DNA of 64,000 nt, taken from positions 62,001 through 126,000 of the forward strand of contig NZ_JBEPSD010000003.1 in the NCBI RefSeq assembly GCF_040548735.1. Reading direction: 5' to 3'. The translations under genes and the position numbers were made by a program. This document shows, one piece after another, positions 1 to 64,000 of the stretch. Every line of letters begins with the position of its first letter. Position 1 is the stretch's first letter. The stretch is from Rhodanobacter soli. Its GTDB lineage: Bacteria; Pseudomonadota; Gammaproteobacteria; Xanthomonadales; Rhodanobacteraceae. A model generated the notes under the pieces. That model was not told the origin of the DNA. It worked only from the letters and a program-made list of their open reading frames with translations, and ran no database searches.

Positions 1-1739
1 CGCTGCTGTTCGCGAGCAGCGCCGCGGTCATCGCCGGGATCGGGCTCAGTTCGCTGTTCCGCATCATGAGCCTGTCCAGCGGCGGCAAGGCGGTGGCCGA
101 AAGCGTGGGGGCGGTGCCGGTGCCGCCGGATACCAGCGACCCGCAACTGCGGCGGCTGCGCAACGTGATCGAGGAAGTCGCCATCGCCGCGGGCGTGCCG
201 GTGCCGGACATCTACCTGATGGCCGACGAAGCGGGCATCAATGCATTCGCCGCCGGCTATTCGGCCTCCGACGCGGCGGTGTGCGTGACCCGGGGCTGCC
301 TCGACAGGCTCAGCCGCGACGAGTTGCAGGGCGTGATCGCGCACGAGTTCAGCCACGTGCTGAACGGCGACATGCGGCTCAACATCCGCCTGATGGGCCT
401 GCTGTTCGGCATCCTGGTGCTGGCGATCGTGGGGCGCCGGGTGATCTGGTTCGGCGGCAGCGGCAACCGTCGGGGTGGCGGCCAGGTATGGCTGATCGGG
501 CTGGCGCTGATGGTGGTCGGCTACATCGGTTATTTCTTCGGGCGGCTGATCCAGGCCGCGGTGGCGCGTTCGCGCGAATCGCTGGCGGATGCTTCGGCCG
601 TGCAGTTCACCCGCCAGACCGACGGCATCGCCGGCGCGTTGAAGAAGATCGCGATCTTCGCCGAAGGCTCCACCCTGCAGGTGGCGAACAAGCAGGAGGT
701 GGCGCACATGCTGTTCGGCGAGGCCGGCACGTTCAATGCGCTGTTCGCCACGCACCCGCCGCTGCTGCAGCGCATCCGTGCGCTCGAGCCCGGTTTCCGC
801 GAGGAAGAGCTGGCCCGGCTGGCCGCCTCGCTGCAGCACCCGACAGCCACGGCGTCGGCCACCCCGATCGCCGACAAGCCGGCGGCGACGCAAGGCGTTG
901 TTCCGGGCATGGCCATGCCGTCCGCGCTGCCCGCCGTGTTGGCCGGTGGTGCTGTCGTCGGCGGCACGGCATCGGCGCCCCGTTTTCAACGTGCTGCCTC
1001 GGTGCGTCAGGCCATGCCGTCTGCGCTGACCGGGGCCGTGCAGCAGCCCGAGTCCGCGCTTGCCGTGATGCTGGCGTTGGCCACGTCGACCGAGGCGGCG
1101 CTGCAGCCGGCGCAGCGGCGGATCGTTGCCGATGCTTTCGGCGATGATGTGCTGCAAACCGTGCAGGCGTTCAATGGCGAAGTAGCGCAGCTCCCGCCGA
1201 TGGCACGCCTGCCGCTGGCCTCGCTGGCGTTTCCCGCATTGAAGCAATTGCCGGAAGGGCGTCAGCAGACCCTGCTGGTCGCGCTCGACGCGCTGGTCAA
1301 GGCCGATGGCAGGGTCGATCTCAACGAATATTGCCTTGCACGCCTGCTGCGTCTGCAGCTCAAGGAGGCCAGCCAGCCTCGCCGTGCGCCGGTCGATGGG
1401 CTGAAGAAACTCCCGGCCTGCCGCGACAGCCTGATCCTGGTTTGCACTATCGTCGCGTCAGGCGGCTGTTCCGACGAGGCGAGCGCCCGCCGCGCCTGGC
1501 TCGTGGCGATGCAGCAAGCCTTCCCGGGGGAGGCGATCGCATGGGCGCCACCGCCGGCGGCGTGGCAGGCACCGCTCGAACGTGCGCTGGATGATCTGGA
1601 TGGACTGCTGCCGGTCGCTAAGGAACTGGTGATCCAGAGTCTGGTCGGCGCGATTCAGGCCGACGGCGTGGTCAGCGTGGAAGAGGCGGAACTACTGCGC
1701 GTGATCTGCGCCAGCCTGCACTGTCCGCTGCCGATGTAG
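1..1739 (+). CDS. M48-family membrane metalloprotease with C-terminal TerB-like region (5' partial)
   Basis: Zinc-dependent membrane endopeptidase of the M48 (HtpX/Ste24-like) family, probably acting in inner-membrane protein quality control. The frame is open from base 3 and already encodes a hydrophobic helix before the first ATG at 66, so the true start lies upstream of the window. Counting from ATG 66, the HEFSH zinc motif begins at residue 93, two further hydrophobic segments follow (about residues 110-122 and 140-160), and SRESLADA carries the expected third zinc ligand, Glu. A long Ala/Pro-rich linker leads to a C-terminal alpha-helical part (about 330-557) containing DALVKADGRVD and IQADGVVSVEEAE, which resemble acidic loops of TerB-like domains. 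That extension makes it longer than plain HtpX. It ends 6 bp from a convergent gene. The M48 call is firm; the TerB call is an inference. Confidence 0.85.
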   Translation, partial: LLFASSAAVIAGIGLSSLFRIMSLSSGGKAVAESVGAVPVPPDTSDPQLRRLRNVIEEVAIAAGVPVPDIYLMADEAGINAFAAGYSASDAAVCVTRGCLDRLSRDELQGVIAHEFSHVLNGDMRLNIRLMGLLFGILVLAIVGRRVIWFGGSGNRRGGGQVWLIGLALMVVGYIGYFFGRLIQAAVARSRESLADASAVQFTRQTDGIAGALKKIAIFAEGSTLQVANKQEVAHMLFGEAGTFNALFATHPPLLQRIRALEPGFREEELARLAASLQHPTATASATPIADKPAATQGVVPGMAMPSALPAVLAGGAVVGGTASAPRFQRAASVRQAMPSALTGAVQQPESALAVMLALATSTEAALQPAQRRIVADAFGDDVLQTVQAFNGEVAQLPPMARLPLASLAFPALKQLPEGRQQTLLVALDALVKADGRVDLNEYCLARLLRLQLKEASQPRRAPVDGLKKLPACRDSLILVCTIVASGGCSDEASARRAWLVAMQQAFPGEAIAWAPPPAAWQAPLERALDDLDGLLPVAKELVIQSLVGAIQADGVVSVEEAELLRVICASLHCPLPM

Positions 1740-1745
1740 GAGCGC

Positions 1746-3365
1746 TCAGGCCTCGCCGCGGATCAAGGCGCCGGCGCGCTCGGCGATCATGATCGTGGGT
1801 GCGTTGGTATTGCCGCTGGGCAGGCTCGGCATCACCGAGGCGTCGACCACGCGCAGGCCGTCCACGTTGCGCACGCGCAGCTCGCTGTCCACCACCGCGC
1901 GGTCGTCGCTGCCCATGCGGCAGGTGCCGACCGGGTGGTAGATGGTTTCCGCCTTGCGCCGGATGAAGTCGGCGTACTCGGCATCGGTACCGATCCGGCG
2001 CTCGGGAAACACCGGCGCGCCGCGATGCGGCGCGAATGCCGCCTGATCGAGAATCTCGCGCGACAGCCGCGCGGCCTCGATCATCATCTTCATGTCGTGG
2101 CCTTCCGGGTCGCTGAGGTAATCGGCGTGGATCGCGATCGGTTGCGCCGGGTCGGCCGAGTGCAGGCGCAGCCGGCCGCGGCTGCGCGGATGCAGGTAGC
2201 ACGCATGCAGCGTGTAGCCGTAGCCGGGCAGGCGATGGCGGCCGTGGTCGTCGAGCAGCGCGGGCACGAAGTGGAACTGCAGGTCGCAGCGCGCGTCGGC
2301 GGCGAAGCGGCTGCGCACGAAACCGCCAGCCTCGGCCACGTTGGAGCTGCCCGGTCCGTCGCGGTGGCGCAGCCAGCGCAGGCCGGCGGACAGCTCGTTG
2401 AGGTGGTCGTAGCTGAGCTTGCCCGGGTTGGCGTCGAGCGTGCAGATGTCCAGGTGGTCCTGCAGGTTGGCGCCGATATCGGGCACGTCGGCGACCACCG
2501 CGATGCCGTGTTCGCGCAGGTGGTCGGCGGGGCCTAACCCGGACAACATCAGCAGTTGCGGCGTGTTGATCGCGCCCGCCGCGAGGATCACCTCGCCGGC
2601 CTCGATCCGCTCGGCGTCATGCCGGCCGCGGCGCAGCTGCACGCCGACGGCGCGGCCCTGCTCGATCAGCACGCGCTCGACCAGCGCATGCGTGCGCACG
2701 TGCAGGTTTTCGCGTTGACGCGCGGGCTTCAGGAACGCCGTCGCGCTGGAGCAACGCGTGCCGTGGCGCTGGGTCACCTGGTAAAGCCCGAAGCCGGCCT
2801 GCTGCTCGCCGTTGAAGTCGTCGTTGCGCGGGAAGCCGGCGCTTTCGGCCGCGTCGATCAAGGTCTCCGACAGCACGTTGCGGTGACGCAGGTCGGCAAC
2901 GCCGAGCGGACCGCCCGTGCCGTGCAGCGCGCTGGCGCCGCGGCTGTTGTCCTCGCTGCGCAGGAACCACGGCAGCACTTCGCGCCATGACCAGCGCGGA
3001 TCGCCGCTGGCTTCGGCCCAGCGGTCGTAGTCGGCCGCCACGCCGCGGATGTAGCACATCGCGTTGATCGCGCTGGAGCCGCCCAGGGTGCGCCCGCGCG
3101 GCCACCACAGGCGGCGCTGGCCGAGCGCGGGCTCCGGCTCGGTGCGGTAGTTCCAGTTGAGCGTTCGGTTGGTGGCCAGGCGGGCGATGCCGGCGGGCAT
3201 GTGGATCAGCGGATTCCAGTCTGAGGGGCCGGCTTCCAGCAGCAGCACGCGTGTGGCCGGGTCGGCACTGAGCCGGTTGGCCAGCACGCAGCCGGCCGAG
3301 CCGGCGCCGACGATGACGTAGTCGTAGTGGTTCAAGGCTTCTCCATAGCTTTGCTGGATGGACAT
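1746..3365 (-). CDS. GMC-family FAD-dependent oxidoreductase (choline/alcohol dehydrogenase-like)
   Basis: Flavoprotein of the glucose-methanol-choline family, oxidising an alcohol substrate that cannot be named from sequence. The N-terminus has the FAD dinucleotide-binding motif VGAGSAGCVLANRL (about residues 18-32). GMC signature 1 follows in the stretch WPRGRTLGGSSAINAM (about 90-105). GMC signature 2 is in GAINTPQLLMLSGLGP (about 265-280). The C-terminal catalytic region contains YHPVGTCRMG and the conserved PSGNTNAPTIMIAER block. At 539 residues it matches BetA/AlkJ-type enzymes. No betB, betI or other glycine-betaine gene is adjacent, so a choline substrate is unsupported. The ATG at 3365 lies only 6 bp from the ATG of the divergent transporter, with no clear Shine-Dalgarno sequence for either. 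Confidence 0.88.
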   Translation of the reverse strand: MSIQQSYGEALNHYDYVIVGAGSAGCVLANRLSADPATRVLLLEAGPSDWNPLIHMPAGIARLATNRTLNWNYRTEPEPALGQRRLWWPRGRTLGGSSAINAMCYIRGVAADYDRWAEASGDPRWSWREVLPWFLRSEDNSRGASALHGTGGPLGVADLRHRNVLSETLIDAAESAGFPRNDDFNGEQQAGFGLYQVTQRHGTRCSSATAFLKPARQRENLHVRTHALVERVLIEQGRAVGVQLRRGRHDAERIEAGEVILAAGAINTPQLLMLSGLGPADHLREHGIAVVADVPDIGANLQDHLDICTLDANPGKLSYDHLNELSAGLRWLRHRDGPGSSNVAEAGGFVRSRFAADARCDLQFHFVPALLDDHGRHRLPGYGYTLHACYLHPRSRGRLRLHSADPAQPIAIHADYLSDPEGHDMKMMIEAARLSREILDQAAFAPHRGAPVFPERRIGTDAEYADFIRRKAETIYHPVGTCRMGSDDRAVVDSELRVRNVDGLRVVDASVMPSLPSGNTNAPTIMIAERAGALIRGEA

Positions 3366-3371
3366 GGCCGC

Positions 3372-4715
3372 ATGCTAGGCTTGCCGCGCCCCACGCTGGA
3401 TGTGCCCGTGAGTTTGCCCCGCCAAACCGTTGTGGAACAAGCCGCCGCGCCGATGCTGTCCGCGCTGGCGTTTTTTTTCGTGATGACTTCGTACTACATC
3501 ATCCGGCCAGTCATGGGCCAGCTGAGCGGTGCGGTCGGCTCGCAGTCACTGCCGCTGTTCTACGGCGCGGTGTTCGTGGTGATGCTGCTGTTGACGCCGG
3601 TGTTCGGCATGCTGGTGGCGCGCTTCCGGCGCAGGCAATTGCTTGGCTGGAGCTACAGCTTCTTCATCCTGTGCCTGCTCGCGTTCGTACCTGCCTTCAT
3701 GGAGCAGGATCGCATCGGCGCGCGCGAGCTGGGTGTGGTGTTTTTCGTCTGGGCCAGCGTGTTCAACCTGTTCGTGGTGTCGCTGTTCTGGAGCTTCATG
3801 GCGGACATCTTCTCCAGCGATCAGGCACGGCGGGTGTTTTCGCTGATCGCGCTGGGCGGCATGGGCGGCGCGGTCTTCGGCCCGTTGGTGACCAAGCTTC
3901 TGGTGCAGCTGATCGGCGTGGCGCCGCTGTTGGTGGTCTCGGCGCTGGCATTGAGCTTTTCGATGATGCTGTTGCTGCAGCTTTCCACGCAGCACGACCG
4001 ACAAGCGGGCAGCCGTGCCGATGAGGCGATTGGCGGCTCGCTGTGGGCCGGCATCAGGGAGTTGTGGTCGCGTCCGTTCCTGCGTTACATGGCCTTGCTG
4101 ATGTTGTTCGGCGACGGCATCGGCACGTTGGCCTATGCGCTGGTAGCCGATTACGCCAAGGCGCATTTCACCAGCACGGTTGCGCGCACGTTGTTCTACA
4201 ACGATCTGGATCTGGCTACCAATCTGCTTGGCGCGGTGCTGCAGCTGAGTGTGACGCCGTGGTTGCTGGTGCGTCGTGGTGCGGGTTGGGGGCTGGTCGT
4301 GCCATCGCTGGTGAATGTGGCCTTGCTGGCTGCCGTGGCGCTGGTCGGTGACGGCAACTTCATGTTCTTCAGCTACAGCGTGCCGCTGCTGGCGGTGATG
4401 ATGGTGATCACGCGCGGCTTCGCCTACGGCATGACCAAGCCGGCGGTGGATGCGCTGTACACGAGGGTGCCGCGCGAGACGCGCTACAAGGGCAAGAATT
4501 TCGTCGAAACCGCGATATGGCGATTCGGTGACGTGGTGGTGACCAGCGCGGTGAGCGGCTTGCGCATGCTGGGCTGGGGTATCGGCGGCTTGGCCCTGGC
4601 CGGTGTCGGCGTCGCCACGCTGGCGGCCATGGTGGCGAGGCGTGCCGGCTGGTCACCCGATCTGGCGCCTGACGATCAAATGCGGGGCGACGGTGGTAAA
4701 ACGCCGCCAGTTTGA
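3372..4715 (+). CDS. MFS-type transporter related to ATP/ADP-translocase-like proteins
   Basis: Integral membrane carrier with about twelve hydrophobic segments over 447 residues. The first helix contains SYYIIRPV, resembling the segment typical of bacterial NTP/NDP-exchange and related MFS proteins. The motif YKGKNFVETAIWRFGD near the C-terminus also recalls that group. The substrate is unknown. The frame is open to an ATG at 3327, but that start would overlap the divergent oxidoreductase start, so I use the ATG at 3372; a GTG at 3402 is also possible. An imperfect hairpin follows the stop codon, in the space shared with the convergent CBS-domain gene. Membrane-carrier identity is firm, the subfamily less so. 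Confidence 0.75.
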   Translation: MLGLPRPTLDVPVSLPRQTVVEQAAAPMLSALAFFFVMTSYYIIRPVMGQLSGAVGSQSLPLFYGAVFVVMLLLTPVFGMLVARFRRRQLLGWSYSFFILCLLAFVPAFMEQDRIGARELGVVFFVWASVFNLFVVSLFWSFMADIFSSDQARRVFSLIALGGMGGAVFGPLVTKLLVQLIGVAPLLVVSALALSFSMMLLLQLSTQHDRQAGSRADEAIGGSLWAGIRELWSRPFLRYMALLMLFGDGIGTLAYALVADYAKAHFTSTVARTLFYNDLDLATNLLGAVLQLSVTPWLLVRRGAGWGLVVPSLVNVALLAAVALVGDGNFMFFSYSVPLLAVMMVITRGFAYGMTKPAVDALYTRVPRETRYKGKNFVETAIWRFGDVVVTSAVSGLRMLGWGIGGLALAGVGVATLAAMVARRAGWSPDLAPDDQMRGDGGKTPPV

Positions 4716-4734
4716 ATCTGGCGGATTGCGTTTT
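4698..4734. terminator. Hairpin between convergent transporter and CBS-domain genes
   Basis: Two nested stems: AAAACGC (4698-4704) pairs with GCGTTTT (4728-4734), and CGCCAG (4705-4710) pairs with CTGGCG (4718-4723) around the loop TTTGAAT, with GATT as an asymmetric bulge. A/T runs on both flanks fit a bidirectional intrinsic terminator for the convergent pair. It overlaps the last codons and the stop of the transporter gene. Confidence 0.65.
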
Positions 4735-4754
4735 CCCGATTCCCGATTCCCGGC

Positions 4755-5183
4755 CTAACTGGTGATATACCGCTGCAGATGCTCGATCTGTTCGGCCTGC
4801 GCGTCGATCACCGCCTTGACCAGGTCGCCGATCGAGATCACCCCGACCACCTTGCCGTCCTGCACCACCGGCAGGTGGCGGATGCGGCTGTCGGTGCACA
4901 GGCGCATGCAGTCGAACACGTCGGTATCCGGGCCGACGGTCAGCGGGTTGCCGCTCATGATGTCGGACACGGCGGTCTGCGACGAGGAGCGGCCCTGCAG
5001 GATCACCTTGCGCGCGTAGTCGCGTTCGGACATGACGCCGACCAGTTGCTCGCCATGCATCACCAGCAGCGCGCCGATCCGATGCTCGGCCATGTGCTTG
5101 ATCGCCTCGAGTACGGGCGCATCCGGTGCAATGCTGTAGATCGCGTTGCCCTTGCCTTGCAGCAGATGTTTGACCTGGCTCAT
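4755..5183 (-). CDS. Tandem CBS-domain protein
   Basis: Small cytosolic protein of 142 residues made almost entirely of two CBS motifs (about residues 10-65 and 72-130), which together form one Bateman module that usually binds an adenosyl ligand such as AMP, ATP or SAM. CBS-type segments are visible in GALLVMHGEQLVGVMSERD and HLPVVQDGKVVGVISIGDL. The reading frame continues far upstream to 5507, but that extension is low-complexity Arg/Pro/Ala sequence overlapping the mtgA region. The ATG at 5183 starts immediately before the first CBS motif and is the likely start. Regulatory partner and ligand are unknown. It resembles stand-alone CBS proteins common in proteobacteria. Confidence 0.85.
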   Translation of the reverse strand: MSQVKHLLQGKGNAIYSIAPDAPVLEAIKHMAEHRIGALLVMHGEQLVGVMSERDYARKVILQGRSSSQTAVSDIMSGNPLTVGPDTDVFDCMRLCTDSRIRHLPVVQDGKVVGVISIGDLVKAVIDAQAEQIEHLQRYITS

Positions 5184-5280
5184 GCTTGGGTCTCCCACCG
5201 GCCCGGGCGGGCCGTCTGGGCACGAGTCTAGCTCCGCCATGGCGCCGGCGTGTAGTGAAGTTGTGAATCCGCGCAGCGGC

Positions 5281-6021
5281 TCAGCGCCGTGCGCGCGGCG
5301 GACCGCGGCCTTCGATATAGGCGGGCCCGCCGAGCTGGTACATCTGCCGCTGGATCCAGTCCGCGCGGCGTTGCACGTAGGCGCTGGGCCGGTCCGCATG
5401 CAGGCGCCGCGGGTTGGGCAGCACCGCGGCGAGGCGGGCGGCCTGGGCCGGACCGAGCCGCGCCGGCGTGGTGTGGAAGTACGCCTCGCTGGCTGCGCCC
5501 ACGCCATAGACGCCGTTGCCCAGCTCGGCGATGTTCATGTACACCTCGAGGATGCGCTGCTTCGGCCAGGTCAGTTCGATCAGCACGGTGAAGTAGGCCT
5601 CCAGCCCCTTGCGCACGAAGCTGCGGCCGTTCCACAGGAACAGGTTCTTGGCGGTCTGCTGGCTGATCGTGCTGGCGCCGCGCAGGCGCCTGCCGTCGTC
5701 GGCCGCGTCGAGCGCGTCCTGGATGGAATCGAGGTCGAAGCCGTGGTGGTAGGGAAACTTCTGGTCCTCGCCGGCCACCATCGCCAGCGGCACCCAGGCC
5801 GACACCTGCGTCCACGGCACCCAGTGCTGGCGCAGCCGGAAGTCCTTCTCGCCGTGGATCCACGCGCCGAGCTGGCGCTCCATCATCATCGCCGACGTCC
5901 ACGGCGGCACGAAGCGCAGCACCAGCACCACCAGCCAGCTCAGCGCCAGCCATGCGAGCAGCAGGATCGCCAGCGAGCGCAGCAGACGAACCAGCGGGGC
6001 ACGGCGGAACGGAGAGGGCAT
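5281..6021 (-). CDS. mtgA: Monofunctional biosynthetic peptidoglycan transglycosylase
   Basis: Glycosyltransferase family 51 enzyme that polymerises lipid II into glycan strands at the periplasmic face of the inner membrane. The 246-residue protein, close to E. coli MtgA in length, has one N-terminal membrane anchor (about residues 12-36). The GT51 catalytic block follows: AGEDQKFPYHHGFD with the general-base Glu, GASTISQQTAKNLFLW, and KQRILEVYMNIAELGNGVYGVGAAS. There is no transpeptidase domain. The open frame extends upstream to 6972 through the antisense of hslO, so the ATG at 6021 before the basic residues and membrane helix is chosen. It is divergent from hslO, with about 100 bp between them. 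Confidence 0.93.
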   Translation of the reverse strand: MPSPFRRAPLVRLLRSLAILLLAWLALSWLVVLVLRFVPPWTSAMMMERQLGAWIHGEKDFRLRQHWVPWTQVSAWVPLAMVAGEDQKFPYHHGFDLDSIQDALDAADDGRRLRGASTISQQTAKNLFLWNGRSFVRKGLEAYFTVLIELTWPKQRILEVYMNIAELGNGVYGVGAASEAYFHTTPARLGPAQAARLAAVLPNPRRLHADRPSAYVQRRADWIQRQMYQLGGPAYIEGRGPPRARR

Positions 6022-6120
6022 GGCGGTACGCGTGGGAAGATGCGGGCAGTATAAGGGGCGTTGTCCGGATGCCGTCGTGCCCCCATCTGTGGCACTTGCC
6101 CTCAATAGAGACCGTCCGCC

Positions 6121-7020
6121 GTGGAAAACCTGCCTGTCGAAGACGTGCTGCATCGCTTCCTGCTGGAACGCGCCGGCGTGCGCGGCACCCTGGTGCGGCT
6201 GGGGCCGGCCTGGCGCGAAGTGGCCGGCCGCGCCGACTACCCATCGGCGCTGCATGCCTTGCTGGGCGAGGCGCTGGCTGCCAGCGCGCTCTTGACCGGC
6301 AACATCAAGCTGGACGGCGCGCTGTCGATCGAACTGAAGAGTTCGGACGCGTTGCGCCTGCTGTTTGCCGAGTGCAGCGACCAGGGCCGCCTGCGCGGCC
6401 TGGCGCGCTGGAACGAACCGTTGTCCGAGCCGCTGGCGCTGGATGCGCTGGCCGACGCGATCATGGCGATCACCATCGGCAACGTGGATCGCGGCCAGCG
6501 TTACCAGGGCCTGGTCGACCTGCGGCACGCCGATCTGGCCGGTTCGCTGGAAGACTATTTCGTGCAGTCCGAACAATTGCCCGCACGGATCCTGCTGGCC
6601 GCCGACGGCGAACATGCGGTCGGCCTGATGCTGCAGAAGATGCCGGGCGAAGGCGGCCGCGATGCCGTGCGGGATGACGATGCATGGAATCGCGTGGTGC
6701 ACCTGACCGCCACCCTGGGCGCGCAGGAACTGCTGGCCATCGCGCCGGAGCAGTTGCTGTACCGGCTTTATCACGAGGAGTCGGTGCGCCTGTTCCAGCC
6801 GCGCCCGCTGGCGTTCGGCTGCAGCTGCAGTCGCGAGCGGGTCACGGCGATGCTGCGCTCGCTCGGCCGTGACGAAGTGGAGGCGGCGTTGGCCGCCCGC
6901 GGCGACGAAATCGAGGTGGTCTGCGAGTTCTGCGCGCAGCGCTACCACTTCGACCGCATTGATGCCGAACACCTGCTCAGCGAAGCCGCGGCACCCGGTG
7001 CACCGGGGACGGCGCAGTAG
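6121..7020 (+). CDS. hslO: Redox-regulated chaperone Hsp33
   Basis: Cytosolic holdase chaperone activated by oxidation of its zinc-binding cysteines, protecting proteins during oxidative and heat stress. The 299-residue protein has the Hsp33 N-terminal domain, including DGALSIELKSSDALRLLFAEC and the central VQSEQLPARILLA. The C-terminal redox switch is intact: CSCSRERV (about residues 236-243) and CEFC (about 267-270) give the CXC...CXXC zinc ligands. The start used is the GTG at 6121, which matches where Hsp33 proteins begin, but there is no obvious Shine-Dalgarno sequence. The gene stops 13 bp before a convergent signalling gene. Confidence 0.94.
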   Translation: MENLPVEDVLHRFLLERAGVRGTLVRLGPAWREVAGRADYPSALHALLGEALAASALLTGNIKLDGALSIELKSSDALRLLFAECSDQGRLRGLARWNEPLSEPLALDALADAIMAITIGNVDRGQRYQGLVDLRHADLAGSLEDYFVQSEQLPARILLAADGEHAVGLMLQKMPGEGGRDAVRDDDAWNRVVHLTATLGAQELLAIAPEQLLYRLYHEESVRLFQPRPLAFGCSCSRERVTAMLRSLGRDEVEAALAARGDEIEVVCEFCAQRYHFDRIDAEHLLSEAAAPGAPGTAQ

Positions 7021-7033
7021 CGATGAGGGCCGA

Positions 7034-9934
7034 TCAGGCCAGCAGCAGCGGCTTGTCGGTGCCGAGCCACGTGCTGGCGGGCTGCGGCTCGGCGAACAGG
7101 AAGCCTTGGCCGTAGCGGCAGCCGACGCGCAGCAGCGCCTGCCGCTGCGATTCTTCCTCGATGCCTTCGGCGATCACCTTCATCTGCAGCGAGTCGGCCA
7201 GCACCTGGATCGCGCGCACCAGCGCCAGGCCTTGCGTCTCGGCGTCGTCGGGCGGCAGTTCGGTGATGAAGGAGCGGTCGATCTTCAGCGTCTCGAACGG
7301 GTACTGGTGCAGGTAGCTGAGCGAGGAATAGCCGGTGCCGAAGTCGTCCAGCGCGATGCCGACGCCGTGGCTGCGCAGGTTCTGCAGCATCTGCTTGACC
7401 TGGGTCGGGTTCTCCAGCAGCGCGTGCTCGGTGACCTCGATGCGTATGCAGCGCGTCGGCACGGCGTACTGGTCGAACAGTGCCAGCAGTCGCTGGTCGA
7501 GGTCGGCGGAGCGGAAGTGCCGGCCGGACACGTTGATGCTGATGAAGCCCTCGGTGCCGATCAGCCGCACCGCCTGGGTGCACACCTGCTCGAAGATCTG
7601 CCAGTCGATCGCCTCGGCGCAGCCGCACTCTTCGGCGATCAACAGGAAATCGTTCGGCGCCAGCAGGCCGCGTTCCGGGTGGTGCCAGCGCAGCAGCGCC
7701 TCGTAGCCGGTGACGCGGCCGTCGGCCAGTTCCACGATCGGCTGGTAGAACGGCTCGAACTCGTTGCGGCTGAGCGCGTGGCGCAGGTCGCTCTCCATGT
7801 CCAGCAGCGACAGTGCCTCGCGGCGCAGGCGGTCGTCGAACATCGCCGCGCGGTGGCGGCCGCCGTCCTTCGCGTTGTACATCGCCGCGTCGGCGTCGCG
7901 CAGCAGTTCCTCGGGCTGGCGGTAATGCGGGCTGGACAGGGCGATGCCGATCGAGGCGGAGGTGAAGATCTCCTTGGTACCGAGCCGGAACGGCGTCTGC
8001 AGCTCGCTGATGATGCGCTCGGCGATCAGCGTCGCCTTGTTGGTATCGACGATGCCTTCCAGCAGCACCGCGAATTCGTCGCCGCCCAGGCGCGCGACGA
8101 CGTCGCGCGTCTTCAGGCACGCGCGGATGCGGCCGCCAACCTGGAACAGCAGGTCGTCGCCGACCAGGTGACCGACCGAGTCGTTGATCACCTTGAAGCG
8201 GTCCAGGTCGATGAACAGCACGGCGAACTGTTCGCTCGGGTTCGCGACGTAGCGCTGCATCGCCTGCTCCAGCCGCTGCAGCAGCAGGGTGCGGTTCGGC
8301 AGGCCGGTCAGCGAGTCGTGCAGGGTTTCGTACTTCAGCCGGCGCTCGACGCGCTCGCGCTCGGCGATCTGTTCGCGCAGGTCGCGGTTGGCCAGCGCCA
8401 ACGCGCGGGTGCGCTCGGTGACGCGGCGCTCCAGCCCGGCGTAGGCGTGTTTCAGCGCCGCTGCGGCCTGCTTGCGTTGCAGCGCGTTGGCGATGTGGTA
8501 GCTGACGAAGGTCAGCAACTCCTGGTCGCGCTCGTTGTAGGTGTGCTCGGGCGAGTAGCTTTGCAGCGCCAGCACGCCCATCGCCTTGCCGCCCCAGATC
8601 AGCGGCACGCCAAGCCAGCACACCGAGCGCGCGCCGAAGTGGCTGATCTCGCCCTGCGCGCTGAGCCGATCGATCTCCGCCGGCGTGGCCAGCAACGGCT
8701 TGGCGTGGCGCAGCACGTACTCGGTGGCACCGCGCCCATGCGCGCGCGGCGGGCGCACGCTGTCCACATCGTCCACCGAATAGGGGAAGGTGAGGTGGCC
8801 GTTCTCCTCGTCGATCAGCGCGATATAGAAGTTGCGCGCGTACAGCAGGCCGCTGATCACCTGGTGCATGGCTGCGTAGAACTTGTCCAGACTGTCCGAG
8901 GTGTTGGCCAACTCGGCGATGCGGAACAGCGCCGCCTGCAGGCGCTCGCCGCGCTGGCGCTGCAGCACCTGTTGGCGCAGCACGCGGTTCGCCTCGCGCA
9001 GCGCAGCGGTGCGGTCGGTCACCCGGCGGCCCAGCTCGATGTGCGCCTCGCGCCGCTCCAGCGCCGTCTGCACATGCTGGGCCACGTAGTTCAGCAGCTC
9101 CAGGTCGTGCCGCGAATAATGGGTGTCGGCGCGATAGCTCTGCATCACGATGCCGCCGACGACGCGGCCGGCGCGCAGCAGCGGCGCCCCCAGCCAGTGC
9201 TCGCAACGGGGACCGAGCAGCACGAAACGGTCACCGAACTGCTGCTTCAGTTCCTCGAGCGAGCCCATCAGCGGGCGGCCTTCCTGCAGCAGGTTCCAGG
9301 TCAGGCTGTGCAGCATGTCGTGCAGCGGCAGGCTCTGGTCCGGCGGGGGCGGGTCGGTATCGGCGATGTCGACGTAATAGGGGAAGCGGACGGTGTCGGT
9401 GGCGGCGTCGTACAGCACGATGTAGAAGTTTTCCGCGTACATCAGGCTGCCGACGATGGCATGCAGCGAGCGCATCATCTCGGGCATGTCGTGTTCGGCG
9501 CCGGCCTGTTCGGCGATCGCGTACAGCGCGCGCTGCAGCCGTTCGGCCAGCGCCAGGCGCGAGATCGCCTCGTACAGGCGGCTGGTTTCGGCCAGCTGGC
9601 GCAAGCGGATGTCGGCCAGCCGGCCCAGCCAGTCCAGGCGGTCGTGTACGACCTCGGGCAGCGGCAGGTCGGCCCATTCGAGCATCAGGGTACGCGGGCC
9701 CTGCGGATCCTCGGCCAGTTCCATCTGCCCGGCCAGAGGAGCGGGCTGCTCGTCCATGCGTCGCCAACGCAAGCGGCCATGGATGCCGAAATTGCCCAGC
9801 ATGAGTTCGCAGACTTCCATCACGCCGGCGGCGTCGGGCGCTTCGAACAGCCGTTCGACCGCCGCGTGCAGGGCCGCAAGATCCCGAGCCACCGGCGGTG
9901 GTTGGGATGAACGGATCGTCGGTGTGGCGCTCAT
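7034..9934 (-). CDS. GAF-GAF-GGDEF-EAL cyclic-di-GMP protein
   Basis: Large soluble c-di-GMP enzyme of 966 residues. A first GAF domain spans about residues 130-295 and a second about 330-490, each followed by a predicted coiled coil (about 295-335 and 490-535). The GGDEF diguanylate cyclase domain covers about 540-700 with RLGGDEF intact at 615-621. The EAL phosphodiesterase domain covers about 720-960, with YEALLRW at 744-750, IEVTEHAL, DDFGTGYSSL and KIDRSF present. Both catalytic signatures therefore look active. The position of the GGDEF inhibitory site reads KTRD rather than RxxD, so classical product inhibition may be absent. There is no membrane helix. The two GAF domains are similar in local motifs (YAENFYIVL and YARNFYIAL), suggesting internal duplication. 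Confidence 0.93.
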   Translation of the reverse strand: MSATPTIRSSQPPPVARDLAALHAAVERLFEAPDAAGVMEVCELMLGNFGIHGRLRWRRMDEQPAPLAGQMELAEDPQGPRTLMLEWADLPLPEVVHDRLDWLGRLADIRLRQLAETSRLYEAISRLALAERLQRALYAIAEQAGAEHDMPEMMRSLHAIVGSLMYAENFYIVLYDAATDTVRFPYYVDIADTDPPPPDQSLPLHDMLHSLTWNLLQEGRPLMGSLEELKQQFGDRFVLLGPRCEHWLGAPLLRAGRVVGGIVMQSYRADTHYSRHDLELLNYVAQHVQTALERREAHIELGRRVTDRTAALREANRVLRQQVLQRQRGERLQAALFRIAELANTSDSLDKFYAAMHQVISGLLYARNFYIALIDEENGHLTFPYSVDDVDSVRPPRAHGRGATEYVLRHAKPLLATPAEIDRLSAQGEISHFGARSVCWLGVPLIWGGKAMGVLALQSYSPEHTYNERDQELLTFVSYHIANALQRKQAAAALKHAYAGLERRVTERTRALALANRDLREQIAERERVERRLKYETLHDSLTGLPNRTLLLQRLEQAMQRYVANPSEQFAVLFIDLDRFKVINDSVGHLVGDDLLFQVGGRIRACLKTRDVVARLGGDEFAVLLEGIVDTNKATLIAERIISELQTPFRLGTKEIFTSASIGIALSSPHYRQPEELLRDADAAMYNAKDGGRHRAAMFDDRLRREALSLLDMESDLRHALSRNEFEPFYQPIVELADGRVTGYEALLRWHHPERGLLAPNDFLLIAEECGCAEAIDWQIFEQVCTQAVRLIGTEGFISINVSGRHFRSADLDQRLLALFDQYAVPTRCIRIEVTEHALLENPTQVKQMLQNLRSHGVGIALDDFGTGYSSLSYLHQYPFETLKIDRSFITELPPDDAETQGLALVRAIQVLADSLQMKVIAEGIEEESQRQALLRVGCRYGQGFLFAEPQPASTWLGTDKPLLLA

Positions 9935-10114
9935 TGGACTGCGGCTGGTTCCGGGGCGACCTGGCTGGATCGACGTGGCATGCCTTTATCCCGCCTTTAT
10001 AACGTGTAAGTCTGCTCCCTCGCCAGTTTTTCGAGGGGGGAACCCGCGGGCGGAGAAGGGGTCAGAAAGGAGACGGATCCTGCCGTTTTTGTGCGTTGGA
10101 GTGGGTTTTTGGGG

Positions 10115-10143
10115 TGTTAGCAAAACGTAAAACGGGGTATAGT
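10115..10143 (+). promoter_or_regulatory. Possible promoter for the exported-protein gene at 10187
   Basis: A good -10 match, TATAGT (10138-10143), lies 43 bp before the chosen ATG. The hexamer 17 bp upstream, TGTTAG, is a poor -35. A -10 element here would place transcription start near 10150, which argues against the upstream in-frame GTG at 10142. Confidence 0.35.
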
Positions 10144-10186
10144 GGAGCCCAAGTATCCTCCATTGAGTGAGTCACCGGTCCATCGT

Positions 10187-11095
10187 ATGCGCCGCCTGTC
10201 CGCCCTGCTGCTCATCCTGCTGCTGCCGCTCACCGCGGCCGGGCAGTCTGTGGGCGACAACAGTGACATGGCGCAGCGCCTGCTGGCGCAGCCGCCGGAT
10301 CAGGTAACCGAGGTCGAACCCGGCATCATCGTGCCGTTGTGGCGTGGTGCCGATGGCCGCTTGTTCGCGCTCAGGGCGGATCGCAGCACCGGTGCCGAGG
10401 CCCTGCGCAAGAATGCGCCGCTGGCGTTGCGGGTGGTGGATGCCTCCACGGTGACGACGACCGGCGTGGAATACGGGCTGGGGCCACGGCTGCAGGCGCA
10501 TGCGGAGGTCAGCGAACATTCCTGGACGAATCCGGGCCTGCGCGTGCTCGGCAGCGAAGTGGGCGCCACCTATGACGCGGGCCGTTACAGCGTCGGTGTC
10601 AGCGTCGGCACCAACACCACGCCGAACAGGAACGTCTTGCCGCGCGTACTGCCGGGCGCCGCGCCGGGCGTGGATGGCCTGTCCAGCTTCGACAGCAGCT
10701 CCCAGCTCAATGCGCATGGCCGGCTGGCCCTGGGCAACAAGAGCGGTATTGACCTGGGTGCCAGCGTGGGCCGCATCCACCTGCTGCCGGGCAACCTGCT
10801 CGGCATCGACACGCTGGACCAGAAGGCGTTGAGTTTCGGCGTCGACCACGGCCCGGTGAGCGGCGTGCTGATCGGTCGCACGATGCAGCCGCAGGCCGGC
10901 ATCCCCGGCGGGCTCAATGCCGACCGCCGCTGGAACAGCATCGACCTGGGTGTGACCTGGCGCCTGCCATGGCGCGGCTCGCTGAGCGTTGGTGCGCAAA
11001 ACCTGTGGTCGTCCGGTGCCCCGGCGAATACGCCGGCGGGTCCGGAACCGGACCAGTCGCGCACACCGTACGTGCAGTATCACCAGGATCTCTGA
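10187..11095 (+). CDS. Exported protein of unknown function, probable outer-membrane beta-barrel
   Basis: I do not recognise a named family. The 302-residue protein starts with MRRLSALLLILLLPLTAAGQ, a clear Sec signal peptide with likely cleavage after TAAG or nearby. After a short linker region (to about residue 70), the rest alternates short polar and hydrophobic stretches rich in Gly, Ser and aromatic residues (for example YSVGVSVGTNTT, LGASVGRIHLL, SIDLGVTWRL). The pattern suggests transmembrane beta strands, but the protein does not end in a clear C-terminal aromatic signature. The upstream in-frame GTG at 10142 is rejected because it precedes the signal peptide and abuts a promoter-like TATAGT. 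It is monocistronic and ends before a strong bidirectional terminator. Confidence 0.6.
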   Translation: MRRLSALLLILLLPLTAAGQSVGDNSDMAQRLLAQPPDQVTEVEPGIIVPLWRGADGRLFALRADRSTGAEALRKNAPLALRVVDASTVTTTGVEYGLGPRLQAHAEVSEHSWTNPGLRVLGSEVGATYDAGRYSVGVSVGTNTTPNRNVLPRVLPGAAPGVDGLSSFDSSSQLNAHGRLALGNKSGIDLGASVGRIHLLPGNLLGIDTLDQKALSFGVDHGPVSGVLIGRTMQPQAGIPGGLNADRRWNSIDLGVTWRLPWRGSLSVGAQNLWSSGAPANTPAGPEPDQSRTPYVQYHQDL

Positions 11096-11124
11096 TCGGC
11101 CGGGCCGTATTCCCGGCAGTCATG

Positions 11125-11153
11125 AAAACGCCGTCGCCATGCGACGGCGTTTT
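11125..11153. terminator. Perfect bidirectional terminator
   Basis: A 13-bp perfect stem, AAAACGCCGTCGC (11125-11137) with GCGACGGCGTTTT (11141-11153), closed by the 3-base loop CAT. The A run on the left and T run on the right make it work on both strands. It sits between the convergent exported-protein gene and the DUF4097 gene. Confidence 0.88.
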
Positions 11154-11176
11154 TCGTTTGGGAGAATGGCTCGCGC

Positions 11177-12079
11177 TCAGTCCTGCTTGCGCACGCGCAG
11201 GTCGCCGCTGAAGGTCTCGATGTTGATCTTGCCGGCGCCCGCGCCGAGGCGGACATCGAGCGAGCTGCCGGGGCCGTGTTCGGGCTCCTTCGGCGTGCCG
11301 AAATCGCTGCGCAGGTCGCCGCTGAAGCTGCTGGCATGCAGGCTGGCGGAGGTGTTCGCGGGCAGTTGAAGCTGCACGTCGCCGCTCATGCTGTCGATGC
11401 CGATGCTGCCGCCGGCGGCCAGGGAGCCGATGAGCTGCACGTCGCCGGACACCGTGCTGAGGGTGAGCTTCTGCCACGGTCCGCCGTTGGCCTGGATACG
11501 CCCGGAGATGGTCTGCAGTTCGACATCGCGGCCCAGCGCCGGCGCCAGGATCTCGCCGCTGACGGTCTGCAGCGCGGCCTGCTCGGCATGCCCGGCCTGC
11601 TCGATGCCGCCGCTGACGCTGTCCACCTTCAGCGAGGGCGTGCGTGCGTTGATGCGCGCCTTGCCGCTGACCGTATTGACCTGGATGCTGCCGCCGTCCA
11701 TGCCATCGATGACCAGCGGCGCACTGATCACGTCGACGTCGAGCGAGGCCGCCTTGGGCACGTGCAGTTCCAGCGTGGTCGGCGCCATCTTGCTGTCGCC
11801 GCCCCAGTTGAACCAGCCGGAGCCGCCCTGCGGCTCGACCTTGATCTCCAGGTCGCCGTTGCTGCCGGTGATCGCCAGCGGCTTGGCGCCGTCGCCGAGG
11901 CGGCCGCTGACCTGCACTTCGTTGCGGTCCCATGCGGTCACGTTCACCGTGCCGGCGATATTGCTGATGCTGACGCGGGCGGTCGGGGTGGCGTCATGGC
12001 GCAGCTGGATCGGCGTGTCGGCGAGGGCCTGGCCGATGCAGAAGCACAGCAGCAGGGGAAGGTAGCGGGCGGTTTTCAT
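11177..12079 (-). CDS. DUF4097-family exported adhesin-like beta-solenoid protein
   Basis: A 300-residue protein with a Sec signal peptide (MKTARYLPLLLCFCIGQALA, likely cut after ALA), followed by repeated units around V/I-S-G-x-I/V-x-(V/L), for example NIAGTVNVTA, TVSGKARINA, SVSGGIEQAG, TVSGEILAPA, TISGRIQANG, TVSGDVQLIG, SMSGDVQLQL, SFSGDLRSDF and TFSGDLRVRK. This periodicity is typical of DUF4097 / putative-adhesin beta-solenoid proteins. Function is unknown. It is the last gene of a three-gene unit with an ECF sigma factor and an anti-sigma-like protein (17 bp downstream of the latter), so envelope-stress involvement is plausible but inferred. The frame extends upstream through the neighbouring gene; the ATG at 12079 begins the signal peptide. 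Confidence 0.82.
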   Translation of the reverse strand: MKTARYLPLLLCFCIGQALADTPIQLRHDATPTARVSISNIAGTVNVTAWDRNEVQVSGRLGDGAKPLAITGSNGDLEIKVEPQGGSGWFNWGGDSKMAPTTLELHVPKAASLDVDVISAPLVIDGMDGGSIQVNTVSGKARINARTPSLKVDSVSGGIEQAGHAEQAALQTVSGEILAPALGRDVELQTISGRIQANGGPWQKLTLSTVSGDVQLIGSLAAGGSIGIDSMSGDVQLQLPANTSASLHASSFSGDLRSDFGTPKEPEHGPGSSLDVRLGAGAGKINIETFSGDLRVRKQD

Positions 12080-12096
12080 GATCGTTCCTGGTGGTG

Positions 12097-12552
12097 TCAG
12101 CCGGCCTGGTTGGCCAGTTGGCGCAGTTGCGTCTGTTGCTGTTCGGTGCGGCCGAGCAGGCGCTGCAGCGACGGCGAATCCGGTGCCTGCTGGATCGCGA
12201 GTTGCAGCTCCATCTGTGCAGCGTCCAGTTCGATCGCGGCGCCGGCGAGCCGTGGGTCGGACGGCTTCCAGTTGCCGGAAGCCTTCGTGTTGCCGGCTAC
12301 CGGCGTGGCCGTCGGTATCTGCAGCACGCGCCAGCCGATGCCGCCGGCCAGCAGCAGCGACGCGGCGACGCTGGCGGCGACCAGCCAACGCCGGCGATGG
12401 GCCAGCCGAGGCTCGCGCAAGGCCGGGTTGGCGGATGCTTGCGTGCGTTCGGCGTCTTCCAGTGCGGCGTCGATCGAGGCCCACAGGTCGCGCTGTGGCG
12501 TGAGCGGCTGGCGCAGGTCGCGCATCTGACGGCGCCATTCGAATTCGTTCAT
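12097..12552 (-). CDS. Probable membrane-anchored anti-sigma factor
   Basis: A 151-residue protein with a cytoplasmic N-terminal segment (MNEFEWRRQMRDLRQPLTPQ onwards), one membrane helix at about residues 57-75 (WLVAASVAASLLLAGGIGW), and a Gln-rich periplasmic C-terminus predicted to be helical. No zinc-binding HxxxCxxC motif is present, so it is not a ZAS-type anti-sigma. The call rests mainly on position: its ATG overlaps the stop codon of the ECF sigma gene by ATGA, a classic translationally coupled sigma/anti-sigma arrangement. What signal it senses is unknown. It could alternatively be an unrelated membrane protein co-expressed with the sigma factor. Confidence 0.65.
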   Translation of the reverse strand: MNEFEWRRQMRDLRQPLTPQRDLWASIDAALEDAERTQASANPALREPRLAHRRRWLVAASVAASLLLAGGIGWRVLQIPTATPVAGNTKASGNWKPSDPRLAGAAIELDAAQMELQLAIQQAPDSPSLQRLLGRTEQQQTQLRQLANQAG

Positions 12553-13094
12553 GAGCTTTCTCCCAATACTTTGCGCAGCAGGCCGCGGGCGCGATGCAGT
12601 TGCGCTTTCGACGTGCCGACCGCCATGCCCAGTTCGCTGCCGATGTCCTCGTGCCGCCAGCCCTCGATGTCGTGCAGTACCAGCACGGCGCGGGCACGTG
12701 GCGGCAGCTGGCCGATCGCACGTTCCAGTTCCTCGCGCTCGGCGGCGCAGAACGGTGTTTCGCCGGTGTCCGGCAGATGCTCGTCGTCGAGCATGCTGAC
12801 CGGGTCGGCGCCGCGGGCGCGGATGTCCATCAACGCCACGTTCACCGCGAGGCGGTACAGCCAGGTGCCGAACGCGCTCTCGTGGCGAAAGCCGGGCAGT
12901 TTTTGCCAGGCGCGGATGAACGCATCCTGGGTGAGGTCTTCGGCGCGGGCGTGGTCGTAGCCGGCGAGCCGGTACACCGCACCATGCACGCGGCCCACGT
13001 GCAGCTGGTACAGCCGCTGGAACGCGTGACGGTCGCCGGCAGCCGCGGCACGCACGTCATCGCTGTCGTTGGCTCGCGTTGAGGCGGGCGACAT
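12549..13094 (-). CDS. ECF-subfamily RNA polymerase sigma factor
   Basis: Sigma-70 family alternative sigma factor of 181 residues with region 2 (about residues 20-90) and region 4 (about 120-175). Region 2 includes HARAEDLTQDAFIRAWQKLPGF and the FGTWLYRLAVN helix. Region 4 includes AIGQLPPRARAVLVLHDIEG, then an HTH ending in GTSKAQLHRARGLLRK. These are textbook ECF motifs. The reading frame runs upstream to 13514, but the extension is antisense to pckG; the ATG at 13094 precedes region 2 by a normal distance. The stop codon overlaps the start of the anti-sigma-like gene. Target promoters cannot be read from this window; autoregulation is usual for the family. Confidence 0.92.
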   Translation of the reverse strand: MSPASTRANDSDDVRAAAAGDRHAFQRLYQLHVGRVHGAVYRLAGYDHARAEDLTQDAFIRAWQKLPGFRHESAFGTWLYRLAVNVALMDIRARGADPVSMLDDEHLPDTGETPFCAAEREELERAIGQLPPRARAVLVLHDIEGWRHEDIGSELGMAVGTSKAQLHRARGLLRKVLGESS

Positions 13095-13195
13095 GGAACT
13101 TCCAAGGGCAGGACAGGCGGCGATCATCTTGCCAGCTTGGATGCGGCGTTGCGCGAAAGGGTTTGAACGGCGGCCGCGATGGCGGGCCTGCAAAC

Positions 13196-13227
13196 ATCGC
13201 GGGCAGTCGGGGTGACCTGCCCGCGAT
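13196..13227 (-). terminator. Probable pckG terminator
   Basis: An 11-bp perfect stem, ATCGCGGGCAG (13196-13206) with CTGCCCGCGAT (13217-13227), around a 10-base loop, just past the pckG stop. On the minus strand the stem is followed by GTTTG, only a weak U tract. Confidence 0.55.
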
Positions 13228-13236
13228 CGGGATGCC

Positions 13237-15021
13237 TCAGGAGGCGACGGCTTCGCGGTGTGCCTGGCCGGCGTCATCTTCCAGCGCCCGGGCCACGCGC
13301 TGCTGCTCCTGGCGCAGGCGTTCGGGCAGGCGTGGGGCGAAGCTCTCCAGGTATTCGCCGATGGCGGACAACTCGGCCTGCCAGCCGGCGTTGTCCACAT
13401 CGAGCAATTCATCGAGCCTGGCGCGGTCGAGCTTGAGCCCGTCCAGCTTGAGTTCGCCCTCGCCCGGCAGGATGCCGATCGGCGTCTCGACGCCGCTGAC
13501 GCGGCCTTCGGCACGGTTGATCATCCACTCCAGCACGCGCAGATTGTCGCCGAAGCCCGGCCACAGGAATTTGCCGTCGGCGCCCTTGCGGAACCAGTTG
13601 ACGTGGAACACCTTCGGCAGCTTCGCGCCGGGCCGGTCGAAGGACAGCCAGTGCGCGAAGTAGTCGCCGTAGTGGTAGCCACAGAACGGCTTCATCGCCA
13701 TCGAGTCGCGACGCAGCACGCCGACCGCGCCGGTGGCGGCGGCGGTGGTTTCCGAGCCCATCGCCGCGCCCATCAGCACGCCGTGGGTCCAGTCGCGCGC
13801 TTCCATCACCAGCGGCAGCAGCGAGGGACGACGGCCGCCGAACACGATCGCGCTGATCGGTACGCCTTGCGGTGCCTCGGCCATCTCCGACCAGGTCGGG
13901 CACTGCTTCGCGCTGACCGTGAAGCGCGAGTTCGGGTGCGCGGCCGGGCCGTTGGCCGGATCGTACGGACGTCCCTGCCAGTCGGTGACCGGGGTGCCGG
14001 GCAGGCCTTCCCACCATGGCTGGTTGTCGGCGGTGACGGCGACGTTGGTGAAGATGGTGTCGTGCGAGATGCTCTTCAGCGCGTTGTGGTTGGTGGCGTC
14101 GCTGGTGCCCGGCGCCACGCCGAAGAAGCCGGCCTCTGGGTTGATCGCGTATAGCCGTCCATCTGCACCGGGGCGCATCCAGCAGATGTCGTCGCCGACC
14201 GTCCACACCTTCCAGCCGTCGCGCAGATAGCCTTCCGGCGGAATCAGCATCGACAGGTTGGTCTTGCCGCAGGCGGACGGGAAGGCGGCGGCGACGTAGT
14301 GCGTCTCGCCCCGCGGGTTCTCGATGCCGACGATCAGCATGTGTTCGGCCAGCCAGCCTTCGCTGCGCGCCTGGTGGCTGGCGATGCGCAGCGCGTGGCA
14401 CTTCTTGCCCAGCAGCGCGTTGCCGCCGTAACCGGAGCCGTAGGACTTGATCGACAGCTCGGCGGGGAAATGCATGATCCAGCGGCGTGCGGGGTCGAGC
14501 TCGCCGACGGAGTGCAGGCCCTTCACGAACGAACCCTCGCGCTCGATCCGCGCCTGCGCGGCGGCGCCCATGCGGGTCATGATCTTCATGTTGGCGACCA
14601 CGTACGGGCTGTCGGTGATCTCGACGCCGCAGCGTGCCAGCGGCGAGTCGATCGGGCCCATGCAGTACGGGATCACGTACATGGTGCGGCCTTCCATGCA
14701 GCCGTCGAACAGCGCATCGATCTTCGCGTGCGCCTCGGCCGGGGCCATCCAGTGGTTGTTCGGGCCGGCGTCGTCCTTGTCCGGATGGCAGACCAGGGTC
14801 AGCTGCTCGACGCGGGCGACATCGGAGGGGTGGGAGCGGTGCAGGTAGCAGCCCGGATGGGTCTGCTGGTTCAGTTCGATCAGGGTGCCGTCGGCCAGCA
14901 TTTGTTGCACCAGGGTCTGATATTCGGCGTCCGAGCCATCGCACCAGTGAATCTGTGCGGGGCGGGTCAGCGCCGCCGCCTGGTTGACCCACTGTTCGAG
15001 CGCTTCCAGCTTGCTGGCCAT
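13237..15021 (-). CDS. pckG: Phosphoenolpyruvate carboxykinase (GTP)
   Basis: Converts oxaloacetate and GTP to phosphoenolpyruvate, CO2 and GDP, the first committed step of gluconeogenesis. At 594 residues it matches the GTP-dependent family rather than the shorter ATP-dependent PckA. Visible landmarks are the kinase-1a loop FPSACGKTNLSML (about residues 270-282), the kinase-2 region VWTVGDDICWM, the substrate-binding GSGYGGNALLGKKCHALR and the nucleotide-binding FCGYHYGDYFAHWL segment. The ATG at 15021 is preceded by a GAGGA Shine-Dalgarno sequence. A hairpin follows the gene. Its presence near fadE fits growth on fatty acids or amino acids, though they are not co-transcribed. Confidence 0.95.
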   Translation of the reverse strand: MASKLEALEQWVNQAAALTRPAQIHWCDGSDAEYQTLVQQMLADGTLIELNQQTHPGCYLHRSHPSDVARVEQLTLVCHPDKDDAGPNNHWMAPAEAHAKIDALFDGCMEGRTMYVIPYCMGPIDSPLARCGVEITDSPYVVANMKIMTRMGAAAQARIEREGSFVKGLHSVGELDPARRWIMHFPAELSIKSYGSGYGGNALLGKKCHALRIASHQARSEGWLAEHMLIVGIENPRGETHYVAAAFPSACGKTNLSMLIPPEGYLRDGWKVWTVGDDICWMRPGADGRLYAINPEAGFFGVAPGTSDATNHNALKSISHDTIFTNVAVTADNQPWWEGLPGTPVTDWQGRPYDPANGPAAHPNSRFTVSAKQCPTWSEMAEAPQGVPISAIVFGGRRPSLLPLVMEARDWTHGVLMGAAMGSETTAAATGAVGVLRRDSMAMKPFCGYHYGDYFAHWLSFDRPGAKLPKVFHVNWFRKGADGKFLWPGFGDNLRVLEWMINRAEGRVSGVETPIGILPGEGELKLDGLKLDRARLDELLDVDNAGWQAELSAIGEYLESFAPRLPERLRQEQQRVARALEDDAGQAHREAVAS

Positions 15022-15103
15022 CGTGTCCTCTTGAGGTCTTCAGGAAAAGTGATCTGAAACGGTAGTTTGCGTGCACTGGTATTGCAAGGTCCGATGCAAC
15101 AAG

Positions 15104-15125
15104 AACGGCGCCAGATGGCGCCGTT
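15104..15125 (-). terminator. Hairpin downstream of the TetR gene
   Basis: Inverted repeat AACGGCGCCA (15104-15113) and TGGCGCCGTT (15116-15125); the innermost pair probably opens to give a 4-base loop. On the minus strand it is followed by CTTGTTGC, a modest U-rich stretch. It would terminate the TetR transcript. Confidence 0.5.
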
Positions 15126-15147
15126 CGGGGACTTCCGCTGGGCCTGG

Positions 15148-15726
15148 TCAGGCCGGGATGAGGGTCGTGATCATGTGTTCGACGTAGGCGTCGAACTCTT
15201 CGTGGTTGAGCCGCGGCAGGCCCAGGGTGAAGTTCAGCTGCAGGAAACCGACGTAGGCGGCGTAGGTCAACCGCGCCCGGTTCAGCGCCTGCGGCGGGGC
15301 CAGGCCGGCCTCGCGATAGGCGGTGGTGAGAAACTCCATCCGCCGCTGCGACACGCGCGCCATCACCGGCACCACCTGCGGATGGTCGAGCGCCTTCAGC
15401 AGTGCGGCGTACACGCGGTGCGGCTGCAACTCGTGCGCCACCCGGCGGAACAGTTCGGGCAGGCGCTTGCGCGGGTCGGTGATCTGTTCGATCTGGCCCA
15501 GCACCTCACGCTCGCCGTACTGCTCCCAGCGCTCCAGCGCGGCGTGCAGCAGGGCTTCGCGGGTGCGGAAATGCCAGTAGAAACTGCCCTTGGTCACGCC
15601 CAGCCGGCGCGCCAGGGCCTCCACGGCCAGTGCGCCGACGCCTTGTTCGGCAATCAGCTGCAGGGCGGCAAGTTCCCAATCCTCCGCCGACAGGCGGGTA
15701 CGTTCTGGCTTGCTACTGACATTCAT
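15148..15726 (-). CDS. TetR/AcrR-family transcriptional regulator
   Basis: One-component repressor of 192 residues. The N-terminal helix-turn-helix (about residues 15-60) contains AALQLIAEQGVGALAVEALARRLGVTKGSFYWHFRTREALL, the TetR signature; the remainder is a helical ligand-binding domain ending in FDAYVEHMITTLIPA. It is divergently oriented to the alpha/beta hydrolase and fadE, so it may control fatty-acid degradation genes, but it is not recognisably FadR or PsrA. The ATG at 15726 is chosen because upstream in-frame starts add an unrelated Cys/His-rich stretch. A 7-bp inverted repeat in the intergenic region is a candidate operator. Confidence 0.88.
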   Translation of the reverse strand: MNVSSKPERTRLSAEDWELAALQLIAEQGVGALAVEALARRLGVTKGSFYWHFRTREALLHAALERWEQYGEREVLGQIEQITDPRKRLPELFRRVAHELQPHRVYAALLKALDHPQVVPVMARVSQRRMEFLTTAYREAGLAPPQALNRARLTYAAYVGFLQLNFTLGLPRLNHEEFDAYVEHMITTLIPA

Positions 15727-15738
15727 GTGCGTATGGTA

Positions 15739-15768
15739 GCCACACCCCGTGCATTTGTAATGTGTGGC
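15739..15768. promoter_or_regulatory. Candidate TetR operator
   Basis: Inverted repeat GCCACAC (15739-15745) and GTGTGGC (15762-15768) separated by 16 bases, with partial symmetry extending outward (TGGTA and ATCCA). It lies between the divergent TetR and hydrolase genes, 13 bp upstream of the TetR start codon. Assignment to the TetR protein is inference from position. Confidence 0.4.
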
Positions 15769-15828
15769 ATCCATCTGACTGAATGTCATGGCAATTTGCT
15801 GCGCCATCGGGATTACGCGGCGGCGTGG

Positions 15829-15858
15829 TTGACGGCGCTTGTCGAGGCAATCCATACT
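15829..15858 (+). promoter_or_regulatory. Promoter that would give a leaderless hydrolase mRNA
   Basis: TTGACG (15829-15834) and CATACT (15853-15858) are spaced by 18 bp. The -10 ends only 7 bp before the ATG at 15866, so transcription would begin at or next to the start codon. No Shine-Dalgarno sequence precedes that ATG, consistent with leaderless translation. Confidence 0.45.
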
Positions 15859-15865
15859 CATCCGT

Positions 15866-16786
15866 ATGGAAAACGACATCCGTGCTCCCGATGCCATCAG
15901 CCGCTTCCCCGTCGCCGATTTGAGCCTGGCGATGGAGACGCGTCGCCCGGATGGCAATCCGGCGCTGCTGTTCGCGCATGGTTTTGGCCAGACCCGCGGC
16001 GCCTGGGGCGGTGCGGCCGCGGCGCTGGCGCAGGCGGGTTGCCGTTGCGTCACGTTCGATGCGCGCGGTCACGGCGAGAGCGACCGGGTGGCGGGTGGCG
16101 CGGATGCCAAAAGCGGTTACCACATGGACCAGTTCGCCGACGATCTGCTGCGGTTGGCCGTGGCGCAGCCGCAGCCGCCGATCCTGGTGGGCGCGTCGAT
16201 GGGCGGCCTGCTCGGCATCGTGCTGGCCGGCGAGATGCGGCCGTCGCCGTTCCGCGCCTTGGTGCTGGTCGACATCACGCCGCGCTGGGAAACCGCGGGG
16301 GTGGAACGCATCCTCGCCTTCATGCAGGCGCATCCGGACGGCTTCGCGAACTACGCCGACGCGGCCGAACAGATCGCCGCCTACCTGCCGCAGCGGCGCG
16401 AACGCAAGAGCGAGCAGCAACTGCGCCCGCTGCTGCGCGAAAGTGCCGACGGACGCCTGCGCTGGCACTGGGACCCGGCCCTGCTGGCCGGCGATCTGGT
16501 GCAGGAAAGCGAGCGCTACCAGCCGCGCCTGCAAGCCGCCGCCACGAAGATCGACGTGCCCGTGCTGCTGTTGTCGGGCGCGCGCAGCGACGTGGTGTCG
16601 CGCGCCACCGTCGACGAATTCCTGCAACTGGTGCCGCATGCGCGACATGTGGAACTGCCGCACGCCACGCACATGGTGGCGGGCGATGCGAACGACGCAT
16701 TCACGCGCGAGGTCGTGCGCTTCGTGCAGAGTCTTGATCCGTTACCCGCCGGCCGGCGCGTCGCCGGCGCCGTTCAATCGCAATGA
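15866..16786 (+). CDS. Alpha/beta-hydrolase
   Basis: Serine hydrolase of 306 residues with the alpha/beta-hydrolase fold. HGFGQTRGAW near residue 37 supplies the oxyanion-hole HG motif. GASMGG (about residues 111-116) is the nucleophile elbow. SGARSDVVS and PHATHMVAGD supply likely Asp and His of the triad. It resembles non-haem peroxidase/esterase and epoxide-hydrolase-like members, but the substrate is unknown. It lies 9 bp upstream of fadE, so the two are probably co-transcribed. An in-frame ATG at 15839 is rejected because it overlaps the probable promoter. Confidence 0.85.
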   Translation: MENDIRAPDAISRFPVADLSLAMETRRPDGNPALLFAHGFGQTRGAWGGAAAALAQAGCRCVTFDARGHGESDRVAGGADAKSGYHMDQFADDLLRLAVAQPQPPILVGASMGGLLGIVLAGEMRPSPFRALVLVDITPRWETAGVERILAFMQAHPDGFANYADAAEQIAAYLPQRRERKSEQQLRPLLRESADGRLRWHWDPALLAGDLVQESERYQPRLQAAATKIDVPVLLLSGARSDVVSRATVDEFLQLVPHARHVELPHATHMVAGDANDAFTREVVRFVQSLDPLPAGRRVAGAVQSQ

Positions 16787-16795
16787 GGTGTTGAG

Positions 16796-19246
16796 ATGTC
16801 CGTGATACTGACCCTGCTGGCGGCGCTGATTGCCTCCGGTGCCTGTGCCTATCATCGCAGCAGCCTGCGCACCTGGGCGATCGTCACGATCGTCGCCACG
16901 CTGGTGGTGGGGCTGCTGGCCCACGCACCGTGGACCACGGCGATCCTGTTGATCGTCGAGCTGGCGATCGCGCTGCCGCTGCTGCTGGTGGACTTCCGCC
17001 GCAAGCAGATCAGCCTGCCGCTGCTGAAGCTGTTCGCCAGGGTCACGCCGAAGCTGTCGGAGACCGAGCAGACCGCGCTGGAAGCCGGCACGGTCGGCTT
17101 CGAGGGCGAACTGTTCTCGGGCAAGCCGGACTGGCACGAACTGCTGAAGCAGCCCAAACCCGAACTGAGCGTGGAGGAGCAGGCCTTCATGGACGGCCCG
17201 GTGGAAGAGCTGTGCGGGATGATCGACGACTGGCAGATCACCCACGAACTGGCCGACCTGCCGCCCGACGTGTGGGACTTCATCAAGAAGAACCGCTTCT
17301 TCGGCATGATCATCCCGAAGCAGTACGGTGGCCTGCAGTTCTCCGCGCTGGCGCATTCGGCGGTGCTGCAGAAGCTGTCCACCATGTCGGCGACGGTGTC
17401 CTCGACGGTGGCGGTGCCGAACTCGCTGGGGCCGGCCGAACTGCTGCTGCACTACGGCTCGGAAGAACAGAAGAACCATTACCTGCCGCGCCTGGCGGTG
17501 GGCGAGGAGATTCCCTGCTTCGCGCTGACCGGCCCGTACGCCGGCTCCGACGCCACCTCGATCCCCGACGTGGGCATCGTCTGCAGGCAGGTGGTCGACG
17601 GTGCGGAGACGCTGGGCATCAGGCTCACCTTCGACAAGCGCTACATCACGCTGGCGCCGGTGGCCACCGTGGTCGGCCTGGCCTTCCGCATGTACGACCC
17701 CGAGCACCTGCTCGGCGACAAGGAAGACCTCGGCATCACCCTGGCCTTGCTGCCGCGCTCCACGCCCGGCCTTGAAATCGGCCGCCGCCACTTCCCGCTG
17801 AACATCCCGTTCCAGAACGGCCCGATCCGCGGCAAGGACGTATTCGCGCCGTTGTCGGTGCTGATCGGCGGCCCGCAGATGGCCGGCCACGGCTGGCGCA
17901 TGCTGGTCGAATGCCTGTCGGTGGGCCGCGCGATCTCGCTGCCGTCGAACGCCACCGGCGGCATGCGCGCCTCGGCGCTGGCCACCGGCGCGTACGCGCG
18001 CATGCGCAAGCAGTTCGGCCTGGCGGTGGCCCGCTTCGAGGGCGTCGAGGAAGCGTTGGCGCGCATCGGCGGGCTCACCTACGCCACCGCGGCGCTGTCG
18101 CGCGCTACCGCCGCCGCGGTCGACCGCGGCGAGAAGCCGGCGGTGCCGTCGGCGATCGCCAAGTACCACGCCACCGAGTGGGCACGGCAGATCGCCAGCG
18201 ACACCATGGACGTGCACGGCGGCAAGGCGGTGCAACTGGGCCCGAAGAACTACGCCGGCCGCGGCTGGGCCAGCGTGCCGATCGCGATCACGGTGGAAGG
18301 CGCCAACATCATGACGCGCAGCCTGATGATCTTCGGCCAGGGTGCGATCCGCTGCCATCCCTACGTACTGAAGGAAATGCAGGCGCTGTCGATCGCCGAT
18401 CGCGGCGAGCAGCTGAAGACGTTCGACCGGTTGCTGTTCGGCCACATCGGCTTCGGCATCTCCAACGCGGTGCGCAGCTTCGCGATGGGACTGAGCGGTG
18501 CGCGCATCGGCGAGACCGCCGGCGACAACTACACCCGCCGCTACTACCGCAAGCTCGATCGTTATTCGGCCGCGCTGGCGCTGTGCGCCGACGTGTTCAT
18601 GGGCGTGCTCGGCGGCAAGCTGAAATTCAAGGAGAAGCTGTCGGCGCGCCTGGGTGACGTGCTCAGCTACCTGTACATCGCCAGCAGCATGCTCAAGCAG
18701 TACGAGGACAACGGCCGGCCGGAAGCCGATCGTCCGTTCCTGGCCTGGGGCTTCCATGAGTGCATGTGGCTGATCCAGAACGCGCTGGACGGCGCGATCC
18801 GCAACTTCCCGGTGCGCCCGGTGGCGTGGCTGCTGCGCGCGCTGGTGTTCCCGCTGGGGCGCCGCGAAGTGCCGCCGTCCGATCGCCTCGGCCGTCGTGT
18901 CGCCGCGCTGCTCACGGCGCCGAACGAAGCGCTCGATCGACTCACCGACTGGGTCTACACCACGCCCACGGCGAACAACACGATCGGCCGCATGAAGGCG
19001 TTGCTGCCCGACGTGATCGCCGCCGAGCCGGTCGACCGCAAGTTCGGCAAGGCGTTGAAGGCTGGCCAGTTCAGCTCGCACGACTACCTGGGCCAGCTTG
19101 CCGAGGCGCAGCAGGCCGGGGTGATTTCCGAGGCCGAGGCCGAGCTGCTCAGGCGCGTGCGCGAAGGCGTGTTCGAGTTCATCTCGGTGGACGACTTCGA
19201 TACGGACGAGCTGCGTGCGTTCAAGACGCGGGCCGACGCCGCGTAA
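16796..19246 (+). CDS. fadE: Long acyl-CoA dehydrogenase FadE
   Basis: FAD-dependent enzyme catalysing the first dehydrogenation of fatty-acid beta-oxidation. The 816-residue length matches E. coli FadE, far longer than ordinary acyl-CoA dehydrogenases. Two N-terminal hydrophobic helices (about residues 1-20 and 25-62) would anchor it to the membrane. The catalytic core (about 110-480) includes LPPDVWDFIKKNRFFG, CFALTGPYAGSDAT and MDVHGGKAVQLGPKNY. The C-terminal third (about 500-816) is the FadE-specific DUF1974-type region. The ATG at 16796 follows GAGG at suitable spacing. It sits 9 bp after the hydrolase gene and upstream of a hotdog-fold gene. Confidence 0.93.
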   Translation: MSVILTLLAALIASGACAYHRSSLRTWAIVTIVATLVVGLLAHAPWTTAILLIVELAIALPLLLVDFRRKQISLPLLKLFARVTPKLSETEQTALEAGTVGFEGELFSGKPDWHELLKQPKPELSVEEQAFMDGPVEELCGMIDDWQITHELADLPPDVWDFIKKNRFFGMIIPKQYGGLQFSALAHSAVLQKLSTMSATVSSTVAVPNSLGPAELLLHYGSEEQKNHYLPRLAVGEEIPCFALTGPYAGSDATSIPDVGIVCRQVVDGAETLGIRLTFDKRYITLAPVATVVGLAFRMYDPEHLLGDKEDLGITLALLPRSTPGLEIGRRHFPLNIPFQNGPIRGKDVFAPLSVLIGGPQMAGHGWRMLVECLSVGRAISLPSNATGGMRASALATGAYARMRKQFGLAVARFEGVEEALARIGGLTYATAALSRATAAAVDRGEKPAVPSAIAKYHATEWARQIASDTMDVHGGKAVQLGPKNYAGRGWASVPIAITVEGANIMTRSLMIFGQGAIRCHPYVLKEMQALSIADRGEQLKTFDRLLFGHIGFGISNAVRSFAMGLSGARIGETAGDNYTRRYYRKLDRYSAALALCADVFMGVLGGKLKFKEKLSARLGDVLSYLYIASSMLKQYEDNGRPEADRPFLAWGFHECMWLIQNALDGAIRNFPVRPVAWLLRALVFPLGRREVPPSDRLGRRVAALLTAPNEALDRLTDWVYTTPTANNTIGRMKALLPDVIAAEPVDRKFGKALKAGQFSSHDYLGQLAEAQQAGVISEAEAELLRRVREGVFEFISVDDFDTDELRAFKTRADAA

Positions 19247-19255
19247 ATCGATCTG

Positions 19256-19282
19256 ACCGACCGGCCCGTCTTGCGGGTCGGT
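19256..19282 (+). terminator. Imperfect hairpin after fadE
   Basis: ACCGA (19256-19260) pairs with TCGGT (19278-19282) and CCCG (19265-19268) with CGGG (19274-19277), with a one-sided bulge. It is followed by TCTTTG. It may be a weak terminator or attenuator between fadE and the hotdog gene. Confidence 0.4.
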
Positions 19283-19304
19283 TCTTTGTCCCGGAGGGCA
19301 AAAG

Positions 19305-19778
19305 ATGAGTGCCTCGGTGTTGTCGCTGTACCGTCGCATCACGCGCTGGCCGGCGGGCCACTGGATATTCTCGCGACTGGTCTGTTTCAGGGCGCCGTAC
19401 TTCGCCACGATCGCACCGCGCTTCGTGGCGCTGGCGCCGGGCCGCTGCGAGGTGCGCATCCGCGACCGGCGCCGCGTGCACAATCACATCGGCACCGTGC
19501 ACGCGATCGCGCTGTGCAACCTGGCCGAGCTCAGTGCCGGAGTGATGACCGACGCGACCATTCCGGCCGACATGCGCTGGATTCCCAAGGGCATGAGCGT
19601 CGAGTACCTGAAGAAGGCGGTGGGCACGATGCACGGCATCGCCACTCCCGAACTGGCTACGCCCGTGCCCGATGGCGGCCACGAGTGGCCGGTCAGGGTC
19701 GAGGTGGTGGACAGCGCTGACGAGACGGTCTTCCGTGCGCGCGTGCTGATGTGGGTGTCGCCGCGCAAGCGCGATTGA
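19305..19778 (+). CDS. Hotdog-fold protein (DUF4442-type, thioesterase-like)
   Basis: A 157-residue protein of the hotdog-fold superfamily, which includes acyl-CoA thioesterases. The stretch VHNHIGTVHAIALCNLAELSAG (about residues 58-79) matches the central helix region of DUF4442/PaaI-like proteins, where NHxGTVH-type residues line the active site. Downstream MRWIPKGMSVEYLKKAVG is also typical of that group. Location right after fadE suggests a role with acyl-CoA, but no catalytic activity is shown by sequence. It follows an AGGGC-type ribosome-binding sequence. Its stop is 8 bp from the convergent diguanylate cyclase gene. Confidence 0.78.
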   Translation: MSASVLSLYRRITRWPAGHWIFSRLVCFRAPYFATIAPRFVALAPGRCEVRIRDRRRVHNHIGTVHAIALCNLAELSAGVMTDATIPADMRWIPKGMSVEYLKKAVGTMHGIATPELATPVPDGGHEWPVRVEVVDSADETVFRARVLMWVSPRKRD

Positions 19779-19786
19779 ACGGGGCG

Positions 19787-20788
19787 TCAGTCCGCCAGCG
19801 CGCAGCGGTTCTTGCCGCCGCGCTTGGCTTCGTACATGGCATGGTCGGCCGCATGCATCAGCCGTTCGTCGGCGTCTGCATGTTCGCTTGGCGCATACGC
19901 GGCGATGCCGATGCTGGCGCCGACGCGTACCTCGATCAGGTGGCCGTTGACGCGCAGCGCATAAGGCTCGCCCAGCGCCACGCACAGTTTTTCGCACAGC
20001 TGCATGGCCAGCTGTGGATCCTCGATGTCCTCCAGTACCAGCGCAAACTCGTCGCCGCCCAGCCGGGCCACCGTGTCGTTGCTGCGCAAATGGGCCGACA
20101 GCCGTGCGGCGATCTCCTGCAGCAAGGCGTCGCCGGCGGCATGGCCATGGCTGTCGTTGACGTGCTTGAAGCCATCGATGTCGATGCAGGCCAGTGCGAA
20201 CTGGCTGTGGTGGCGGTTTGCGCGCTGGATCGCGCCATGCAGGCGGTCGTGGAACAGGATGCGGTTCGGCAGGCCGGTCAGGGCGTCATGGTGGGCCTGA
20301 TGGCGCACCATCGCCTCCATCAGCTCGCGCTCGGCGATCTCCTGGGTCAGCTGCTGGTTGCGCTCGGCCAGCTCGTCCAGCGTGTGCTGCAGCTTGGCGC
20401 GCGCCGCGTACAGCTCCAGGAACACGCGCACCTTCGACTGCAGGATCACGTCGTTGATCGGCTTGGCGATGTAATCCACCGCGCCGGAACGGTAGCCCTT
20501 GAGCCGGTTCATGTCGTCGGCGTAGGCGGCGGTGACGAAGATGATCGGGGTGTCGCGCAGGTGCTCGGCTTCGCCCAACAGGCCAGCCACCTCGAAGCCG
20601 TCCATGTCGGGCATGTTGACGTCGAGCAGGATCAGCGCGAACGCGTGGTCCAGGCACAGCGCCAACGCCTCGTTGCCGCTGCGCGCCTCGAACAGCTGCG
20701 CGCCGCTGTTGGCGAGCAGTCGGCGCATGGCGACCAGGTTGGCGGCGGTATCGTCGACGACCAGGATTTTCGGTGGCATCGCGTTCAT
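19787..20788 (-). CDS. Response regulator with GGDEF output (diguanylate cyclase)
   Basis: Two-component regulator whose output makes c-di-GMP. A receiver domain (about residues 4-122) has the acidic pocket VVDDT, the phospho-acceptor Asp in LDVNMPDMDG, and the conserved Lys in AKPI. A coiled coil (about 128-165) leads to the GGDEF domain (about 170-330) with intact RLGGDEF. The inhibitory I-site is present as RSND five residues upstream. It lies 105 bp after the hybrid histidine kinase gene on the same strand, so that kinase is its probable partner. The frame starts with TTG at 20818; the ATG at 20788 just before the receiver is preferred, leaving about 333 residues. The exact start is uncertain. 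Confidence 0.92.
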   Translation of the reverse strand: MNAMPPKILVVDDTAANLVAMRRLLANSGAQLFEARSGNEALALCLDHAFALILLDVNMPDMDGFEVAGLLGEAEHLRDTPIIFVTAAYADDMNRLKGYRSGAVDYIAKPINDVILQSKVRVFLELYAARAKLQHTLDELAERNQQLTQEIAERELMEAMVRHQAHHDALTGLPNRILFHDRLHGAIQRANRHHSQFALACIDIDGFKHVNDSHGHAAGDALLQEIAARLSAHLRSNDTVARLGGDEFALVLEDIEDPQLAMQLCEKLCVALGEPYALRVNGHLIEVRVGASIGIAAYAPSEHADADERLMHAADHAMYEAKRGGKNRCALAD

Positions 20789-20893
20789 GTCGGTAGCGGA
20801 GCGGTTCTCCTTGGCCAACCTTAACCGTTGGCGGTCATGGCCGGCGTGAACTGCTGCACCATCCCGTCGGGTTCGAGCGAGGTGGCACGGTGC

Positions 20894-23800
20894 TCAGCGC
20901 TGCAGCCACACGCGCATCAGCGCCGCCAGCTTGTCGGTGTCGATCGGTTTGGACAGGTAATCGCTGGCGCCCATCTCCAGGCACTTTTCGCGATCGCCGC
21001 GCATCGCCTTGGCGGTCAGCGCGATGATCGGCAGGCTGGCGAAATGCGGCTGTGCGCGGATCGCGCGGATGGTTTCGTAGCCATCCATGCCCGGCATCAT
21101 GATGTCCATCAGCACCAGCTCCGGCGCTTCGTCGTCGGCCAGCATCTTCAGCGCCTTGGGCCCGTCCTGCGCCATGTTCACCTGCAGCCCCCAGCCGCGC
21201 AGCACCTTGGACAGCGCAAACAGGTTGCGCATGTCGTCGTCCACGAGCAGCACGCGACGGCCCGCCAGCTCGCTGCCCACCGCCGGTTCGGCGGCGCTTC
21301 GCGGCGGCGCCTGCCGGATGCTGTGCAGGAACAGGCTGACCTCGTCGAGCAGCTGCTCGGTGGAGCGCGCGCCCTTGAGCACGATGGCGTCGGTGTACTG
21401 GCGCAGCCTCAGGTTCTCGTCGCGGCTCAGTTCGCGGCCGGAGTACACCACCACCACCGGCACGCCCTTGCTGGTCTGCGCCAGATGCGCCAGCAGTTCG
21501 AGCCCGGACATGCCGGGCAGGCCCAGGTCGAGCACGATGCAGTCGTAATCCGTGCTGGCGATCTTCTCCAGCGCGTCCTCCGCTGACTCCGCTTCGTCGA
21601 TCTGCAGCTTGTCGCTGCGCAGCATGATATGAACGGCGGTGCGCGAGTCGGCGTCGTCGTCCACGATCAGCAGGCGCTGTGGCTGCCCGGCAGCGGAATG
21701 CAGCAGGCGCTCGAGTGCCAGGCCGATCGATTCGCGGCTGACCGGCTTGGTCAGGAAGCCCACTGCGCCGCGCTCCAGCCCGCGCGTACCGCCGTCGTCG
21801 ACCGAGATGAAGTGCACCGGGATCGCCCGGGTGGCATCGTCGGCCTTGAGCTGGTCGAGTACGCTCCAGCCGTCCATTACCGGCAGCGAGACATCCAGCA
21901 GGATGCCGGTGGGGCGATGCTCGCGCGCCAGTTGCAGGCCCGATGCGCCATCGCCGGCGGCCAGCGCGCGATAGCCCTTGCGCTGGATCATGTCGATCAG
22001 GATGCGCACGAAGGCAGGGTCGTCCTCGATCACCAGGATCGTGGTCTGGTCCGGCGGTGGCGCATCGCGGCCATTGCCGTTCGGCGGCAGATACGGCGAG
22101 GCGGCCCGGCTGAGCCGGGTTGTGCTGGCGCGCGGCATGTCTTCGGCGGACCCGGAAGTCGCGGGCGGCGTCTCCGGCAGCAGCACGCTGAAGTGGCTGC
22201 CGCGGCCGCTCTCGCTGCGCAGCACGATATCGCCGCCGAGCAGTTGCGTCATCCGCCGCGAGATCGCCAGGCCCAGCCCGGTGCCGCCGAACTGGCGGCT
22301 GGTGCCGGCATCCACCTGCTCGAACGCGTTGAAGACGCGCTGGAACTTGTCTTGCGGAATGCCGATGCCGGTATCGCTCACCGTCATCGCGATCAGCGAT
22401 TGACCGCGGAGTGCCTCGGGGATCTCGACGTCGCTGCCTGGGCGGCCGATGCGCAGGCTCACCGCGCCATCGGCGGTGAACTTGAACGCGTTGCTGAGCA
22501 GGTTGTTGGCGATCTGCTCGAGCTTGCCGCCGTCGGTGCGCAGGATCGAGGGCAGGCCGGGGTCGATGTCCAGCGTGAAGCCCAGCCGCTTTTCCTCCGC
22601 CACATGCACAAACGTGCGCCGAAGCCGTTGCCCCAGCTCGGCCAGCGCCAGGTCGTCGATCACCAGTTCCATCTTGCCGGCCTCGACCTTGGACAGGTCG
22701 AGGATGTCGTTGATCAGGTGCAGCAGGCTGTTGCCGGCGTCGTGGATGATCCGCGCCGACTCGATCTGTTCCTCGTCGAGGTTGCCGGTGTCGTTGTCGG
22801 CCAGGCTGCGCGACAGGATCAGCAGGCTGTTCAGCGGCGTACGCAGTTCATGCGACATGTTGGCCAGGAACTCGGACTTGTACTGGCTGGCGCGGGCCAG
22901 CTCGGCGGCCTTGTCGGCGGTTTCCTGCTGCAGGTCCTCCAGCACGTATTTCTGCCGGTTCAGGCTGTCGGTCTTCTCGCGCAGTTCCTCGTTGGACGCC
23001 TGCAGCTCATCGGCCTGCACGCGCAGCTCTTCCTCGGAGGCGATCAGCCGTGCGGACTGTTCCTCCAGTTCGGCCGTCTTCGTCTGCAGCGCCTCGTTGC
23101 TGTCGCGCAGCACCTCCTTCTGCTGGCGCATCACCAGTTCGGACACGCGCAGGTCGTCGGCCTGTTCCTGCGTCTGCAGCAGCAGGTCGTGCGTGCTGAT
23201 CGCGCGGTTGAGGTTCTCCAGGGTCAAGGCCACGATCGGCAGCAGTTCGTCCAGCAGCTGTTTCTGCTGTGCGGTGAGCGGCCCGAAGCCGGCGAGTTCC
23301 AGCACGCCGATAAGGGTATCGCGGTAGAGCACCGGCAGGATCGCGACGTGGCGTGGCAGCGCCTCGCCGCTGCCCGAGTCGATGTGCAGGTAATTTTCCG
23401 GCACGTCGTCGAGCATGATGGGCTTGCGTTCGATCGCGCACTGGCCCACCAGTCCTTCGCCGGGCAGGTAGTGGTCCGCCGTACGGTTGTTCAGGCGCAG
23501 GCCGTAGCTGCCCAGCAGATCGAGGCGATGGCGCGCGTCATCGAAGGAATAGAACAGCCCCACGCCGGCCTTGCACAGCGGCACCAGTTCGCTGGCCAGC
23601 CATTGCGCGAAATCCTTGTGCGTGGTGGCCTGCAGCAGCACATGCGAAATGTCCGACACGCGGGATCGGACCCAGGTCTGCGCCTCGGTATCCAGCGACA
23701 TCTGCTTGAACACCTGCAGCGCGCGGGCAATTTCACCGACCTCGTCGCGGCGGTCGAGCCGGCGGATCTCGAAATCGTGATCGTGATTCGCCAGCCGCGT

Positions 23801-24526
23801 CATCATGTCGGTAAGCCGACGCAGCGGCCGGGTCACCAGCTGCGAGGTCAGCCGGATCACGGTGATGCCGAGCAGGACCCCGAGCAGGATCGCGAAGATG
23901 TTGATCCACTTGGTGGTGACCAGGGCGCTGTCGAGTTGCCGGTTGCGCACCGTCAGCAGCTGGCTTTCCTCGGCCACCATCTGGTCGATGACGGCGTACA
24001 TGTCCTCGCTGCGAACCGTGCGGTTCGCCAGATAGTTCGACTGGATATGCTGCAACTCCAGCGCCATCGCTGTCGTATCGGCGCTCTTCAGCCGGGCAAT
24101 CGCGTCGATCGCGTTGGACTTCATCTCGCGCTGCCACTGGGTGGCCATCTTTTCCAGCGAATCGATGCGCAACTGCTGCAGCTGATTGTCGGCAGTCATC
24201 TGGCGCAGGTGGGCGATGCGCTCGCGCAGGTCCCTGGTGCCGCTGTCGAACATCTCCCGCTGGTCGGCGCGTTGCGTCAGCATGTAGCCGCGCGCGCCGA
24301 TCTGCGTGGTCTGCAGGGCGCGCTGCGCATGATCGAGTTCGAGCAGCACCTGATAGGTGTGCGTCGCCCAGCGGCGGTTGTTTTCCTGCTCGCGCAGCGA
24401 GTGCAGGGTGATCAGGCTGGTCAGCAGGAACAGGCCCAGCAGCAGGCCGATCGCCAGCATCATCTTGCGCCGTATCGGCTGATCGGCCAGCCATGAATTC
24501 TTCTTCGGGCGGATAGGTTGCTGCAT
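20894..24526 (-). CDS. Hybrid sensor histidine kinase with CHASE3, HAMP, GAF and three receiver domains
   Basis: Membrane sensor kinase of about 1210 residues. In order: membrane helix (about 20-42), CHASE3-type periplasmic domain (about 43-205), second helix (about 208-228), HAMP (about 228-280), GAF (about 300-450), long coiled coil (about 455-570), HisKA with phospho-acceptor His in ANMSHELRTPLN, HATPase with NLLSNAFKFT, DTGIGIP and GGTGLGLAI, then three receivers. Receiver 1 has IEDD, LDVSLPVMDG and TKP; receiver 2 has VDDD, LDLGLPGMSG and a Lys followed by GARS rather than P; receiver 3 has VDDD, MDIMMPGMDG and SKP. All three keep the phospho-acceptor Asp. The ATG at 24526 is preferred over an upstream GTG. 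The adjacent REC-GGDEF protein is a likely output partner. The input is unknown. Confidence 0.92.
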   Translation of the reverse strand: MQQPIRPKKNSWLADQPIRRKMMLAIGLLLGLFLLTSLITLHSLREQENNRRWATHTYQVLLELDHAQRALQTTQIGARGYMLTQRADQREMFDSGTRDLRERIAHLRQMTADNQLQQLRIDSLEKMATQWQREMKSNAIDAIARLKSADTTAMALELQHIQSNYLANRTVRSEDMYAVIDQMVAEESQLLTVRNRQLDSALVTTKWINIFAILLGVLLGITVIRLTSQLVTRPLRRLTDMMTRLANHDHDFEIRRLDRRDEVGEIARALQVFKQMSLDTEAQTWVRSRVSDISHVLLQATTHKDFAQWLASELVPLCKAGVGLFYSFDDARHRLDLLGSYGLRLNNRTADHYLPGEGLVGQCAIERKPIMLDDVPENYLHIDSGSGEALPRHVAILPVLYRDTLIGVLELAGFGPLTAQQKQLLDELLPIVALTLENLNRAISTHDLLLQTQEQADDLRVSELVMRQQKEVLRDSNEALQTKTAELEEQSARLIASEEELRVQADELQASNEELREKTDSLNRQKYVLEDLQQETADKAAELARASQYKSEFLANMSHELRTPLNSLLILSRSLADNDTGNLDEEQIESARIIHDAGNSLLHLINDILDLSKVEAGKMELVIDDLALAELGQRLRRTFVHVAEEKRLGFTLDIDPGLPSILRTDGGKLEQIANNLLSNAFKFTADGAVSLRIGRPGSDVEIPEALRGQSLIAMTVSDTGIGIPQDKFQRVFNAFEQVDAGTSRQFGGTGLGLAISRRMTQLLGGDIVLRSESGRGSHFSVLLPETPPATSGSAEDMPRASTTRLSRAASPYLPPNGNGRDAPPPDQTTILVIEDDPAFVRILIDMIQRKGYRALAAGDGASGLQLAREHRPTGILLDVSLPVMDGWSVLDQLKADDATRAIPVHFISVDDGGTRGLERGAVGFLTKPVSRESIGLALERLLHSAAGQPQRLLIVDDDADSRTAVHIMLRSDKLQIDEAESAEDALEKIASTDYDCIVLDLGLPGMSGLELLAHLAQTSKGVPVVVVYSGRELSRDENLRLRQYTDAIVLKGARSTEQLLDEVSLFLHSIRQAPPRSAAEPAVGSELAGRRVLLVDDDMRNLFALSKVLRGWGLQVNMAQDGPKALKMLADDEAPELVLMDIMMPGMDGYETIRAIRAQPHFASLPIIALTAKAMRGDREKCLEMGASDYLSKPIDTDKLAALMRVWLQR

Positions 24527-24640
24527 GCAGGTCACCGCGGCTCGGTAGGCGGTCCGTTCTGCGACCGCCGCATCGGCGACCGCGCCATCGACAGGGTAGC
24601 CGGTGCCGTCGCCGAACCATAGTCGGTCGGACGCGGTGGT

Positions 24641-25567
24641 TCAGCGGTGGCTGAACCGCTGCAGCAGCAGTTGCCACGGCCGGCACGGCACGATCGAGCC
24701 ACGCCGCAGCGCGATGACCAGCAAGGCCAGCGTGCACAGCGAGCACAGGCCCAGCGCGACCACCGACGCTTCGGCGCCGAACACGCCGCCGCTGAGCCAG
24801 TCCGGACCGCTGCGGGTGGACACCAGCCAGCCGTCAGCCGGGGTGCCGGAGACCGGGATGCCGTAGATCGTGCCCTGGGCGAAGTTCCAGGCCGCGTGCA
24901 GGCCCATGCATAGCGGCAGCGAGCGGGTCAGGTGGTAGATCATGCCGAACAGCAGGCCGGCCTCGATCGCGATCGCCGCCGAACTCCATAGTGTGGCGCC
25001 GGGGTTGCCGACGTGCGCCGCGCCGAAGAACAGTGCCGAGACCAGCAGCGCCCACCAGCTGCCCAGCCCTTCCTCGACGATGCGGAACAGCACGCCGCGG
25101 CAGATGATCTCCTCGCCGATGCCGGCACCCAGTCCCACCATCAGCAGGGCCGGTACCCATGGCGCATCCGGGTTGGTGCCGGTGACGTGGTAGCTGCCCA
25201 GCAGGTACAGCACGCCGACCACCGCGCTGAACAGCAGCAGGCCGGCGGCCGCGCCGACGGCGCCATCCGGCAGCAGCCGGCGTGGCGCCAGTTCGATGAT
25301 CGGGCGGCGTTCTACCAGCCGAACCAGCAGGAGATAGGCAAGCAGCGCCGGCAGTGCGCGCATCAGCAACTGTGCCAGGCCGTGGATGGTGGCCGGGGCG
25401 TCCTTGCCGAGCCAGCCCAGCGCGTGCATCAGCGCGCCTGTCGCGAAGCTCAGCGCCATGAACAGCAGCACGAAGATCGCGATCCGCGCCAGCGGCGAGA
25501 ACAGCAACCAGCGCATCCAGCGTGGCGCATCGGGCGGCGTGGTGAAGGCGATGGTCTGGTCGTGCAT
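24641..25567 (-). CDS. CPBP-family intramembrane metalloprotease
   Basis: Multi-pass membrane protein of 308 residues in the CPBP (CAAX protease / Abi) family. The signature motifs are visible: GIGEEIICRGVLF (EExxxR, about residues 161-173), a second motif FFGAAHVGNPG (FxxxH), and a third histidine-bearing motif LHAAWNFAQGT. These supply the predicted active-site Glu and His residues. About eight hydrophobic helices are present. Bacterial members can process membrane proteins or bacteriocin-related peptides; no substrate is suggested by context. It is 52 bp downstream of prfC on the same strand and may be co-transcribed. The ATG at 25567 removes an unrelated Arg-rich upstream extension. Confidence 0.88.
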   Translation of the reverse strand: MHDQTIAFTTPPDAPRWMRWLLFSPLARIAIFVLLFMALSFATGALMHALGWLGKDAPATIHGLAQLLMRALPALLAYLLLVRLVERRPIIELAPRRLLPDGAVGAAAGLLLFSAVVGVLYLLGSYHVTGTNPDAPWVPALLMVGLGAGIGEEIICRGVLFRIVEEGLGSWWALLVSALFFGAAHVGNPGATLWSSAAIAIEAGLLFGMIYHLTRSLPLCMGLHAAWNFAQGTIYGIPVSGTPADGWLVSTRSGPDWLSGGVFGAEASVVALGLCSLCTLALLVIALRRGSIVPCRPWQLLLQRFSHR

Positions 25568-25619
25568 GCTTGGGTCCCCCGGCAAAGACCCGCACGTTAG
25601 CAGCGGCGTCGCGTTGCTG

Positions 25620-27221
25620 CTACAGCTCCACCGCCGCCGCATGCTCGCGCGTATTGGCGAAGCGCACCTGCGGCCAGCGCTCCTGCGCCAGCTGCAGGTT
25701 GACCCGCGTCGGCGCGATGTAGACCAGTTCGCCGGCGCCGTCGATGGCGAGGTGCATCGCGTTCTTCTCGCGGAACTCGGCCAGTTTCTTCTCGTCGTCG
25801 CAATGCACCCAGCGCGCGGTGGTTACCGTCACCGGCTCGAAGCTGGCGTCGACGTTGTACTCGTCCTTCAGCCGGTAGGCGACCACTTCGAACTGCAACA
25901 CGCCGACTGCGCCCAGGATCAGGTCGTTCGACATCAGCGGGCGGAAGAACTGGGTGGCGCCTTCCTCGCTCAGTTGCGCGAGGCCCTTCTGGAGCGCCTT
26001 CATCTTCAGCGGGTCGCGCAGTCGCGCGCGGCGGAACAGCTCAGGCGCGAAGTTCGGGATGCCGGTGAACGTGACCAGCTCGCCCTCGGTGAAGGTGTCG
26101 CCGATGGTGATGGTGCCGTGGTTGTGCAGGCCGATCACGTCGCCCGGATACGCCGTCTCGACGATCTCGCGGTCGCTGGCCATGAAGGTCAGCGCGTTGG
26201 CGATGCGCACCTCCTTGCCGGTGCGCGTCTGGATCATCTTCATGCCGGCGTTGTAGGTTCCCGAGCACACGCGCATGAACGCTACGCGGTCGCGGTGCGC
26301 CGGGTCCATGTTCGCCTGGATTTTGAACACGAAGCCGGAAAGCTTGTCCTCCTCCGGCTGGATCTCGCGCGTGGTGGTGGCGCGCGGGCGCGGCGATGGC
26401 GCGTGCTCGACGAAGAAATCCAGCAGCAGCTGCACGCCAAAGTTATTCACCGCCGAGCCGAAGAACACCGGCGTCTGCCGGCCGGCCAGGTACTCGTCGA
26501 TGTCGAACGAGGGCGCGGCGCCCTGCACCAGTTCGAGTTCCTCGCGCAGCTCGCGCATCGCCTCGACACCGATCTTCTCGGCCAGGCCGGGCGCATCGAG
26601 GCCCTTGAAGATGGTCGAGTCCTGCCGCGTGAAATTCTTGCCCTGCTCGAAGATGTGCACCTCGTCCAGCGCCAGGTGGTACACGCCCTTCAGCCGCTTG
26701 CCCATGCCGATCGGCCAGGTCAGCGGGGCGCAGGCGATGCCCAGCACCGACTCCACCTCGTCCAGCAGCTCGATCGGCGAGCGGCCCTCGCGGTCGAGCT
26801 TGTTGATGAAGGTCATGATCGGCGTGTCGCGCAGCCGGCACACTTCCATCAGCTTGATCGTGCGCTCCTCCACACCCTTGGCGCAGTCGATCACCATCAG
26901 CGCCGAATCCACCGCGGTCAGCACGCGGTAGGTGTCCTCGGAAAAGTCCGCATGTCCCGGCGTGTCGAGCAGGTTGACGATCTTGCCGTCGTACGGGAAC
27001 TGCATCACCGACGAGGTCACCGAAATGCCGCGCTCCTTCTCCAGCGCCATCCAGTCCGAGGTGGCGCTGCGCGACGTCTTTCGACTCTTCACCGACCCCG
27101 CCATCTGGATCGCGCCGCCGAACAGCAGCAGCTTCTCGGTCAGCGTGGTCTTGCCCGCGTCAGGGTGGCTGACGATGGCGAAGGTGCGGCGGCGGCGGGT
27201 TTCTTGGAGATGGGTGGGCAT
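25620..27221 (-). CDS. prfC: Peptide chain release factor 3
   Basis: Translational GTPase that recycles RF1/RF2 from the ribosome after termination. The 533-residue protein has the G-domain motifs [15 protein letters not shown] (G1, near residue 18), the [14 protein letters not shown] block (G3) and NKLDREG (G4), followed by EF-Tu-like domain 2 and the RF3-specific C-terminal domain. The RF3-type N-terminus includes [14 protein letters not shown], distinct from EF-G and LepA. The ATG at 27221 follows a clear Met-Pro-Thr start typical of RF3. Upstream minus-strand DNA contains TACAAT at about 27259-27254 that could be a -10 box, without a convincing -35. Confidence 0.96.
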
Positions 27222-27383
27222 GGGGTGCGGGTTGGCTGGAGCGCGAACCGGTAATTGTAGCGTGGAATGGTCGATGGCCTTGCGTCACCGACTTCCCCGG
27301 TTGGGGCGCCGCCAAAGGCGGGCGTTCACGACCTGGGTTGCACCCTCGCTTTCATGAAGCGGTTGGATTTGAGAAATAGCCAG

Positions 27384-27983
27384 CTACATCCTCGGTGCAT
27401 ACTCGATTGACCACATCAACCACGCGATATTAAAAATTGCCAAGCCTATGTAGCTGGCAACGTTGGCGCGAAATACGGCTGCTCTTACTTGCGATGCTGG
27501 AAACCCCCGTTCAAGGCGAGCCACTATGGGTGCCTCGATAAAATATGATGCAAAAAAGAATGGAACGAGAAGGGCGAGAGACGCTGCCGGGACCATCCAG
27601 TACAACTCTCGCTCGTATGGAATGAGCCACGGTGCCTGCCATGTCACTGCGAGAAATTTCTGCAAGGGTGTGGTCAGGTCGTGTGCTGATCCGCCGTCGG
27701 TGACAAGCTCTAAAATTACCAACGCAACCCAAGTCAAGGGAATTCCGATAATCGTAGAAACCACATTGGCGATAGCCGTGGATTTCGCTAGTAGGGCAGC
27801 TCTTGTTTTGAGAGCCCGCGCAAGCACGACGGTCTCCACTAGAACAATTGGTATAAGAGACACGACCATGGCCGGAAAGGTCACGAACAGCATAGGAACG
27901 CCGGCATCTGCACTTGCAGCGACCGTAAAAAGGCTCATTGAAGTGGCGGTTGCCAGTAAACGCCCAGCGCGAATCTTCTGCAT
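27384..27983 (-). CDS. Hypothetical multi-pass membrane protein of atypical base composition
   Basis: I do not recognise a family. The 199-residue protein has an N-terminal hydrophobic stretch resembling a signal sequence (LLATATSMSLFTVAASADAG) and about four more membrane helices, including FPAMVVSLIPIVLVETVVLA, ANVVSTIIGIPLTWVALVIL, VPAASLALLVPFFFASYFI and ASYIGLAIFNIAWLMW. The DNA is clearly lower in GC than its neighbours, with A/T-rich codons that are rare elsewhere in the window, suggesting recent transfer. The ATG at 27983 is used; an upstream TTG at 27998 is also in frame. No mobile-element genes or repeats flank it. Function cannot be inferred from context. Confidence 0.7.
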   Translation of the reverse strand: MQKIRAGRLLATATSMSLFTVAASADAGVPMLFVTFPAMVVSLIPIVLVETVVLARALKTRAALLAKSTAIANVVSTIIGIPLTWVALVILELVTDGGSAHDLTTPLQKFLAVTWQAPWLIPYERELYWMVPAASLALLVPFFFASYFIEAPIVARLERGFPASQVRAAVFRANVASYIGLAIFNIAWLMWSIEYAPRM

Positions 27984-28037
27984 GGTGGCGGAACCCAAGG
28001 TATTTTTGATGTTGCATCGGCCAAAAAATCAGCGCCT

Positions 28038-29435
28038 TTACTTGGCCAACTGCACCAACACCCGATGCCAGAACTCCAGCCCCGCTTCGACTTCCGAGGC
28101 CGGCAGCTTCTCGTTGAGTCCGTGGGCGAAGGTGTCGTCGGGTTTGGTGAAGGCGGCATCGATGCCGTAGCTGGGGACGCCGGCGTTGCGGAAGTACATG
28201 CTGTCGGAGGCGCCGGCGGACATGCTGGGCACCACTTCGATGCCAGGGAAGCGCGCGTGCACGGCGGCGGTGACGGCGGCGATCACGTCCTGGCGCAGTG
28301 GCGAGGCGGGGCTGGCCACGGGCGGGGGTGGCAGCACGGCGACGGTTGCGGACTTGTCGTCGATCACCTTGACCAGTGTGTCGCGCACGCTGTCGACCGG
28401 GGTGCCCGGGAAGATGCGGCAGTTGATGTTGACGCTGGCGCTTTGCGGCAGCGCGTTGAGTGCGTGGCCGCCGTTGAGCATGGTGGCCACGCAGGTGGTG
28501 CGGATCTGGCCGACATAGGCGGGATCGGCCGAGATGGTGGCCGCGGCGGCAGCGTCATCGGGGTGGGCGGCGAAGCGGGTCATCGCCGCGCCCAGCGGGC
28601 CGGGCGTGTTGGCGCCGAGCGCACGCAGCGAGGCGAGCGTGATCTCGTTGCTGAGCGGCGGAAACTGGTAGCTGGCGACACGGTCGATGACGCGCGCCAG
28701 CCGATAGATCGCATTATCGTCGTTGGGTTCGCTGGAGTGTCCGCCGGCCGAGGCCAGGCTGATGTGGAAGTCCGCATAGGTCTTTTCGGCGGCCTGGATC
28801 TGGTACAGCGCGGGCTTGCCGGTATCGGGGTTCAAGATGCCGCCGCCGGCATCGGCGTTGAGCAGGAACTCGGCGTCGTGGTAGCGCCTCGCCAGTTCGC
28901 GGGTCGAGGCCATCGTGGTCTCTTCGTCGCCGGACAGCAGCAGGATCAGGTCGTGGCGCGGCTTGAAGCCCTCGCGCTTGAGCCGGATCAGCGTCTCGAC
29001 CAGCACCACCACGGCGGTTTTCATGTCGGCGCTGCCGCGGCCGTAGAGGTAGCCGTTCTCCTCGATCAGGGTGAACGGGTCGCGGGTCCAGTCCTGGCGC
29101 TTCGCCGCCACCACGTCCATATGCCCGGACAGCAGGATCGGTTTGCCTTCACCGGTGCCGCGATAGCGCGCCACCAGCGCGGCGGTTTCGCCCACCGGGA
29201 TGATCTCGACATCGCTGTCGGCAAAGCCGGCAGCCTTGAGCTTGCCGGCCAGATACGAGGCCAGCACCGGCACCTGGTGCTCGCCCTCGACCGTGGGGAT
29301 GCTGATGGCATGCTTCAGCATGCCCATGGTTTCGGGCAGCGCCGCGGCGGCGGTGCCGGCGTGAGCCATGCCGATGCCGGCGCAGAAGGCCAGCGCGGCC
29401 GCTGCGGCGGGCCCAAGTGCTCGTGGTGCTCTCAT
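28038..29435 (-). CDS. M20-family zinc metallopeptidase, exported
   Basis: Zinc peptidase of the M20 (ArgE/DapE/CPG2) family, 465 residues, with an N-terminal Sec signal (about residues 1-26, ending GMAHAG). Catalytic landmarks: LLSGHMDVVA supplies the first zinc His and catalytic Asp; GRGSADMKTAVVV the bridging Asp; LLLSGDEETTM the catalytic Glu pair; ASAGGHSSEPNDDNA marks the dimerisation domain; and FAHGLNEKLP near the C-terminus carries the last zinc His. Likely a periplasmic di- or aminoacyl-peptidase. The ATG at 29435 has AGGGGA 8 bases upstream on the coding strand, which favours it over the ATG at 29453. It is divergent from the manganese riboswitch and mntP. Confidence 0.9.
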   Translation of the reverse strand: MRAPRALGPAAAAALAFCAGIGMAHAGTAAAALPETMGMLKHAISIPTVEGEHQVPVLASYLAGKLKAAGFADSDVEIIPVGETAALVARYRGTGEGKPILLSGHMDVVAAKRQDWTRDPFTLIEENGYLYGRGSADMKTAVVVLVETLIRLKREGFKPRHDLILLLSGDEETTMASTRELARRYHDAEFLLNADAGGGILNPDTGKPALYQIQAAEKTYADFHISLASAGGHSSEPNDDNAIYRLARVIDRVASYQFPPLSNEITLASLRALGANTPGPLGAAMTRFAAHPDDAAAAATISADPAYVGQIRTTCVATMLNGGHALNALPQSASVNINCRIFPGTPVDSVRDTLVKVIDDKSATVAVLPPPPVASPASPLRQDVIAAVTAAVHARFPGIEVVPSMSAGASDSMYFRNAGVPSYGIDAAFTKPDDTFAHGLNEKLPASEVEAGLEFWHRVLVQLAK

Positions 29436-29564
29436 GCGAGGTCCCCTGTGCATGTCTTGAACGAAATCCGAGTATGCGCGGCGGTTCGCCTGCCTGCATC
29501 TGCCGGGTTCGCCGCGCCGCTGTGCTAACCTAGCCGCCGCGCTGGCGGTCATGCCGGCAGCGCG

Positions 29565-29690
29565 ACACCCTTTGGGGAGTAGCCTGCCTCGTTCCGCGAG
29601 GCGTCTTCGTCAACATGCTCGGCTTATCCTGCCGTGGCGAAGACACCGATCCTGGTTGGCGAGACCAACGGCTGACGGCGCCACAGCGGT
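29565..29690 (+). promoter_or_regulatory. yybP-ykoY (manganese) riboswitch
   Basis: The region between the M20 gene and mntP holds conserved yybP-ykoY aptamer blocks in order: GGGGAGTAGCC (29574-29584), GTCAACATGCTC (29609-29620) and GGCGAGACC (29658-29666). These are diagnostic of the Mn(II)-sensing class found upstream of mntP in E. coli and other bacteria. The aptamer ends about 50 bases before the mntP ATG. Expected logic, by analogy, is that Mn(II) binding raises MntP synthesis. Aptamer bounds are approximate. Confidence 0.93.
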
Positions 29691-29740
29691 GGGGCGCGCC
29701 GTCGTGCCGTTGCGCCTTTGCCCGACCGACCTGGCCACCC

Positions 29741-30307
29741 ATGAATCCCATCTCCATCCTGCTGCTCGGCTTTGCCATGTCCACCGACGCGTTCGCGGCG
29801 GCGATCGGCAAGGGCGCCGCCATGACCAGACCTCGGCTCAGCCAGGCGCTGCGCGCCGGCCTGATCTTCGGCGTGATCGAGGCGATCACCCCGGTGATCG
29901 GCTGGCTGCTGGGCAAGGGCGCCTCGCGCTACATCGAGGCGTGGGACCACTGGATCGCGTTCGGCCTGCTGCTGGTGCTGGGCCTGCACATGATCTGGAA
30001 CGGATGGAAGCCGGACGCGGACGAGCCGGTCGACGAGGCGAGGAAGCACGGCGTCGTCGGCCTCGCCATCACCGGCCTGTCCACCAGCATCGACGCGCTG
30101 GCAGTGGGCGTGGGGCTGGCCTTCGTCGACACGCCCATCGCCGTCGTGGCGGTGGTGATCGGCCTGTGCACGTTCACCATGGTCACGCTGGGCGTCATGC
30201 TGGGCCGCGTGCTGGGCGGGATGGTCGGCAAGCGCGCCGAGATCATCGGCGGCATCATCCTGATCGGCGTGGGCGCGGTGATCCTGTATGAGCATCTTTC
30301 CGCGTGA
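29741..30307 (+). CDS. mntP: Manganese efflux pump MntP
   Basis: Inner-membrane Mn(II) exporter of 188 residues with six predicted helices. Family signatures are [15 protein letters not shown] near the N-terminus and [17 protein letters not shown] in the second half, an internal repeat with paired Asp residues, typical of MntP (DUF204). The frame extends upstream to 29615, but that extension runs through the riboswitch; the ATG at 29741 begins the first helix. Upstream manganese riboswitch and gene identity support each other strongly. It is transcribed towards the TonB receptor gene. Confidence 0.96.
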
Positions 30308-30320
30308 CGGGCACTCCATG

Positions 30321-30347
30321 AAAAACCCGGGGATCGCTCCCCGGGTT
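30321..30347 (-). terminator. Intrinsic terminator of the TonB receptor gene
   Basis: Stem AACCCGGGGA (30324-30333) with TCCCCGGGTT (30338-30347), loop TCGC. The A run at 30321-30325 is a T run on the minus strand, so it terminates minus-strand transcription from the TonB receptor gene. An identical 27-bp copy is found at 34578-34604. Confidence 0.88.
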
Positions 30348-30376
30348 CCATGGCTTTCCCACGCTTGCCGGGTCGC

Positions 30377-33301
30377 CTACAGCTTGTAGTTCACGCCGAA
30401 CATCACCGTGCGGCCCCAGGTGTCGTACTCCAGCGGGCGCGTCAGCTGCACGTTGTTGGGCAGGCCGGAGATCTGCACGCTCTTGTCCGCCGTGTTGCTG
30501 AGGTTGCTGACCTGCAGCAGCAGCGACAGGCCGTTCAGGCTGCCCTCGGAGAACGCGTAGCCGAGCTGGAGGTCGGTCTGCCGGTTGGCCAGGATCTTGG
30601 TGTAGCCGAGCTGGTCGAACAGCGCCACGGCTTCGCCGGTGAAGGACGAGCGGTAGCGTTCGGCCACGCGCACCGACCAGCCGTACTTCTCGTAGTACAG
30701 CGCCAGGTTGGCGACCTTGCGCGACAGCCCGGGCAAGGTCGACGGGCCGCCGGGGATCGACGAGATCGAGTTTTTCGGGATGTTGCTGTTGGTCAGCGAG
30801 AAGTTGGCCAGCACGCCGAAGCCGTCCAGCGCCTGCGCCAGCAGCCCGCCTTCCAGCGCGCCGGAGAGTTCCAGGCCCTGCATCTTGCCGCCGGTGCCGT
30901 TCGCGGGCCGGGTGAACGAGCCGATGTTGCTGGTCGGGGTGAGCGTGGGGTCGTTGTTGGTGTAGTGCGAGAAGTCGTAGTCCAGCGTGGTCTGGTTGTA
31001 GATGTAGTTCAGCAGGTTCTTGTTGAACACCGCCGCGGCGAAGTAGCTGGACTTGCCGAAATAGAACTCGTACGACAGGTCGGTGCCGACCGCCACGTAC
31101 GGCTTCAGCTTCGGGTTGCCGCCGCTGCCGGACCACAGCACCTGGCCGGCGCCAGGGCCCTGCAGCACCTTCGACAGGCCGGCCGAGGTGGCGACCTTCT
31201 CGTCATCGATGCGCCCGCGCGCCATGGTCTTGGCCAGGCCGAAGCGCAGGTACTGGCGGTCGGTGAGATGCGCCACCAGGTTCAGGCTGGGCAGCACGTT
31301 GTTGTACTTGGCGCCGTCCGTGATGTGGCCGACCAGGGTGTCGCCGTTGGTCTGCAGTGCGGTGGAGGACTGGTCGGTACGCACGAACTGCACGCCCACG
31401 TTGCCGGTCAGCGGCACGTTGCCCAGCGTCGTCTCGATATTGAACTTGGCGTAGGCCACCGGGACCTTCTCTTCCACCGTGTAGTTGCGGCTCCAGTCGC
31501 CCTGTCCGTTGCGCTCGGTCAGGTAGAACTGGTTCGCCAGCGCGGCCAGCACGTTGTAGCTGAGCGCGCCAGGAATGCCGCCGTAGCCGAGCGAGGTCGG
31601 TGCCCACAGGAAGGCGGAATTCACCGGTGCGCTGAAGTGATTGTCGTAAGTGTCCGCCGTGGAGCCGTTGCCGTTCAACCAGGCGAACTGCACGTCGGCC
31701 TGCTTGGTCTTGGTGCGGTCGGAGTAGTTCACGCCCAGGTTCATGCTGCTGAAGATCCAGCCCAGGGGGTGGCTCACTTCCAGCCGCACGGCCTTTATGG
31801 TGTCCTTCTGGGTGTCGAACTCCTGGCGGCCGTTGTAGCCGTAGCCGTCCGGGTCGGTGAACACCACCTGGGACGGGTCGGCCAGGTTCACTGCCGGCGA
31901 GAAGTACGGGTAGCCGTTGCCGAGCGGGGTGCGGAAGTCGACGCTGGTGAAGGCGCCGCCGGCCAGGCCGGTGAACAGGTAGGCGTCGTGCAGCTTCTTC
32001 TTCGCGCTGGAGTACGAAAGGTCCGCGGTGGCTGTCCAGCCGTTGTCGAAGTCGTACTGGTTGTTCCAGCCGGCGGAGAACAGCTTGTCGTGTTCCTTGG
32101 TGTACTGGTTCTGCAGGATCGGCGCGATGCCGTCCATGGTGCCGGAGGTGACGATCGGGTAGGGCTGCGCCTGCGTGACGCCGACGTTGGAGTAGCTGAC
32201 GTTGTCCCACGGGCTGCTCGACCACTGTGCGCCGTTGGTGAACTTCTTCTCACCGAAGATGGAGTGGTACAGGTCCAGCGTGGAGTGGTAGTGGTCGCCC
32301 GGTGCCCATTCCAGCACGGCCATCAGGCCGCTGCGCTTCTGGGTCAGCGACTGCGCGCGCAGCTGCATGCCTTCCTGCGAGATCACGCCGTCGGGCATGC
32401 CGGGCGTGTGCGGCGCGCCCCAGTTGTCCTCGGCGCTGCCCGGGCCGTTATTCATGCTCCACCACCAGGCCTGGTACTGCTTTTCCTGGATCGGCGAGTC
32501 GAGATGGGCGAAGCCCACCGCGAGGCCCAGGGTGTGGTCGAAGAACTGGTCGATGTAGGAGATGCTGGCGCGGTGGCCCATGTCGCCGACGCCGCTGCCC
32601 GGGTTGAGCTTGCCGTTGCTGGTGTGCTCGCCGCGCAGGTTGACCGCGAAGGCGCGGTTGGGCAGGTCCAGCGGATGGATGGTGTGCAGGTCGACCGTGC
32701 CGGACAGGCCCTGGCCGATCAGGCTGGCGTCGGGCGTCTTGTAGATCGCCACGCCGCTGATCAGCTCGGACGGGTACTGGTCGTATTCGACGCCGCGGTT
32801 CTCGCCGATCGTGGCCTGCTCGCGCCCGTTCAGCGTGGTGCCGGCGAAACCGGGGTCCGTGCCGCGGATCGAGATCATGTTGGCGCGGCCGTTCAGGCGC
32901 TGGGTGGCCAGGCCCGGTACGCGCGACAGGCTCTCGGCGATGCTCGCGTCCGGCAGCTTGCCGATGTCCTCGGCCGAGATCGCCTCGATGATGTTGTCCG
33001 AGTTCTGCTTGGCCTTCAGCGAGTTCTCGATGCTGCCGCGGATGCCGGTGACGATGACGGCGTCGAGATTGCTCACCGTGTTCTCGGACTTCTTGTTCTT
33101 CTTTGCGCTGGCGTCGACCTTCTGGTCGACCGGTGCCGTCTGGCTGCCCGTCGGCGTGGTCGTCTGTTCCTGCACTTGTTGCGCCGAAGCCGCGCCGGCC
33201 AGGGTCAGTCCGAGCAGGGCGGCACAGGCGGCGGCCAGCGGTCGCTGATGGATACGGAGAGGCCGCGCAAGCAAGGTCGGCCGCGTGCGGAGAGTAGTCA
33301 T
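30377..33301 (-). CDS. TonB-dependent receptor (Xanthomonas/Caulobacter type)
   Basis: Outer-membrane active-transport receptor of 974 residues. Signal peptide at about residues 20-41 (cleavage near AGAASA), then a plug domain beginning LDAVIVTGIRGSIENSLKAKQ, the TonB-box-like and plug start typical of the TIGR01782 group. Plug motifs include IAESLSRVPGLATQRLNGR and MISIRGTDPGFAGTTLNGRE. The rest is a 22-stranded barrel ending in a C-terminal aromatic strand (GRTVMFGVNYKL). This family often imports plant or algal oligosaccharides, but the ligand here is unknown and no glycoside hydrolase is adjacent. The ATG at 33301 is preceded by AGGGAA. An upstream 227-bp gap separates it from the MBL-fold gene on the same strand. 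Confidence 0.93.
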   Translation of the reverse strand: MTTLRTRPTLLARPLRIHQRPLAAACAALLGLTLAGAASAQQVQEQTTTPTGSQTAPVDQKVDASAKKNKKSENTVSNLDAVIVTGIRGSIENSLKAKQNSDNIIEAISAEDIGKLPDASIAESLSRVPGLATQRLNGRANMISIRGTDPGFAGTTLNGREQATIGENRGVEYDQYPSELISGVAIYKTPDASLIGQGLSGTVDLHTIHPLDLPNRAFAVNLRGEHTSNGKLNPGSGVGDMGHRASISYIDQFFDHTLGLAVGFAHLDSPIQEKQYQAWWWSMNNGPGSAEDNWGAPHTPGMPDGVISQEGMQLRAQSLTQKRSGLMAVLEWAPGDHYHSTLDLYHSIFGEKKFTNGAQWSSSPWDNVSYSNVGVTQAQPYPIVTSGTMDGIAPILQNQYTKEHDKLFSAGWNNQYDFDNGWTATADLSYSSAKKKLHDAYLFTGLAGGAFTSVDFRTPLGNGYPYFSPAVNLADPSQVVFTDPDGYGYNGRQEFDTQKDTIKAVRLEVSHPLGWIFSSMNLGVNYSDRTKTKQADVQFAWLNGNGSTADTYDNHFSAPVNSAFLWAPTSLGYGGIPGALSYNVLAALANQFYLTERNGQGDWSRNYTVEEKVPVAYAKFNIETTLGNVPLTGNVGVQFVRTDQSSTALQTNGDTLVGHITDGAKYNNVLPSLNLVAHLTDRQYLRFGLAKTMARGRIDDEKVATSAGLSKVLQGPGAGQVLWSGSGGNPKLKPYVAVGTDLSYEFYFGKSSYFAAAVFNKNLLNYIYNQTTLDYDFSHYTNNDPTLTPTSNIGSFTRPANGTGGKMQGLELSGALEGGLLAQALDGFGVLANFSLTNSNIPKNSISSIPGGPSTLPGLSRKVANLALYYEKYGWSVRVAERYRSSFTGEAVALFDQLGYTKILANRQTDLQLGYAFSEGSLNGLSLLLQVSNLSNTADKSVQISGLPNNVQLTRPLEYDTWGRTVMFGVNYKL

Positions 33302-33528
33302 GATATTCCCTGGTCGAGATGGAGAGGTGCCCCCCGGCACCCGGATGCAGGCAACATCGCTGCCTGCGGTCGGACCATATGCTACTGCTCACCAGGGCCA
33401 GGGTGCTCCACCCCCGTTTCTCTTCGGTACAGGAACGGAGGCGTCGCTGTCGAACAGCACGGGCACGCCGTCGCCGACAGCCTCGGTACACCTTCCGCCG
33501 GATCGCATATTTCGGTTGCCGTGTGGTC

Positions 33529-34485
33529 CTACCACTCGCCCCGGCGGTGGTTGGATACCCAGCGGTACATGCCCACAATGTTCAACGTGTGCATGACGTC
33601 GAAGGCCGTCCAGTGCCTCACCTCGTCGCTGAACTTCACGTTGCGGTAGAGCTGATCCCACGGCTGGCCCGCGCGCACCAGATCCAGCACCTGCTGGTGC
33701 AGGTCGACCATGTAGGTGCGCAGTGCCGCTTCGTCGGCCTTGGTGGCGGGGCTGTAGTGGCCGACGTCGATGATGTCCACGTCCTGCTTTGCCACCCAGT
33801 CCAGCGTCTCGATCCAGCCGGGGTAGTAGAAGTCGAGGAAGTCGTTGTACGGCATCGACTTGCTTTCGCAGACGTCGGTGCACTGCAGCGCCTTGTACTT
33901 GGGGAACAGCACCATGGTCATGCTGTCCGAATGGCTGGGCGCGACCCGGTGCAACAGCACCGTTTCGCCACCCAGGGTGATCGTCATGTCGGTGTCGAAT
34001 ACGCGATCGGGCAGCGCGGTGGGGATTTTTTCGCCGACGATCGGTTCGAGCGCCCGCTGGTTGGCCACCACAATCGCGCCATCCTGCTGGAACACCTGGC
34101 CGCCGCTGATGTGGTCGGCGTGGCCGTGGGTGTAGACGACATATTTCACCTTCACGTTGAAGCGGTGCCGGATCTCGTCGCGCAGCCAGGTCGCCGTGCA
34201 GGTCATTGCGGGGTCGATCACCAGCGCGCCTTCCTTGGTGATCAGCACGAAGCCGCTGTGCACAGCCAGGCCGGGGCCGGTGGTGTGGCGATACAGACTG
34301 CCCTTGACCTGTACCAGGGCGCGCGGGTTGTCAGGGCAGGCGGTGGCGGTGAAATCCGGCAGGGTGGCGCGGTTGGCGTATTTCGCCGCGTCGACGGCCA
34401 TGCCGTTGTCGCTGGCATATCCGCTCACAGAAAACACCAGCAGCCACGCTGCCAGCATCGAGGAAACCGTCCCGGACGTTCTCAT
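33529..34485 (-). CDS. Exported MBL-fold metallo-hydrolase
   Basis: Metallo-beta-lactamase-fold hydrolase of 318 residues with a signal peptide (about residues 1-24, ending SGYA). The zinc motif THGHADHISGG (HxHxDH) lies near residue 120. APSHSDSMTMVLFP carries the next ligand His, and IDVGHYSPATKAD gives a C-terminal His. Substrate is unknown; it lacks features that would make it a classic beta-lactamase, and is closer in layout to periplasmic MBL hydrolases of broad type. The ATG at 34485 has GGGAGA upstream; an earlier in-frame ATG at 34545 would precede the Shine-Dalgarno sequence. It lies upstream of the TonB receptor on the same strand. Confidence 0.85.
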   Translation of the reverse strand: MRTSGTVSSMLAAWLLVFSVSGYASDNGMAVDAAKYANRATLPDFTATACPDNPRALVQVKGSLYRHTTGPGLAVHSGFVLITKEGALVIDPAMTCTATWLRDEIRHRFNVKVKYVVYTHGHADHISGGQVFQQDGAIVVANQRALEPIVGEKIPTALPDRVFDTDMTITLGGETVLLHRVAPSHSDSMTMVLFPKYKALQCTDVCESKSMPYNDFLDFYYPGWIETLDWVAKQDVDIIDVGHYSPATKADEAALRTYMVDLHQQVLDLVRAGQPWDQLYRNVKFSDEVRHWTAFDVMHTLNIVGMYRWVSNHRRGEW

Positions 34486-34577
34486 CTTGGCATCTCCCGT
34501 TTCATGATTCGGCAGGATGTGACAGCGCCACATCATCCGCCTCACCGTGGCGGAACGCTACAACGATACGCACAAAG

Positions 34578-34604
34578 AAAAACCCGGGGATCGCTCCCCG
34601 GGTT
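34578..34604 (-). terminator. Intrinsic terminator of the EF-G gene
   Basis: The same 27-base hairpin as at 30321-30347: stem AACCCGGGGA / TCCCCGGGTT, loop TCGC, with a T run on the minus strand. It lies 50 bp after the stop of the EF-G gene. Confidence 0.88.
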
Positions 34605-34654
34605 CGCTGCCTTGCGCCGGCTGACATCGCCGGCGCCCGGTCGAAGGCGAGGCC

Positions 34655-36784
34655 TTACTTGGCCTCCTTCTCCATCAATTTCTCCACCATGCCGGCCGGC
34701 ACGTCCTCGTAGTGGTCGAACTCCATGGTGAAGGTGCCGCGGCCGCGGGTGGCCGAGCGCAGGAAGTTGATGTAGCCGAACATCTCGGCCAGCGGCACGA
34801 AGCCCTGCACGAAGGCGGAGCTGCCCTTGTGGCCCTGGTCGCTGACGGTGCCGCGGCGGCGGTTGATGTCGCCGATGACGTCGCCGAGGTAGTCGGCCTC
34901 CATCACCACTTCGAGGTGCATGATCGGTTCCAGCAGCTTCGGTTTGCTGAGCTTCTGCGCCTCGCGGAAGCACTGCCGCGCGGCGATCTCGAACGCCAGC
35001 GCGGAGGAGTCGACGTCGTGGTACTTGCCGTCAATCAGGCGCGCCTTGAAGTCGACCACCTCGTAGCCGGCGACCTGGCCTTCCTGCGATTCGGCCTTGA
35101 CCGAATGCTCGACCGCCGGAATGTACTCGCGCGGCACGCGGCCGCCGACCACCTCGTCGGAGAACACCACGCCCGAGCCCGGTTCGCCCGGCTCGAAGAT
35201 CATCGTCACTTCGGCGAACTGGCCGGAGCCGCCGGTCTGCTTCTTGTGCGTGTAGGTGTGCTCGACGGTCTTGCCGAACGCCTCGCGGAAGCTGACCCGG
35301 GGCTTGCCCATGTTCGCTTCCACGCCCAGCTCGGTGCGCATGCGGTCGATGGTCACCTCCAGGTGCAGCTCGCCCATGCCCTTGAGCACGGTCTGGCCGG
35401 TTTCCTGGTCCACCTCGAGCTTCAGCGACGGGTCGGCCTTGACCATCTTGTAGAGCGCGCTGGACAGCTTGTCGACGTCGTTGCGGTTCTTCGGTTCCAC
35501 CGACACGCTGATCACCGGGTCGGGGAAGCGCATGCGTTCCAGCAACGCCGGATGCGCCGGGTCGGCCAGCGAATCGCCGGTCTCGGTGTCCTTCATCGAG
35601 ACGAAGGCGCAGATGTCGCCGGCGCGCACTTCGTCGATTTCACGGGTGTCGTCGGCCTGCACCTCGACGATGCGGCCCACGCGCTCCTTCTTGCCGCGGG
35701 TGACGTTGAGCAGGGTGTCGCCCTTCTTGATCACGCCGGAATAGATGCGGCAGAAGGTGAGCGTGCCGAACTGGTCGTTGATCACCTTGAACGCCAGCGC
35801 GCGCGCCGGCGCGTCGTCAGTCACGACCTGCTCGCCGATGACGTTGCCGTCCTCGTCGACCATCGCGATGCCGCCGTTCTCGCCGGGGTAGGGCAGGTAG
35901 TCGACGACCGCATCCAGCAGCTGCTGCACGCCCTTGTTCTTGTACGACGAGCCGCACAGCACCGGCACCAGTTCGCCGGTGACGGTGCCGCGGCGGATGC
36001 ACTGCTTGAGCACGGCCGGGTCGAACTCGCCGGTGTTCAGCAGGCGCTCGAACGCGTCGTCGTCCAGCGCCAGCGCGGTTTCCAGCAGGTCCTGGCGCAG
36101 CTTCGGCAGGTCGGCGATCCACGCGTTGTCGGCGCTGGCGCCGAACGTCAGGCGCGCCTTGATCTCGTCCAGCGGCACGGTTTCCCACACGCTGTCCTTG
36201 TCGTCGGAGGCCCAGAGATAGCCCACGCCGGCGACCAGGTCGGCCATGCCGACGAATTCGTCGCTGCTGCCCAGCGGCACCTGGCACAGCAGCGCGTTGG
36301 CGCCCAGGCGCTCGCGGATGCCCTTCACGCAATGCGCGAAGCTGGCACCGATGCGGTCCATCTTGTTGACGTAGCAGATGCGCGGCACCTTGTACTGGTC
36401 GGCCAGGCGCCAGTTGGTCTCGGTCTGCGGCTCCACCCCGGCGACACCGTCGAACACCACCACGGCGCCGTCGAGCACGCGCAGCGAGCGGTTGACCTCG
36501 ATGGTGAAGTCGACGTGTCCGGGCGTGTCGATCACGTTGATCTGGTGGCCCTTCCACTCCGCGGTCACCGCCGCCGACTGGATCGTGATGCCGCGCTTGC
36601 GCTCCTGCTCCATGTAATCGGTGGTGGTGGAGCCCTTGCCGTCCTTGGTGTCGTGCACGTCGATGATCTGGTGCTTGCGCCCGGTGTAGTAGAGGATGCG
36701 CTCGGTGGTCGTGGTCTTGCCCGCGTCGATGTGCGCGATGATGCCGATGTTGCGATAGAGGGTCAGGGGTTTCTTGCGGGCCAC
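34655..36784 (-). CDS. Elongation factor G paralogue (EF-G2 type)
   Basis: Ribosomal translocase GTPase of 709 residues. G motifs are HIDAGKTTTTERIL (G1), DTPGHVDFTIEV (G3) and NKMDRIGA (G4); domains II-V follow, including domain IV with VSFREAFGKTVEHTYTHKKQ. In the switch-I region it has VHDTKDGKGSTTTDYMEQERKRG, a segment longer than the usual EVHDGAATMDWMEQEQERG. It is not flanked by rpsL, rpsG or tuf, so it is probably a second EF-G copy rather than the str-operon gene; the paralogue may have a specialised role. The predicted start is a GTG at 36784, with only weak Shine-Dalgarno support. A perfect terminator follows. Confidence 0.9.
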   Translation of the reverse strand: MARKKPLTLYRNIGIIAHIDAGKTTTTERILYYTGRKHQIIDVHDTKDGKGSTTTDYMEQERKRGITIQSAAVTAEWKGHQINVIDTPGHVDFTIEVNRSLRVLDGAVVVFDGVAGVEPQTETNWRLADQYKVPRICYVNKMDRIGASFAHCVKGIRERLGANALLCQVPLGSSDEFVGMADLVAGVGYLWASDDKDSVWETVPLDEIKARLTFGASADNAWIADLPKLRQDLLETALALDDDAFERLLNTGEFDPAVLKQCIRRGTVTGELVPVLCGSSYKNKGVQQLLDAVVDYLPYPGENGGIAMVDEDGNVIGEQVVTDDAPARALAFKVINDQFGTLTFCRIYSGVIKKGDTLLNVTRGKKERVGRIVEVQADDTREIDEVRAGDICAFVSMKDTETGDSLADPAHPALLERMRFPDPVISVSVEPKNRNDVDKLSSALYKMVKADPSLKLEVDQETGQTVLKGMGELHLEVTIDRMRTELGVEANMGKPRVSFREAFGKTVEHTYTHKKQTGGSGQFAEVTMIFEPGEPGSGVVFSDEVVGGRVPREYIPAVEHSVKAESQEGQVAGYEVVDFKARLIDGKYHDVDSSALAFEIAARQCFREAQKLSKPKLLEPIMHLEVVMEADYLGDVIGDINRRRGTVSDQGHKGSSAFVQGFVPLAEMFGYINFLRSATRGRGTFTMEFDHYEDVPAGMVEKLMEKEAK

Positions 36785-36905
36785 GGTCCGGATTCCAGAT
36801 AGGCGTTGAGGTAAACGCGGGGATGAGACCGCTCAGATGCAGTCTGGCACGGATTTTTTCAACAGTCGGCCGCCGGCGATGCGCCGCATGCTCGACGACA
36901 GGGTG

Positions 36906-37271
36906 TCAGGCGGCGGCGCGCAGGGCGGCCAGTGTCGCGGTCAGCTGTCGGGTGTCGTAGGGCTTCTGCAGGGTTTTCTGCTTGCGCCAGATTTCGGGCA
37001 TGTCGCCGTCGTCATAGCCGGAGGAAAACACGAACGGAATGCCGCGACGGCGCAACACCAGGGCCACGGGAAAGCTGACTTCGCCGGCCAGGTTGATGTC
37101 GAGGATGGCCAGGTCGATCGCTGCGGACTCGGCCAGCTGCAGGCATTTGGCCAGGCGGGCGGCCTTGAGTACGCGGTAGCCCGATGCGTTGAGGTGATCT
37201 TCCAGCATCATCGCCAGCAGCATTTCATCTTCGGCGAGCAGGATGCAGGGCATGTTTTTATCGGTGATCAT
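36906..37271 (-). CDS. Stand-alone receiver-domain protein
   Basis: Single-domain response regulator of 121 residues. The receiver pocket contains LLAEDE (about residues 11-16), phospho-acceptor Asp in LAILDINLAGEVS, and the conserved Lys in LQKPYD. This is the CheY-like/FrzZ-like group associated with HWE kinases. Its ATG overlaps the stop codon of the upstream CheB-CheR-kinase gene in a TGATG arrangement, so translation is probably coupled and that kinase is the likely phosphodonor. No DNA-binding or enzymatic output domain is present; it may act as a phosphate sink or bind a partner. Confidence 0.9.
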   Translation of the reverse strand: MITDKNMPCILLAEDEMLLAMMLEDHLNASGYRVLKAARLAKCLQLAESAAIDLAILDINLAGEVSFPVALVLRRRGIPFVFSSGYDDGDMPEIWRKQKTLQKPYDTRQLTATLAALRAAA

Positions 37272-40200
37272 CAGCAAATATCCTCATTCAACGGCACATC
37301 GATGGTGCAGATGACACCGTTGCGGGGGAACTCGAGCGCCACTTCGCCGCCCAGTTCGTACGGTACGCCGTCGTCGATCAGGCGTGAGCCGAAGCCGCGG
37401 TGTGTTGGTGGTTCGACCGCGGGGCCACCGCTTTCCGTCCATTGCAGGTGCAGCCATGGATGCTGGTCGGTCGTGCGTGTCGCCCAGGTGACGGTGACCA
37501 GGCCCTCGGGCACCGACAGCGATCCGTACTTGCCGGCGTTGGTGGCCAGTTCATGCAGGGCCATGCTCAGCGCCAATGCGTGTTTCGGCGGCAGCGTGAG
37601 AGCTTCGCCGTGGAGCCTTACGCGTGCGTCGTTCGTGCGTGCGTCGCTGTCGTTCCGGTACGGCGCCAGTTCGTTATGGATGATGTCGGCCAGCGGCGCG
37701 CCAGTCCAGGCATCCCGGGCCAGCAGGTTGTGGGTGTGCGACAGCGCCAGCAATCGCGCCAGGAAGCTTTCCTTGAAGGCGGGCAGGTCCGGCGCATTGG
37801 CGACGGTCTGGTCGGCGATCGCCTGCACCGAGGCCAGCGTGTTCTTCACCCGGTGGTTGAGTTCGGCCAGCATCATCTCGTTGTGGCGGGCCGCGCGCAC
37901 CCGCTCGGTGATGTCGCGCGCGATGAGCTTGCCGGCGAACAGGGTGCCTTCCGGATCGCATACCGGCGAGTAGCTGATGGCCAGTGGCACCGATTCGCCG
38001 TTCGGCCGCATCCAGGTCATCTCGAACTCGGCCAGGCGCAGCGGGCGCGTGTGGCTGGCGAAGAACGTCGTCACCTCGTCGGACGGCTCGGGTGGCAGCA
38101 GCAGGCTCAACGGCTGGCCAACCACCCCGTTGGCGGGCAAGCCGAAAATGCGTTCGGCGCTGACGTTCCAGCTGGTGATCCGCTCGTCCAGGGAAAAACC
38201 GAAGATGGCATCGCGCGAGGAGTTCACGATTGCCGCCAGCCGTGCATGCTCGACGTTCAGATGCTGGCTTTCGGTGATGTCGACGAAGGTCAGCACCACG
38301 CCATCGACAATATTGTCGACGGTCAGATAAGGCCGCATGCGCAGCAGGAAGGTCGGTGCCTCGCCGGTACCCTGCAAGGTGCGCTCGGTGACCGCCAGGT
38401 CGTGCAGCACCCGCCCCACGTCCTGCTCCAGTTCCGGATAGGCGATGCGTGGCGAGATCTCGGTGATCGGGCGGCCCTTGTCGCCGGCGCGCAGGTGGAA
38501 CAGGCCGGTCACCGCCGGCGTGTAGCTGCGGATGCGCAGGTCGCGATCGAGGAACAGGGTGGCGATGTGCGTGCTGTCGAGCAGGTTGCGTATGTCGCTG
38601 TTGAGCCGGTTCAGGGCCTCGTTCTTGCTGTTGAGTTCGGTGTTGACGGTTTGCAGTTCCTCGTTGATCGACTGCATCTCTTCAGTGGAGGTTTCCAGCT
38701 CCTCGTTGGCGGATTGCAACTCTTCATTCACTGATTGATATTCCTCGTTCGCCGATTTCAGTTCTTCGCTGGCTGTTTCGTGCAGTTCGATCGCGCTGTG
38801 CAGCTGCATGCGGGTGCCGCGCAGTTCCTCTTCCAGCGCATGCATCCGTGCCGAATCGGTGGGGAGCTCGCCGTCGGGAAGCGGCTCGACCTGGCGCGGC
38901 GGGGGTTCGAGTTCACTGAAGGCCACCACGCACATCTCGACCTTGCCGTCGCTGTCGTTCAGCGGCTCCACGATCAGGCGCAGCAGCTGATCGTGTCCGC
39001 CGGACTGGACGATCAGGCCTTCGCGGATCACCCGCTTGCCGCTGGCGAAGGCCTGCAAGGCGGCTGCACGCACGGGTGCGCGCAAGGGTTTGTCGAGCAA
39101 CTGGAAGAGGTTGAGACTGGCTGCGCCGGACGAAGGCGCGAGGTAACGGCGGGTGTCGCCGCCGAAACGCAGTACCTCCTGGCCGGCGTTGATCACCACG
39201 TAGGCCGGTGACCACGGTTCCAGCGCCTGGCGCACATGCTGGTCGATCAGGTCCTCGGCGTGCCGTGACGAATGCGCCGCATGCACGGCGCTGCTGGCCG
39301 GGCGAGGCTGTGCGCTCAGGAAGTTGTGCGGGCGGGCGTGCGCGTCCTCGCGACGCACATAAAGGCGCTGCTTCTTGTCCAGCTCGTCGAACAGGCGGGC
39401 ATTGCGTGCCAATCGTTCCGACGGGCCCAGCAGCAGGAATCCACCGGGGCGCAGGGCATAGTGGAACGACTGCACCAGCCGCTGTTGCAGATCGTTGTTC
39501 ATGTAGATCAGCAGATTGCGGCAGGAAACCAGGTCCATCCGCGAAAACGGCGGGTCCTTGATCACGCTGTGCGGCGAGAAGACGCACATCTCGCGGATCT
39601 GCTTGACTACGCACCAGTCGTCGCGATCCTTGGTGAACCAGCGCTCCAGCCGTTCAGGCGAGATGCCGTTCAATGGCGCCCGATAGCGTCCGGCGCGGGC
39701 ACGGCCGATCGCCTGGTCGTCGATGTCGGTGGCGAAGACCTTCACCTTGGGGCCGAGTCGCGAACCCATCGCCTCGCGCAGCGCGATGGCGATGGAGTAG
39801 GCCTCCTCGCCGGTGGCGCAGCCGGGCACCCAGACGCGCAGCACGTCGGCGCTGGTGCGGTCGGCGAGCATCGCCGGGATCGCCAGCGTCCGCAGCGCCT
39901 CGAATGCGACCGGGTCGCGGAAGAATTCGGTCACCCCGATCAGGAACTCGCGAAACAGCAGTTCGTGCTCGTGCGGATGCTGGCGCAGATAGTCGATGTA
40001 GTCGGTGACGGTTTCGGTCTGCGCCACCAGCATGCGGCGCTGGATGCGCCGCAGCAGGGTCTTTTCCTTGTACTGGCTGAAGTCGTGGCCGACTTCCTCA
40101 TGCAGCAGTTCGCAGATGGTCTCCAGGTGTGCGGCTACGTCACCGCGCACACCGTCGTGGCCCTTGCGCTGATGCGCGGCGTGCATCTGCTTCTGATAGG

Positions 40201-40837
40201 CCAGCAGGCGTGCCGGCATCTCGGCCACCGGCATGACGGCGTCGACCAGCCCGGTGGCCACGGCGTTGGCCGGCATGCCGGTCATCGCCTCGTCGCCGTA
40301 TCCGGATTGCGCCAGCGCCAGCCCGCCGTGATCCTTGACCGCGCGCAACCCCTGCGCACCATCGTTGCCGGTGCCGGCGAGCACCACGCACACGGCACAA
40401 TCACCCTGGTCTTCGGCCAGCGAGGTGAAGAAGGTATTGATCGGCCAGCGATGCTCGCGCGGCGGCGCCGGCTTGCATACCTGCAGCACGCCGTCGGCGA
40501 TGGTCAGGGTGGTGTTAGGCGGAATGACATAGACATGCCGCGCTTTGACGCGCATGCCGTGCGTCGCCTCCAGCACCGGCATGCTGGTGCTGCGGCCGAT
40601 CAGCTCGGCCAGCAGGCTGTTGTGATCGGGCGCCAGATGCTGCACCAGCACGAAGGCCAGCTCGCTGTCCGCCGGCATGTGCGTGAAAAACGTCTTGAAT
40701 GCTTCCAGCCCGCCGGCCGAGGCACCGATGCCGACGATCATGGTGCTGGCTGCTGGCGGTTTGCGAGGCTTCGCCGATGAGCCACCCTTGCCGGCGGTCG
40801 CGGCGGGAGTGGGCACGGGCTTCAGATACGACGGCAT
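37271..40837 (-). CDS. CheB-CheR-PAS-HWE histidine kinase fusion
   Basis: Multidomain cytosolic signalling protein of 1188 residues. CheB-type methylesterase domain (about 35-225): GIGASAGGLEAF with catalytic Ser, VQHLAPDH with His, and GTGNDGAQGL with Asp. CheR-type methyltransferase (about 240-500): helical domain, then LRVWVPGCATGEEAYSIAI binding SAM. A region of unclear fold leads to a long coiled coil (about 660-735) with Glu/Asn-rich heptads such as EELKSANEEYQSVNEELQ. Two PAS domains (about 740-985) and an HWE/HisKA_2-type kinase (about 990-1188) follow, with the phospho-acceptor His in AELNHRVKNTLASVQAIADQT. The frame continues upstream to 41161; the ATG at 40837 precedes CheB. No receptor or CheA is adjacent, so it is not part of a standard chemotaxis cluster. 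Confidence 0.93.
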   Translation of the reverse strand: MPSYLKPVPTPAATAGKGGSSAKPRKPPAASTMIVGIGASAGGLEAFKTFFTHMPADSELAFVLVQHLAPDHNSLLAELIGRSTSMPVLEATHGMRVKARHVYVIPPNTTLTIADGVLQVCKPAPPREHRWPINTFFTSLAEDQGDCAVCVVLAGTGNDGAQGLRAVKDHGGLALAQSGYGDEAMTGMPANAVATGLVDAVMPVAEMPARLLAYQKQMHAAHQRKGHDGVRGDVAAHLETICELLHEEVGHDFSQYKEKTLLRRIQRRMLVAQTETVTDYIDYLRQHPHEHELLFREFLIGVTEFFRDPVAFEALRTLAIPAMLADRTSADVLRVWVPGCATGEEAYSIAIALREAMGSRLGPKVKVFATDIDDQAIGRARAGRYRAPLNGISPERLERWFTKDRDDWCVVKQIREMCVFSPHSVIKDPPFSRMDLVSCRNLLIYMNNDLQQRLVQSFHYALRPGGFLLLGPSERLARNARLFDELDKKQRLYVRREDAHARPHNFLSAQPRPASSAVHAAHSSRHAEDLIDQHVRQALEPWSPAYVVINAGQEVLRFGGDTRRYLAPSSGAASLNLFQLLDKPLRAPVRAAALQAFASGKRVIREGLIVQSGGHDQLLRLIVEPLNDSDGKVEMCVVAFSELEPPPRQVEPLPDGELPTDSARMHALEEELRGTRMQLHSAIELHETASEELKSANEEYQSVNEELQSANEELETSTEEMQSINEELQTVNTELNSKNEALNRLNSDIRNLLDSTHIATLFLDRDLRIRSYTPAVTGLFHLRAGDKGRPITEISPRIAYPELEQDVGRVLHDLAVTERTLQGTGEAPTFLLRMRPYLTVDNIVDGVVLTFVDITESQHLNVEHARLAAIVNSSRDAIFGFSLDERITSWNVSAERIFGLPANGVVGQPLSLLLPPEPSDEVTTFFASHTRPLRLAEFEMTWMRPNGESVPLAISYSPVCDPEGTLFAGKLIARDITERVRAARHNEMMLAELNHRVKNTLASVQAIADQTVANAPDLPAFKESFLARLLALSHTHNLLARDAWTGAPLADIIHNELAPYRNDSDARTNDARVRLHGEALTLPPKHALALSMALHELATNAGKYGSLSVPEGLVTVTWATRTTDQHPWLHLQWTESGGPAVEPPTHRGFGSRLIDDGVPYELGGEVALEFPRNGVICTIDVPLNEDIC

Positions 40838-40943
40838 GCGGGACAGCCTGAAATCCAGACAGGGCCCGGATGAGGCTTCAGCATAGCGCGCTTGCCGTTC
40901 ACTTCGGGTGATGGCCTGCAGGCGCTTGCCGTGCCCGCGCCAG

Positions 40944-41621
40944 TCAGCGCGCCAGCAGATCCTCGTAGAACGCGCCGAACGGTTCCGTCGGATGCGCGAT
41001 CTGGATCTCCAGTATCCACAGCCCGCTGGATGGCGATGCCTCCAGGTCGCCGAGGTCGCCGCCCTGATGGATCGAGTGCGGGAAGTCGCTGACCCGATGC
41101 CCCTTGATCGCATGATTGAACCGCCAGCCCATCGCCTCGGCGCGTTCGCCGGCGAACGCATACAGCGCCTGGCCGCTCAGCCCCTGTGCCCGCCAGGCAT
41201 CGGCCACTTCGCCGAACAGCGTGCGCGCCGCCTCCGCGCAGGCCTGCCGCTGCGGCGCGTGGCCGACCACGAAGGTATCGCCCACGTCGCCCTCGTGGCC
41301 GTCGAATACCAGGCCGAGGTCGATGAAGTAGCTGTCGTTCTCGCCCAGCCGCACGTTCGGATCGGAGCGTTGCCGGTACGTCTTGGTGGTGTTCGCGCCG
41401 ATGCGGATCAGCACCGGATGCCACAACCGCTCGTAGCCCAACCCACGGAACACGTCCAGCGCCGCGGCCTTCGCTTCGTCTTCGCTGATGCCCGGGCGCA
41501 TGCGCTCGCGGATGCCGTGCAGCGCGGCCCAGGTTTTTTCGCGGGCGTGTTGCATCAGCGCAGGATCGAAACGTTGTCCGACGGTTTCGCGCGAAGGAGT
41601 CGACATGGGTGTCTGCGCCAT
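40944..41621 (-). CDS. M24-family metallopeptidase-like protein
   Basis: Protein of 225 residues with the pita-bread fold of the M24 family (methionine/Xaa-Pro aminopeptidases). FIDLGLVFDGHEGDVGDTFVVG (about residues 98-119) contains metal-binding Asp residues. The later HSIHQGGDLGD and LEIQIAH provide candidate His and Glu ligands. It is shorter than aminopeptidase P and lacks an N-terminal domain; family members include creatinase-like hydrolases. Substrate is unknown. The ATG at 41621 overlaps the stop codon of the DUF1304 gene (TGATG), which supports it over the ATG at 41606 that is also in frame. Confidence 0.8.
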   Translation of the reverse strand: MAQTPMSTPSRETVGQRFDPALMQHAREKTWAALHGIRERMRPGISEDEAKAAALDVFRGLGYERLWHPVLIRIGANTTKTYRQRSDPNVRLGENDSYFIDLGLVFDGHEGDVGDTFVVGHAPQRQACAEAARTLFGEVADAWRAQGLSGQALYAFAGERAEAMGWRFNHAIKGHRVSDFPHSIHQGGDLGDLEASPSSGLWILEIQIAHPTEPFGAFYEDLLAR

Positions 41622-41977
41622 CAGGTCAGATGGATGAGCACCAGTGCGATCAGCGCCGGCATCGCCTGGATCCACAGGATCTTCCGGCTTGCGGTCAGCC
41701 CGCCGAAGATCCCGGCGAGCAGAACACAGGCGAGGAAGAACACCTTCACGTGGAAGCCGGCGCCGCCGAGACAGAGCCCCCAGACCAGTCCGGCGGCGAG
41801 GAAGCCGTTGTAGAGCCCCTGGTTGGCGGCAAGCGCCTTCGACTGTTCGGCGAATTCCACCGTGGTGCCGAACGCGCGGCGGCCGGAGGGACGGGTCCAC
41901 AGGAACATTTCCAGGATCAGGAACCACAGGTGCAGCAGCGCGATCACGGCGATGACGATGTTGGCGGCAATGGACAT
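41621..41977 (-). CDS. DUF1304 membrane protein
   Basis: Small membrane protein of 118 residues with four predicted helices. The N-terminus VIALLHLWFLILEMFLWTRPSGRRAF and the central ALAANQGLYNGFLAAGLVWGL are characteristic of the DUF1304 family, whose biochemical role is not established. It is translationally coupled by TGATG with the downstream M24 peptidase gene, suggesting the two are produced together. The ATG at 41977 follows GGAAG. Function unknown. Confidence 0.9.
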   Translation of the reverse strand: MSIAANIVIAVIALLHLWFLILEMFLWTRPSGRRAFGTTVEFAEQSKALAANQGLYNGFLAAGLVWGLCLGGAGFHVKVFFLACVLLAGIFGGLTASRKILWIQAMPALIALVLIHLT

Positions 41978-42082
41978 GACGGCTTCCCTTCGGATGGCGC
42001 CGGGCGGCGCCTCAGCGGCGGAGTGTCGCAGCCGCCCTGGCCGACCGCAACGCGGGAATGCCGGCGCCGGTTCGCGCCCTGC

Positions 42083-43240
42083 TCATGCCGGTGCCAACGC
42101 AGGCACGCTGGCGGCCGCCGATTTGCCCAGCCGCCGCAGCAGGCGATAGTGCGAGGCGATGCCCGCGCCGAACGTGCGGTGTTCGCGATAGGTCACGCCG
42201 AACTCGCGGCAGGTGTCTTCCACCACGCGGGCGACCAGCGGGTAGTGCACGTGCGAGATGCGCGGGAACAGGTGGTGCTCGACCTGGAAGTTCAGGCCGC
42301 CGATCAGCCAGCCGAGCACGCGGTTGCCGCGGGCGAAGTCCACCGTGGTCTGCAGCTGATGGATCGCCCACGGCGTCTCCATCTGCCTTCCGCTTTCGTC
42401 CGGCAGCGGGAACGCCGCTTCCTCGACCACGTGCGCCATCTGGAACACCAGCGCCAGCAGCACGCCGGCGACCGCCGAGACCAGCGCGTAGAACAGCAGT
42501 ACCGTGCCGAACGCATGGAAAAACAGCGGCAGGCCGAACGCGAGGGTGAAGAACACCAGTTTGCCGAGGACGAACCCGGCCAGGTCCCAGCCTTTCGGGC
42601 GGTCGAACGGACGCTCGCCGACGGTACCGGTCGCCATGTCGCGGAAGTCGCCGTACAGGTGCCAGCGGATCGCGGTGACGCCGTACAGCGGCCACAGGTA
42701 CAGGTGCTGCCAGCGATGCCACGGCCGCCGCGGTTGCTGCGGCGACAGCCGGCCGAGCACGCCGAGGTCGATGTCGCTGTCATGCCCGGCCACGTTGACC
42801 CAGGTGTGGTGGAAGCGCGCGTGCTTCCACTGCCAGATGTACGAGCTGCCGCCGACCAGGTCCAGCGCCAGCGCCATCAGCCGGTTCACCCAGCGCCGCT
42901 CCGAATACGCCTGGTGGCCGCCGTCATGCATGATGTTGAAGCCGATCGCCGCCATCGCGATGCCCAGCACGAGGCCGAGCAGCAGGCCTTGCCACCAGGT
43001 GCCGGCGAGGAACACCAGCGCGACGTAGGCGAGCGCGAACACGCCGAGGATGATGGCCGTCTTCAGGTACATCTGCGCGCTGTCGCGCTGGCGGGTGCCG
43101 CTGCGCTTGAACTCGGCATCGACACGGCGGCGCAGTTCGCGATGGAAGCTGTTGTCGCCGTTGAACTTCAGCCGGTCGGCATGGGCGTCCGGCGGCGCCG
43201 CGCTCGCAGGAATCCCGCGATGTGTTGAATCGAGGGACAT
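42083..43240 (-). CDS. Acyl-lipid/acyl-CoA fatty acid desaturase
   Basis: Integral-membrane di-iron desaturase of 385 residues. The three histidine boxes are present: HDGGH (about residue 103), HARFHH (about 138) and QVEHHLF (about 315), the last with the Q-x-x-HH form found in front-end and linoleoyl-type desaturases. Four to five hydrophobic segments flank them, including FALAYVALVFLAG and GLLLGLVLGIAMAAIGF. It introduces a double bond into membrane fatty acids; regiospecificity cannot be read. The frame starts at 43330; the ATG at 43240 begins after an unrelated Arg-rich extension. Cold or membrane-fluidity regulation is likely but no site is visible. Confidence 0.88.
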   Translation of the reverse strand: MSLDSTHRGIPASAAPPDAHADRLKFNGDNSFHRELRRRVDAEFKRSGTRQRDSAQMYLKTAIILGVFALAYVALVFLAGTWWQGLLLGLVLGIAMAAIGFNIMHDGGHQAYSERRWVNRLMALALDLVGGSSYIWQWKHARFHHTWVNVAGHDSDIDLGVLGRLSPQQPRRPWHRWQHLYLWPLYGVTAIRWHLYGDFRDMATGTVGERPFDRPKGWDLAGFVLGKLVFFTLAFGLPLFFHAFGTVLLFYALVSAVAGVLLALVFQMAHVVEEAAFPLPDESGRQMETPWAIHQLQTTVDFARGNRVLGWLIGGLNFQVEHHLFPRISHVHYPLVARVVEDTCREFGVTYREHRTFGAGIASHYRLLRRLGKSAAASVPALAPA

Positions 43241-43336
43241 GGCGGCGCCTGCGAAAGATGAGGCCGCCATCTTACGCGATGCGAAGTAAGGCGAATGTTG
43301 CGCTGGTCGTGGAAAGTGCCGAACGGGCACGCCGCG

Positions 43337-44062
43337 CTACGCGGTGGCCTTGAACGTCACCACCAGCACGTCGCGGTGCGCCGGCTTCGACGGATCGAGC
43401 GGCGTGACCGCGGTGACGCCGTGGAACACGCGGGCATCGTCGACCAGCGCCGCGTCCAGCGCGTGGGTCAGCGTGAAGCTGCCCAGCAGGCTGCGGTCGG
43501 CGGCGTGGATGGTGGTGGTGCCGCGCTCGATGTTCTCGCGGTCGATCAGCAGCACCAGCACGTAGTCGACGCCGTCGCGGTGCACCCCTTCGGGCGTGGG
43601 CTCGCCGGCCTCGTCGGCGCGTGCCTCGATGCGGAACTGGTGCACTTCGACGTGCCAGTGGCGGGTGGCCGGAGCCAGCGCGCCGAAGCAGTCGTGGCAG
43701 AAGCCGAGGATGCGGCGCAGGCTGGCGCCATCGGCGATCGCCGGCAGCACCGGTTCGAACCAGCGCTGGATGTCGCCCTGCAGCGGGTTGTACTTGAGGC
43801 TCTGGTAGTGCGGCTGATGCGTCTCGCGGCGGATTCCGTCGCCGGCATCGGCGGAGAACGTGGCATGTCGTCGCCGCCGGTGGCGGCCGCTGGCGGCGAG
43901 GTAGGTGTCCGGCGCCAGGTCGTTCCAGCTGGCGGCGAACGCGGGCCAGTCGGTCAGTGCCTGCGCTTGCAGCAGGTCGCGCATGATGTCGGCGGTGACG
44001 AAGGCAAAGCCGTCGCGCTGCAGCCGGTCGTGCAGCGCGGACGTGTCGGGGTGGGGAGTCAT
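43337..44062 (-). CDS. 2-oxoglutarate/Fe(II) dioxygenase family protein
   Basis: A 241-residue protein of the 2OG-Fe dioxygenase family (Pfam 2OG-Fe_Oxy_2). GVHRDGVDYVLVLLID supplies the HxD iron ligands (about residue 178). RVFHGVTAV supplies the distal His, and the Arg in PAHRDVLVVTF is placed to bind 2-oxoglutarate. Some family members hydroxylate free amino acids such as L-isoleucine; the substrate here is unknown. It is the second minus-strand gene after a cysteine synthase, with a 51-bp gap, and may be co-transcribed with it. The ATG at 44062 directly precedes the conserved N-terminal HDRLQRDGFAFV segment. Confidence 0.82.
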   Translation of the reverse strand: MTPHPDTSALHDRLQRDGFAFVTADIMRDLLQAQALTDWPAFAASWNDLAPDTYLAASGRHRRRRHATFSADAGDGIRRETHQPHYQSLKYNPLQGDIQRWFEPVLPAIADGASLRRILGFCHDCFGALAPATRHWHVEVHQFRIEARADEAGEPTPEGVHRDGVDYVLVLLIDRENIERGTTTIHAADRSLLGSFTLTHALDAALVDDARVFHGVTAVTPLDPSKPAHRDVLVVTFKATA

Positions 44063-44113
44063 CCGATTACGTTAGCAGGACGCGCATGAAGCGGCGATGG
44101 CTGTGCGGGAGGC

Positions 44114-45127
44114 TCAGCCCGGAAACGCCCGCGCCAGCCAGTCCGGCACCGGGATGCCTTTCCCGCGCAGGAAGGCCGGGTTGAACAGCTTGGCCTGGTA
44201 GCGCGTGCCGGCGTCGGCGAGCACCGTGACGATGGTGCGGCCGGGGCCGAGTTCGCGCGCCAGGCGGATCGCGCCGGCGAGGTTGACGCCGCTGGAGCCG
44301 CCGGTGCACCAGCCTTCCTCGGCCAGCAGGCGATGCAGCAGCGGCACCGACTCGTCGTCGGGAATCGACCAGGCCAGGTCGATCGGTGCGCCGTCGAAAT
44401 TCGCGGTGACCCGGCTGGAGCCGATGCCTTCGCTGATCGAGTTGCCGCTGGCGACCAACTCGCCGGTGTTGACGTAGCTGGCCAGTGCCGAGCCTTCCGG
44501 GTCGGCCAGCGCGATGCGCACGCCGGGGTGGCGTGCCTTCAACGCGCGGCCGACGCCGGCCAGGGTGCCGCCGGTGCCGGCGGCGCAGACGAAGCCGTCG
44601 ACGTGGCCGCCGGCGTCCTGCCAGATCTCCCCGCCGGTGGTGGCTTCGTGCCAGTCGCGGTTGGCGGTGTTGTCGAACTGGTTGGCGAACCACGCGCTGC
44701 CCGGATCGGCGGCATTCGCCGCCTCGGCGTGGGCGCGGGCCTGGTGCGCGTAGTGGTTCGGGTCCTTGTACGCCACCGCGGGCACCAGCCGCACTTCGGC
44801 GCCGGCGATGCGCAGCGCGTCGATCTTCTCGCGGCTCTGCGTCTCCGGCATGAAGATCACCGTGCGATAGCCGCGGCTGGCGCCGAGCAGGGCCAGCCCG
44901 ATCCCGGTGTTGCCGGCGGTGCCCTCGACGATGCTGCCGCCGGGGCGGATCAGCCCGCGCCGCTCGGCATCCAGCAGCAGGCCCAACGCGGTGCGGTCCT
45001 TGATCGAGCCGCCGGGATTGAGGAACTCGGCCTTGCCCAGGATCTCGCAGCCGGTCAGCGCGGAGGCGTGGCGCAGGCGCAGCAGCGGCGTATGGCCGAT
45101 GGCGGCGGAGAGGTCGGGGATGCTCAT
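44114..45127 (-). CDS. Cysteine synthase-family PLP enzyme
   Basis: PLP-dependent beta-family enzyme of 337 residues, O-acylserine sulfhydrylase/cysteine synthase type. The Schiff-base Lys is in NPGGSIKDRTA (about residue 44); the substrate loop is EGTAGNTGIGLA; the phosphate cup is AAGTGGTLAG; and SGVNLAGA is near the C-terminus. It likely joins sulfide to an activated serine. It resembles CysK/CysM, but which donor (O-acetyl, O-phospho or O-succinyl-serine) is not readable. The ATG at 45127 is chosen because the N-terminal extension of the open frame is Glu/Pro-rich leader sequence. It sits downstream of a 1-Cys peroxiredoxin and divergent to the methionine operon. Confidence 0.88.
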   Translation of the reverse strand: MSIPDLSAAIGHTPLLRLRHASALTGCEILGKAEFLNPGGSIKDRTALGLLLDAERRGLIRPGGSIVEGTAGNTGIGLALLGASRGYRTVIFMPETQSREKIDALRIAGAEVRLVPAVAYKDPNHYAHQARAHAEAANAADPGSAWFANQFDNTANRDWHEATTGGEIWQDAGGHVDGFVCAAGTGGTLAGVGRALKARHPGVRIALADPEGSALASYVNTGELVASGNSISEGIGSSRVTANFDGAPIDLAWSIPDDESVPLLHRLLAEEGWCTGGSSGVNLAGAIRLARELGPGRTIVTVLADAGTRYQAKLFNPAFLRGKGIPVPDWLARAFPG

Positions 45128-45160
45128 GGGCGAAGGTTCGGGAGAGGGATGTCGATTCTG

Positions 45161-45194
45161 CTCCTCCCCCTGCAAGCAGGGGAGGGAGCAAGGC
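45161..45194. repeat. Dispersed palindromic repeat, copy 1
   Basis: CTCCTCCCCCTGC and GCAGGGGAGGGAGC flank a two-base centre, followed by AAGGC. It lies in the 68-bp gap between the peroxiredoxin and cysteine synthase genes. A closely similar element is at 59332-59365, and related arms occur at 55950-56060. Confidence 0.7.
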
Positions 45195-45195
45195 G

Positions 45196-45831
45196 TCAGG
45201 CCAGTGGCGCCGGCACCAGCCGCAGGTACGACTTCAGCGTCCTCCAGCCGCCGGGGTAGAGCTTCTTCGCGTCGTCGTCGGAGACCGAGGGCGCGATGAT
45301 CACGTCGTCGCCGGGCTGCCAGTCCACCGGGGTGGTCAGCTTGCGGCCGTCGGTGAGCTGCAGCGAGTCGAGCACGCGCAGCACCTCGTCGACGTTGCGC
45401 CCGGCGCTGGGCGGGTAGGTGAGGATCAGCCGCACCTTGCGGTTCGGGTCGATGATGAAGACCGAACGCACGGTGACCTTGGGATCAGCCTTGGGATGGA
45501 ACATGCCGTACAGCTTCGCCACTTCCAGCGCCGGGTCGGCCAGCAGCGGGTAGTTCAGCGCGGTGCCGCCGACGTCCGCGACGTCCTTGGCCCAGCCCTG
45601 GTGGTCGGCCACCGAATCCACCGACAGGCCGAGCAGCCGCGCGTTGCGCGCATCGAACTCGGCCTTGCGGCTGGCGAACGCGCCGAGCTCGGTGGTGCAC
45701 ACCGGGGTGAAGTCCTTCGGGTGCGAGAAGAACACCACCCACTGCCCGCCGGCGTAGTCGTGGAAGCGGATCGGTCCTTCGGTGGAGTCGAGAGTGAAGT
45801 CGGGGGCGGTGTCGCCCAGTTGCAGGCTCAT
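45196..45831 (-). CDS. 1-Cys peroxiredoxin (Prx6 type)
   Basis: Thiol peroxidase reducing hydrogen peroxide and alkyl hydroperoxides. The 211-residue length and C-terminal extension match the Prx6/1-Cys group. The peroxidatic Cys is in DFTPVCTTELGAF (about residue 45). The VRSVFIIDPNRKVRL and TYPPSAGRNVDEVLRVLDSLQL segments are typical. No resolving Cys is seen in the usual typical-2-Cys position (VCP motif absent). The ATG at 45831 is preceded by GGAGA. The divergent intergenic region is shared with the methionine operon, so its promoter may overlap the met-box-like sites. Confidence 0.92.
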   Translation of the reverse strand: MSLQLGDTAPDFTLDSTEGPIRFHDYAGGQWVVFFSHPKDFTPVCTTELGAFASRKAEFDARNARLLGLSVDSVADHQGWAKDVADVGGTALNYPLLADPALEVAKLYGMFHPKADPKVTVRSVFIIDPNRKVRLILTYPPSAGRNVDEVLRVLDSLQLTDGRKLTTPVDWQPGDDVIIAPSVSDDDAKKLYPGGWRTLKSYLRLVPAPLA

Positions 45832-45912
45832 GCGGATCTCCGGTGATGTTGCGGTGCAGTGAGCATATCCCGCGACACCATGCAGACAAATGACTTGATC
45901 GAATAAACATAT

Positions 45913-45936
45913 ATACGCCTAGACGTTTAGACGTCT
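45913..45936 (+). promoter_or_regulatory. Tandem met-box-like operator
   Basis: Octamers AGACGTTT (45921-45928) and AGACGTCT (45929-45936) are contiguous; the second is a perfect match and the first is 7/8 to the MetJ met-box consensus AGACGTCT. A weaker third, ATACGCCT (45913-45920), matches 6/8. The array ends 1 bp before the -35 hexamer. MetJ is best known from enteric and related gammaproteobacteria, so the protein that binds here is uncertain. Confidence 0.6.
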
Positions 45937-45937
45937 A

Positions 45938-45966
45938 TTGACATGACGCCATGGAGCATTCAATAT
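45938..45966 (+). promoter_or_regulatory. Promoter of the metX-metB-hom operon
   Basis: A perfect -35 TTGACA (45938-45943) and a -10 CAATAT (45961-45966) are separated by 17 bp. Predicted transcription start is near 45973, just before the P1 helix of the SAM-I riboswitch. Confidence 0.75.
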
Positions 45967-45974
45967 CCGCTCCA

Positions 45975-46086
45975 CTCATCGAGACCGGCTGAGGGACAGG
46001 CCCTTTGAAGCCGGGGCAACCTGCGGAGCGTTTCCGCCACGGTGCCAACTCCTGCGGAGGTGCTTCGGCATCCACCGGAAGATGGG
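45975..46086 (+). promoter_or_regulatory. SAM-I (S-box) riboswitch aptamer
   Basis: P1 is CTCATC (45975-45980) with GATGGG (46081-46086). Between them lie the core blocks GAGGGACAGGCCC, TTTGAAGCC, GGGGCAACC, GGTGCCAACTCCTGCGG and GGAAGATG, in the conserved order of the S-box class. A following hairpin, CTTTCCGGTC (46134-46143) with GACCGGAGAG (46161-46170), covers the metX Shine-Dalgarno GGAGAG, suggesting translational control. SAM binding is expected to lower metX-metB-hom expression. Confidence 0.93.
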
Positions 46087-46176
46087 CGTCATCCGGCTTG
46101 CGGCGGTCTGCCGCCGAATCCGGGGTTGGCGGCCTTTCCGGTCCTTCGCGGGGCGATGCCGACCGGAGAGAGTTCC

Positions 46177-47199
46177 ATGACGTTCCTGCCCGAAACCCGC
46201 TGCACCGAAGCCGGCCAGGCCGCCTTTGCCGTTCTTCCCGAGCCGTGCGTGCGGTTGACCGCCCAGCGCAGCACGCGCCGGTTGCGGCTCAGCCCGAAGT
46301 ACGGCAGCGGCCCGCGCGAGGTCGAAGTGAGCTACCTGTGGTGCGGTGCGGCGGGTGGGCCCACCGTGATTGTGCAGGGCGGCATCTCGGCCGACCGCGA
46401 CGTCACCGCGCTGGACGGCGACGCCGCACCGGGCTGGTGGCAGGCGCTGGTCGGCAGCGGCGCGGCGGTCGACCTCGAGCGCTGGCGCGTGCTGGCGATC
46501 GACTGGCTCACCCCGGACCAGCTCGGCGCCGGGTCGGTGTCCAGCGAGGACCAGGCCGACGCACTGGCTGCGCTGCTGGGCGAACTGGGCATCGCGCAGG
46601 CACACGCTTTCATCGGTTCGTCCTATGGCGCGATGGTGGCGCTGGCGTTCGCCGCACGGCATCCGCGCAGCGTCGAGCGCCTGCTGCTGCTGGCCGGCGC
46701 GCACCGGCCGCATCCGCTCAGCACCGCGCAGCGCAGCGTGCAGCGCGGCATCGTGCGGTTGGGCCAGGCCAGCGGCCAGGCCGACGAGGCGCTGGCATTG
46801 GCGCGCCAGCTGGCGATCACCACCTACCGCGGCAGCGCCGAGTTCGGCCGGCGTTTCGCCGGCGGCCCGGAATGGCGCGAGGAGCGTTTCCATTTCCCGG
46901 TCGAGGACTACCTGGCGCATCAGGGCCGCCGTTTCGTCGAACGCTTCGACGCGGACCGCTTCCTCGCACTGTCCGAGTCGATCGACCTGCACGACATCAA
47001 GCCCGAGCGGATTCCCACCCCGGCCACGCTGATCGGCTTCCCCTCCGACCGGCTGGTGCCGCTGGCCGACCTGTGCGAGCTGCAGCGCCGCCTGCATGGT
47101 CCGGCCACGTTGGAAGTGGTCGAGTCGCCGTACGGCCATGACGCTTTCCTGAAAGAACCCGAACAGCTCGCGCCGCTGCTGCGCGAAGCGCTGGCCTGA
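46177..47199 (+). CDS. metX: MetX-family homoserine (or serine) O-acyltransferase
   Basis: Alpha/beta-hydrolase-fold acyltransferase of 340 residues that activates homoserine by acylation, first step of methionine synthesis. Landmarks: IVQGGISADRDV near residue 65, nucleophile elbow GSSYGAMVALAFAARHP, and catalytic Asp/His in PSDRLVPL and YGHDAFL. In Xanthomonadales, MetX-family proteins can use succinyl-CoA, and some act on serine; sequence alone does not settle donor or acceptor. The open frame extends to 46042, but that would be encoded in the riboswitch; the ATG at 46177 with GGAGAG upstream is the start. First gene of a methionine operon with metB and hom. Confidence 0.9.
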   Translation: MTFLPETRCTEAGQAAFAVLPEPCVRLTAQRSTRRLRLSPKYGSGPREVEVSYLWCGAAGGPTVIVQGGISADRDVTALDGDAAPGWWQALVGSGAAVDLERWRVLAIDWLTPDQLGAGSVSSEDQADALAALLGELGIAQAHAFIGSSYGAMVALAFAARHPRSVERLLLLAGAHRPHPLSTAQRSVQRGIVRLGQASGQADEALALARQLAITTYRGSAEFGRRFAGGPEWREERFHFPVEDYLAHQGRRFVERFDADRFLALSESIDLHDIKPERIPTPATLIGFPSDRLVPLADLCELQRRLHGPATLEVVESPYGHDAFLKEPEQLAPLLREALA

Positions 47200-47236
47200 T
47201 TCCCCGTCCCCGCACAACAAGAACCGGAGATACCTG

Positions 47237-48424
47237 ATGACCGAGCCCGCCCCCTGTACCCGCGCCGTGCGCGCCGGGATCGAGAGCGACACGCAGCACG
47301 GCGCCGTGGTGCCTGCGCTGCACCTGTCGACCAACTACAGCTTCGCGGGCTTCGGCCGCAAGCGCGCGTACGACTACTCGCGCAGCGGCAATCCCACCCG
47401 CGACCTGCTCGGCGATGCACTGGCGGAACTGGAGCAGGGCGTTGGCGCGGTGGTGACCTCCAGCGGCATGTCGGCCGTGGCGCTGGCGCTGGAACTGGTG
47501 CCGGCCGGAGCCACCGTGCTGGCGGCGCACGACTGCTACGGCGGCACCTGGCGGCTGCTCGACGCGTGGGCGAAGAAGGGCCGCTTCCAGGTCGAGTTCG
47601 CCGACCTCACCGACAGCGTGGCGCTGGCCGCCGGCCTGGCGCGCAAGCCTGCGCTGGTGTGGGTGGAGACGCCGTCCAATCCGCTGCTGCGGATCACCGA
47701 CATCCGCCATGTGGCGCAGGCCGCGCACGCGGTGGGCGCCTTGCTGGTGGTTGACAACACCTTCCTGTCGCCGGCGCTGCAGCAGCCGCTGTTGCTCGGC
47801 GCCGACGTGGTGGTGCACTCCACCACCAAGTACATCAACGGCCACAGCGACGTGGTGGGTGGCGCGGCGGTGGCGCGCGATGCGGCAGTGGCCGAGCAGC
47901 TGAAGTGGTGGGCCAACTGCAACGGCCTCACCGGCGCGCCGTTCGACAGCTACCTCACCCTGCGCGGCCTGCGCACGCTCGGCGTGCGGCTGCGCCAGCA
48001 CCAGGAGAACGCCGCGCGCATCGCCGGACAGCTGGACGCGCACGCGGCCGTGCGCAAGGTCTACTACCCCGGCCTGGCCGGCCATCCCGGCCATGCGCTG
48101 GCGGCGCGCCAGCAGCAGGGTTTCGGCGCGATGCTGAGCTTCGAGCTGGACGGCGACGTGGCGCAGATCGAGGCGTTCGTCGACGGCCTCGAATACTTCT
48201 CGCTGGCCGAGTCGCTGGGCGGGGTGGAAAGCCTGATCGCGCACCCGGCCACCATGACCCACGCGTCGATGGCGCCGGAGGCGCGCCGCACCGCCGGCAT
48301 CGCCGACAGCCTGCTGCGCCTGTCGGTAGGCATCGAGGACGGCGACGACCTGCTGCGCGACCTCGACGCGGCGCTGGCCCGCGCCGCGGCCGTAGGGACG
48401 TCCAAACGCCGGGTGCTCGCATGA
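47237..48424 (+). CDS. metB: Cystathionine gamma-synthase-family PLP enzyme
   Basis: PLP enzyme of the Cys/Met metabolism family, 395 residues. Substrate/PLP landmarks: YDYSRSGNPTRDLL (about residue 48), SSGMSAVALAL, VDNTFLSPALQQPLLLGADVVVHSTTKYINGHSD with the PLP-binding Lys, and LAESLGGVESLIAHPATMTHA. These match cystathionine gamma-synthase/O-acylhomoserine sulfhydrylase. By position after metX it should condense O-acylhomoserine with cysteine or sulfide. A CGGAGA ribosome-binding site precedes the ATG. Its TGA stop overlaps the hom ATG (ATGA), indicating coupled translation. Confidence 0.92.
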   Translation: MTEPAPCTRAVRAGIESDTQHGAVVPALHLSTNYSFAGFGRKRAYDYSRSGNPTRDLLGDALAELEQGVGAVVTSSGMSAVALALELVPAGATVLAAHDCYGGTWRLLDAWAKKGRFQVEFADLTDSVALAAGLARKPALVWVETPSNPLLRITDIRHVAQAAHAVGALLVVDNTFLSPALQQPLLLGADVVVHSTTKYINGHSDVVGGAAVARDAAVAEQLKWWANCNGLTGAPFDSYLTLRGLRTLGVRLRQHQENAARIAGQLDAHAAVRKVYYPGLAGHPGHALAARQQQGFGAMLSFELDGDVAQIEAFVDGLEYFSLAESLGGVESLIAHPATMTHASMAPEARRTAGIADSLLRLSVGIEDGDDLLRDLDAALARAAAVGTSKRRVLA

Positions 48425-49503
48425 GCGTGGTGCTGGCCGAACGCGCGGCGAGCGCCAGGAGCGAAGCGTCCTCCACCATCGCGATCGTGCTGCTCGGCAC
48501 CGGCGTGGTCGGCGGCGCGCTGCTGAAGCTGCTCAACACCTCCGCCGCGGGTTCGCTGCGGCTGGTCGGCGCGGCGAACTCGCGCCGCCAGCAGACCGAT
48601 CCGGTCAGCCTGGCCCAGCGCAACCTGCGCGAACAGCTGAACCAGCACGGTGCCCCGCGCGACAACGCCAGCCTGCTCGCGGCGCTGGACGACAGCGCCG
48701 CGGCGACGAAGGTGATCATCGACGCCACCGCCAGCGCGGCGCTGGCGTCGCGCCATGCCGAGTGGCTGGCACGCGGCTATCACGTGGTCACTGCGAACAA
48801 GGCGCTGGCCGGCGGCGAGCTGTCCGGCTGGCGTGCGTTGCAGGCCGCGCTGGCCGGCGGCGCTCGCTACGGCGATTCGGCCACCGTCGGCGCCGGCTTG
48901 CCGGTGCTGTCCACCTTGCGCCGCCTGCGCACCTGCGGCGACGGCCTGCTCACGCTGGAAGGCGTGTTTTCCGGTTCGCTGTCGTGGCTGTTCAACCAGT
49001 ACGACGGCAGCCGCCCGTTCTCCGAGCTGCTGCGCGAGGCGCGCCAGTTCGGTTATACCGAACCCGACCCGCGCTCGGACCTGTCCGGCGAGGACGTGGC
49101 GCGCAAGCTGCTGATCATCGCGCGCAACGCCGGTTTCGCCTTGGGCACCGACGAGGTGCAGGTGGATGGCCTGGTGCCCGAGTCGCTGCGCGCGCTCACC
49201 ACCGAAGCGTTCCTGGCGCGGCTGGAGGAACTCGACGCGCCGCTGGCCGCACGCCATGCGCAGGCCAGCTCGCGCGGCTGCGTGCTGCGTTTCCTGGCGC
49301 GGCTCAACCAGCGCGGGCATGCCCGCGTCGGCCTGGTCGAAGTGCCGCTCACCCATCCCGCCGCGCGGCTGTACGGCACCGACAACCAGTTCGCGCTCAC
49401 CACCACCCGTTACCACGCCCAGCCGCTGGTGATCCAGGGCCCGGGCGCGGGACCGGAGGTGACCGCGCAGGCGCTGCTGGGCGACGTGCTGGCGCTGGCC
49501 TGA
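48421..49503 (+). CDS. hom: Homoserine dehydrogenase
   Basis: NAD(P)-dependent oxidoreductase reducing aspartate semialdehyde to homoserine. The 360-residue protein has the Rossmann motif VLLGTGVVGGALLKLL (about residues 23-38), HVVTANKALAGG, the substrate region GDSATVGAGLPVLSTLRRL, VFSGSLSWLFNQYDG, YTEPDPRSDLSGEDVARKLLIIAR and a C-terminal GPGAGPEVTAQALLGDVL. It lacks the N-terminal aspartokinase of ThrA/MetL and has no C-terminal ACT domain, so it is probably not feedback-controlled by threonine the usual way. The ATG at 48421 overlaps the metB stop by ATGA. Third gene of the SAM-controlled operon, supplying homoserine for MetX. Confidence 0.93.
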   Translation: MSVVLAERAASARSEASSTIAIVLLGTGVVGGALLKLLNTSAAGSLRLVGAANSRRQQTDPVSLAQRNLREQLNQHGAPRDNASLLAALDDSAAATKVIIDATASAALASRHAEWLARGYHVVTANKALAGGELSGWRALQAALAGGARYGDSATVGAGLPVLSTLRRLRTCGDGLLTLEGVFSGSLSWLFNQYDGSRPFSELLREARQFGYTEPDPRSDLSGEDVARKLLIIARNAGFALGTDEVQVDGLVPESLRALTTEAFLARLEELDAPLAARHAQASSRGCVLRFLARLNQRGHARVGLVEVPLTHPAARLYGTDNQFALTTTRYHAQPLVIQGPGAGPEVTAQALLGDVLALA

Positions 49504-49509
49504 GCCGGC

Positions 49510-50121
49510 TCAGGCGGCGGGAGCGCTGCCCTCGACCGCGATCGCCTCGACCTGGATGCGCAGCGTCACCGCCATGCTGAAGCCGTAGGGCTTGCCGGCG
49601 TCCATGCCGAACGCGTCGCGCTGGAACGTGGCCAGCGCGTCGGCGCCGCACACTTCGCGTTTCAGCATCGGGTGCGGCATGCACTTGAAGCTGTTGATCT
49701 TCAGCGTCAGCGGACGGGTCACGCCGTGCAGGGTCAGATGGCCCACCACTGCGGTCGGCGCGCCGTTGACGAAGTTGGCGAGCTTGCCCTGGTAGGTCGC
49801 GGTCGGGTACGTGTCCGACTCGAACAGCTCCTTGCCCTGGGCTCCCTTGTTGAGCTGGTCCTGGCCGAAGTCGGCGCTCTTCATGTCCACGACGACATTC
49901 ACCGTGCCGTTGCCGCCGGCCTTGTCCAGCGTCACCGTGCCGCTGCTGTGGTTGAACTTGCCGCGCCATACCGACAGCCCGCCCAGATGGTCGGCCTCGA
50001 AGCTGGGGTAGGTATGGTTCGGGTCCAGCTGGTATGTCACCTCGGCGGCACTGGCGGTAGTCAGCGACAACCAGGCGAGCAGGCCGAGCGTGTGGGCGAG
50101 GGTGTGGGTCTTGCGCGACAT
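49510..50121 (-). CDS. YceI-family periplasmic protein
   Basis: Lipocalin-like YceI domain protein of 203 residues with a Sec signal peptide (cleavage near TASAAEV, about residue 25). YceI landmarks include [50 protein letters not shown] and [16 protein letters not shown]. The family binds polyisoprenoid or amphipathic ligands in its barrel. The mature part carries two Cys (in FKCMPH and REVCGAD), unusual for the family. It is convergent with hom, 6 bp away. The ATG at 50121 is used; the frame extends upstream with an unrelated Arg-rich part. Confidence 0.92.
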
Positions 50122-50304
50122 GGGCGGTTTCCTTTTTGGGCGAGAGGGGCGGGAGCTTTCAGGAACGACGAACCGGGCGGTGCGATTTCGACAATGTGCT
50201 CGGCCGGGTAGCGCCGTCGTTCCCGGTTGCGCCACAGCACGGTTGCTGCCGATACTCACGCCTGCCCGTACATCCGGAAGTCCAATGCAAAAGAGCATGG
50301 CTCG

Positions 50305-50742
50305 ATGAATGCCCGCCCGCTGGCCACGCTGGCACTCCTGCTCGCCCTGCTTGCCGGCTGCGCGGCGCCGGGCGCGGTGCGGCACGACGGCGCGACTCAT
50401 CCGGCACAGGCGCAGGGCTGGGTCGACACCCGGCTGTACTTCGGCCTGGGCCCGGCCGACCAGCCGCAGCAAGGCATCAGCGAGCAGGCCTGGCGCGAGT
50501 TCCTCGACCGCGAGGTGACGCCGCGCTTCCCTGACGGTCTCAGCGTGCTCGACGTCTACGGCCAGTGGCAGGGCGCGCAGCAGCCGAGTCCCGAGCGGCT
50601 GCGTTCCAAACTTTTGGTGATCGACTATCCGAACACGCCGGCGAACCGCGCCAAGGTCGAGGCGATCCGCACGGCGTGGAAGCGGCGCACCGGCGATCAG
50701 TCGGTGCTGCGCGTGACCCAGCCGGCGGACGTGTCATTCTGA
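50305..50742 (+). CDS. DUF3574 lipoprotein
   Basis: Small lipoprotein of 145 residues. The N-terminus [19 protein letters not shown] ends in the lipobox LAGC, so it is probably lipid-anchored after cleavage before Cys19. The mature part contains [26 protein letters not shown] and [20 protein letters not shown], diagnostic of DUF3574, whose role is unknown. The open frame starts at 50227, but the ATG at 50305 gives the correct lipoprotein signal. It is 40 bp upstream of a permease gene on the same strand; co-transcription is possible. Confidence 0.88.
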
Positions 50743-50782
50743 GCCGCCACCCATCCGTACAGACCCCAGGCAGGTTTCCCGC

Positions 50783-52369
50783 GTGAACACTCCAGGCAAT
50801 CGCTGGTTCGCCCCCGGCGACCTCAACGGCTTCCTCGGCCTGGTGGTGGACAACCTGTCCATCATGGGCTTCCTCGCCGCGGCGCTGATTGGCCTGTTCG
50901 GCTTTCCCGCGGACATCGTGTTCCTGCGCATGTTTCCGGGCACCGCGCTGGGCGTGCTGCTGGGCAACCTCGCCTATACCGTGATGGCGCGCCGGCTGGC
51001 GCGGCGCCGCGCCAGCGACAACGTCACCGCGATGCCGCTGGGGCTGGATGCGCCGACCAGCATCGGCATGGCTTTGCTGGTGCTCGGCCCGGCCTTCCTC
51101 GGCTTCAGGCAGGGTGGCATGGACGAACACGCCGCGGCGATCGCCACCTGGCAGCTGGGCATGGCCTCGCTGGTAGTGATGGGCGTGCTGAAGTTCGTGC
51201 TGTCGTTCTTCGGCGCGATGGTGCAGCGGCGCGTGCCGCGAGCCGGCCTGCTCGGTTCGATCGCCGGCATCGCGCTGGTGCTGATGGGCTTCCTGCCGCT
51301 GGTGGAGATCCTCAAGCTGCCGGTGGTGGGCTTTGCCGGTCTCGGCGTGGTGCTGTACGCGCTGGTGGCGCACGCGCGGATGCCGTTCGGCCTGCCCGGC
51401 GTGCTGGTGGCGTTCGTGCTCGGCGCACTGCTGTATTACGGGCTTGGCCCGCTGGGCTGGCTGGGTGCCGGCTACCACGCGCCGGCGGCGTGGCAATGGC
51501 GTTTCGCGCTGCCGTGGCCGACCCTGCAGTGGGTGGACGGGCTTGCGTACATCGTGCCGTACCTGCCGCTGATCCTGCCGTTCGGCCTGCTGATGGTGGT
51601 GGGCGGGATCAACGTCACCGAAAGCGCGCGCGCCGCCGGCGACGATTATTCCACCCGCGACATCCTGCTGGTCGAGGCGTTGGCGACGCTGGCGGCCGGC
51701 TTCTGCGGCGGCGTGGCGCAGACCACGCCGTACATCGGCCAGCCGTCGTACAAGGCGATGGGCGCACGCAGCGGCTACACCCTGCTCACCGGCATCGTGA
51801 TCGGGCTGGGCGGCGTGTTCGGTTATCTGTCGAACCTGGTCGAGCTGGTGCCGCTGCCGGTGCTGGCGCCGATCCTGGTGTTCGTGGCGATCGGCATCAC
51901 CGTGCAGGCGTTCGAGGCGACGCCGATGCGCTACGCGGCCGCGGTGGTGTTCAGCTTCTTTCCGGCGATCGCGCGGATGCTCACGATCAAGCTGAGCGAC
52001 CCGGCCTACGTCTCGCCCGAACACTTCGCCCAGTTGTTCAACGACGGCACGCACGGCATCTCCGAGCTGGCGGTGATCACCGTGCTGGGCAACGGCTTCA
52101 TCATCACCTCGATGGTCTGGGCCAGCTTCGTGGTGGCGCTGATCGACCGGCGCCCGCTGCGCGCCGCGCTGATCCTGCTGCTCGGCGGGGCGTTGAGCCT
52201 GTTCGGCGTGATCCACTCGGTCGAGCTGTCCGGCGGCATCTACCTGCCGTGGCTGCTCGATGCGGCCTCGCGCGGCATCGTGTGGCAGTTCGCCGGGGCC
52301 TACGGGGTGCTGGCGATCGTGCTGGTGCTGCTGTCGCTGGTCGGCCGCGAGCGGGCGGCCGTTCGCTGA
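50783..52369 (+). CDS. Xanthine/uracil-permease-like transporter
   Basis: Integral membrane permease of 528 residues with twelve or so helices. The N-terminal FLGLVVDNLSIMGFLAAALIGLFGFPADIVFLRMFPGTALGVLLG and TAMPLGLDAPTSIGMALLVLGPAFLGF, plus AQTTPYIGQPSYKAMGARSGYT, recall nucleobase-permease (NCS2/AzgA-like) proteins. It lacks features that would separate purine from pyrimidine transport, and no purine-salvage gene is adjacent. The start is a GTG at 50783 following CAGG. A perfect 11-bp hairpin lies just beyond its stop, in the space shared with a convergent gene. Confidence 0.72.
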   Translation: MNTPGNRWFAPGDLNGFLGLVVDNLSIMGFLAAALIGLFGFPADIVFLRMFPGTALGVLLGNLAYTVMARRLARRRASDNVTAMPLGLDAPTSIGMALLVLGPAFLGFRQGGMDEHAAAIATWQLGMASLVVMGVLKFVLSFFGAMVQRRVPRAGLLGSIAGIALVLMGFLPLVEILKLPVVGFAGLGVVLYALVAHARMPFGLPGVLVAFVLGALLYYGLGPLGWLGAGYHAPAAWQWRFALPWPTLQWVDGLAYIVPYLPLILPFGLLMVVGGINVTESARAAGDDYSTRDILLVEALATLAAGFCGGVAQTTPYIGQPSYKAMGARSGYTLLTGIVIGLGGVFGYLSNLVELVPLPVLAPILVFVAIGITVQAFEATPMRYAAAVVFSFFPAIARMLTIKLSDPAYVSPEHFAQLFNDGTHGISELAVITVLGNGFIITSMVWASFVVALIDRRPLRAALILLLGGALSLFGVIHSVELSGGIYLPWLLDAASRGIVWQFAGAYGVLAIVLVLLSLVGRERAAVR

Positions 52370-52375
52370 AAACAA

Positions 52376-52402
52376 GAACGCGCGGCTCGTCGCCGCGCGT
52401 TC
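52376..52402 (-). terminator. Terminator between convergent transporter genes
   Basis: An 11-bp perfect stem, GAACGCGCGGC (52376-52386) with GCCGCGCGTTC (52392-52402), loop TCGTC. On the minus strand it is followed by TTGTTTTC, so it mainly serves the APC transporter transcript. Confidence 0.75.
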
Positions 52403-52423
52403 GGGTCGAACGGATGGCCGGGC

Positions 52424-54088
52424 TCAGTGCCCGGTGATGCGCTCCGCGGTCGCTTCATCCGGCGGTACCAGCGGCGCGTTCGGATCGATCTTCGCCTCCA
52501 GTTCCGCCGCTTCCACCGACGGCGTGCGCCAGCCGGACTTCACGCCCCACAGGTAGAACACCAGGCCGATCACGGCGACCACGGCCAGGTCCACGCCGTA
52601 CGACAGGTAACCCTTGCCGCCGAAGATGGTGCTGCCGGCCCAGGAGACCAGGGCCAGCGTGGGCAGGTAGAACACCAGCCACCAGGCACCCTTCATCTGC
52701 CGCCCGAAATCGTGCCAGCCGGCCTTGGCCTGGTAGTAGAAGTAGACCGGCAACGCGACCACCATCAGCAGGATGATTTCGCCGGTCAGCGGCCACTTCG
52801 CCCAGTACAGCAATTCGGTGGACATGATGAAGGCGATCCCGGCCAGCACCGACAGGCCGCTCAGCCGGAGCGGACGGTGCAGCCCCGGTGCGGTGCGCCG
52901 CAGCGTCATCACGCTGACCGGGCCGGTGAGATAGGAGATGATCGTGGCGACCGAGATCACCGCGGCCAGCGAACCCCAGCCGCGGAAGAAGAACAGGAAC
53001 ATGAACGACACCGCCAGGTTCACCCACATCGCCGGGCGCGGGATGCCCCACTTCGGGTGCACGCGGCCGAGGATCTTCGGCAGCGTGCCGTTGCGCTCCA
53101 TGCCGTAGAGCATCCGCGCGGTGGTGGCGGTATAGGTCATGCCGGTGCCGCTGGGGCTGATCACCGCATCGATGAACAGCAGCGTGGCCAGCCACTGCAG
53201 ACCCAGGATGATCGCCAGGTCGGCGAACGGCGAGCTGAAGTCGATTCCGTGCCAGCCGACGTTGGCCAGCATTTCCCGCGGCACCGCGCCAATGAACGCC
53301 ACCTGCAGCAGCACGTAGACCACCGTGGCCAGCAAGATCGAGCAGACGATCGCGAACGGGATGCTCTTGCCCGGGTTGCGCGCTTCGCCGGCCAGGTTCA
53401 CCGGGCTCTGGAATCCGTTGAAGCTGAACACGATGCCGGCGATCGCCACGGCGGTGAGGATCGAGGGGAAGTCGGTCTTGTGCAGTTCACCGTGGATGCC
53501 GACGCTGAAATTCTCGGCATGGAAACCGCTGGCGATCAGCAGCACCGCGGTGAGCGCGGGGATCACCAGCTTGAACAGGGTGATCGCGGTATTCGAGCGC
53601 GCGAACAGCTTCACGCTCCAGAAGTTGAACAGGAAATACATCACCACCAGCGCCGCGGCGATCAGCAGGCCGTTGGTGCTCAGCTCGCCGTGCCCGCCGG
53701 GCATCTGGTGATACAGGTCCTTCGCCCACTGCCACTTCCACGACGACATGTACTGCGCCGAGGCCTCGGCTTCCACCGAGATCACCGAGACGATCGCGAT
53801 CCAGTTCGCCCACGCCGCGATGAAACCGACCAGCGAGCCGTGCGAGTAATGACCGTAACGCACCATGCCGCCGGATTCGGGGAACATCGCCCCCAGTTCG
53901 GCATAGGTCAGCGCCACCGTCATGATGATCGCCGCGCCGATCACCCAGGCCCAGATGGCACCGGGACCGGCGATCTGCGCCGCGCGCCACGCGCCGAACA
54001 ACCAGCCGGAGCCGATGATGGAGCCCAGGCCCGTGAGCATCAGGGCGAACGGGCCGACGTCGCGGCGGATCTGGCTGGCTTGGGACAT
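52424..54088 (-). CDS. APC-family amino acid permease
   Basis: Amino acid/polyamine/organocation transporter of 554 residues with about twelve helices. The first helix contains MLTGLGSIIGSGWLFGA, the unwound APC substrate-binding segment, followed by GPGAIWAWVIGA. ALTYAELGAMFPESGGMVRY and FSFNGFQSPVNLAGEARNPGKSIP are typical APC motifs. The amino acid carried is unknown; serine is a reasonable guess because the gene follows L-serine deaminase on the same strand, 169 bp downstream. The ATG at 54088 is preceded by GGAG at ideal spacing; the open frame upstream to 54151 is not needed. Confidence 0.88.
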   Translation of the reverse strand: MSQASQIRRDVGPFALMLTGLGSIIGSGWLFGAWRAAQIAGPGAIWAWVIGAAIIMTVALTYAELGAMFPESGGMVRYGHYSHGSLVGFIAAWANWIAIVSVISVEAEASAQYMSSWKWQWAKDLYHQMPGGHGELSTNGLLIAAALVVMYFLFNFWSVKLFARSNTAITLFKLVIPALTAVLLIASGFHAENFSVGIHGELHKTDFPSILTAVAIAGIVFSFNGFQSPVNLAGEARNPGKSIPFAIVCSILLATVVYVLLQVAFIGAVPREMLANVGWHGIDFSSPFADLAIILGLQWLATLLFIDAVISPSGTGMTYTATTARMLYGMERNGTLPKILGRVHPKWGIPRPAMWVNLAVSFMFLFFFRGWGSLAAVISVATIISYLTGPVSVMTLRRTAPGLHRPLRLSGLSVLAGIAFIMSTELLYWAKWPLTGEIILLMVVALPVYFYYQAKAGWHDFGRQMKGAWWLVFYLPTLALVSWAGSTIFGGKGYLSYGVDLAVVAVIGLVFYLWGVKSGWRTPSVEAAELEAKIDPNAPLVPPDEATAERITGH

Positions 54089-54257
54089 GGAAGCTCCTGC
54101 GGAGGGCGTCGGATGCGCCAAAAAGAGGCTGATGGTTGCAGAACTGGCCACCCCGTGTCACCCCGCAGAGGTCATGCGTGGCGCTGGCGCCTCCGGATTT
54201 CCCCTCCGCTGCATGGAAGGAAGGGCGTGTTGCCGGAGGGCGAGGTCAGTTCGTGGG

Positions 54258-55640
54258 TCAGCACTCGATGACGTTGACCGCGAGGCCGCCGCGCGAGGTT
54301 TCCTTGTACTTGTCCTTCATGTCGCGGCCGGTGTCGCGCATGGTCTTGATCACCTTGTCGAGGCTGACGCGGTGCTTGCCGTCGCTCTTCAATGCCATGC
54401 GGCTGGCGTTGATGGCCTTGACCGAACCCATCGCGTTGCGCTCGATGCAGGGGATCTGCACCAGGCCGCCGATGGGGTCGCAGGTGAGGCCGAGGTTATG
54501 TTCCATGCCGATCTCGGCGGCGTTCTCGACCTGCATCACGTTGCCGCCGAGCGCGGCGGTGAGGCCGCCGGCGGCCATCGAGCAGGCCACGCCGACTTCG
54601 CCCTGGCAGCCCACTTCGGCGCCGGAGATCGAGGCGTTTTCCTTGTACAGGATGCCGATCGCGGCGGCGGTGAGCAGGTATTCGATGATGCCGTCGTCGT
54701 CTGCCTTGGGACAGAAGCGCAGGTAGTAGTGGCCGACCGCGGGCACGATGCCGGCGGCGCCGTTGGTGGGCGCGGTGACCACGCGGCCGCCGGCGGCGTT
54801 TTCCTCGTTCACCGCCAGCGCATAGAGGTTCACCCAGTCGAGGATGGTCAGCGGATCGCGCAGCGCGGCTTCCGGCGCGTTGCGCAATTCCTCGGCCATC
54901 GCCGGCGCGCGACGGGTGACCTTCAGGCCGCCGGGCAGCACGCCGGGCGAACGCAGGCCGCGGTTGACGCAGTCCTGCATCGCCTTCCAGATGGTCAGCA
55001 GGCCGGCGCGGGTCTCCGCCTCGGGGCGCCACACGCTCTCGTTCGCCATCATCAGCTGGGCGATGGTCAGCTTGTGCTGCTTGCACAGCGCCAGCATCTC
55101 GTCGCCGCTGCTGAACGGGTAGGGCTGGGCAGTGGTGTCGGCGACGATGCGGTCCTCGGCGGCCTCGTCGGTGTTGACCACGAAGCCGCCGCCGACCGAG
55201 TAGTAGTCGCGGCTGGCCAGCTCGTTGCCGTCGGCGTCGTAGGCGGAAAAGCGCATGCCGTTGGTGTGGAACGGCAGCTTCTGGCGCTTGTTGAAGACCA
55301 GGTCGGCTTTTTCGTCGAAGGCGATCTCGTGCCTGCCCAGCAGGCGGATGCGACCCGTGCCGCGGATGCGTTCGAGCGTGGCGGGGATCTGGTCGGGATC
55401 GACCGTATCCGGGTGCTGGCCCTCGAAGCCGAGCAGCACGGCCTTGTCGGTACCGTGGCCGCGGCCGGTCATCGCCAGCGAGCCGTACAACTCGGCGCGC
55501 ACGCGGGCGATGCGGTCCAGCACGCCTTTCTCCTCCAGCCAGTGTTCGGCGAAACGCGCGGCGGCGCGCATCGGCCCCACCGTGTGTGACGACGAAGGTC
55601 CGATGCCGATCTTGAACAGGTCGAATACGCTGACGGCCAT
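54258..55640 (-). CDS. sdaA: L-serine ammonia-lyase (iron-sulfur, single chain)
   Basis: 4Fe-4S enzyme that deaminates L-serine to pyruvate and ammonia. At 460 residues it matches E. coli SdaA/SdaB. Landmarks: [17 protein letters not shown] at the N-terminus, [45 protein letters not shown] and [21 protein letters not shown], which supply the candidate cluster Cys residues. Feeds serine carbon into pyruvate, consistent with a nearby amino-acid permease. The ATG at 55640 directly precedes the conserved SVFDLFKIG. Divergent from a small glutaredoxin-like gene. Confidence 0.95.
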
Positions 55641-55717
55641 GGCTGCACTGCTGGGGAGGGGGATGAACCGGCTATTCTACGCGGCACCCTTGTCTTTGGC
55701 AGTCCATTCGCAAACGC

Positions 55718-55948
55718 ATGTCCGACCTGATCCTGTACCAGCGCGACTACTGCCACCTGTGCGACCTCGCGCTGGCCGTGTTGGCCGAGGCGCATTCGCC
55801 GGATTTCGACAGCGTGTGGGTGGATGACAGCGCTGCGCTGGAACAGCTTTACGGTACCCGCGTGCCGGTATTGCGTGATGGACGGGACGGGCGTGAACTG
55901 GATTGGCCGTTCGATGCGGCCGCGGTGCGCGCATTTCTGGCGAAGTGA
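55718..55948 (+). CDS. Small glutaredoxin-like protein
   Basis: A 76-residue thioredoxin-fold protein of the DUF836/glutaredoxin-like family. YQRDYCHLCDLA (about residues 7-18) holds the CxxC redox pair; GTRVPVLRDGRDGRELDWPFD contains the cis-Pro loop. Family members are presumed thiol-disulfide exchangers; the partner is unknown. It is divergent from L-serine deaminase, whose iron-sulfur cluster is redox-sensitive, but a functional link is speculation. No clear Shine-Dalgarno sequence precedes the ATG at 55718. Confidence 0.85.
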   Translation: MSDLILYQRDYCHLCDLALAVLAEAHSPDFDSVWVDDSAALEQLYGTRVPVLRDGRDGRELDWPFDAAAVRAFLAK

Positions 55949-55949
55949 A

Positions 55950-56060
55950 CTCCCTCCACTGCAAAGCAGGGGAGGGTTGGGGTGGGGTTCGCTCTTGATC
56001 TTGATCCAAAGTCAGGAGCTTTACCCCCTCCTGACCTCCCTCTGCCAGCAGGGGGAGGAA
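55950..56060. repeat. Facing pair of palindromic repeat elements
   Basis: In this gap, CTCCCTCCACTGC...GCAGGGGAGGG (about 55950-55977, followed by TTGGGGTGGGGT) and CCCCTCCTGACCTCCCTCTGC...GCAGGGGGAGG (about 56024-56058) are arranged head to head and could form a larger stem. They share the GCAGGGGAGG arm with the elements at 45161 and 59332. Confidence 0.6.
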
Positions 56061-56067
56061 CATGGGG

Positions 56068-57477
56068 CTATGCGCGGCGCGCTTTCAGCCGCTTGAGGAT
56101 TTCCTCGCGCGCCTCGCGCAGGATCGAGTCGCGGTCCAGGTTGGCGACGATGTTGGCGACGGCGCGTTTGGCGCCGGCTTCGCCCCAGGATTTGCCGGCG
56201 ATCAGGTAGCGTTCGGCGGCGCGGCCGATCAGCACGGTGGCGTACCAGCCCAGCGCGCCTTGCGCCGCGGCGGTGACCACGACAGACAGGCCGGCGCTCA
56301 TGCCCTTCAGTGCGGAAGCGACCAGCTGCATGCCCCAGATCGCGCCCATCAGCGCGGCCAGCTGCGCCGAGATCACCGCCACCAGCCGGCCGGATTCGGC
56401 GCGGGTCAGCGGCAGGCCGTAGACGCGCGACAGCTGCACCACCATCGCCGCGTCCAGCCCGGCGGCGGCGAGCAGGTCGGCCACCGGGATCGGGTTCAGC
56501 GCCACCGCCACGCCCTTGGCGAGACAGTACTGGCGGATCAGTTTCGCGGCCACGGCCTGGCGCGTCTGCGCGATGCGTGTGCTGACCTGATCGGTGAGCC
56601 GGCCGGCATATAACCCGGCGTTGATCGCTGACAGCGTCTTGCCTTCGCGCGCGGCGATCGCCAGCAGGCGTTCGCGCAAGGCGGCGACGTCGGGAAGGCG
56701 CGCTTGCTCGCGAACCTGTTCGTGCCCGCGCGCGTCGACCTCGACCACGCGCTGCGCGGCCGGATGCGCCGCCACCGCAAGCACGTCTTCCGCACGCACC
56801 AGGCCGGCCACGCGCAGGCGCAAATGCTGCAGCAGGCTGTCCAGTTCGTCGCGGCCGTAGCGGTCGGCCTTGTTCAGCGCCAGCAGCAGCGGGCGCTGGG
56901 TGGCGGCGAGCGTCTTCAGCGCATCGAGTTCCTCGCGGGTGAGGTCGCCGTCGCAGACGAACACCACCAGGTCGCTGACCTCGGCCACCTCGAACGCCAG
57001 GCGTTCGCGCGCCTCGCCATCGAGTTCGTTGATGCCAGGCGTGTCGATCAGCACCAGGCCATCGTGCTGTGCCTCGTCCAGCATCGCGTGTTCGGCGTCG
57101 GTGGTGGTGCCGTGCAGGACGCCCACCGTGAACGCCTCGCGGCCCAGCAGGGCATTGCCCAGCGCGGACTTGCCGGCGGAGACGCGGCCGAACACGGCGA
57201 CATGCAATTCGCCGCGCTCGAGCTTGTCCAGCATGGCCTCGATGCGCGCGAAGTCGCCGGCCAGCTCGCTGCGCACCGCGGCCGGGATGGTCGGGTCGTC
57301 CAGCAGCGCGCGCAGGCTGTCGGCCACCCGCGTCGAGCCGGCGGTGTCGCGAAGCGGCGGCGTGACCGTGCGGCCGGTCGGATCAGGCCTGATCCCGTCG
57401 GGCTTGATCCCGCCGGGCCTGATCATGTCGGGCTTGATCCAGCCGCGCAGGCGCTGCCACAACGTGTCGCTCGCCAT
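56068..57477 (-). CDS. Membrane-associated GTPase with DUF697 domain
   Basis: A 469-residue protein with an Era-like G domain and a C-terminal DUF697-type membrane region. The GTPase motifs are GRVSAGKSALGNAL (G1, about residue 97), DTPGINELDG (G3) and NKADRYGRDE (G4). After the G domain, a stretch with SAINAGLYAGRLTDQVSTRIAQTRQ leads to hydrophobic segments (about 340-430) including AAMVVQLSRVYGLPL and SVVVTAAAQGALGWYATVLIGRAAERYLIAGKSWG. Residues about 13-32 are four pentapeptide repeats of the form (W/M/G)I(K/R)P(D/G). Role unknown. It lies 10 bp downstream of yceI and probably belongs to the yceI-cytochrome b561-yceI operon. Confidence 0.85.
   Translation of the reverse strand: MASDTLWQRLRGWIKPDMIRPGGIKPDGIRPDPTGRTVTPPLRDTAGSTRVADSLRALLDDPTIPAAVRSELAGDFARIEAMLDKLERGELHVAVFGRVSAGKSALGNALLGREAFTVGVLHGTTTDAEHAMLDEAQHDGLVLIDTPGINELDGEARERLAFEVAEVSDLVVFVCDGDLTREELDALKTLAATQRPLLLALNKADRYGRDELDSLLQHLRLRVAGLVRAEDVLAVAAHPAAQRVVEVDARGHEQVREQARLPDVAALRERLLAIAAREGKTLSAINAGLYAGRLTDQVSTRIAQTRQAVAAKLIRQYCLAKGVAVALNPIPVADLLAAAGLDAAMVVQLSRVYGLPLTRAESGRLVAVISAQLAALMGAIWGMQLVASALKGMSAGLSVVVTAAAQGALGWYATVLIGRAAERYLIAGKSWGEAGAKRAVANIVANLDRDSILREAREEILKRLKARRA
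57388..57447. repeat. 15-bp tandem repeat inside the GTPase gene, four copies
   Basis: Four contiguous 15-bp units beginning CCTGATCCCGTCGGG (57388), CTTGATCCCGCCGGG (57403), CCTGATCATGTCGGG (57418) and CTTGATCCAGCCGCG (57433). They encode the pentapeptide repeats near the GTPase N-terminus; a length change of one unit keeps the frame. Confidence 0.85.
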
Positions 57478-57487
57478 CGCGGCGGCG

Positions 57488-58036
57488 TTACTTCGGTGCC
57501 AATTGCAGGTGCGCGATGACCTTCACGTCGCCGCCGATCACCGAGGTATCGGCGTAATCGCCCGTGCCCACGCCGAAGTCCAGCCGCTTCACCGTGCCGG
57601 CCACGTCCAGCGTGGCGCCACCGGCCTGCGGCTTGAACGTCACCTCGAGGCTCACCGGTTTGGTCACGCCGCGCAGGGTGAGCGTGCCGTCGGCGATCAC
57701 CTTGCCGCCGCTCTGGCGGAAGCCGGTGGTGACGAAGTGCGCCTTCGGGAATTTCGCCGTGTCGAAGAAATCCGGGCCGGGCAGGGCGCCGTCGCGGTCG
57801 GCGTCGCCGGTCTTCACGCTGGCCAGGGTCACTTCCACGTCGAACTTCGAGCTGGCGAGGTTCGCCGGGTCGTAGCTGATCGCCGCGGTCCACTGGCCGA
57901 ACTGGCCATTGAACGATTCGCCCTGGAAGGTGTTGCTGAAACCGAGCGTGCTGCCCGCCGGCTGCACGGTGTAATCGGCGGCCGCCGCGGCGCAGGGCAG
58001 GGCGAGCGACAGCAGCAGGATGGCAAGGCGTTTCAT
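57488..58036 (-). CDS. YceI-family periplasmic protein
   Basis: A 182-residue YceI/lipocalin-like protein with a Sec signal peptide (about residues 1-20, ending AAAA). Landmarks: VQPAGSTLGFSNTFQGESFNGQFG, GPDFFDTAKFPKAHFVTTGFRQ and DGTLTLRGVTKPVSLEVTF. The family barrel can bind polyisoprenoid-type lipids such as quinone precursors. The stop codon of the upstream cytochrome b561 gene overlaps this ATG (ATGA at 58033-58036), so the two are co-translated. It lies downstream of a second YceI gene in the same run, suggesting a duplicated function in this unit. Confidence 0.93.
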   Translation of the reverse strand: MKRLAILLLSLALPCAAAAADYTVQPAGSTLGFSNTFQGESFNGQFGQWTAAISYDPANLASSKFDVEVTLASVKTGDADRDGALPGPDFFDTAKFPKAHFVTTGFRQSGGKVIADGTLTLRGVTKPVSLEVTFKPQAGGATLDVAGTVKRLDFGVGTGDYADTSVIGGDVKVIAHLQLAPK

Positions 58037-58614
58037 GGTCGATCTCCTTCGGAGGGGGAGCGTGCGCGCAGGCGGCCGAACGGCAGCATCCGGCGCAGCA
58101 CGTTGTCATTGTCGAACACGTGGTGCTTCAGCGCGCCGCCGACATGCGCCACCAGCACCAGCAGCAGGAACCAGAACAGGTACTCGTGCACGCCGTGCGC
58201 AAAATCGCGCAGCTCGTCGTTTTTCGCCACCAGCGCCGGCAGGTTGAACTGCTTGAACCACTGCAGCGGCTTGCCGGTGACCGAGTTGAACCACCAGCCG
58301 CTGAGCGGCAGCAGCACGATCAGCACGTACAACACGCCATGCGTCGCCTGCGCGGCGAGCCGCTGCCAGCGCGGCATGGGCTCGTCGGGCGGACGACGGT
58401 CGGCCCAGCGCCATGCGATGCGCAGCAGCACCAGCGCCAGCACGGTCAGGCCGATCGACTTGTGCAGGGCGAGCCAGTTGATCTTCTGCATCGGCGAATG
58501 CGCCAGATCCATCAGCAAGCCGAACAGGCCGTTGCCGAGGATGCCCAGCGCGATGACCCAGTGGAAGAACTTGGCGACCGAACCCCACTGGCGGTCGTTG
58601 CTGCGCAGACTCAT
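58033..58614 (-). CDS. Cytochrome b561
   Basis: Membrane b-type cytochrome of 193 residues with four helices, of the prokaryotic b561 family that oxidises quinol or passes electrons across the inner membrane. Haem-ligand His candidates are in VAKFFHWVIA, LALHKSIGL, ATHGVLYV and FAHGVHEYLFWF/LVAHVGGALKHH; the WFHWxxA-type beginning is the family signature. It overlaps both neighbours by ATGA: upstream with one YceI gene and downstream with another. The yceI-cytochrome b561 pairing is also seen in E. coli (yceI with yceJ). The frame extends far upstream; the ATG at 58614 begins the conserved N-terminus. Confidence 0.93.
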   Translation of the reverse strand: MSLRSNDRQWGSVAKFFHWVIALGILGNGLFGLLMDLAHSPMQKINWLALHKSIGLTVLALVLLRIAWRWADRRPPDEPMPRWQRLAAQATHGVLYVLIVLLPLSGWWFNSVTGKPLQWFKQFNLPALVAKNDELRDFAHGVHEYLFWFLLLVLVAHVGGALKHHVFDNDNVLRRMLPFGRLRARSPSEGDRP

Positions 58615-59231
58615 GGTTGCTCCTTCGTGGATGGAACGGCGTGCTCGTCGCTGGTCGCCTCCAGTTCCAGCCACACGCTGACCTGAGCGCCGATCGAATT
58701 GGGGTTGGCGGTGATGCCGAAGCTGTTGCGGTCCAGGCTGGCGGTGGCCGAGAAGCCGGCCACCTTGTGCGGTTCGTAGATGGTCTTGGCGGCGCGGTTG
58801 AAGGTGAACGCCAGGTCCAGCGGACGGGTGACGCCGCGCAAGGTCAGCTGCCCGTGCAGGACGCCGTGCTGGTCGTCCTTGCGCTCCACGCTGGTGCTGC
58901 GGAAGTGCGCGTAACGGTGGTTCGCGCAGTCGAGCAGGGCCGGCTTGCACACGGCCTTGTTCCAGTCGGCGTCGCCCATGTCCAGGCTGGCCAGGTCGAT
59001 GTCCAGTTCGGTGGCCGCCGTGCTCCAGTCGTTCGGGTCGAAACGCAGCCAGCCGCGCGCGATGTGCAGCCGCCCGAACGGCCGCGAGTAGCCGTTGTGG
59101 CTGATGCTGAAGACGACCTGGCTGTGCACCGTGTCGTAGCGCCAGCCGTCCCCGGCGGCATACGCCGCCACCAGCGGCAGCAGGGTCGCCGCGAGACACC
59201 ACAGCCAGCGGGTTGAGCGCAGACGGAACAT
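58611..59231 (-). CDS. YceI-family periplasmic protein, upstream paralogue
   Basis: A 206-residue YceI-family protein with signal peptide (about residues 1-26, ending AYAAG). WRYDTVHSQVVFSISHNGYSRPFGRL, LDIDLASLDMGDADWNKAVCKPALLDCANHRYAHFRS and HGQLTLRGVTRPLDLAFTF carry the domain. Two Cys residues in VCKPALLDCAN are absent from the downstream paralogue and could form a disulfide. First gene of the unit yceI-cytochrome b561-yceI-GTPase. Its ATG at 59231 lies beyond the palindromic repeat, 147 bp downstream of ispB on the same strand. Confidence 0.9.
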   Translation of the reverse strand: MFRLRSTRWLWCLAATLLPLVAAYAAGDGWRYDTVHSQVVFSISHNGYSRPFGRLHIARGWLRFDPNDWSTAATELDIDLASLDMGDADWNKAVCKPALLDCANHRYAHFRSTSVERKDDQHGVLHGQLTLRGVTRPLDLAFTFNRAAKTIYEPHKVAGFSATASLDRNSFGITANPNSIGAQVSVWLELEATSDEHAVPSTKEQP

Positions 59232-59331
59232 GGGCGAAGTCTGGCCGATTGACGGCGAGGCTGCCAGCGCCGTTGGCTGAACGATGGGTTTCCGTGGGTG
59301 GGCCAATGCACGGCACGCATTTCACGTCCGG

Positions 59332-59365
59332 CTCCTCCCCTGCGCAGCAGGGGAGCGAGCAAGGC
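59332..59365. repeat. Dispersed palindromic repeat, copy 2
   Basis: CTCCTCCCCTGC and GCAGGGGAGCGAGC, followed by AAGGC, closely match the element at 45161-45194 over 34 bases, with only the centre and a few arm positions changed. It lies between ispB and the upstream yceI gene. Confidence 0.7.
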
Positions 59366-59378
59366 CGTCGCGGATGAT

Positions 59379-60380
59379 TCAGAACGTGCGCCGCACCGAA
59401 TAGTCGGCCAGGGTGGCCAGCGCATCGCGGTGGGCCGAGGCGGGCAGGGTGGCGAGGGCGGCACGGGCGGCGTGGGCATGGCGCAGGGCGCGCTCGCGGG
59501 TGCGTTCCAGGGCGCCGGAGTCGCGGATCGAGGCGATGATGCGGTCGAGCGAGTCGAGGCCGCCGTGCTCGATCGCGTGGCGCAGCGACTGCGCCTGTTC
59601 CGGGTTTGCCTTCTCCAGCGCGTAGATCAGCGGCAGGGTCGGCTTGCCTTCGGCGAGGTCGTCGCCGATGTTCTTGCCCAGCGTGCCGGCGTCGCTGGTG
59701 TAGTCGAGCAGGTCGTCGGCGATCTGGAACGCGTAGCCCAGTTCCATGCCGTAGTGGCGCAGTGTGGCCACCTGTTCCTCGGGCAGGCCGCCGAGGATGC
59801 CGCCCAGTTCGGTGGCGGCGGCGAACAGCACGGCGGTCTTGCGTTCGATCACGGCGAGATAGGCAGACTCGCTCACGTCGGCGTTGCCGATGTTGAGCAG
59901 CTGCAGCACTTCGCCCTCGGCGATCGTGTTGGTGGTGTCGGCGAGGATGCGCATGATGCGCATGTCGTCCAGTTCCACCATCAGCTGGAAGGAGCGCGAG
60001 TACAGGAAGTCGCCGACCAGCACGCTGGCGGCGTTGCCCCATAGCGCGTTGGCGGTCTTGCGGCCGCGGCGCAGGTCGGACTCGTCGACCACGTCGTCGT
60101 GCAGCAGGGTGGAGGTGTGGATGAACTCGATGATCGCGGCGAGCTTGGTGTGGCGTTCGCCGCGGTAGCCGGCGGCACCGGCGGCCAGCACGTGCAGCAT
60201 CGGGCGCAGCCGTTTGCCGCCGCCGGCGATGATGTGGTCGGCGATCTGGTTGATCAGCACCACGTCGGAAGACAGCCGCTGGCGGATCAGCGCATCGACC
60301 CGCTGCATGTCGGCGGCGGCGAGGTCGCGCACCTGGGCGAAGTCGGCGGGGCGGGTGGCGTCGGCGGGCATCGAATTCAT
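59379..60380 (-). CDS. ispB: Polyprenyl (octaprenyl) diphosphate synthase
   Basis: Trans-prenyltransferase that extends farnesyl diphosphate with isopentenyl units to make the quinone side chain, in the cytosol. The 333-residue protein has GGGKRLRPML, the first Asp-rich motif in TSTLLHDDVVDESDLRRG (about residues 84-101), and the second in QIADDLLDYTSD (about 210-221). The residue two before the first DD motif sets chain length in this family but cannot be read as C40 with certainty. The ATG at 60380 is used. Divergent from an MFS transporter; a TATAAT on the minus strand (60413-60408) fits a promoter start near 60401. Confidence 0.94.
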   Translation of the reverse strand: MNSMPADATRPADFAQVRDLAAADMQRVDALIRQRLSSDVVLINQIADHIIAGGGKRLRPMLHVLAAGAAGYRGERHTKLAAIIEFIHTSTLLHDDVVDESDLRRGRKTANALWGNAASVLVGDFLYSRSFQLMVELDDMRIMRILADTTNTIAEGEVLQLLNIGNADVSESAYLAVIERKTAVLFAAATELGGILGGLPEEQVATLRHYGMELGYAFQIADDLLDYTSDAGTLGKNIGDDLAEGKPTLPLIYALEKANPEQAQSLRHAIEHGGLDSLDRIIASIRDSGALERTRERALRHAHAARAALATLPASAHRDALATLADYSVRRTF

Positions 60381-60407
60381 GGAGGCATCACAGCGGCGTA
60401 GGACGTG

Positions 60408-60413
60408 ATTATA
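60408..60413 (-). promoter_or_regulatory. -10 element for ispB
   Basis: A perfect TATAAT on the minus strand, 28 bp upstream of the ispB ATG. No clear -35 is seen at 17 +/- 1 bp, so strength is uncertain. Confidence 0.5.
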
Positions 60414-60473
60414 GGGGTTGCAGGAAGTTGCGCCGCGACATGTCGCCACAAACCGCTGCAGGGGGCGCGACCT

Positions 60474-60479
60474 TATAAT
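60474..60479 (+). promoter_or_regulatory. -10 element for the MFS transporter
   Basis: A perfect TATAAT, 33 bp upstream of the GTG start of the MFS gene. As with the divergent ispB site, the -35 is poorly conserved. Confidence 0.55.
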
Positions 60480-60512
60480 GCCGGCAATGCCTCTATCGAC
60501 ATCCCTTCCCCG

Positions 60513-61715
60513 GTGAGCAAACTCACGAGCCTGGAACTGCGCAGCGCGTTGACGCTGGCCTGCGTGATCAGCCTGCGCCTGTTCGGCCTGTTCCTGATCA
60601 TGCCGGTGTTCTCGCTGTACGCGAAGACGATGCCCGGCTCCACCGGCTTCATGATCGGGCTGGCGCTGGGCGTCTACGGCATCGGCCAGGTGCTGCTGCA
60701 GATTCCGCTGGGGCTGCTGTCCGACCGCGTCGGGCGCAAGCCGGCGATCACCCTGGGTTTGCTGCTGTTCGCGCTGGGCGGGCTGATCGCGGCGATGTCG
60801 CACACGCTCACCGGCATCGCGATCGGTCGCGCGGTGCAGGGCATGGGCGCGGTGGCAGGCGCCGGCATCGCGCTGGCGGCGGATCTCACCGCCGAGGAGA
60901 ACCGCGGCAAGGTGATGGGCATCATCGGCGTGTCGATCGGCCTGGCGTTCCTGCTGGCGCTGATCCTGGGACCGCCGCTGGAGGCGATCGCCGGATTGCC
61001 CGGCCTGTTCGCCGCCACCTCGATCCTGGCGCTGGTTTCGCTGGCGCTGCTGTGGCTGATCGTACCCACGCCGGCGCGCGCCCGTGCGCCGGCCGCGGCC
61101 GGCTTCGGCCAGATGCTGGCGATGCTGCGCGACAGCCGCATGCTGGTGTTGAACGGCTCGGTGTTCTTCCTGCATGCGCTGCTCACCGCCAGCTTCGTCG
61201 GGCTGCCGCTGCTGCTGGCGAACACGCTGCATCTGCCGGTGAACCGTCATTGGGAGCTGTACCTGCCGGTGATGACGGTGGCCGCCTTCGTGATGGGCGC
61301 AACCATGCACCACATGCGCGAGATCGCGCAGAGCCTGCGCATCGTGATGGTGTGCGTGGTGGCGATCGGGCTGGCCCTGCTCGGCTTCGCGCTGTCCGGC
61401 AGCCACATCGCCGTGTTCGGCGTGGCCGCGGCGGTATTCTTTTCCGCCTTCAACCTGCTGGAGGCAGCCTTGCCCAGCCTGGTGTCGCGGCTGGCGCCGG
61501 CGCACCTGCGCGGTGCGGCGATGGGTGCGTACTCGACCAGCCAGTTCGTCGGCGCATTCGTGGGCGGCACGTTCGGCGGCATCGCGCTGGGCCGGCTCGG
61601 CCCGGACGGCGTGTTCGTCTGCGCCGCGGCGCTGACCCTGCTGTGGCTGCCGCTGGTGATCGCCGGCTCGCGGCGGATCGGCCGCGCTGCCGTCGCACAG
61701 CCACTGCCCGTTTAG
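60513..61715 (+). CDS. MFS transporter (YajR-like)
   Basis: Major-facilitator exporter of 400 residues with twelve helices. The first helix LRLFGLFLIMPVFSLYAKTMPG and GIGQVLLQIPLGLLSDRVGRKPAITLGL carry MFS motif A (GxLSDRVGRKP). Family relatives include YajR and other drug-type exporters, but it lacks the C-terminal YAM domain of YajR. Substrate unknown. No ATG lies in frame near the start, so the GTG at 60513, 8 residues before the conserved N-terminus, is chosen; an upstream frame to 60405 would run through the promoter region. Divergent from ispB. Confidence 0.88.
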   Translation: MSKLTSLELRSALTLACVISLRLFGLFLIMPVFSLYAKTMPGSTGFMIGLALGVYGIGQVLLQIPLGLLSDRVGRKPAITLGLLLFALGGLIAAMSHTLTGIAIGRAVQGMGAVAGAGIALAADLTAEENRGKVMGIIGVSIGLAFLLALILGPPLEAIAGLPGLFAATSILALVSLALLWLIVPTPARARAPAAAGFGQMLAMLRDSRMLVLNGSVFFLHALLTASFVGLPLLLANTLHLPVNRHWELYLPVMTVAAFVMGATMHHMREIAQSLRIVMVCVVAIGLALLGFALSGSHIAVFGVAAAVFFSAFNLLEAALPSLVSRLAPAHLRGAAMGAYSTSQFVGAFVGGTFGGIALGRLGPDGVFVCAAALTLLWLPLVIAGSRRIGRAAVAQPLPV

Positions 61716-61800
61716 GAACCCGGGGGGTTTGCAATAGCCTCCCGGCGGCCCAATCATGGTGCGCGCGGCGTGGCCGCATCGTGCATCGAGTACCGTTCCG

Positions 61801-62784
61801 ATGGCTCATGAAATCATCGCGCTGATCGCGCAGTACGGCATGCTGCTGGTGTTCCTCAACGTGCTGGTGACCCAGCTCGGTGCGCCGGTGCCGGCGGTGC
61901 CGACGCTGGTGGTGGCCGGTGCGCTGGCGGCGGGCGGGCAGGTGCCGGCGCTCGGCGTGCTGCTGGTCACCGTGGTCGCGTGCCTGCTCAGCGACGCGCT
62001 GTGGTATGCGGCCGGGCGGCGCTACGGTGCGGGCGTGATGCGCCTGCTGTGCCGCATCTCGCTGTCGCCGGATTCGTGCGTGCAGCGCTCCGAACTGCAG
62101 TTCCAGCGCTGGCGCGGGCAGGTCCTGCTGATCGCCAAGTTCGTGCCCGGGCTGGCCACGGTGGCGCCGCCGCTGGTGGGCGCGATGGGCCTGGCACCGT
62201 CCGCGTTCGTGCTGTTCGACGGACTGGGTTCGCTGCTGTGGGCCGCGGTGGCGATCGGACTGGGCTATGTCTTCGCCGCGCAGATCGACGACCTGCTGGC
62301 GGCCATCGCCAATGCCGGCACGCTCGCGCTGGAAGTGCTGCTGGGTCTGCTGGCGCTGTACGTCGTCGCGCGCTGGTGGCAACGCCGGCATCTGCTGCGC
62401 ACGCTGCGGATGGCGCGCATCACGGTCGAGGAACTGGAGCGGGCGCTGAAGTCGGAGCCGGCACCGGTGGTGCTCGACGTGCGGGCGGAGGGCTCGCGGC
62501 TGCTCGATGCACGGGTGCTTCCCGGCGCACTGCTGCTCGACGACCGCGGTATCGACCGCAGCGTGCACGACATCCCGCTCGATCGCGAGCTGGTGGTCTA
62601 CTGCAACTGCCCGAACGAGGTGTCCGCGGCCAGGGTCGCCAAAATCCTGATCGCGCAGGGTTACCGCCGGGTACGTCCGTTGCTTGGCGGCCTGGATGCG
62701 TGGGACGCGGCCGGCTATCCGGTCGATCGGCTGCCCGCGCCGGTGGGCGTTGCGGATGACGGAGTCGCACGCGCCACCGGCTGA
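61801..62784 (+). CDS. DedA-rhodanese fusion protein
   Basis: Membrane protein of 327 residues combining two domains. The N-terminal DedA/SNARE-associated (VTT) domain (about residues 1-200) has ALWYAAGRRYG, RWRGQVLLIAKFVPGLATVAPPLVGAMG and hydrophobic helices; DedA proteins act as lipid (undecaprenyl or phospholipid) scramblase-like transporters. The C-terminal rhodanese domain (about 205-320) has VVLDVRAEGS and the active-site loop VVYCNCPNEVSAARVA with the catalytic Cys, then RPLLGGLDAWDAAGYPV. A rhodanese linked to a DedA domain is found in several proteobacteria, and its job is unproven. The ATG at 61801 is chosen over an upstream frame from 61756. Confidence 0.88.
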   Translation: MAHEIIALIAQYGMLLVFLNVLVTQLGAPVPAVPTLVVAGALAAGGQVPALGVLLVTVVACLLSDALWYAAGRRYGAGVMRLLCRISLSPDSCVQRSELQFQRWRGQVLLIAKFVPGLATVAPPLVGAMGLAPSAFVLFDGLGSLLWAAVAIGLGYVFAAQIDDLLAAIANAGTLALEVLLGLLALYVVARWWQRRHLLRTLRMARITVEELERALKSEPAPVVLDVRAEGSRLLDARVLPGALLLDDRGIDRSVHDIPLDRELVVYCNCPNEVSAARVAKILIAQGYRRVRPLLGGLDAWDAAGYPVDRLPAPVGVADDGVARATG

Positions 62785-62868
62785 TCGCTGCGCACCGAAA
62801 ATTTACGCGTTGCATACGCGGATCGGCCGAATCGCTACCCCTTTCTTATACGGCGCTTCCTACAGTGC

Positions 62869-62888
62869 CCGCCTCATCCTTGAGGCGG
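62869..62888 (+). promoter_or_regulatory. Hairpin just upstream of the kdp leader gene
   Basis: CCGCCTCA (62869-62876) pairs with TGAGGCGG (62881-62888) around the loop TCCT, 8 bp perfect stem. Its right arm contains GAGG, which would be the Shine-Dalgarno sequence for the ATG at 62894, so folding may limit translation. Confidence 0.5.
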
Positions 62889-62893
62889 CTTCG

Positions 62894-62986
62894 ATGGATT
62901 TCGTCTACCTGCTGTTCCTGTTCGTGCTGTGCGCGTCCGCGCTGGGCTTCCTGCTGATCTGCGACCGGCTTGGCCCGCGCCAATGA
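62894..62986 (+). CDS. Small membrane protein encoded before kdpF
   Basis: A 30-residue peptide: one hydrophobic helix (about residues 3-22, rich in Leu and Phe) followed by ICDRLGPRQ. Small single-helix proteins of this kind, ending in a C-x-R-L segment, commonly precede kdpF in proteobacterial kdp operons, but the function is not known. It is supported by position 52 bp before kdpF on the same strand and by the Shine-Dalgarno-like GAGGCGG. It could be a structural accessory of the Kdp complex or a leader peptide. Too short for confident assignment. Confidence 0.6.
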   Translation: MDFVYLLFLFVLCASALGFLLICDRLGPRQ

Positions 62987-63037
62987 ACCGCATCTTCCGC
63001 TCTGCTCATCCGCCCTCCCAAGCGTGAGTTACCTGCC

Positions 63038-63130
63038 ATGAATGTCCTTTATGTCCTCGCCACGCTGATCGCGGTGGCGTTGACCGGCTACCTGTGCGTG
63101 GCCCTGCTCAAGCCGGAGTGGTTCGAATGA
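63038..63130 (+). CDS. kdpF: Potassium-transporting ATPase subunit KdpF
   Basis: Single-helix peptide of 30 residues, MNVLYVLATLIAVALTGYL onwards, ending in ALLKPEWFE, the KdpF signature (L-x-x-P-E-x-F). KdpF stabilises the KdpABC K+ ATPase in the inner membrane. Its stop codon overlaps the kdpA start codon by ATGA, so the two are translationally coupled. First recognised structural gene of the kdp operon in this window. Confidence 0.93.
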   Translation: MNVLYVLATLIAVALTGYLCVALLKPEWFE

Positions 63131-64000
63131 CCACCAACGACTTCCTGCAGACCGGCCTGTTCCTGCTCGTCTTGCTGTTGCTGGTGAAGCCGGTCGGCAG
63201 CTACATGACGCTGGTGTTCGCCGAGGCGCCGAACCGCATCACCCGCTTCGGCGGCCACGCGGAGCGCGGCATCTATCGCCTGTGCGGCATCAGCAGCACC
63301 GAGGAGATGGGCTGGAAGCGCTACGCGTTGGCCATGCTGCTGTTCAACGTGCTCGGCCTGTTGGCCGTCTATGCGCTGCAGCGGACACAGCCATGGCTGC
63401 CGCTGAACCCGCAGCACTTCGCCGCGGTGTCGCCGGATTCGGCGATGAACACCGCGATCAGCTTCGCCAGCAATACCAACTGGCAGGGCTACGCCGGCGA
63501 ATCGACGATGAGCTACCTGACCCAGATGCTGGGCCTGGCGGTGCAGAACTTCCTCTCCGCGGCGACCGGCATCGCGGTGCTGGTGGCGGTGGTGCGCGGC
63601 TTCAGCCGGCGCAGTGCGAGCGGCCTGGGCAGCTTCTGGGTCGACCTCACGCGCAGCACGCTGTACGTGCTGCTGCCCTTGTCGCTGCTGATGAGCCTGC
63701 TGCTGGTCTCGCAGGGCGTGGTGCAGAACTTCAGGCCGTATGTCGACGTGCCGGTGCTGCAGGCGAGCAGTTATTCGACGACCGCGCAGGACGCCGCCGG
63801 CCACGACGTGAGCATGCAGACGGCGGTCAGCACGCAAACCCTGCCGATGGGTCCGGCCGCCTCACAGATCGCGATCAAGCTGCTCGGCACCAACGGTGGC
63901 GGCTTCTTCAATGCGAACTCGGCGCATCCGTACGAGAACCCCACGCCGTTCTCCAATTTCGTCGAGATGCTGGCGATCTTCCTGATCCCCGGCGGCCTGT
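63127..64000 (+). CDS. kdpA: Potassium-transporting ATPase subunit KdpA (3' partial)
   Basis: Channel-like subunit of the high-affinity K+ uptake ATPase in the inner membrane. The open frame runs from the ATG at 63127 past the window edge, so only about the first 291 residues are present. Visible are MTTNDFLQTGLFLLVLLLLVK at the start, the first selectivity-filter region TAISFASNTNWQGYAGE, and the second, KLLGTNGGGFFNANSAHPYENPTP, both typical of KdpA. kdpB, kdpC and probably kdpD/kdpE should follow outside the window. Expression is expected to be induced by low K+ through KdpDE, but no operator is obvious upstream. Confidence 0.95.
   Translation, partial: MTTNDFLQTGLFLLVLLLLVKPVGSYMTLVFAEAPNRITRFGGHAERGIYRLCGISSTEEMGWKRYALAMLLFNVLGLLAVYALQRTQPWLPLNPQHFAAVSPDSAMNTAISFASNTNWQGYAGESTMSYLTQMLGLAVQNFLSAATGIAVLVAVVRGFSRRSASGLGSFWVDLTRSTLYVLLPLSLLMSLLLVSQGVVQNFRPYVDVPVLQASSYSTTAQDAAGHDVSMQTAVSTQTLPMGPAASQIAIKLLGTNGGGFFNANSAHPYENPTPFSNFVEMLAIFLIPGGL

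Follow-up and report, generated by a model that had tools for sequence, protein, structure and literature searches.

Met boxes and a SAM-I riboswitch are stacked on the methionine operon in every sampled member of the Rhodanobacteraceae

The metX-metB-hom operon of Rhodanobacter soli raises the question of why two sensors of the same metabolite should be kept on one operon, and which protein would be the first of them. A preliminary description of the locus had proposed that SAM is read twice, by a protein at initiation and by an RNA after initiation, and it had suspected that the protein might be something other than MetJ. The window, i.e., the whole stretch of DNA that was analysed, comprises 64,000 nucleotides (C3:62001-126000). 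The following features were found on the plus strand:

45913..45936, plus strand: predicted MetJ operator of three contiguous met-box octamers, ATACGCCT (45913-45920), AGACGTTT (45921-45928) and AGACGTCT (45929-45936), from sequence and conservation
45938..45943, plus strand: -35 element TTGACA, separated from the operator by one A (1 bp)
45961..45966, plus strand: putative -10 element CAATAT, after a 17-bp spacer
45973..46088, plus strand: SAM-I (S-box) riboswitch aptamer, RF00162, 81 bits, full-length
46134..46170, plus strand: possible expression platform hairpin, CTTTCCGGTC (46134-46143) paired with GACCGGAGAG (46161-46170), from a fold of 46089-46190
46165..46172, plus strand: probable Shine-Dalgarno sequence GGAGAGAG of metX, from sequence
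46177..47199, plus strand: metX, homoserine O-succinyltransferase type, NF006449 355 bits (cut-off 296), start ATG at 46177
47237..48424, plus strand: metB, cystathionine gamma-synthase, TIGR02080 597 bits (cut-off 504.55)
48421..49503, plus strand: hom, homoserine dehydrogenase, PF00742 and PF03447, frame checked

Two or three contiguous octamers had been noticed 1 bp before TTGACA, and re-reading by coordinate verified that there are three; they are identical to the MetJ box AGACGTCT at 6, 7 and 8 of 8 positions, respectively. CAATAT was likewise found 17 bp after TTGACA. It agrees with TATAAT at 3 of 6 positions, and because of this weak match to the consensus a simple promoter scan gave no listing here. 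The aptamer said to be stacked behind the promoter matched positions 1-108 of the 108 positions of its model with 81 bits, against a gathering score of 44.4, and no other place in the genome matched SAM-I. Its start lies approximately where transcription should begin, judged from the promoter elements, and from its family it would be expected to bind SAM. Downstream of the aptamer the gene order is metX-metB-hom, and the start of hom was placed by the ATGA overlap with the metB stop. A peroxiredoxin gene, followed by a cysteine synthase-like gene (44114-45831, minus strand), is oriented divergently to the met operon at about 80 bp from the operator, and an operator in this position could act in both directions.

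Single octamers with at most one mismatch occurred 7 times in the window, compared with 16 expected matches (not significant). A single box is thus no commoner than chance, but the tandem arrangement was found in all 76 sampled relatives, and chance octamers were ruled out. The preliminary description had made its proposal depend on the conservation of the octamers in related promoters. When up to 3 mismatches in 16 positions were allowed, a pair of met boxes was present upstream of SAM-I in 76 of 76 sampled Rhodanobacteraceae from 22 genera (0 mismatches in 2, 1 in 23, 2 in 40 and 3 in 11 of them), and at least two contiguous octamers, each with at most 2 mismatches, were present in 74 of the 76. 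At the same threshold the pair was detected in none of 1,520 shuffled upstream regions, in none of the 76 stretches of coding sequence taken from these loci, and upstream of SAM-I in none of 20 genomes of the Xanthomonadaceae (best 7 mismatches). It was also absent upstream of 15 further aptamers, one from the Xanthomonadaceae and the remaining 14 from other families within the order; the promoters of the Xanthomonadaceae were thus 20 hand-picked ones and one more, out of 74 genomes of that family with SAM-I, a number counted by eye. When each of the 22 genera was represented by a single genome, the mean information was 0.92 bit per column in the three octamers, 0.09 in the 35 bases upstream and 0.10 in the promoter spacer. 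The -35 element begins with TTGAC in 76 of 76 members (TTGACA in 59, TTGACG in 15, TTGACT in 2), the 1-bp gap between the octamers and TTGAC is kept in 65, and the position of the -10 hexamer is also conserved, with an A at position 2 in 59 and a T at position 6 in 61.

Taken together, all sampled Rhodanobacteraceae have the met operon behind a stack of MetJ boxes and SAM-I. That any genome with MetJ and SAM-I stacks them was ruled out by one genome (G113), which encodes MetJ and has two SAM-I aptamers, neither of them with met boxes within 150 nt. The stack combines known parts in a new way, and its strong conservation suggests a function. Among the matches listed in the open literature, to which the search was confined, no description was found of the stack or of the MetJ-histone fusion treated below, and the open literature searched gave no mention of a SAM riboswitch in Rhodanobacter.

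The genome has one metJ and also a SamR-like ArsR-methyltransferase gene before metH. The MetJ domain is encoded at C3:57801-58055, about 4 kb before the start of the window. It matched PF01340 with an E value of 7e-35 (118.9 bits, cut-off 25), passed the NCBI equivalog NF003622 (124.9 bits, cut-off 110) and gave an 84-residue alignment with 1cma, the structure of the E. coli repressor (E 3e-31). The sequence RKITVSIPL of this MetJ aligns with KKITVSIPL of 1cma, the conserved DNA-reading strand of MetJ with K23 and T25. In addition, the segment EAFLHAFTGQPLP is identical to that of E. coli, which would be compatible with SAM binding and SAM-dependent DNA binding. Several positions differ from E. 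coli MetJ, including E39, which is replaced by L, and R42, which is replaced by H; many other family members keep both. The E. coli-type C-terminal segment after residue 80 or so is absent, and a Lys/Ala-rich tail takes its place in all 58 MetJ proteins of the family that were examined.

Of 233 Rhodanobacteraceae genomes, 227 gave a MetJ match (226 of them above the curated cut-off), with all 26 genera represented, and the six genomes without a match are 79-93% complete. Among the 299 genomes of the order, 96 had MetJ and 217 had SAM-I, and the same 76 Rhodanobacteraceae genomes are contained in both sets. None of the 74 Xanthomonadaceae genomes with SAM-I (counted by eye) had MetJ. A regulator matching the octamers is thus encoded, which the earlier proposal had likewise required, and the suspicion against MetJ was not borne out. 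That doubt was reasonable, because the survey of Leyn 2014 lists none in four Xanthomonadales genomes (PMC4239095). The only record of MetJ with Rhodanobacter in the open literature searched was a proteomics study of strain R12, in which MetJ was up and four methionine enzymes were down with nitrate, a correlation with nitrate and not with SAM (PMC12146267). For MetJ in Dyella, Luteibacter or Rhodanobacteraceae, there was no literature among the matches listed.

Met boxes were also detected upstream of metJ. In this genome the pair is GGACGTATGGACGTCC at C3:57617. The metJ genes examined were 58 from the 76 sampled Rhodanobacteraceae genomes, this one included, and 46 of them have a pair at -195 to -160 that deviates at no more than 5 of 16 positions. 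In the shuffle control, 86 of 1,160 sequences reached 5 mismatches or fewer anywhere in 300 nt. Such a pair was lacking in 12 of the 58 genes, i.e., in all 10 of the Luteibacter group and in 2 others. In the whole genome, the pattern RGACGTHYRGACGTHY occurred without mismatch at 13 places (two overlapping matches merged), 5 of them before genes, one between convergent genes and 7 inside predicted coding frames. With 7 of 13 places in coding frames, the tandem motif alone is therefore not specific. The five upstream places belong to the met operon, metJ, a TonB receptor, cysG/cysB and a gene before glnK-amtB, and of these only the met operon and metJ are backed by conservation; at the cysG/cysB and glnK places, longer mechanical frames were overridden by the choice of later start codons. 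One pair lies between cysG, which encodes siroheme synthase, and the divergent gene of a LysR regulator of the CysB type (L006, C1:316329), and it might connect MetJ with sulfur assimilation. Another, AGACGTATAGACGTCT, is situated just before the TonB-dependent receptor gene (L004, C3:186553). The match of that gene to a B12-receptor model is far below the cut-off (65.6 versus 599.7 bits), and its identity as btuB is therefore a guess. No known RNA family was found in the six loci of other candidate sites.

The output of the leader was approached by folding. The hairpin at 46134..46170 covers most of the metX ribosome-binding site, and the fold from which it was taken is no more stable than shuffles (z -0.4). 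Folding of the full leader did not yield a clear aptamer state, and the structure was again no more stable than shuffles (z -1.2). Among the relatives, the ribosome-binding site was paired more than in shuffled leaders in 63 of the 74 Rhodanobacteraceae measured; 2 of the 76 leaders had been dropped, as no start codon was found. No terminator-like site was present on the plus strand between 45800 and 46300, and a terminator platform was ruled out, the sole terminator-like match being on the minus strand inside the met boxes. The predicted sequestration of the metX ribosome-binding site fits translational control, short of proof.

It is probable, with a likelihood of about 0.8, that metX-metB-hom is under dual control by MetJ at the promoter and then by SAM-I in the message, both reading SAM. 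When SAM is plentiful, adjacent SAM-loaded MetJ dimers would occupy the three met boxes, right next to the -35 element, and would block RNA polymerase. Transcripts that escape MetJ would carry the SAM-I aptamer from about their first nucleotide, and SAM on the aptamer would keep the metX ribosome-binding site closed, so that the control in the leader would probably be translational and would operate without a terminator. When SAM falls, both locks would open. The double reading of one metabolite is favoured by the comparative evidence; MetJ binding, its SAM dependence, repression and the coupling of the aptamer to the ribosome-binding site are predictions from sequence. What the data show directly is that the sequence elements exist and are conserved, that MetJ is encoded and that boxes precede most of the metJ genes examined. 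The tested riboswitch in the homologous leader of X. campestris (PMC7270179) and the R12 proteomics, although the latter is a correlation with nitrate, also speak for dual control. Counted against it are the X. campestris promoter that did not respond to methionine (see below), the genome G113 without stacking, the 12 metJ genes without such a pair of boxes, the changes at E39 and R42, and the low specificity of the motif.

An unlikely alternative is that the met boxes are bound and play a minor role, with the riboswitch exerting nearly all SAM control and MetJ acting only at extreme SAM excess. Support comes from X. campestris, for which PMC6230763 reports that the promoter did not respond to methionine and the 5′ leader did; promoter fragments of 52 and 109 bp had similar activity with and without methionine. 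Xanthomonas species among the surveyed loci have a palindrome in place of the met boxes (see below), X. campestris itself not being among these loci; its promoter is nevertheless a caution that an operator can be conserved in this slot and yet have little effect under certain conditions. The loss of the E. coli-type C-terminal segment points in the same direction. However, the information content of the octamers over 22 genera next to flanks that are near random suggests ongoing selection, and MetJ is nearly universal in the family, both of which speak against a minor role.

The tail of MetJ led to a further alternative. The MetJ of this genome runs in frame into a Lys/Ala-rich, histone-like tail (L001:1492-2022, C3, about 4 kb before the window), and none of 13 MetJ loci of another family (f9) has such a tail. 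The tail could make MetJ a nucleoid-type protein, for which the boxes would nucleate local silencing with reduced SAM specificity. This would be in line with the tail being found throughout the family and not in the other one, and with the matches of the tail of this genome to HC2/H1-like models, which are below the cut-offs of these models. Yet the MetJ domain is still close to E. coli MetJ and the operators are still met-box-like, and we regard such a change of function as improbable. No mention of MetJ with a histone H1-like protein was found in the open literature searched.

In the Xanthomonadaceae, a separate Lys/Ala-rich frame with its own ATG was found 0.7-1.3 kb downstream of gcvH at 11 of 11 loci (L340-L350; 10 Xanthomonadaceae genomes and Xanthomonas cissicola, with two frames running off the locus), and no MetJ motif was detected in any of these 11 gcvH loci. 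In this genome, gcvH precedes metJ, too. The term H1-like rests mostly on composition, as one of five separate Xanthomonadaceae proteins passes the Pfam model HC2 (56.6 versus a cut-off of 40) and four match nothing. At the junction of MetJ and tail, 57 of 58 genes have retained an ATG. It is preceded by two GAG codons, found in 57 and 58 of 58 genes, compared with 96 GAG among 205 Glu codons elsewhere in the genes, and by AGA in 55 of 58, a codon that accounts for 11 of 545 Arg codons in the rest of these genes. In the separate genes, CGAGGA precedes the ATG in 11 of 11 and GAGGAG in 9 of 11 cases, and therefore both families have the same ribosome-binding-like letters and the same start codon. 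Inside metJ, the ribosome-binding sequence GAYGAGGAG also encodes Asp-Glu-Glu. Judged from these letters, an internal start within metJ would be the likeliest reason for their being kept. It is tempting to speculate that metJ has two products, a MetJ-histone hybrid that responds to SAM and an H1-like protein on its own, by which SAM would tune chromatin-like silencing. This reading gains weight from GACGAGGA, which also precedes the start codon of the separate genes, and it is offered tentatively, at somewhat less than even odds.

The slot of the met boxes is occupied differently in the sister family Xanthomonadaceae, of which Xanthomonas, Stenotrophomonas and Lysobacter were sampled. Their promoters have a palindrome of 24 bp, ATCnCTnnATnnnnATnnAGnGAT, at the place of the met boxes and next to the same -35 element. 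For SamR, Leyn 2014 describes a 24-bp palindrome and a predicted regulon that includes metB, metX2 and hom and also metK and metF (PMC4239095), and we infer that the palindrome is this SamR site. At least 120 named public loci have TTGACA followed by SAM-I, a count that is no census. Among the matches listed, met boxes were present in 36 and the palindrome in 74, whereas 10 loci had neither motif and no locus had both; 2,400 shuffles of these loci contained neither motif. Of the 36 listed met-box loci, 30 carry the name of the Rhodanobacteraceae or of one of its genera, and the other 6 belong to assemblies with loose names, one of which reads Lysobacteraceae. The 74 palindrome loci listed include no Rhodanobacteraceae name. 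A record titled Bacillus subtilis SK7B5 (L190) has a Stenotrophomonas-like promoter and SAM-I start and therefore looks mislabelled or contaminated. Several Gemmatimonadetes assemblies (L184, L218, L223, L227, L255, L268, L269) have TTGACA at a similar distance before SAM-I and neither type of operator.

The window promoter thus has met boxes where SamR-type operons have the palindrome before the -35 element. Elsewhere in this genome, palindromes of the SamR type were found with 1, 2 and 2 mismatches, respectively, of 14 fixed letters:

C1:543678: SamR-type near-palindrome at the ArsR-methyltransferase gene with metH (samR-metH, L288)
C1:1141484: SamR-type near-palindrome at metK (L289)
C1:1163276: SamR-type near-palindrome at metF (L290)

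Two more with 2 mismatches lie in other gene contexts (5 places in total with at most 2 mismatches), and a reversed control pattern had no matches in the genome. SamR and MetJ therefore seem to be used in parallel by this genome. From the near-palindromes at samR-metH, metK and metF it follows that SamR-type control probably remains elsewhere, and that the met operon has changed hands. That another regulator, such as the SamR-like protein encoded before metH, binds the octamers is highly improbable, since its likely sites are the palindromes near its own gene, metK and metF, which are unlike the octamers, and none of the 120 public loci among the matches listed has both motifs. With MetJ found in the genome, a regulator other than MetJ was dropped as first choice.

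With a SamR-type palindrome in the MetJ slot of the Xanthomonadaceae, the repressor has been exchanged and the riboswitch kept; repressor plus riboswitch is therefore a conserved layout with an exchangeable repressor. As for metJ in Xanthomonas, PMC6230763 states that it is missing in X. campestris, and the introduction of PMC7270179 describes the E. coli MetJ/MetR system as seemingly conserved in many Gram-negatives including Xanthomonas. The present searches agree with the former. No literature on MetJ in Lysobacter, Xanthomonas or Stenotrophomonas was among the matches listed.

Several known systems resemble parts of this arrangement. With the gammaproteobacterial MetJ regulon of E. coli, Vibrio and the Pasteurellales it shares the MetJ domain, tandem AGACGTCT-like promoter operators and boxes before most metJ genes examined, but here the target also has a SAM-I leader and MetJ has a Lys/Ala-rich tail. 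The SAM-I riboswitch of X. campestris (SAM-I Xcc) has been tested as a SAM-responsive translational riboswitch that also binds initiator tRNA (PMC7270179); operon and riboswitch class are the same here, no terminator was seen, and the Shine-Dalgarno sequence may likewise be hidden. Unlike X. campestris, for which metJ is reported missing (PMC6230763), R. soli has metJ. The SamR regulon predicted in Xanthomonadales (PMC4239095) has 24-bp palindromes similar to those near samR-metH, metK and metF here, whereas the met operon slot of the Rhodanobacteraceae has met boxes. At btuB of Yersinia, met boxes lie at the start of a cobalamin-riboswitch leader, and PMC3228920 reports that the operator is functional; the two layers read SAM and cobalamin there, whereas both would read SAM here. 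For hom-metXC of Oceanicaulis, a protein and a riboswitch are also predicted on one methionine operon (PMC4239095), but these are SahR and a SAM_alpha riboswitch, and one genome is named.

The results extend MetJ to an order in which the regulon survey of Leyn 2014 recorded none (PMC4239095), and they reveal a repressor joined to a histone-like tail in the Rhodanobacteraceae. If metJ were indeed a two-product gene, SAM would tune chromatin-like silencing at the met boxes and the met operon, whose leader would then read SAM again. The two sister families, with the same riboswitch and -35 element and different operators, offer a ready test of how a repressor can be exchanged without the loss of control. 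The Rhodanobacteraceae thus provide a natural example, spread over a whole family, of an operon that is probably controlled by one metabolite through both a repressor and a riboswitch, and this example poses the question of why both are kept.
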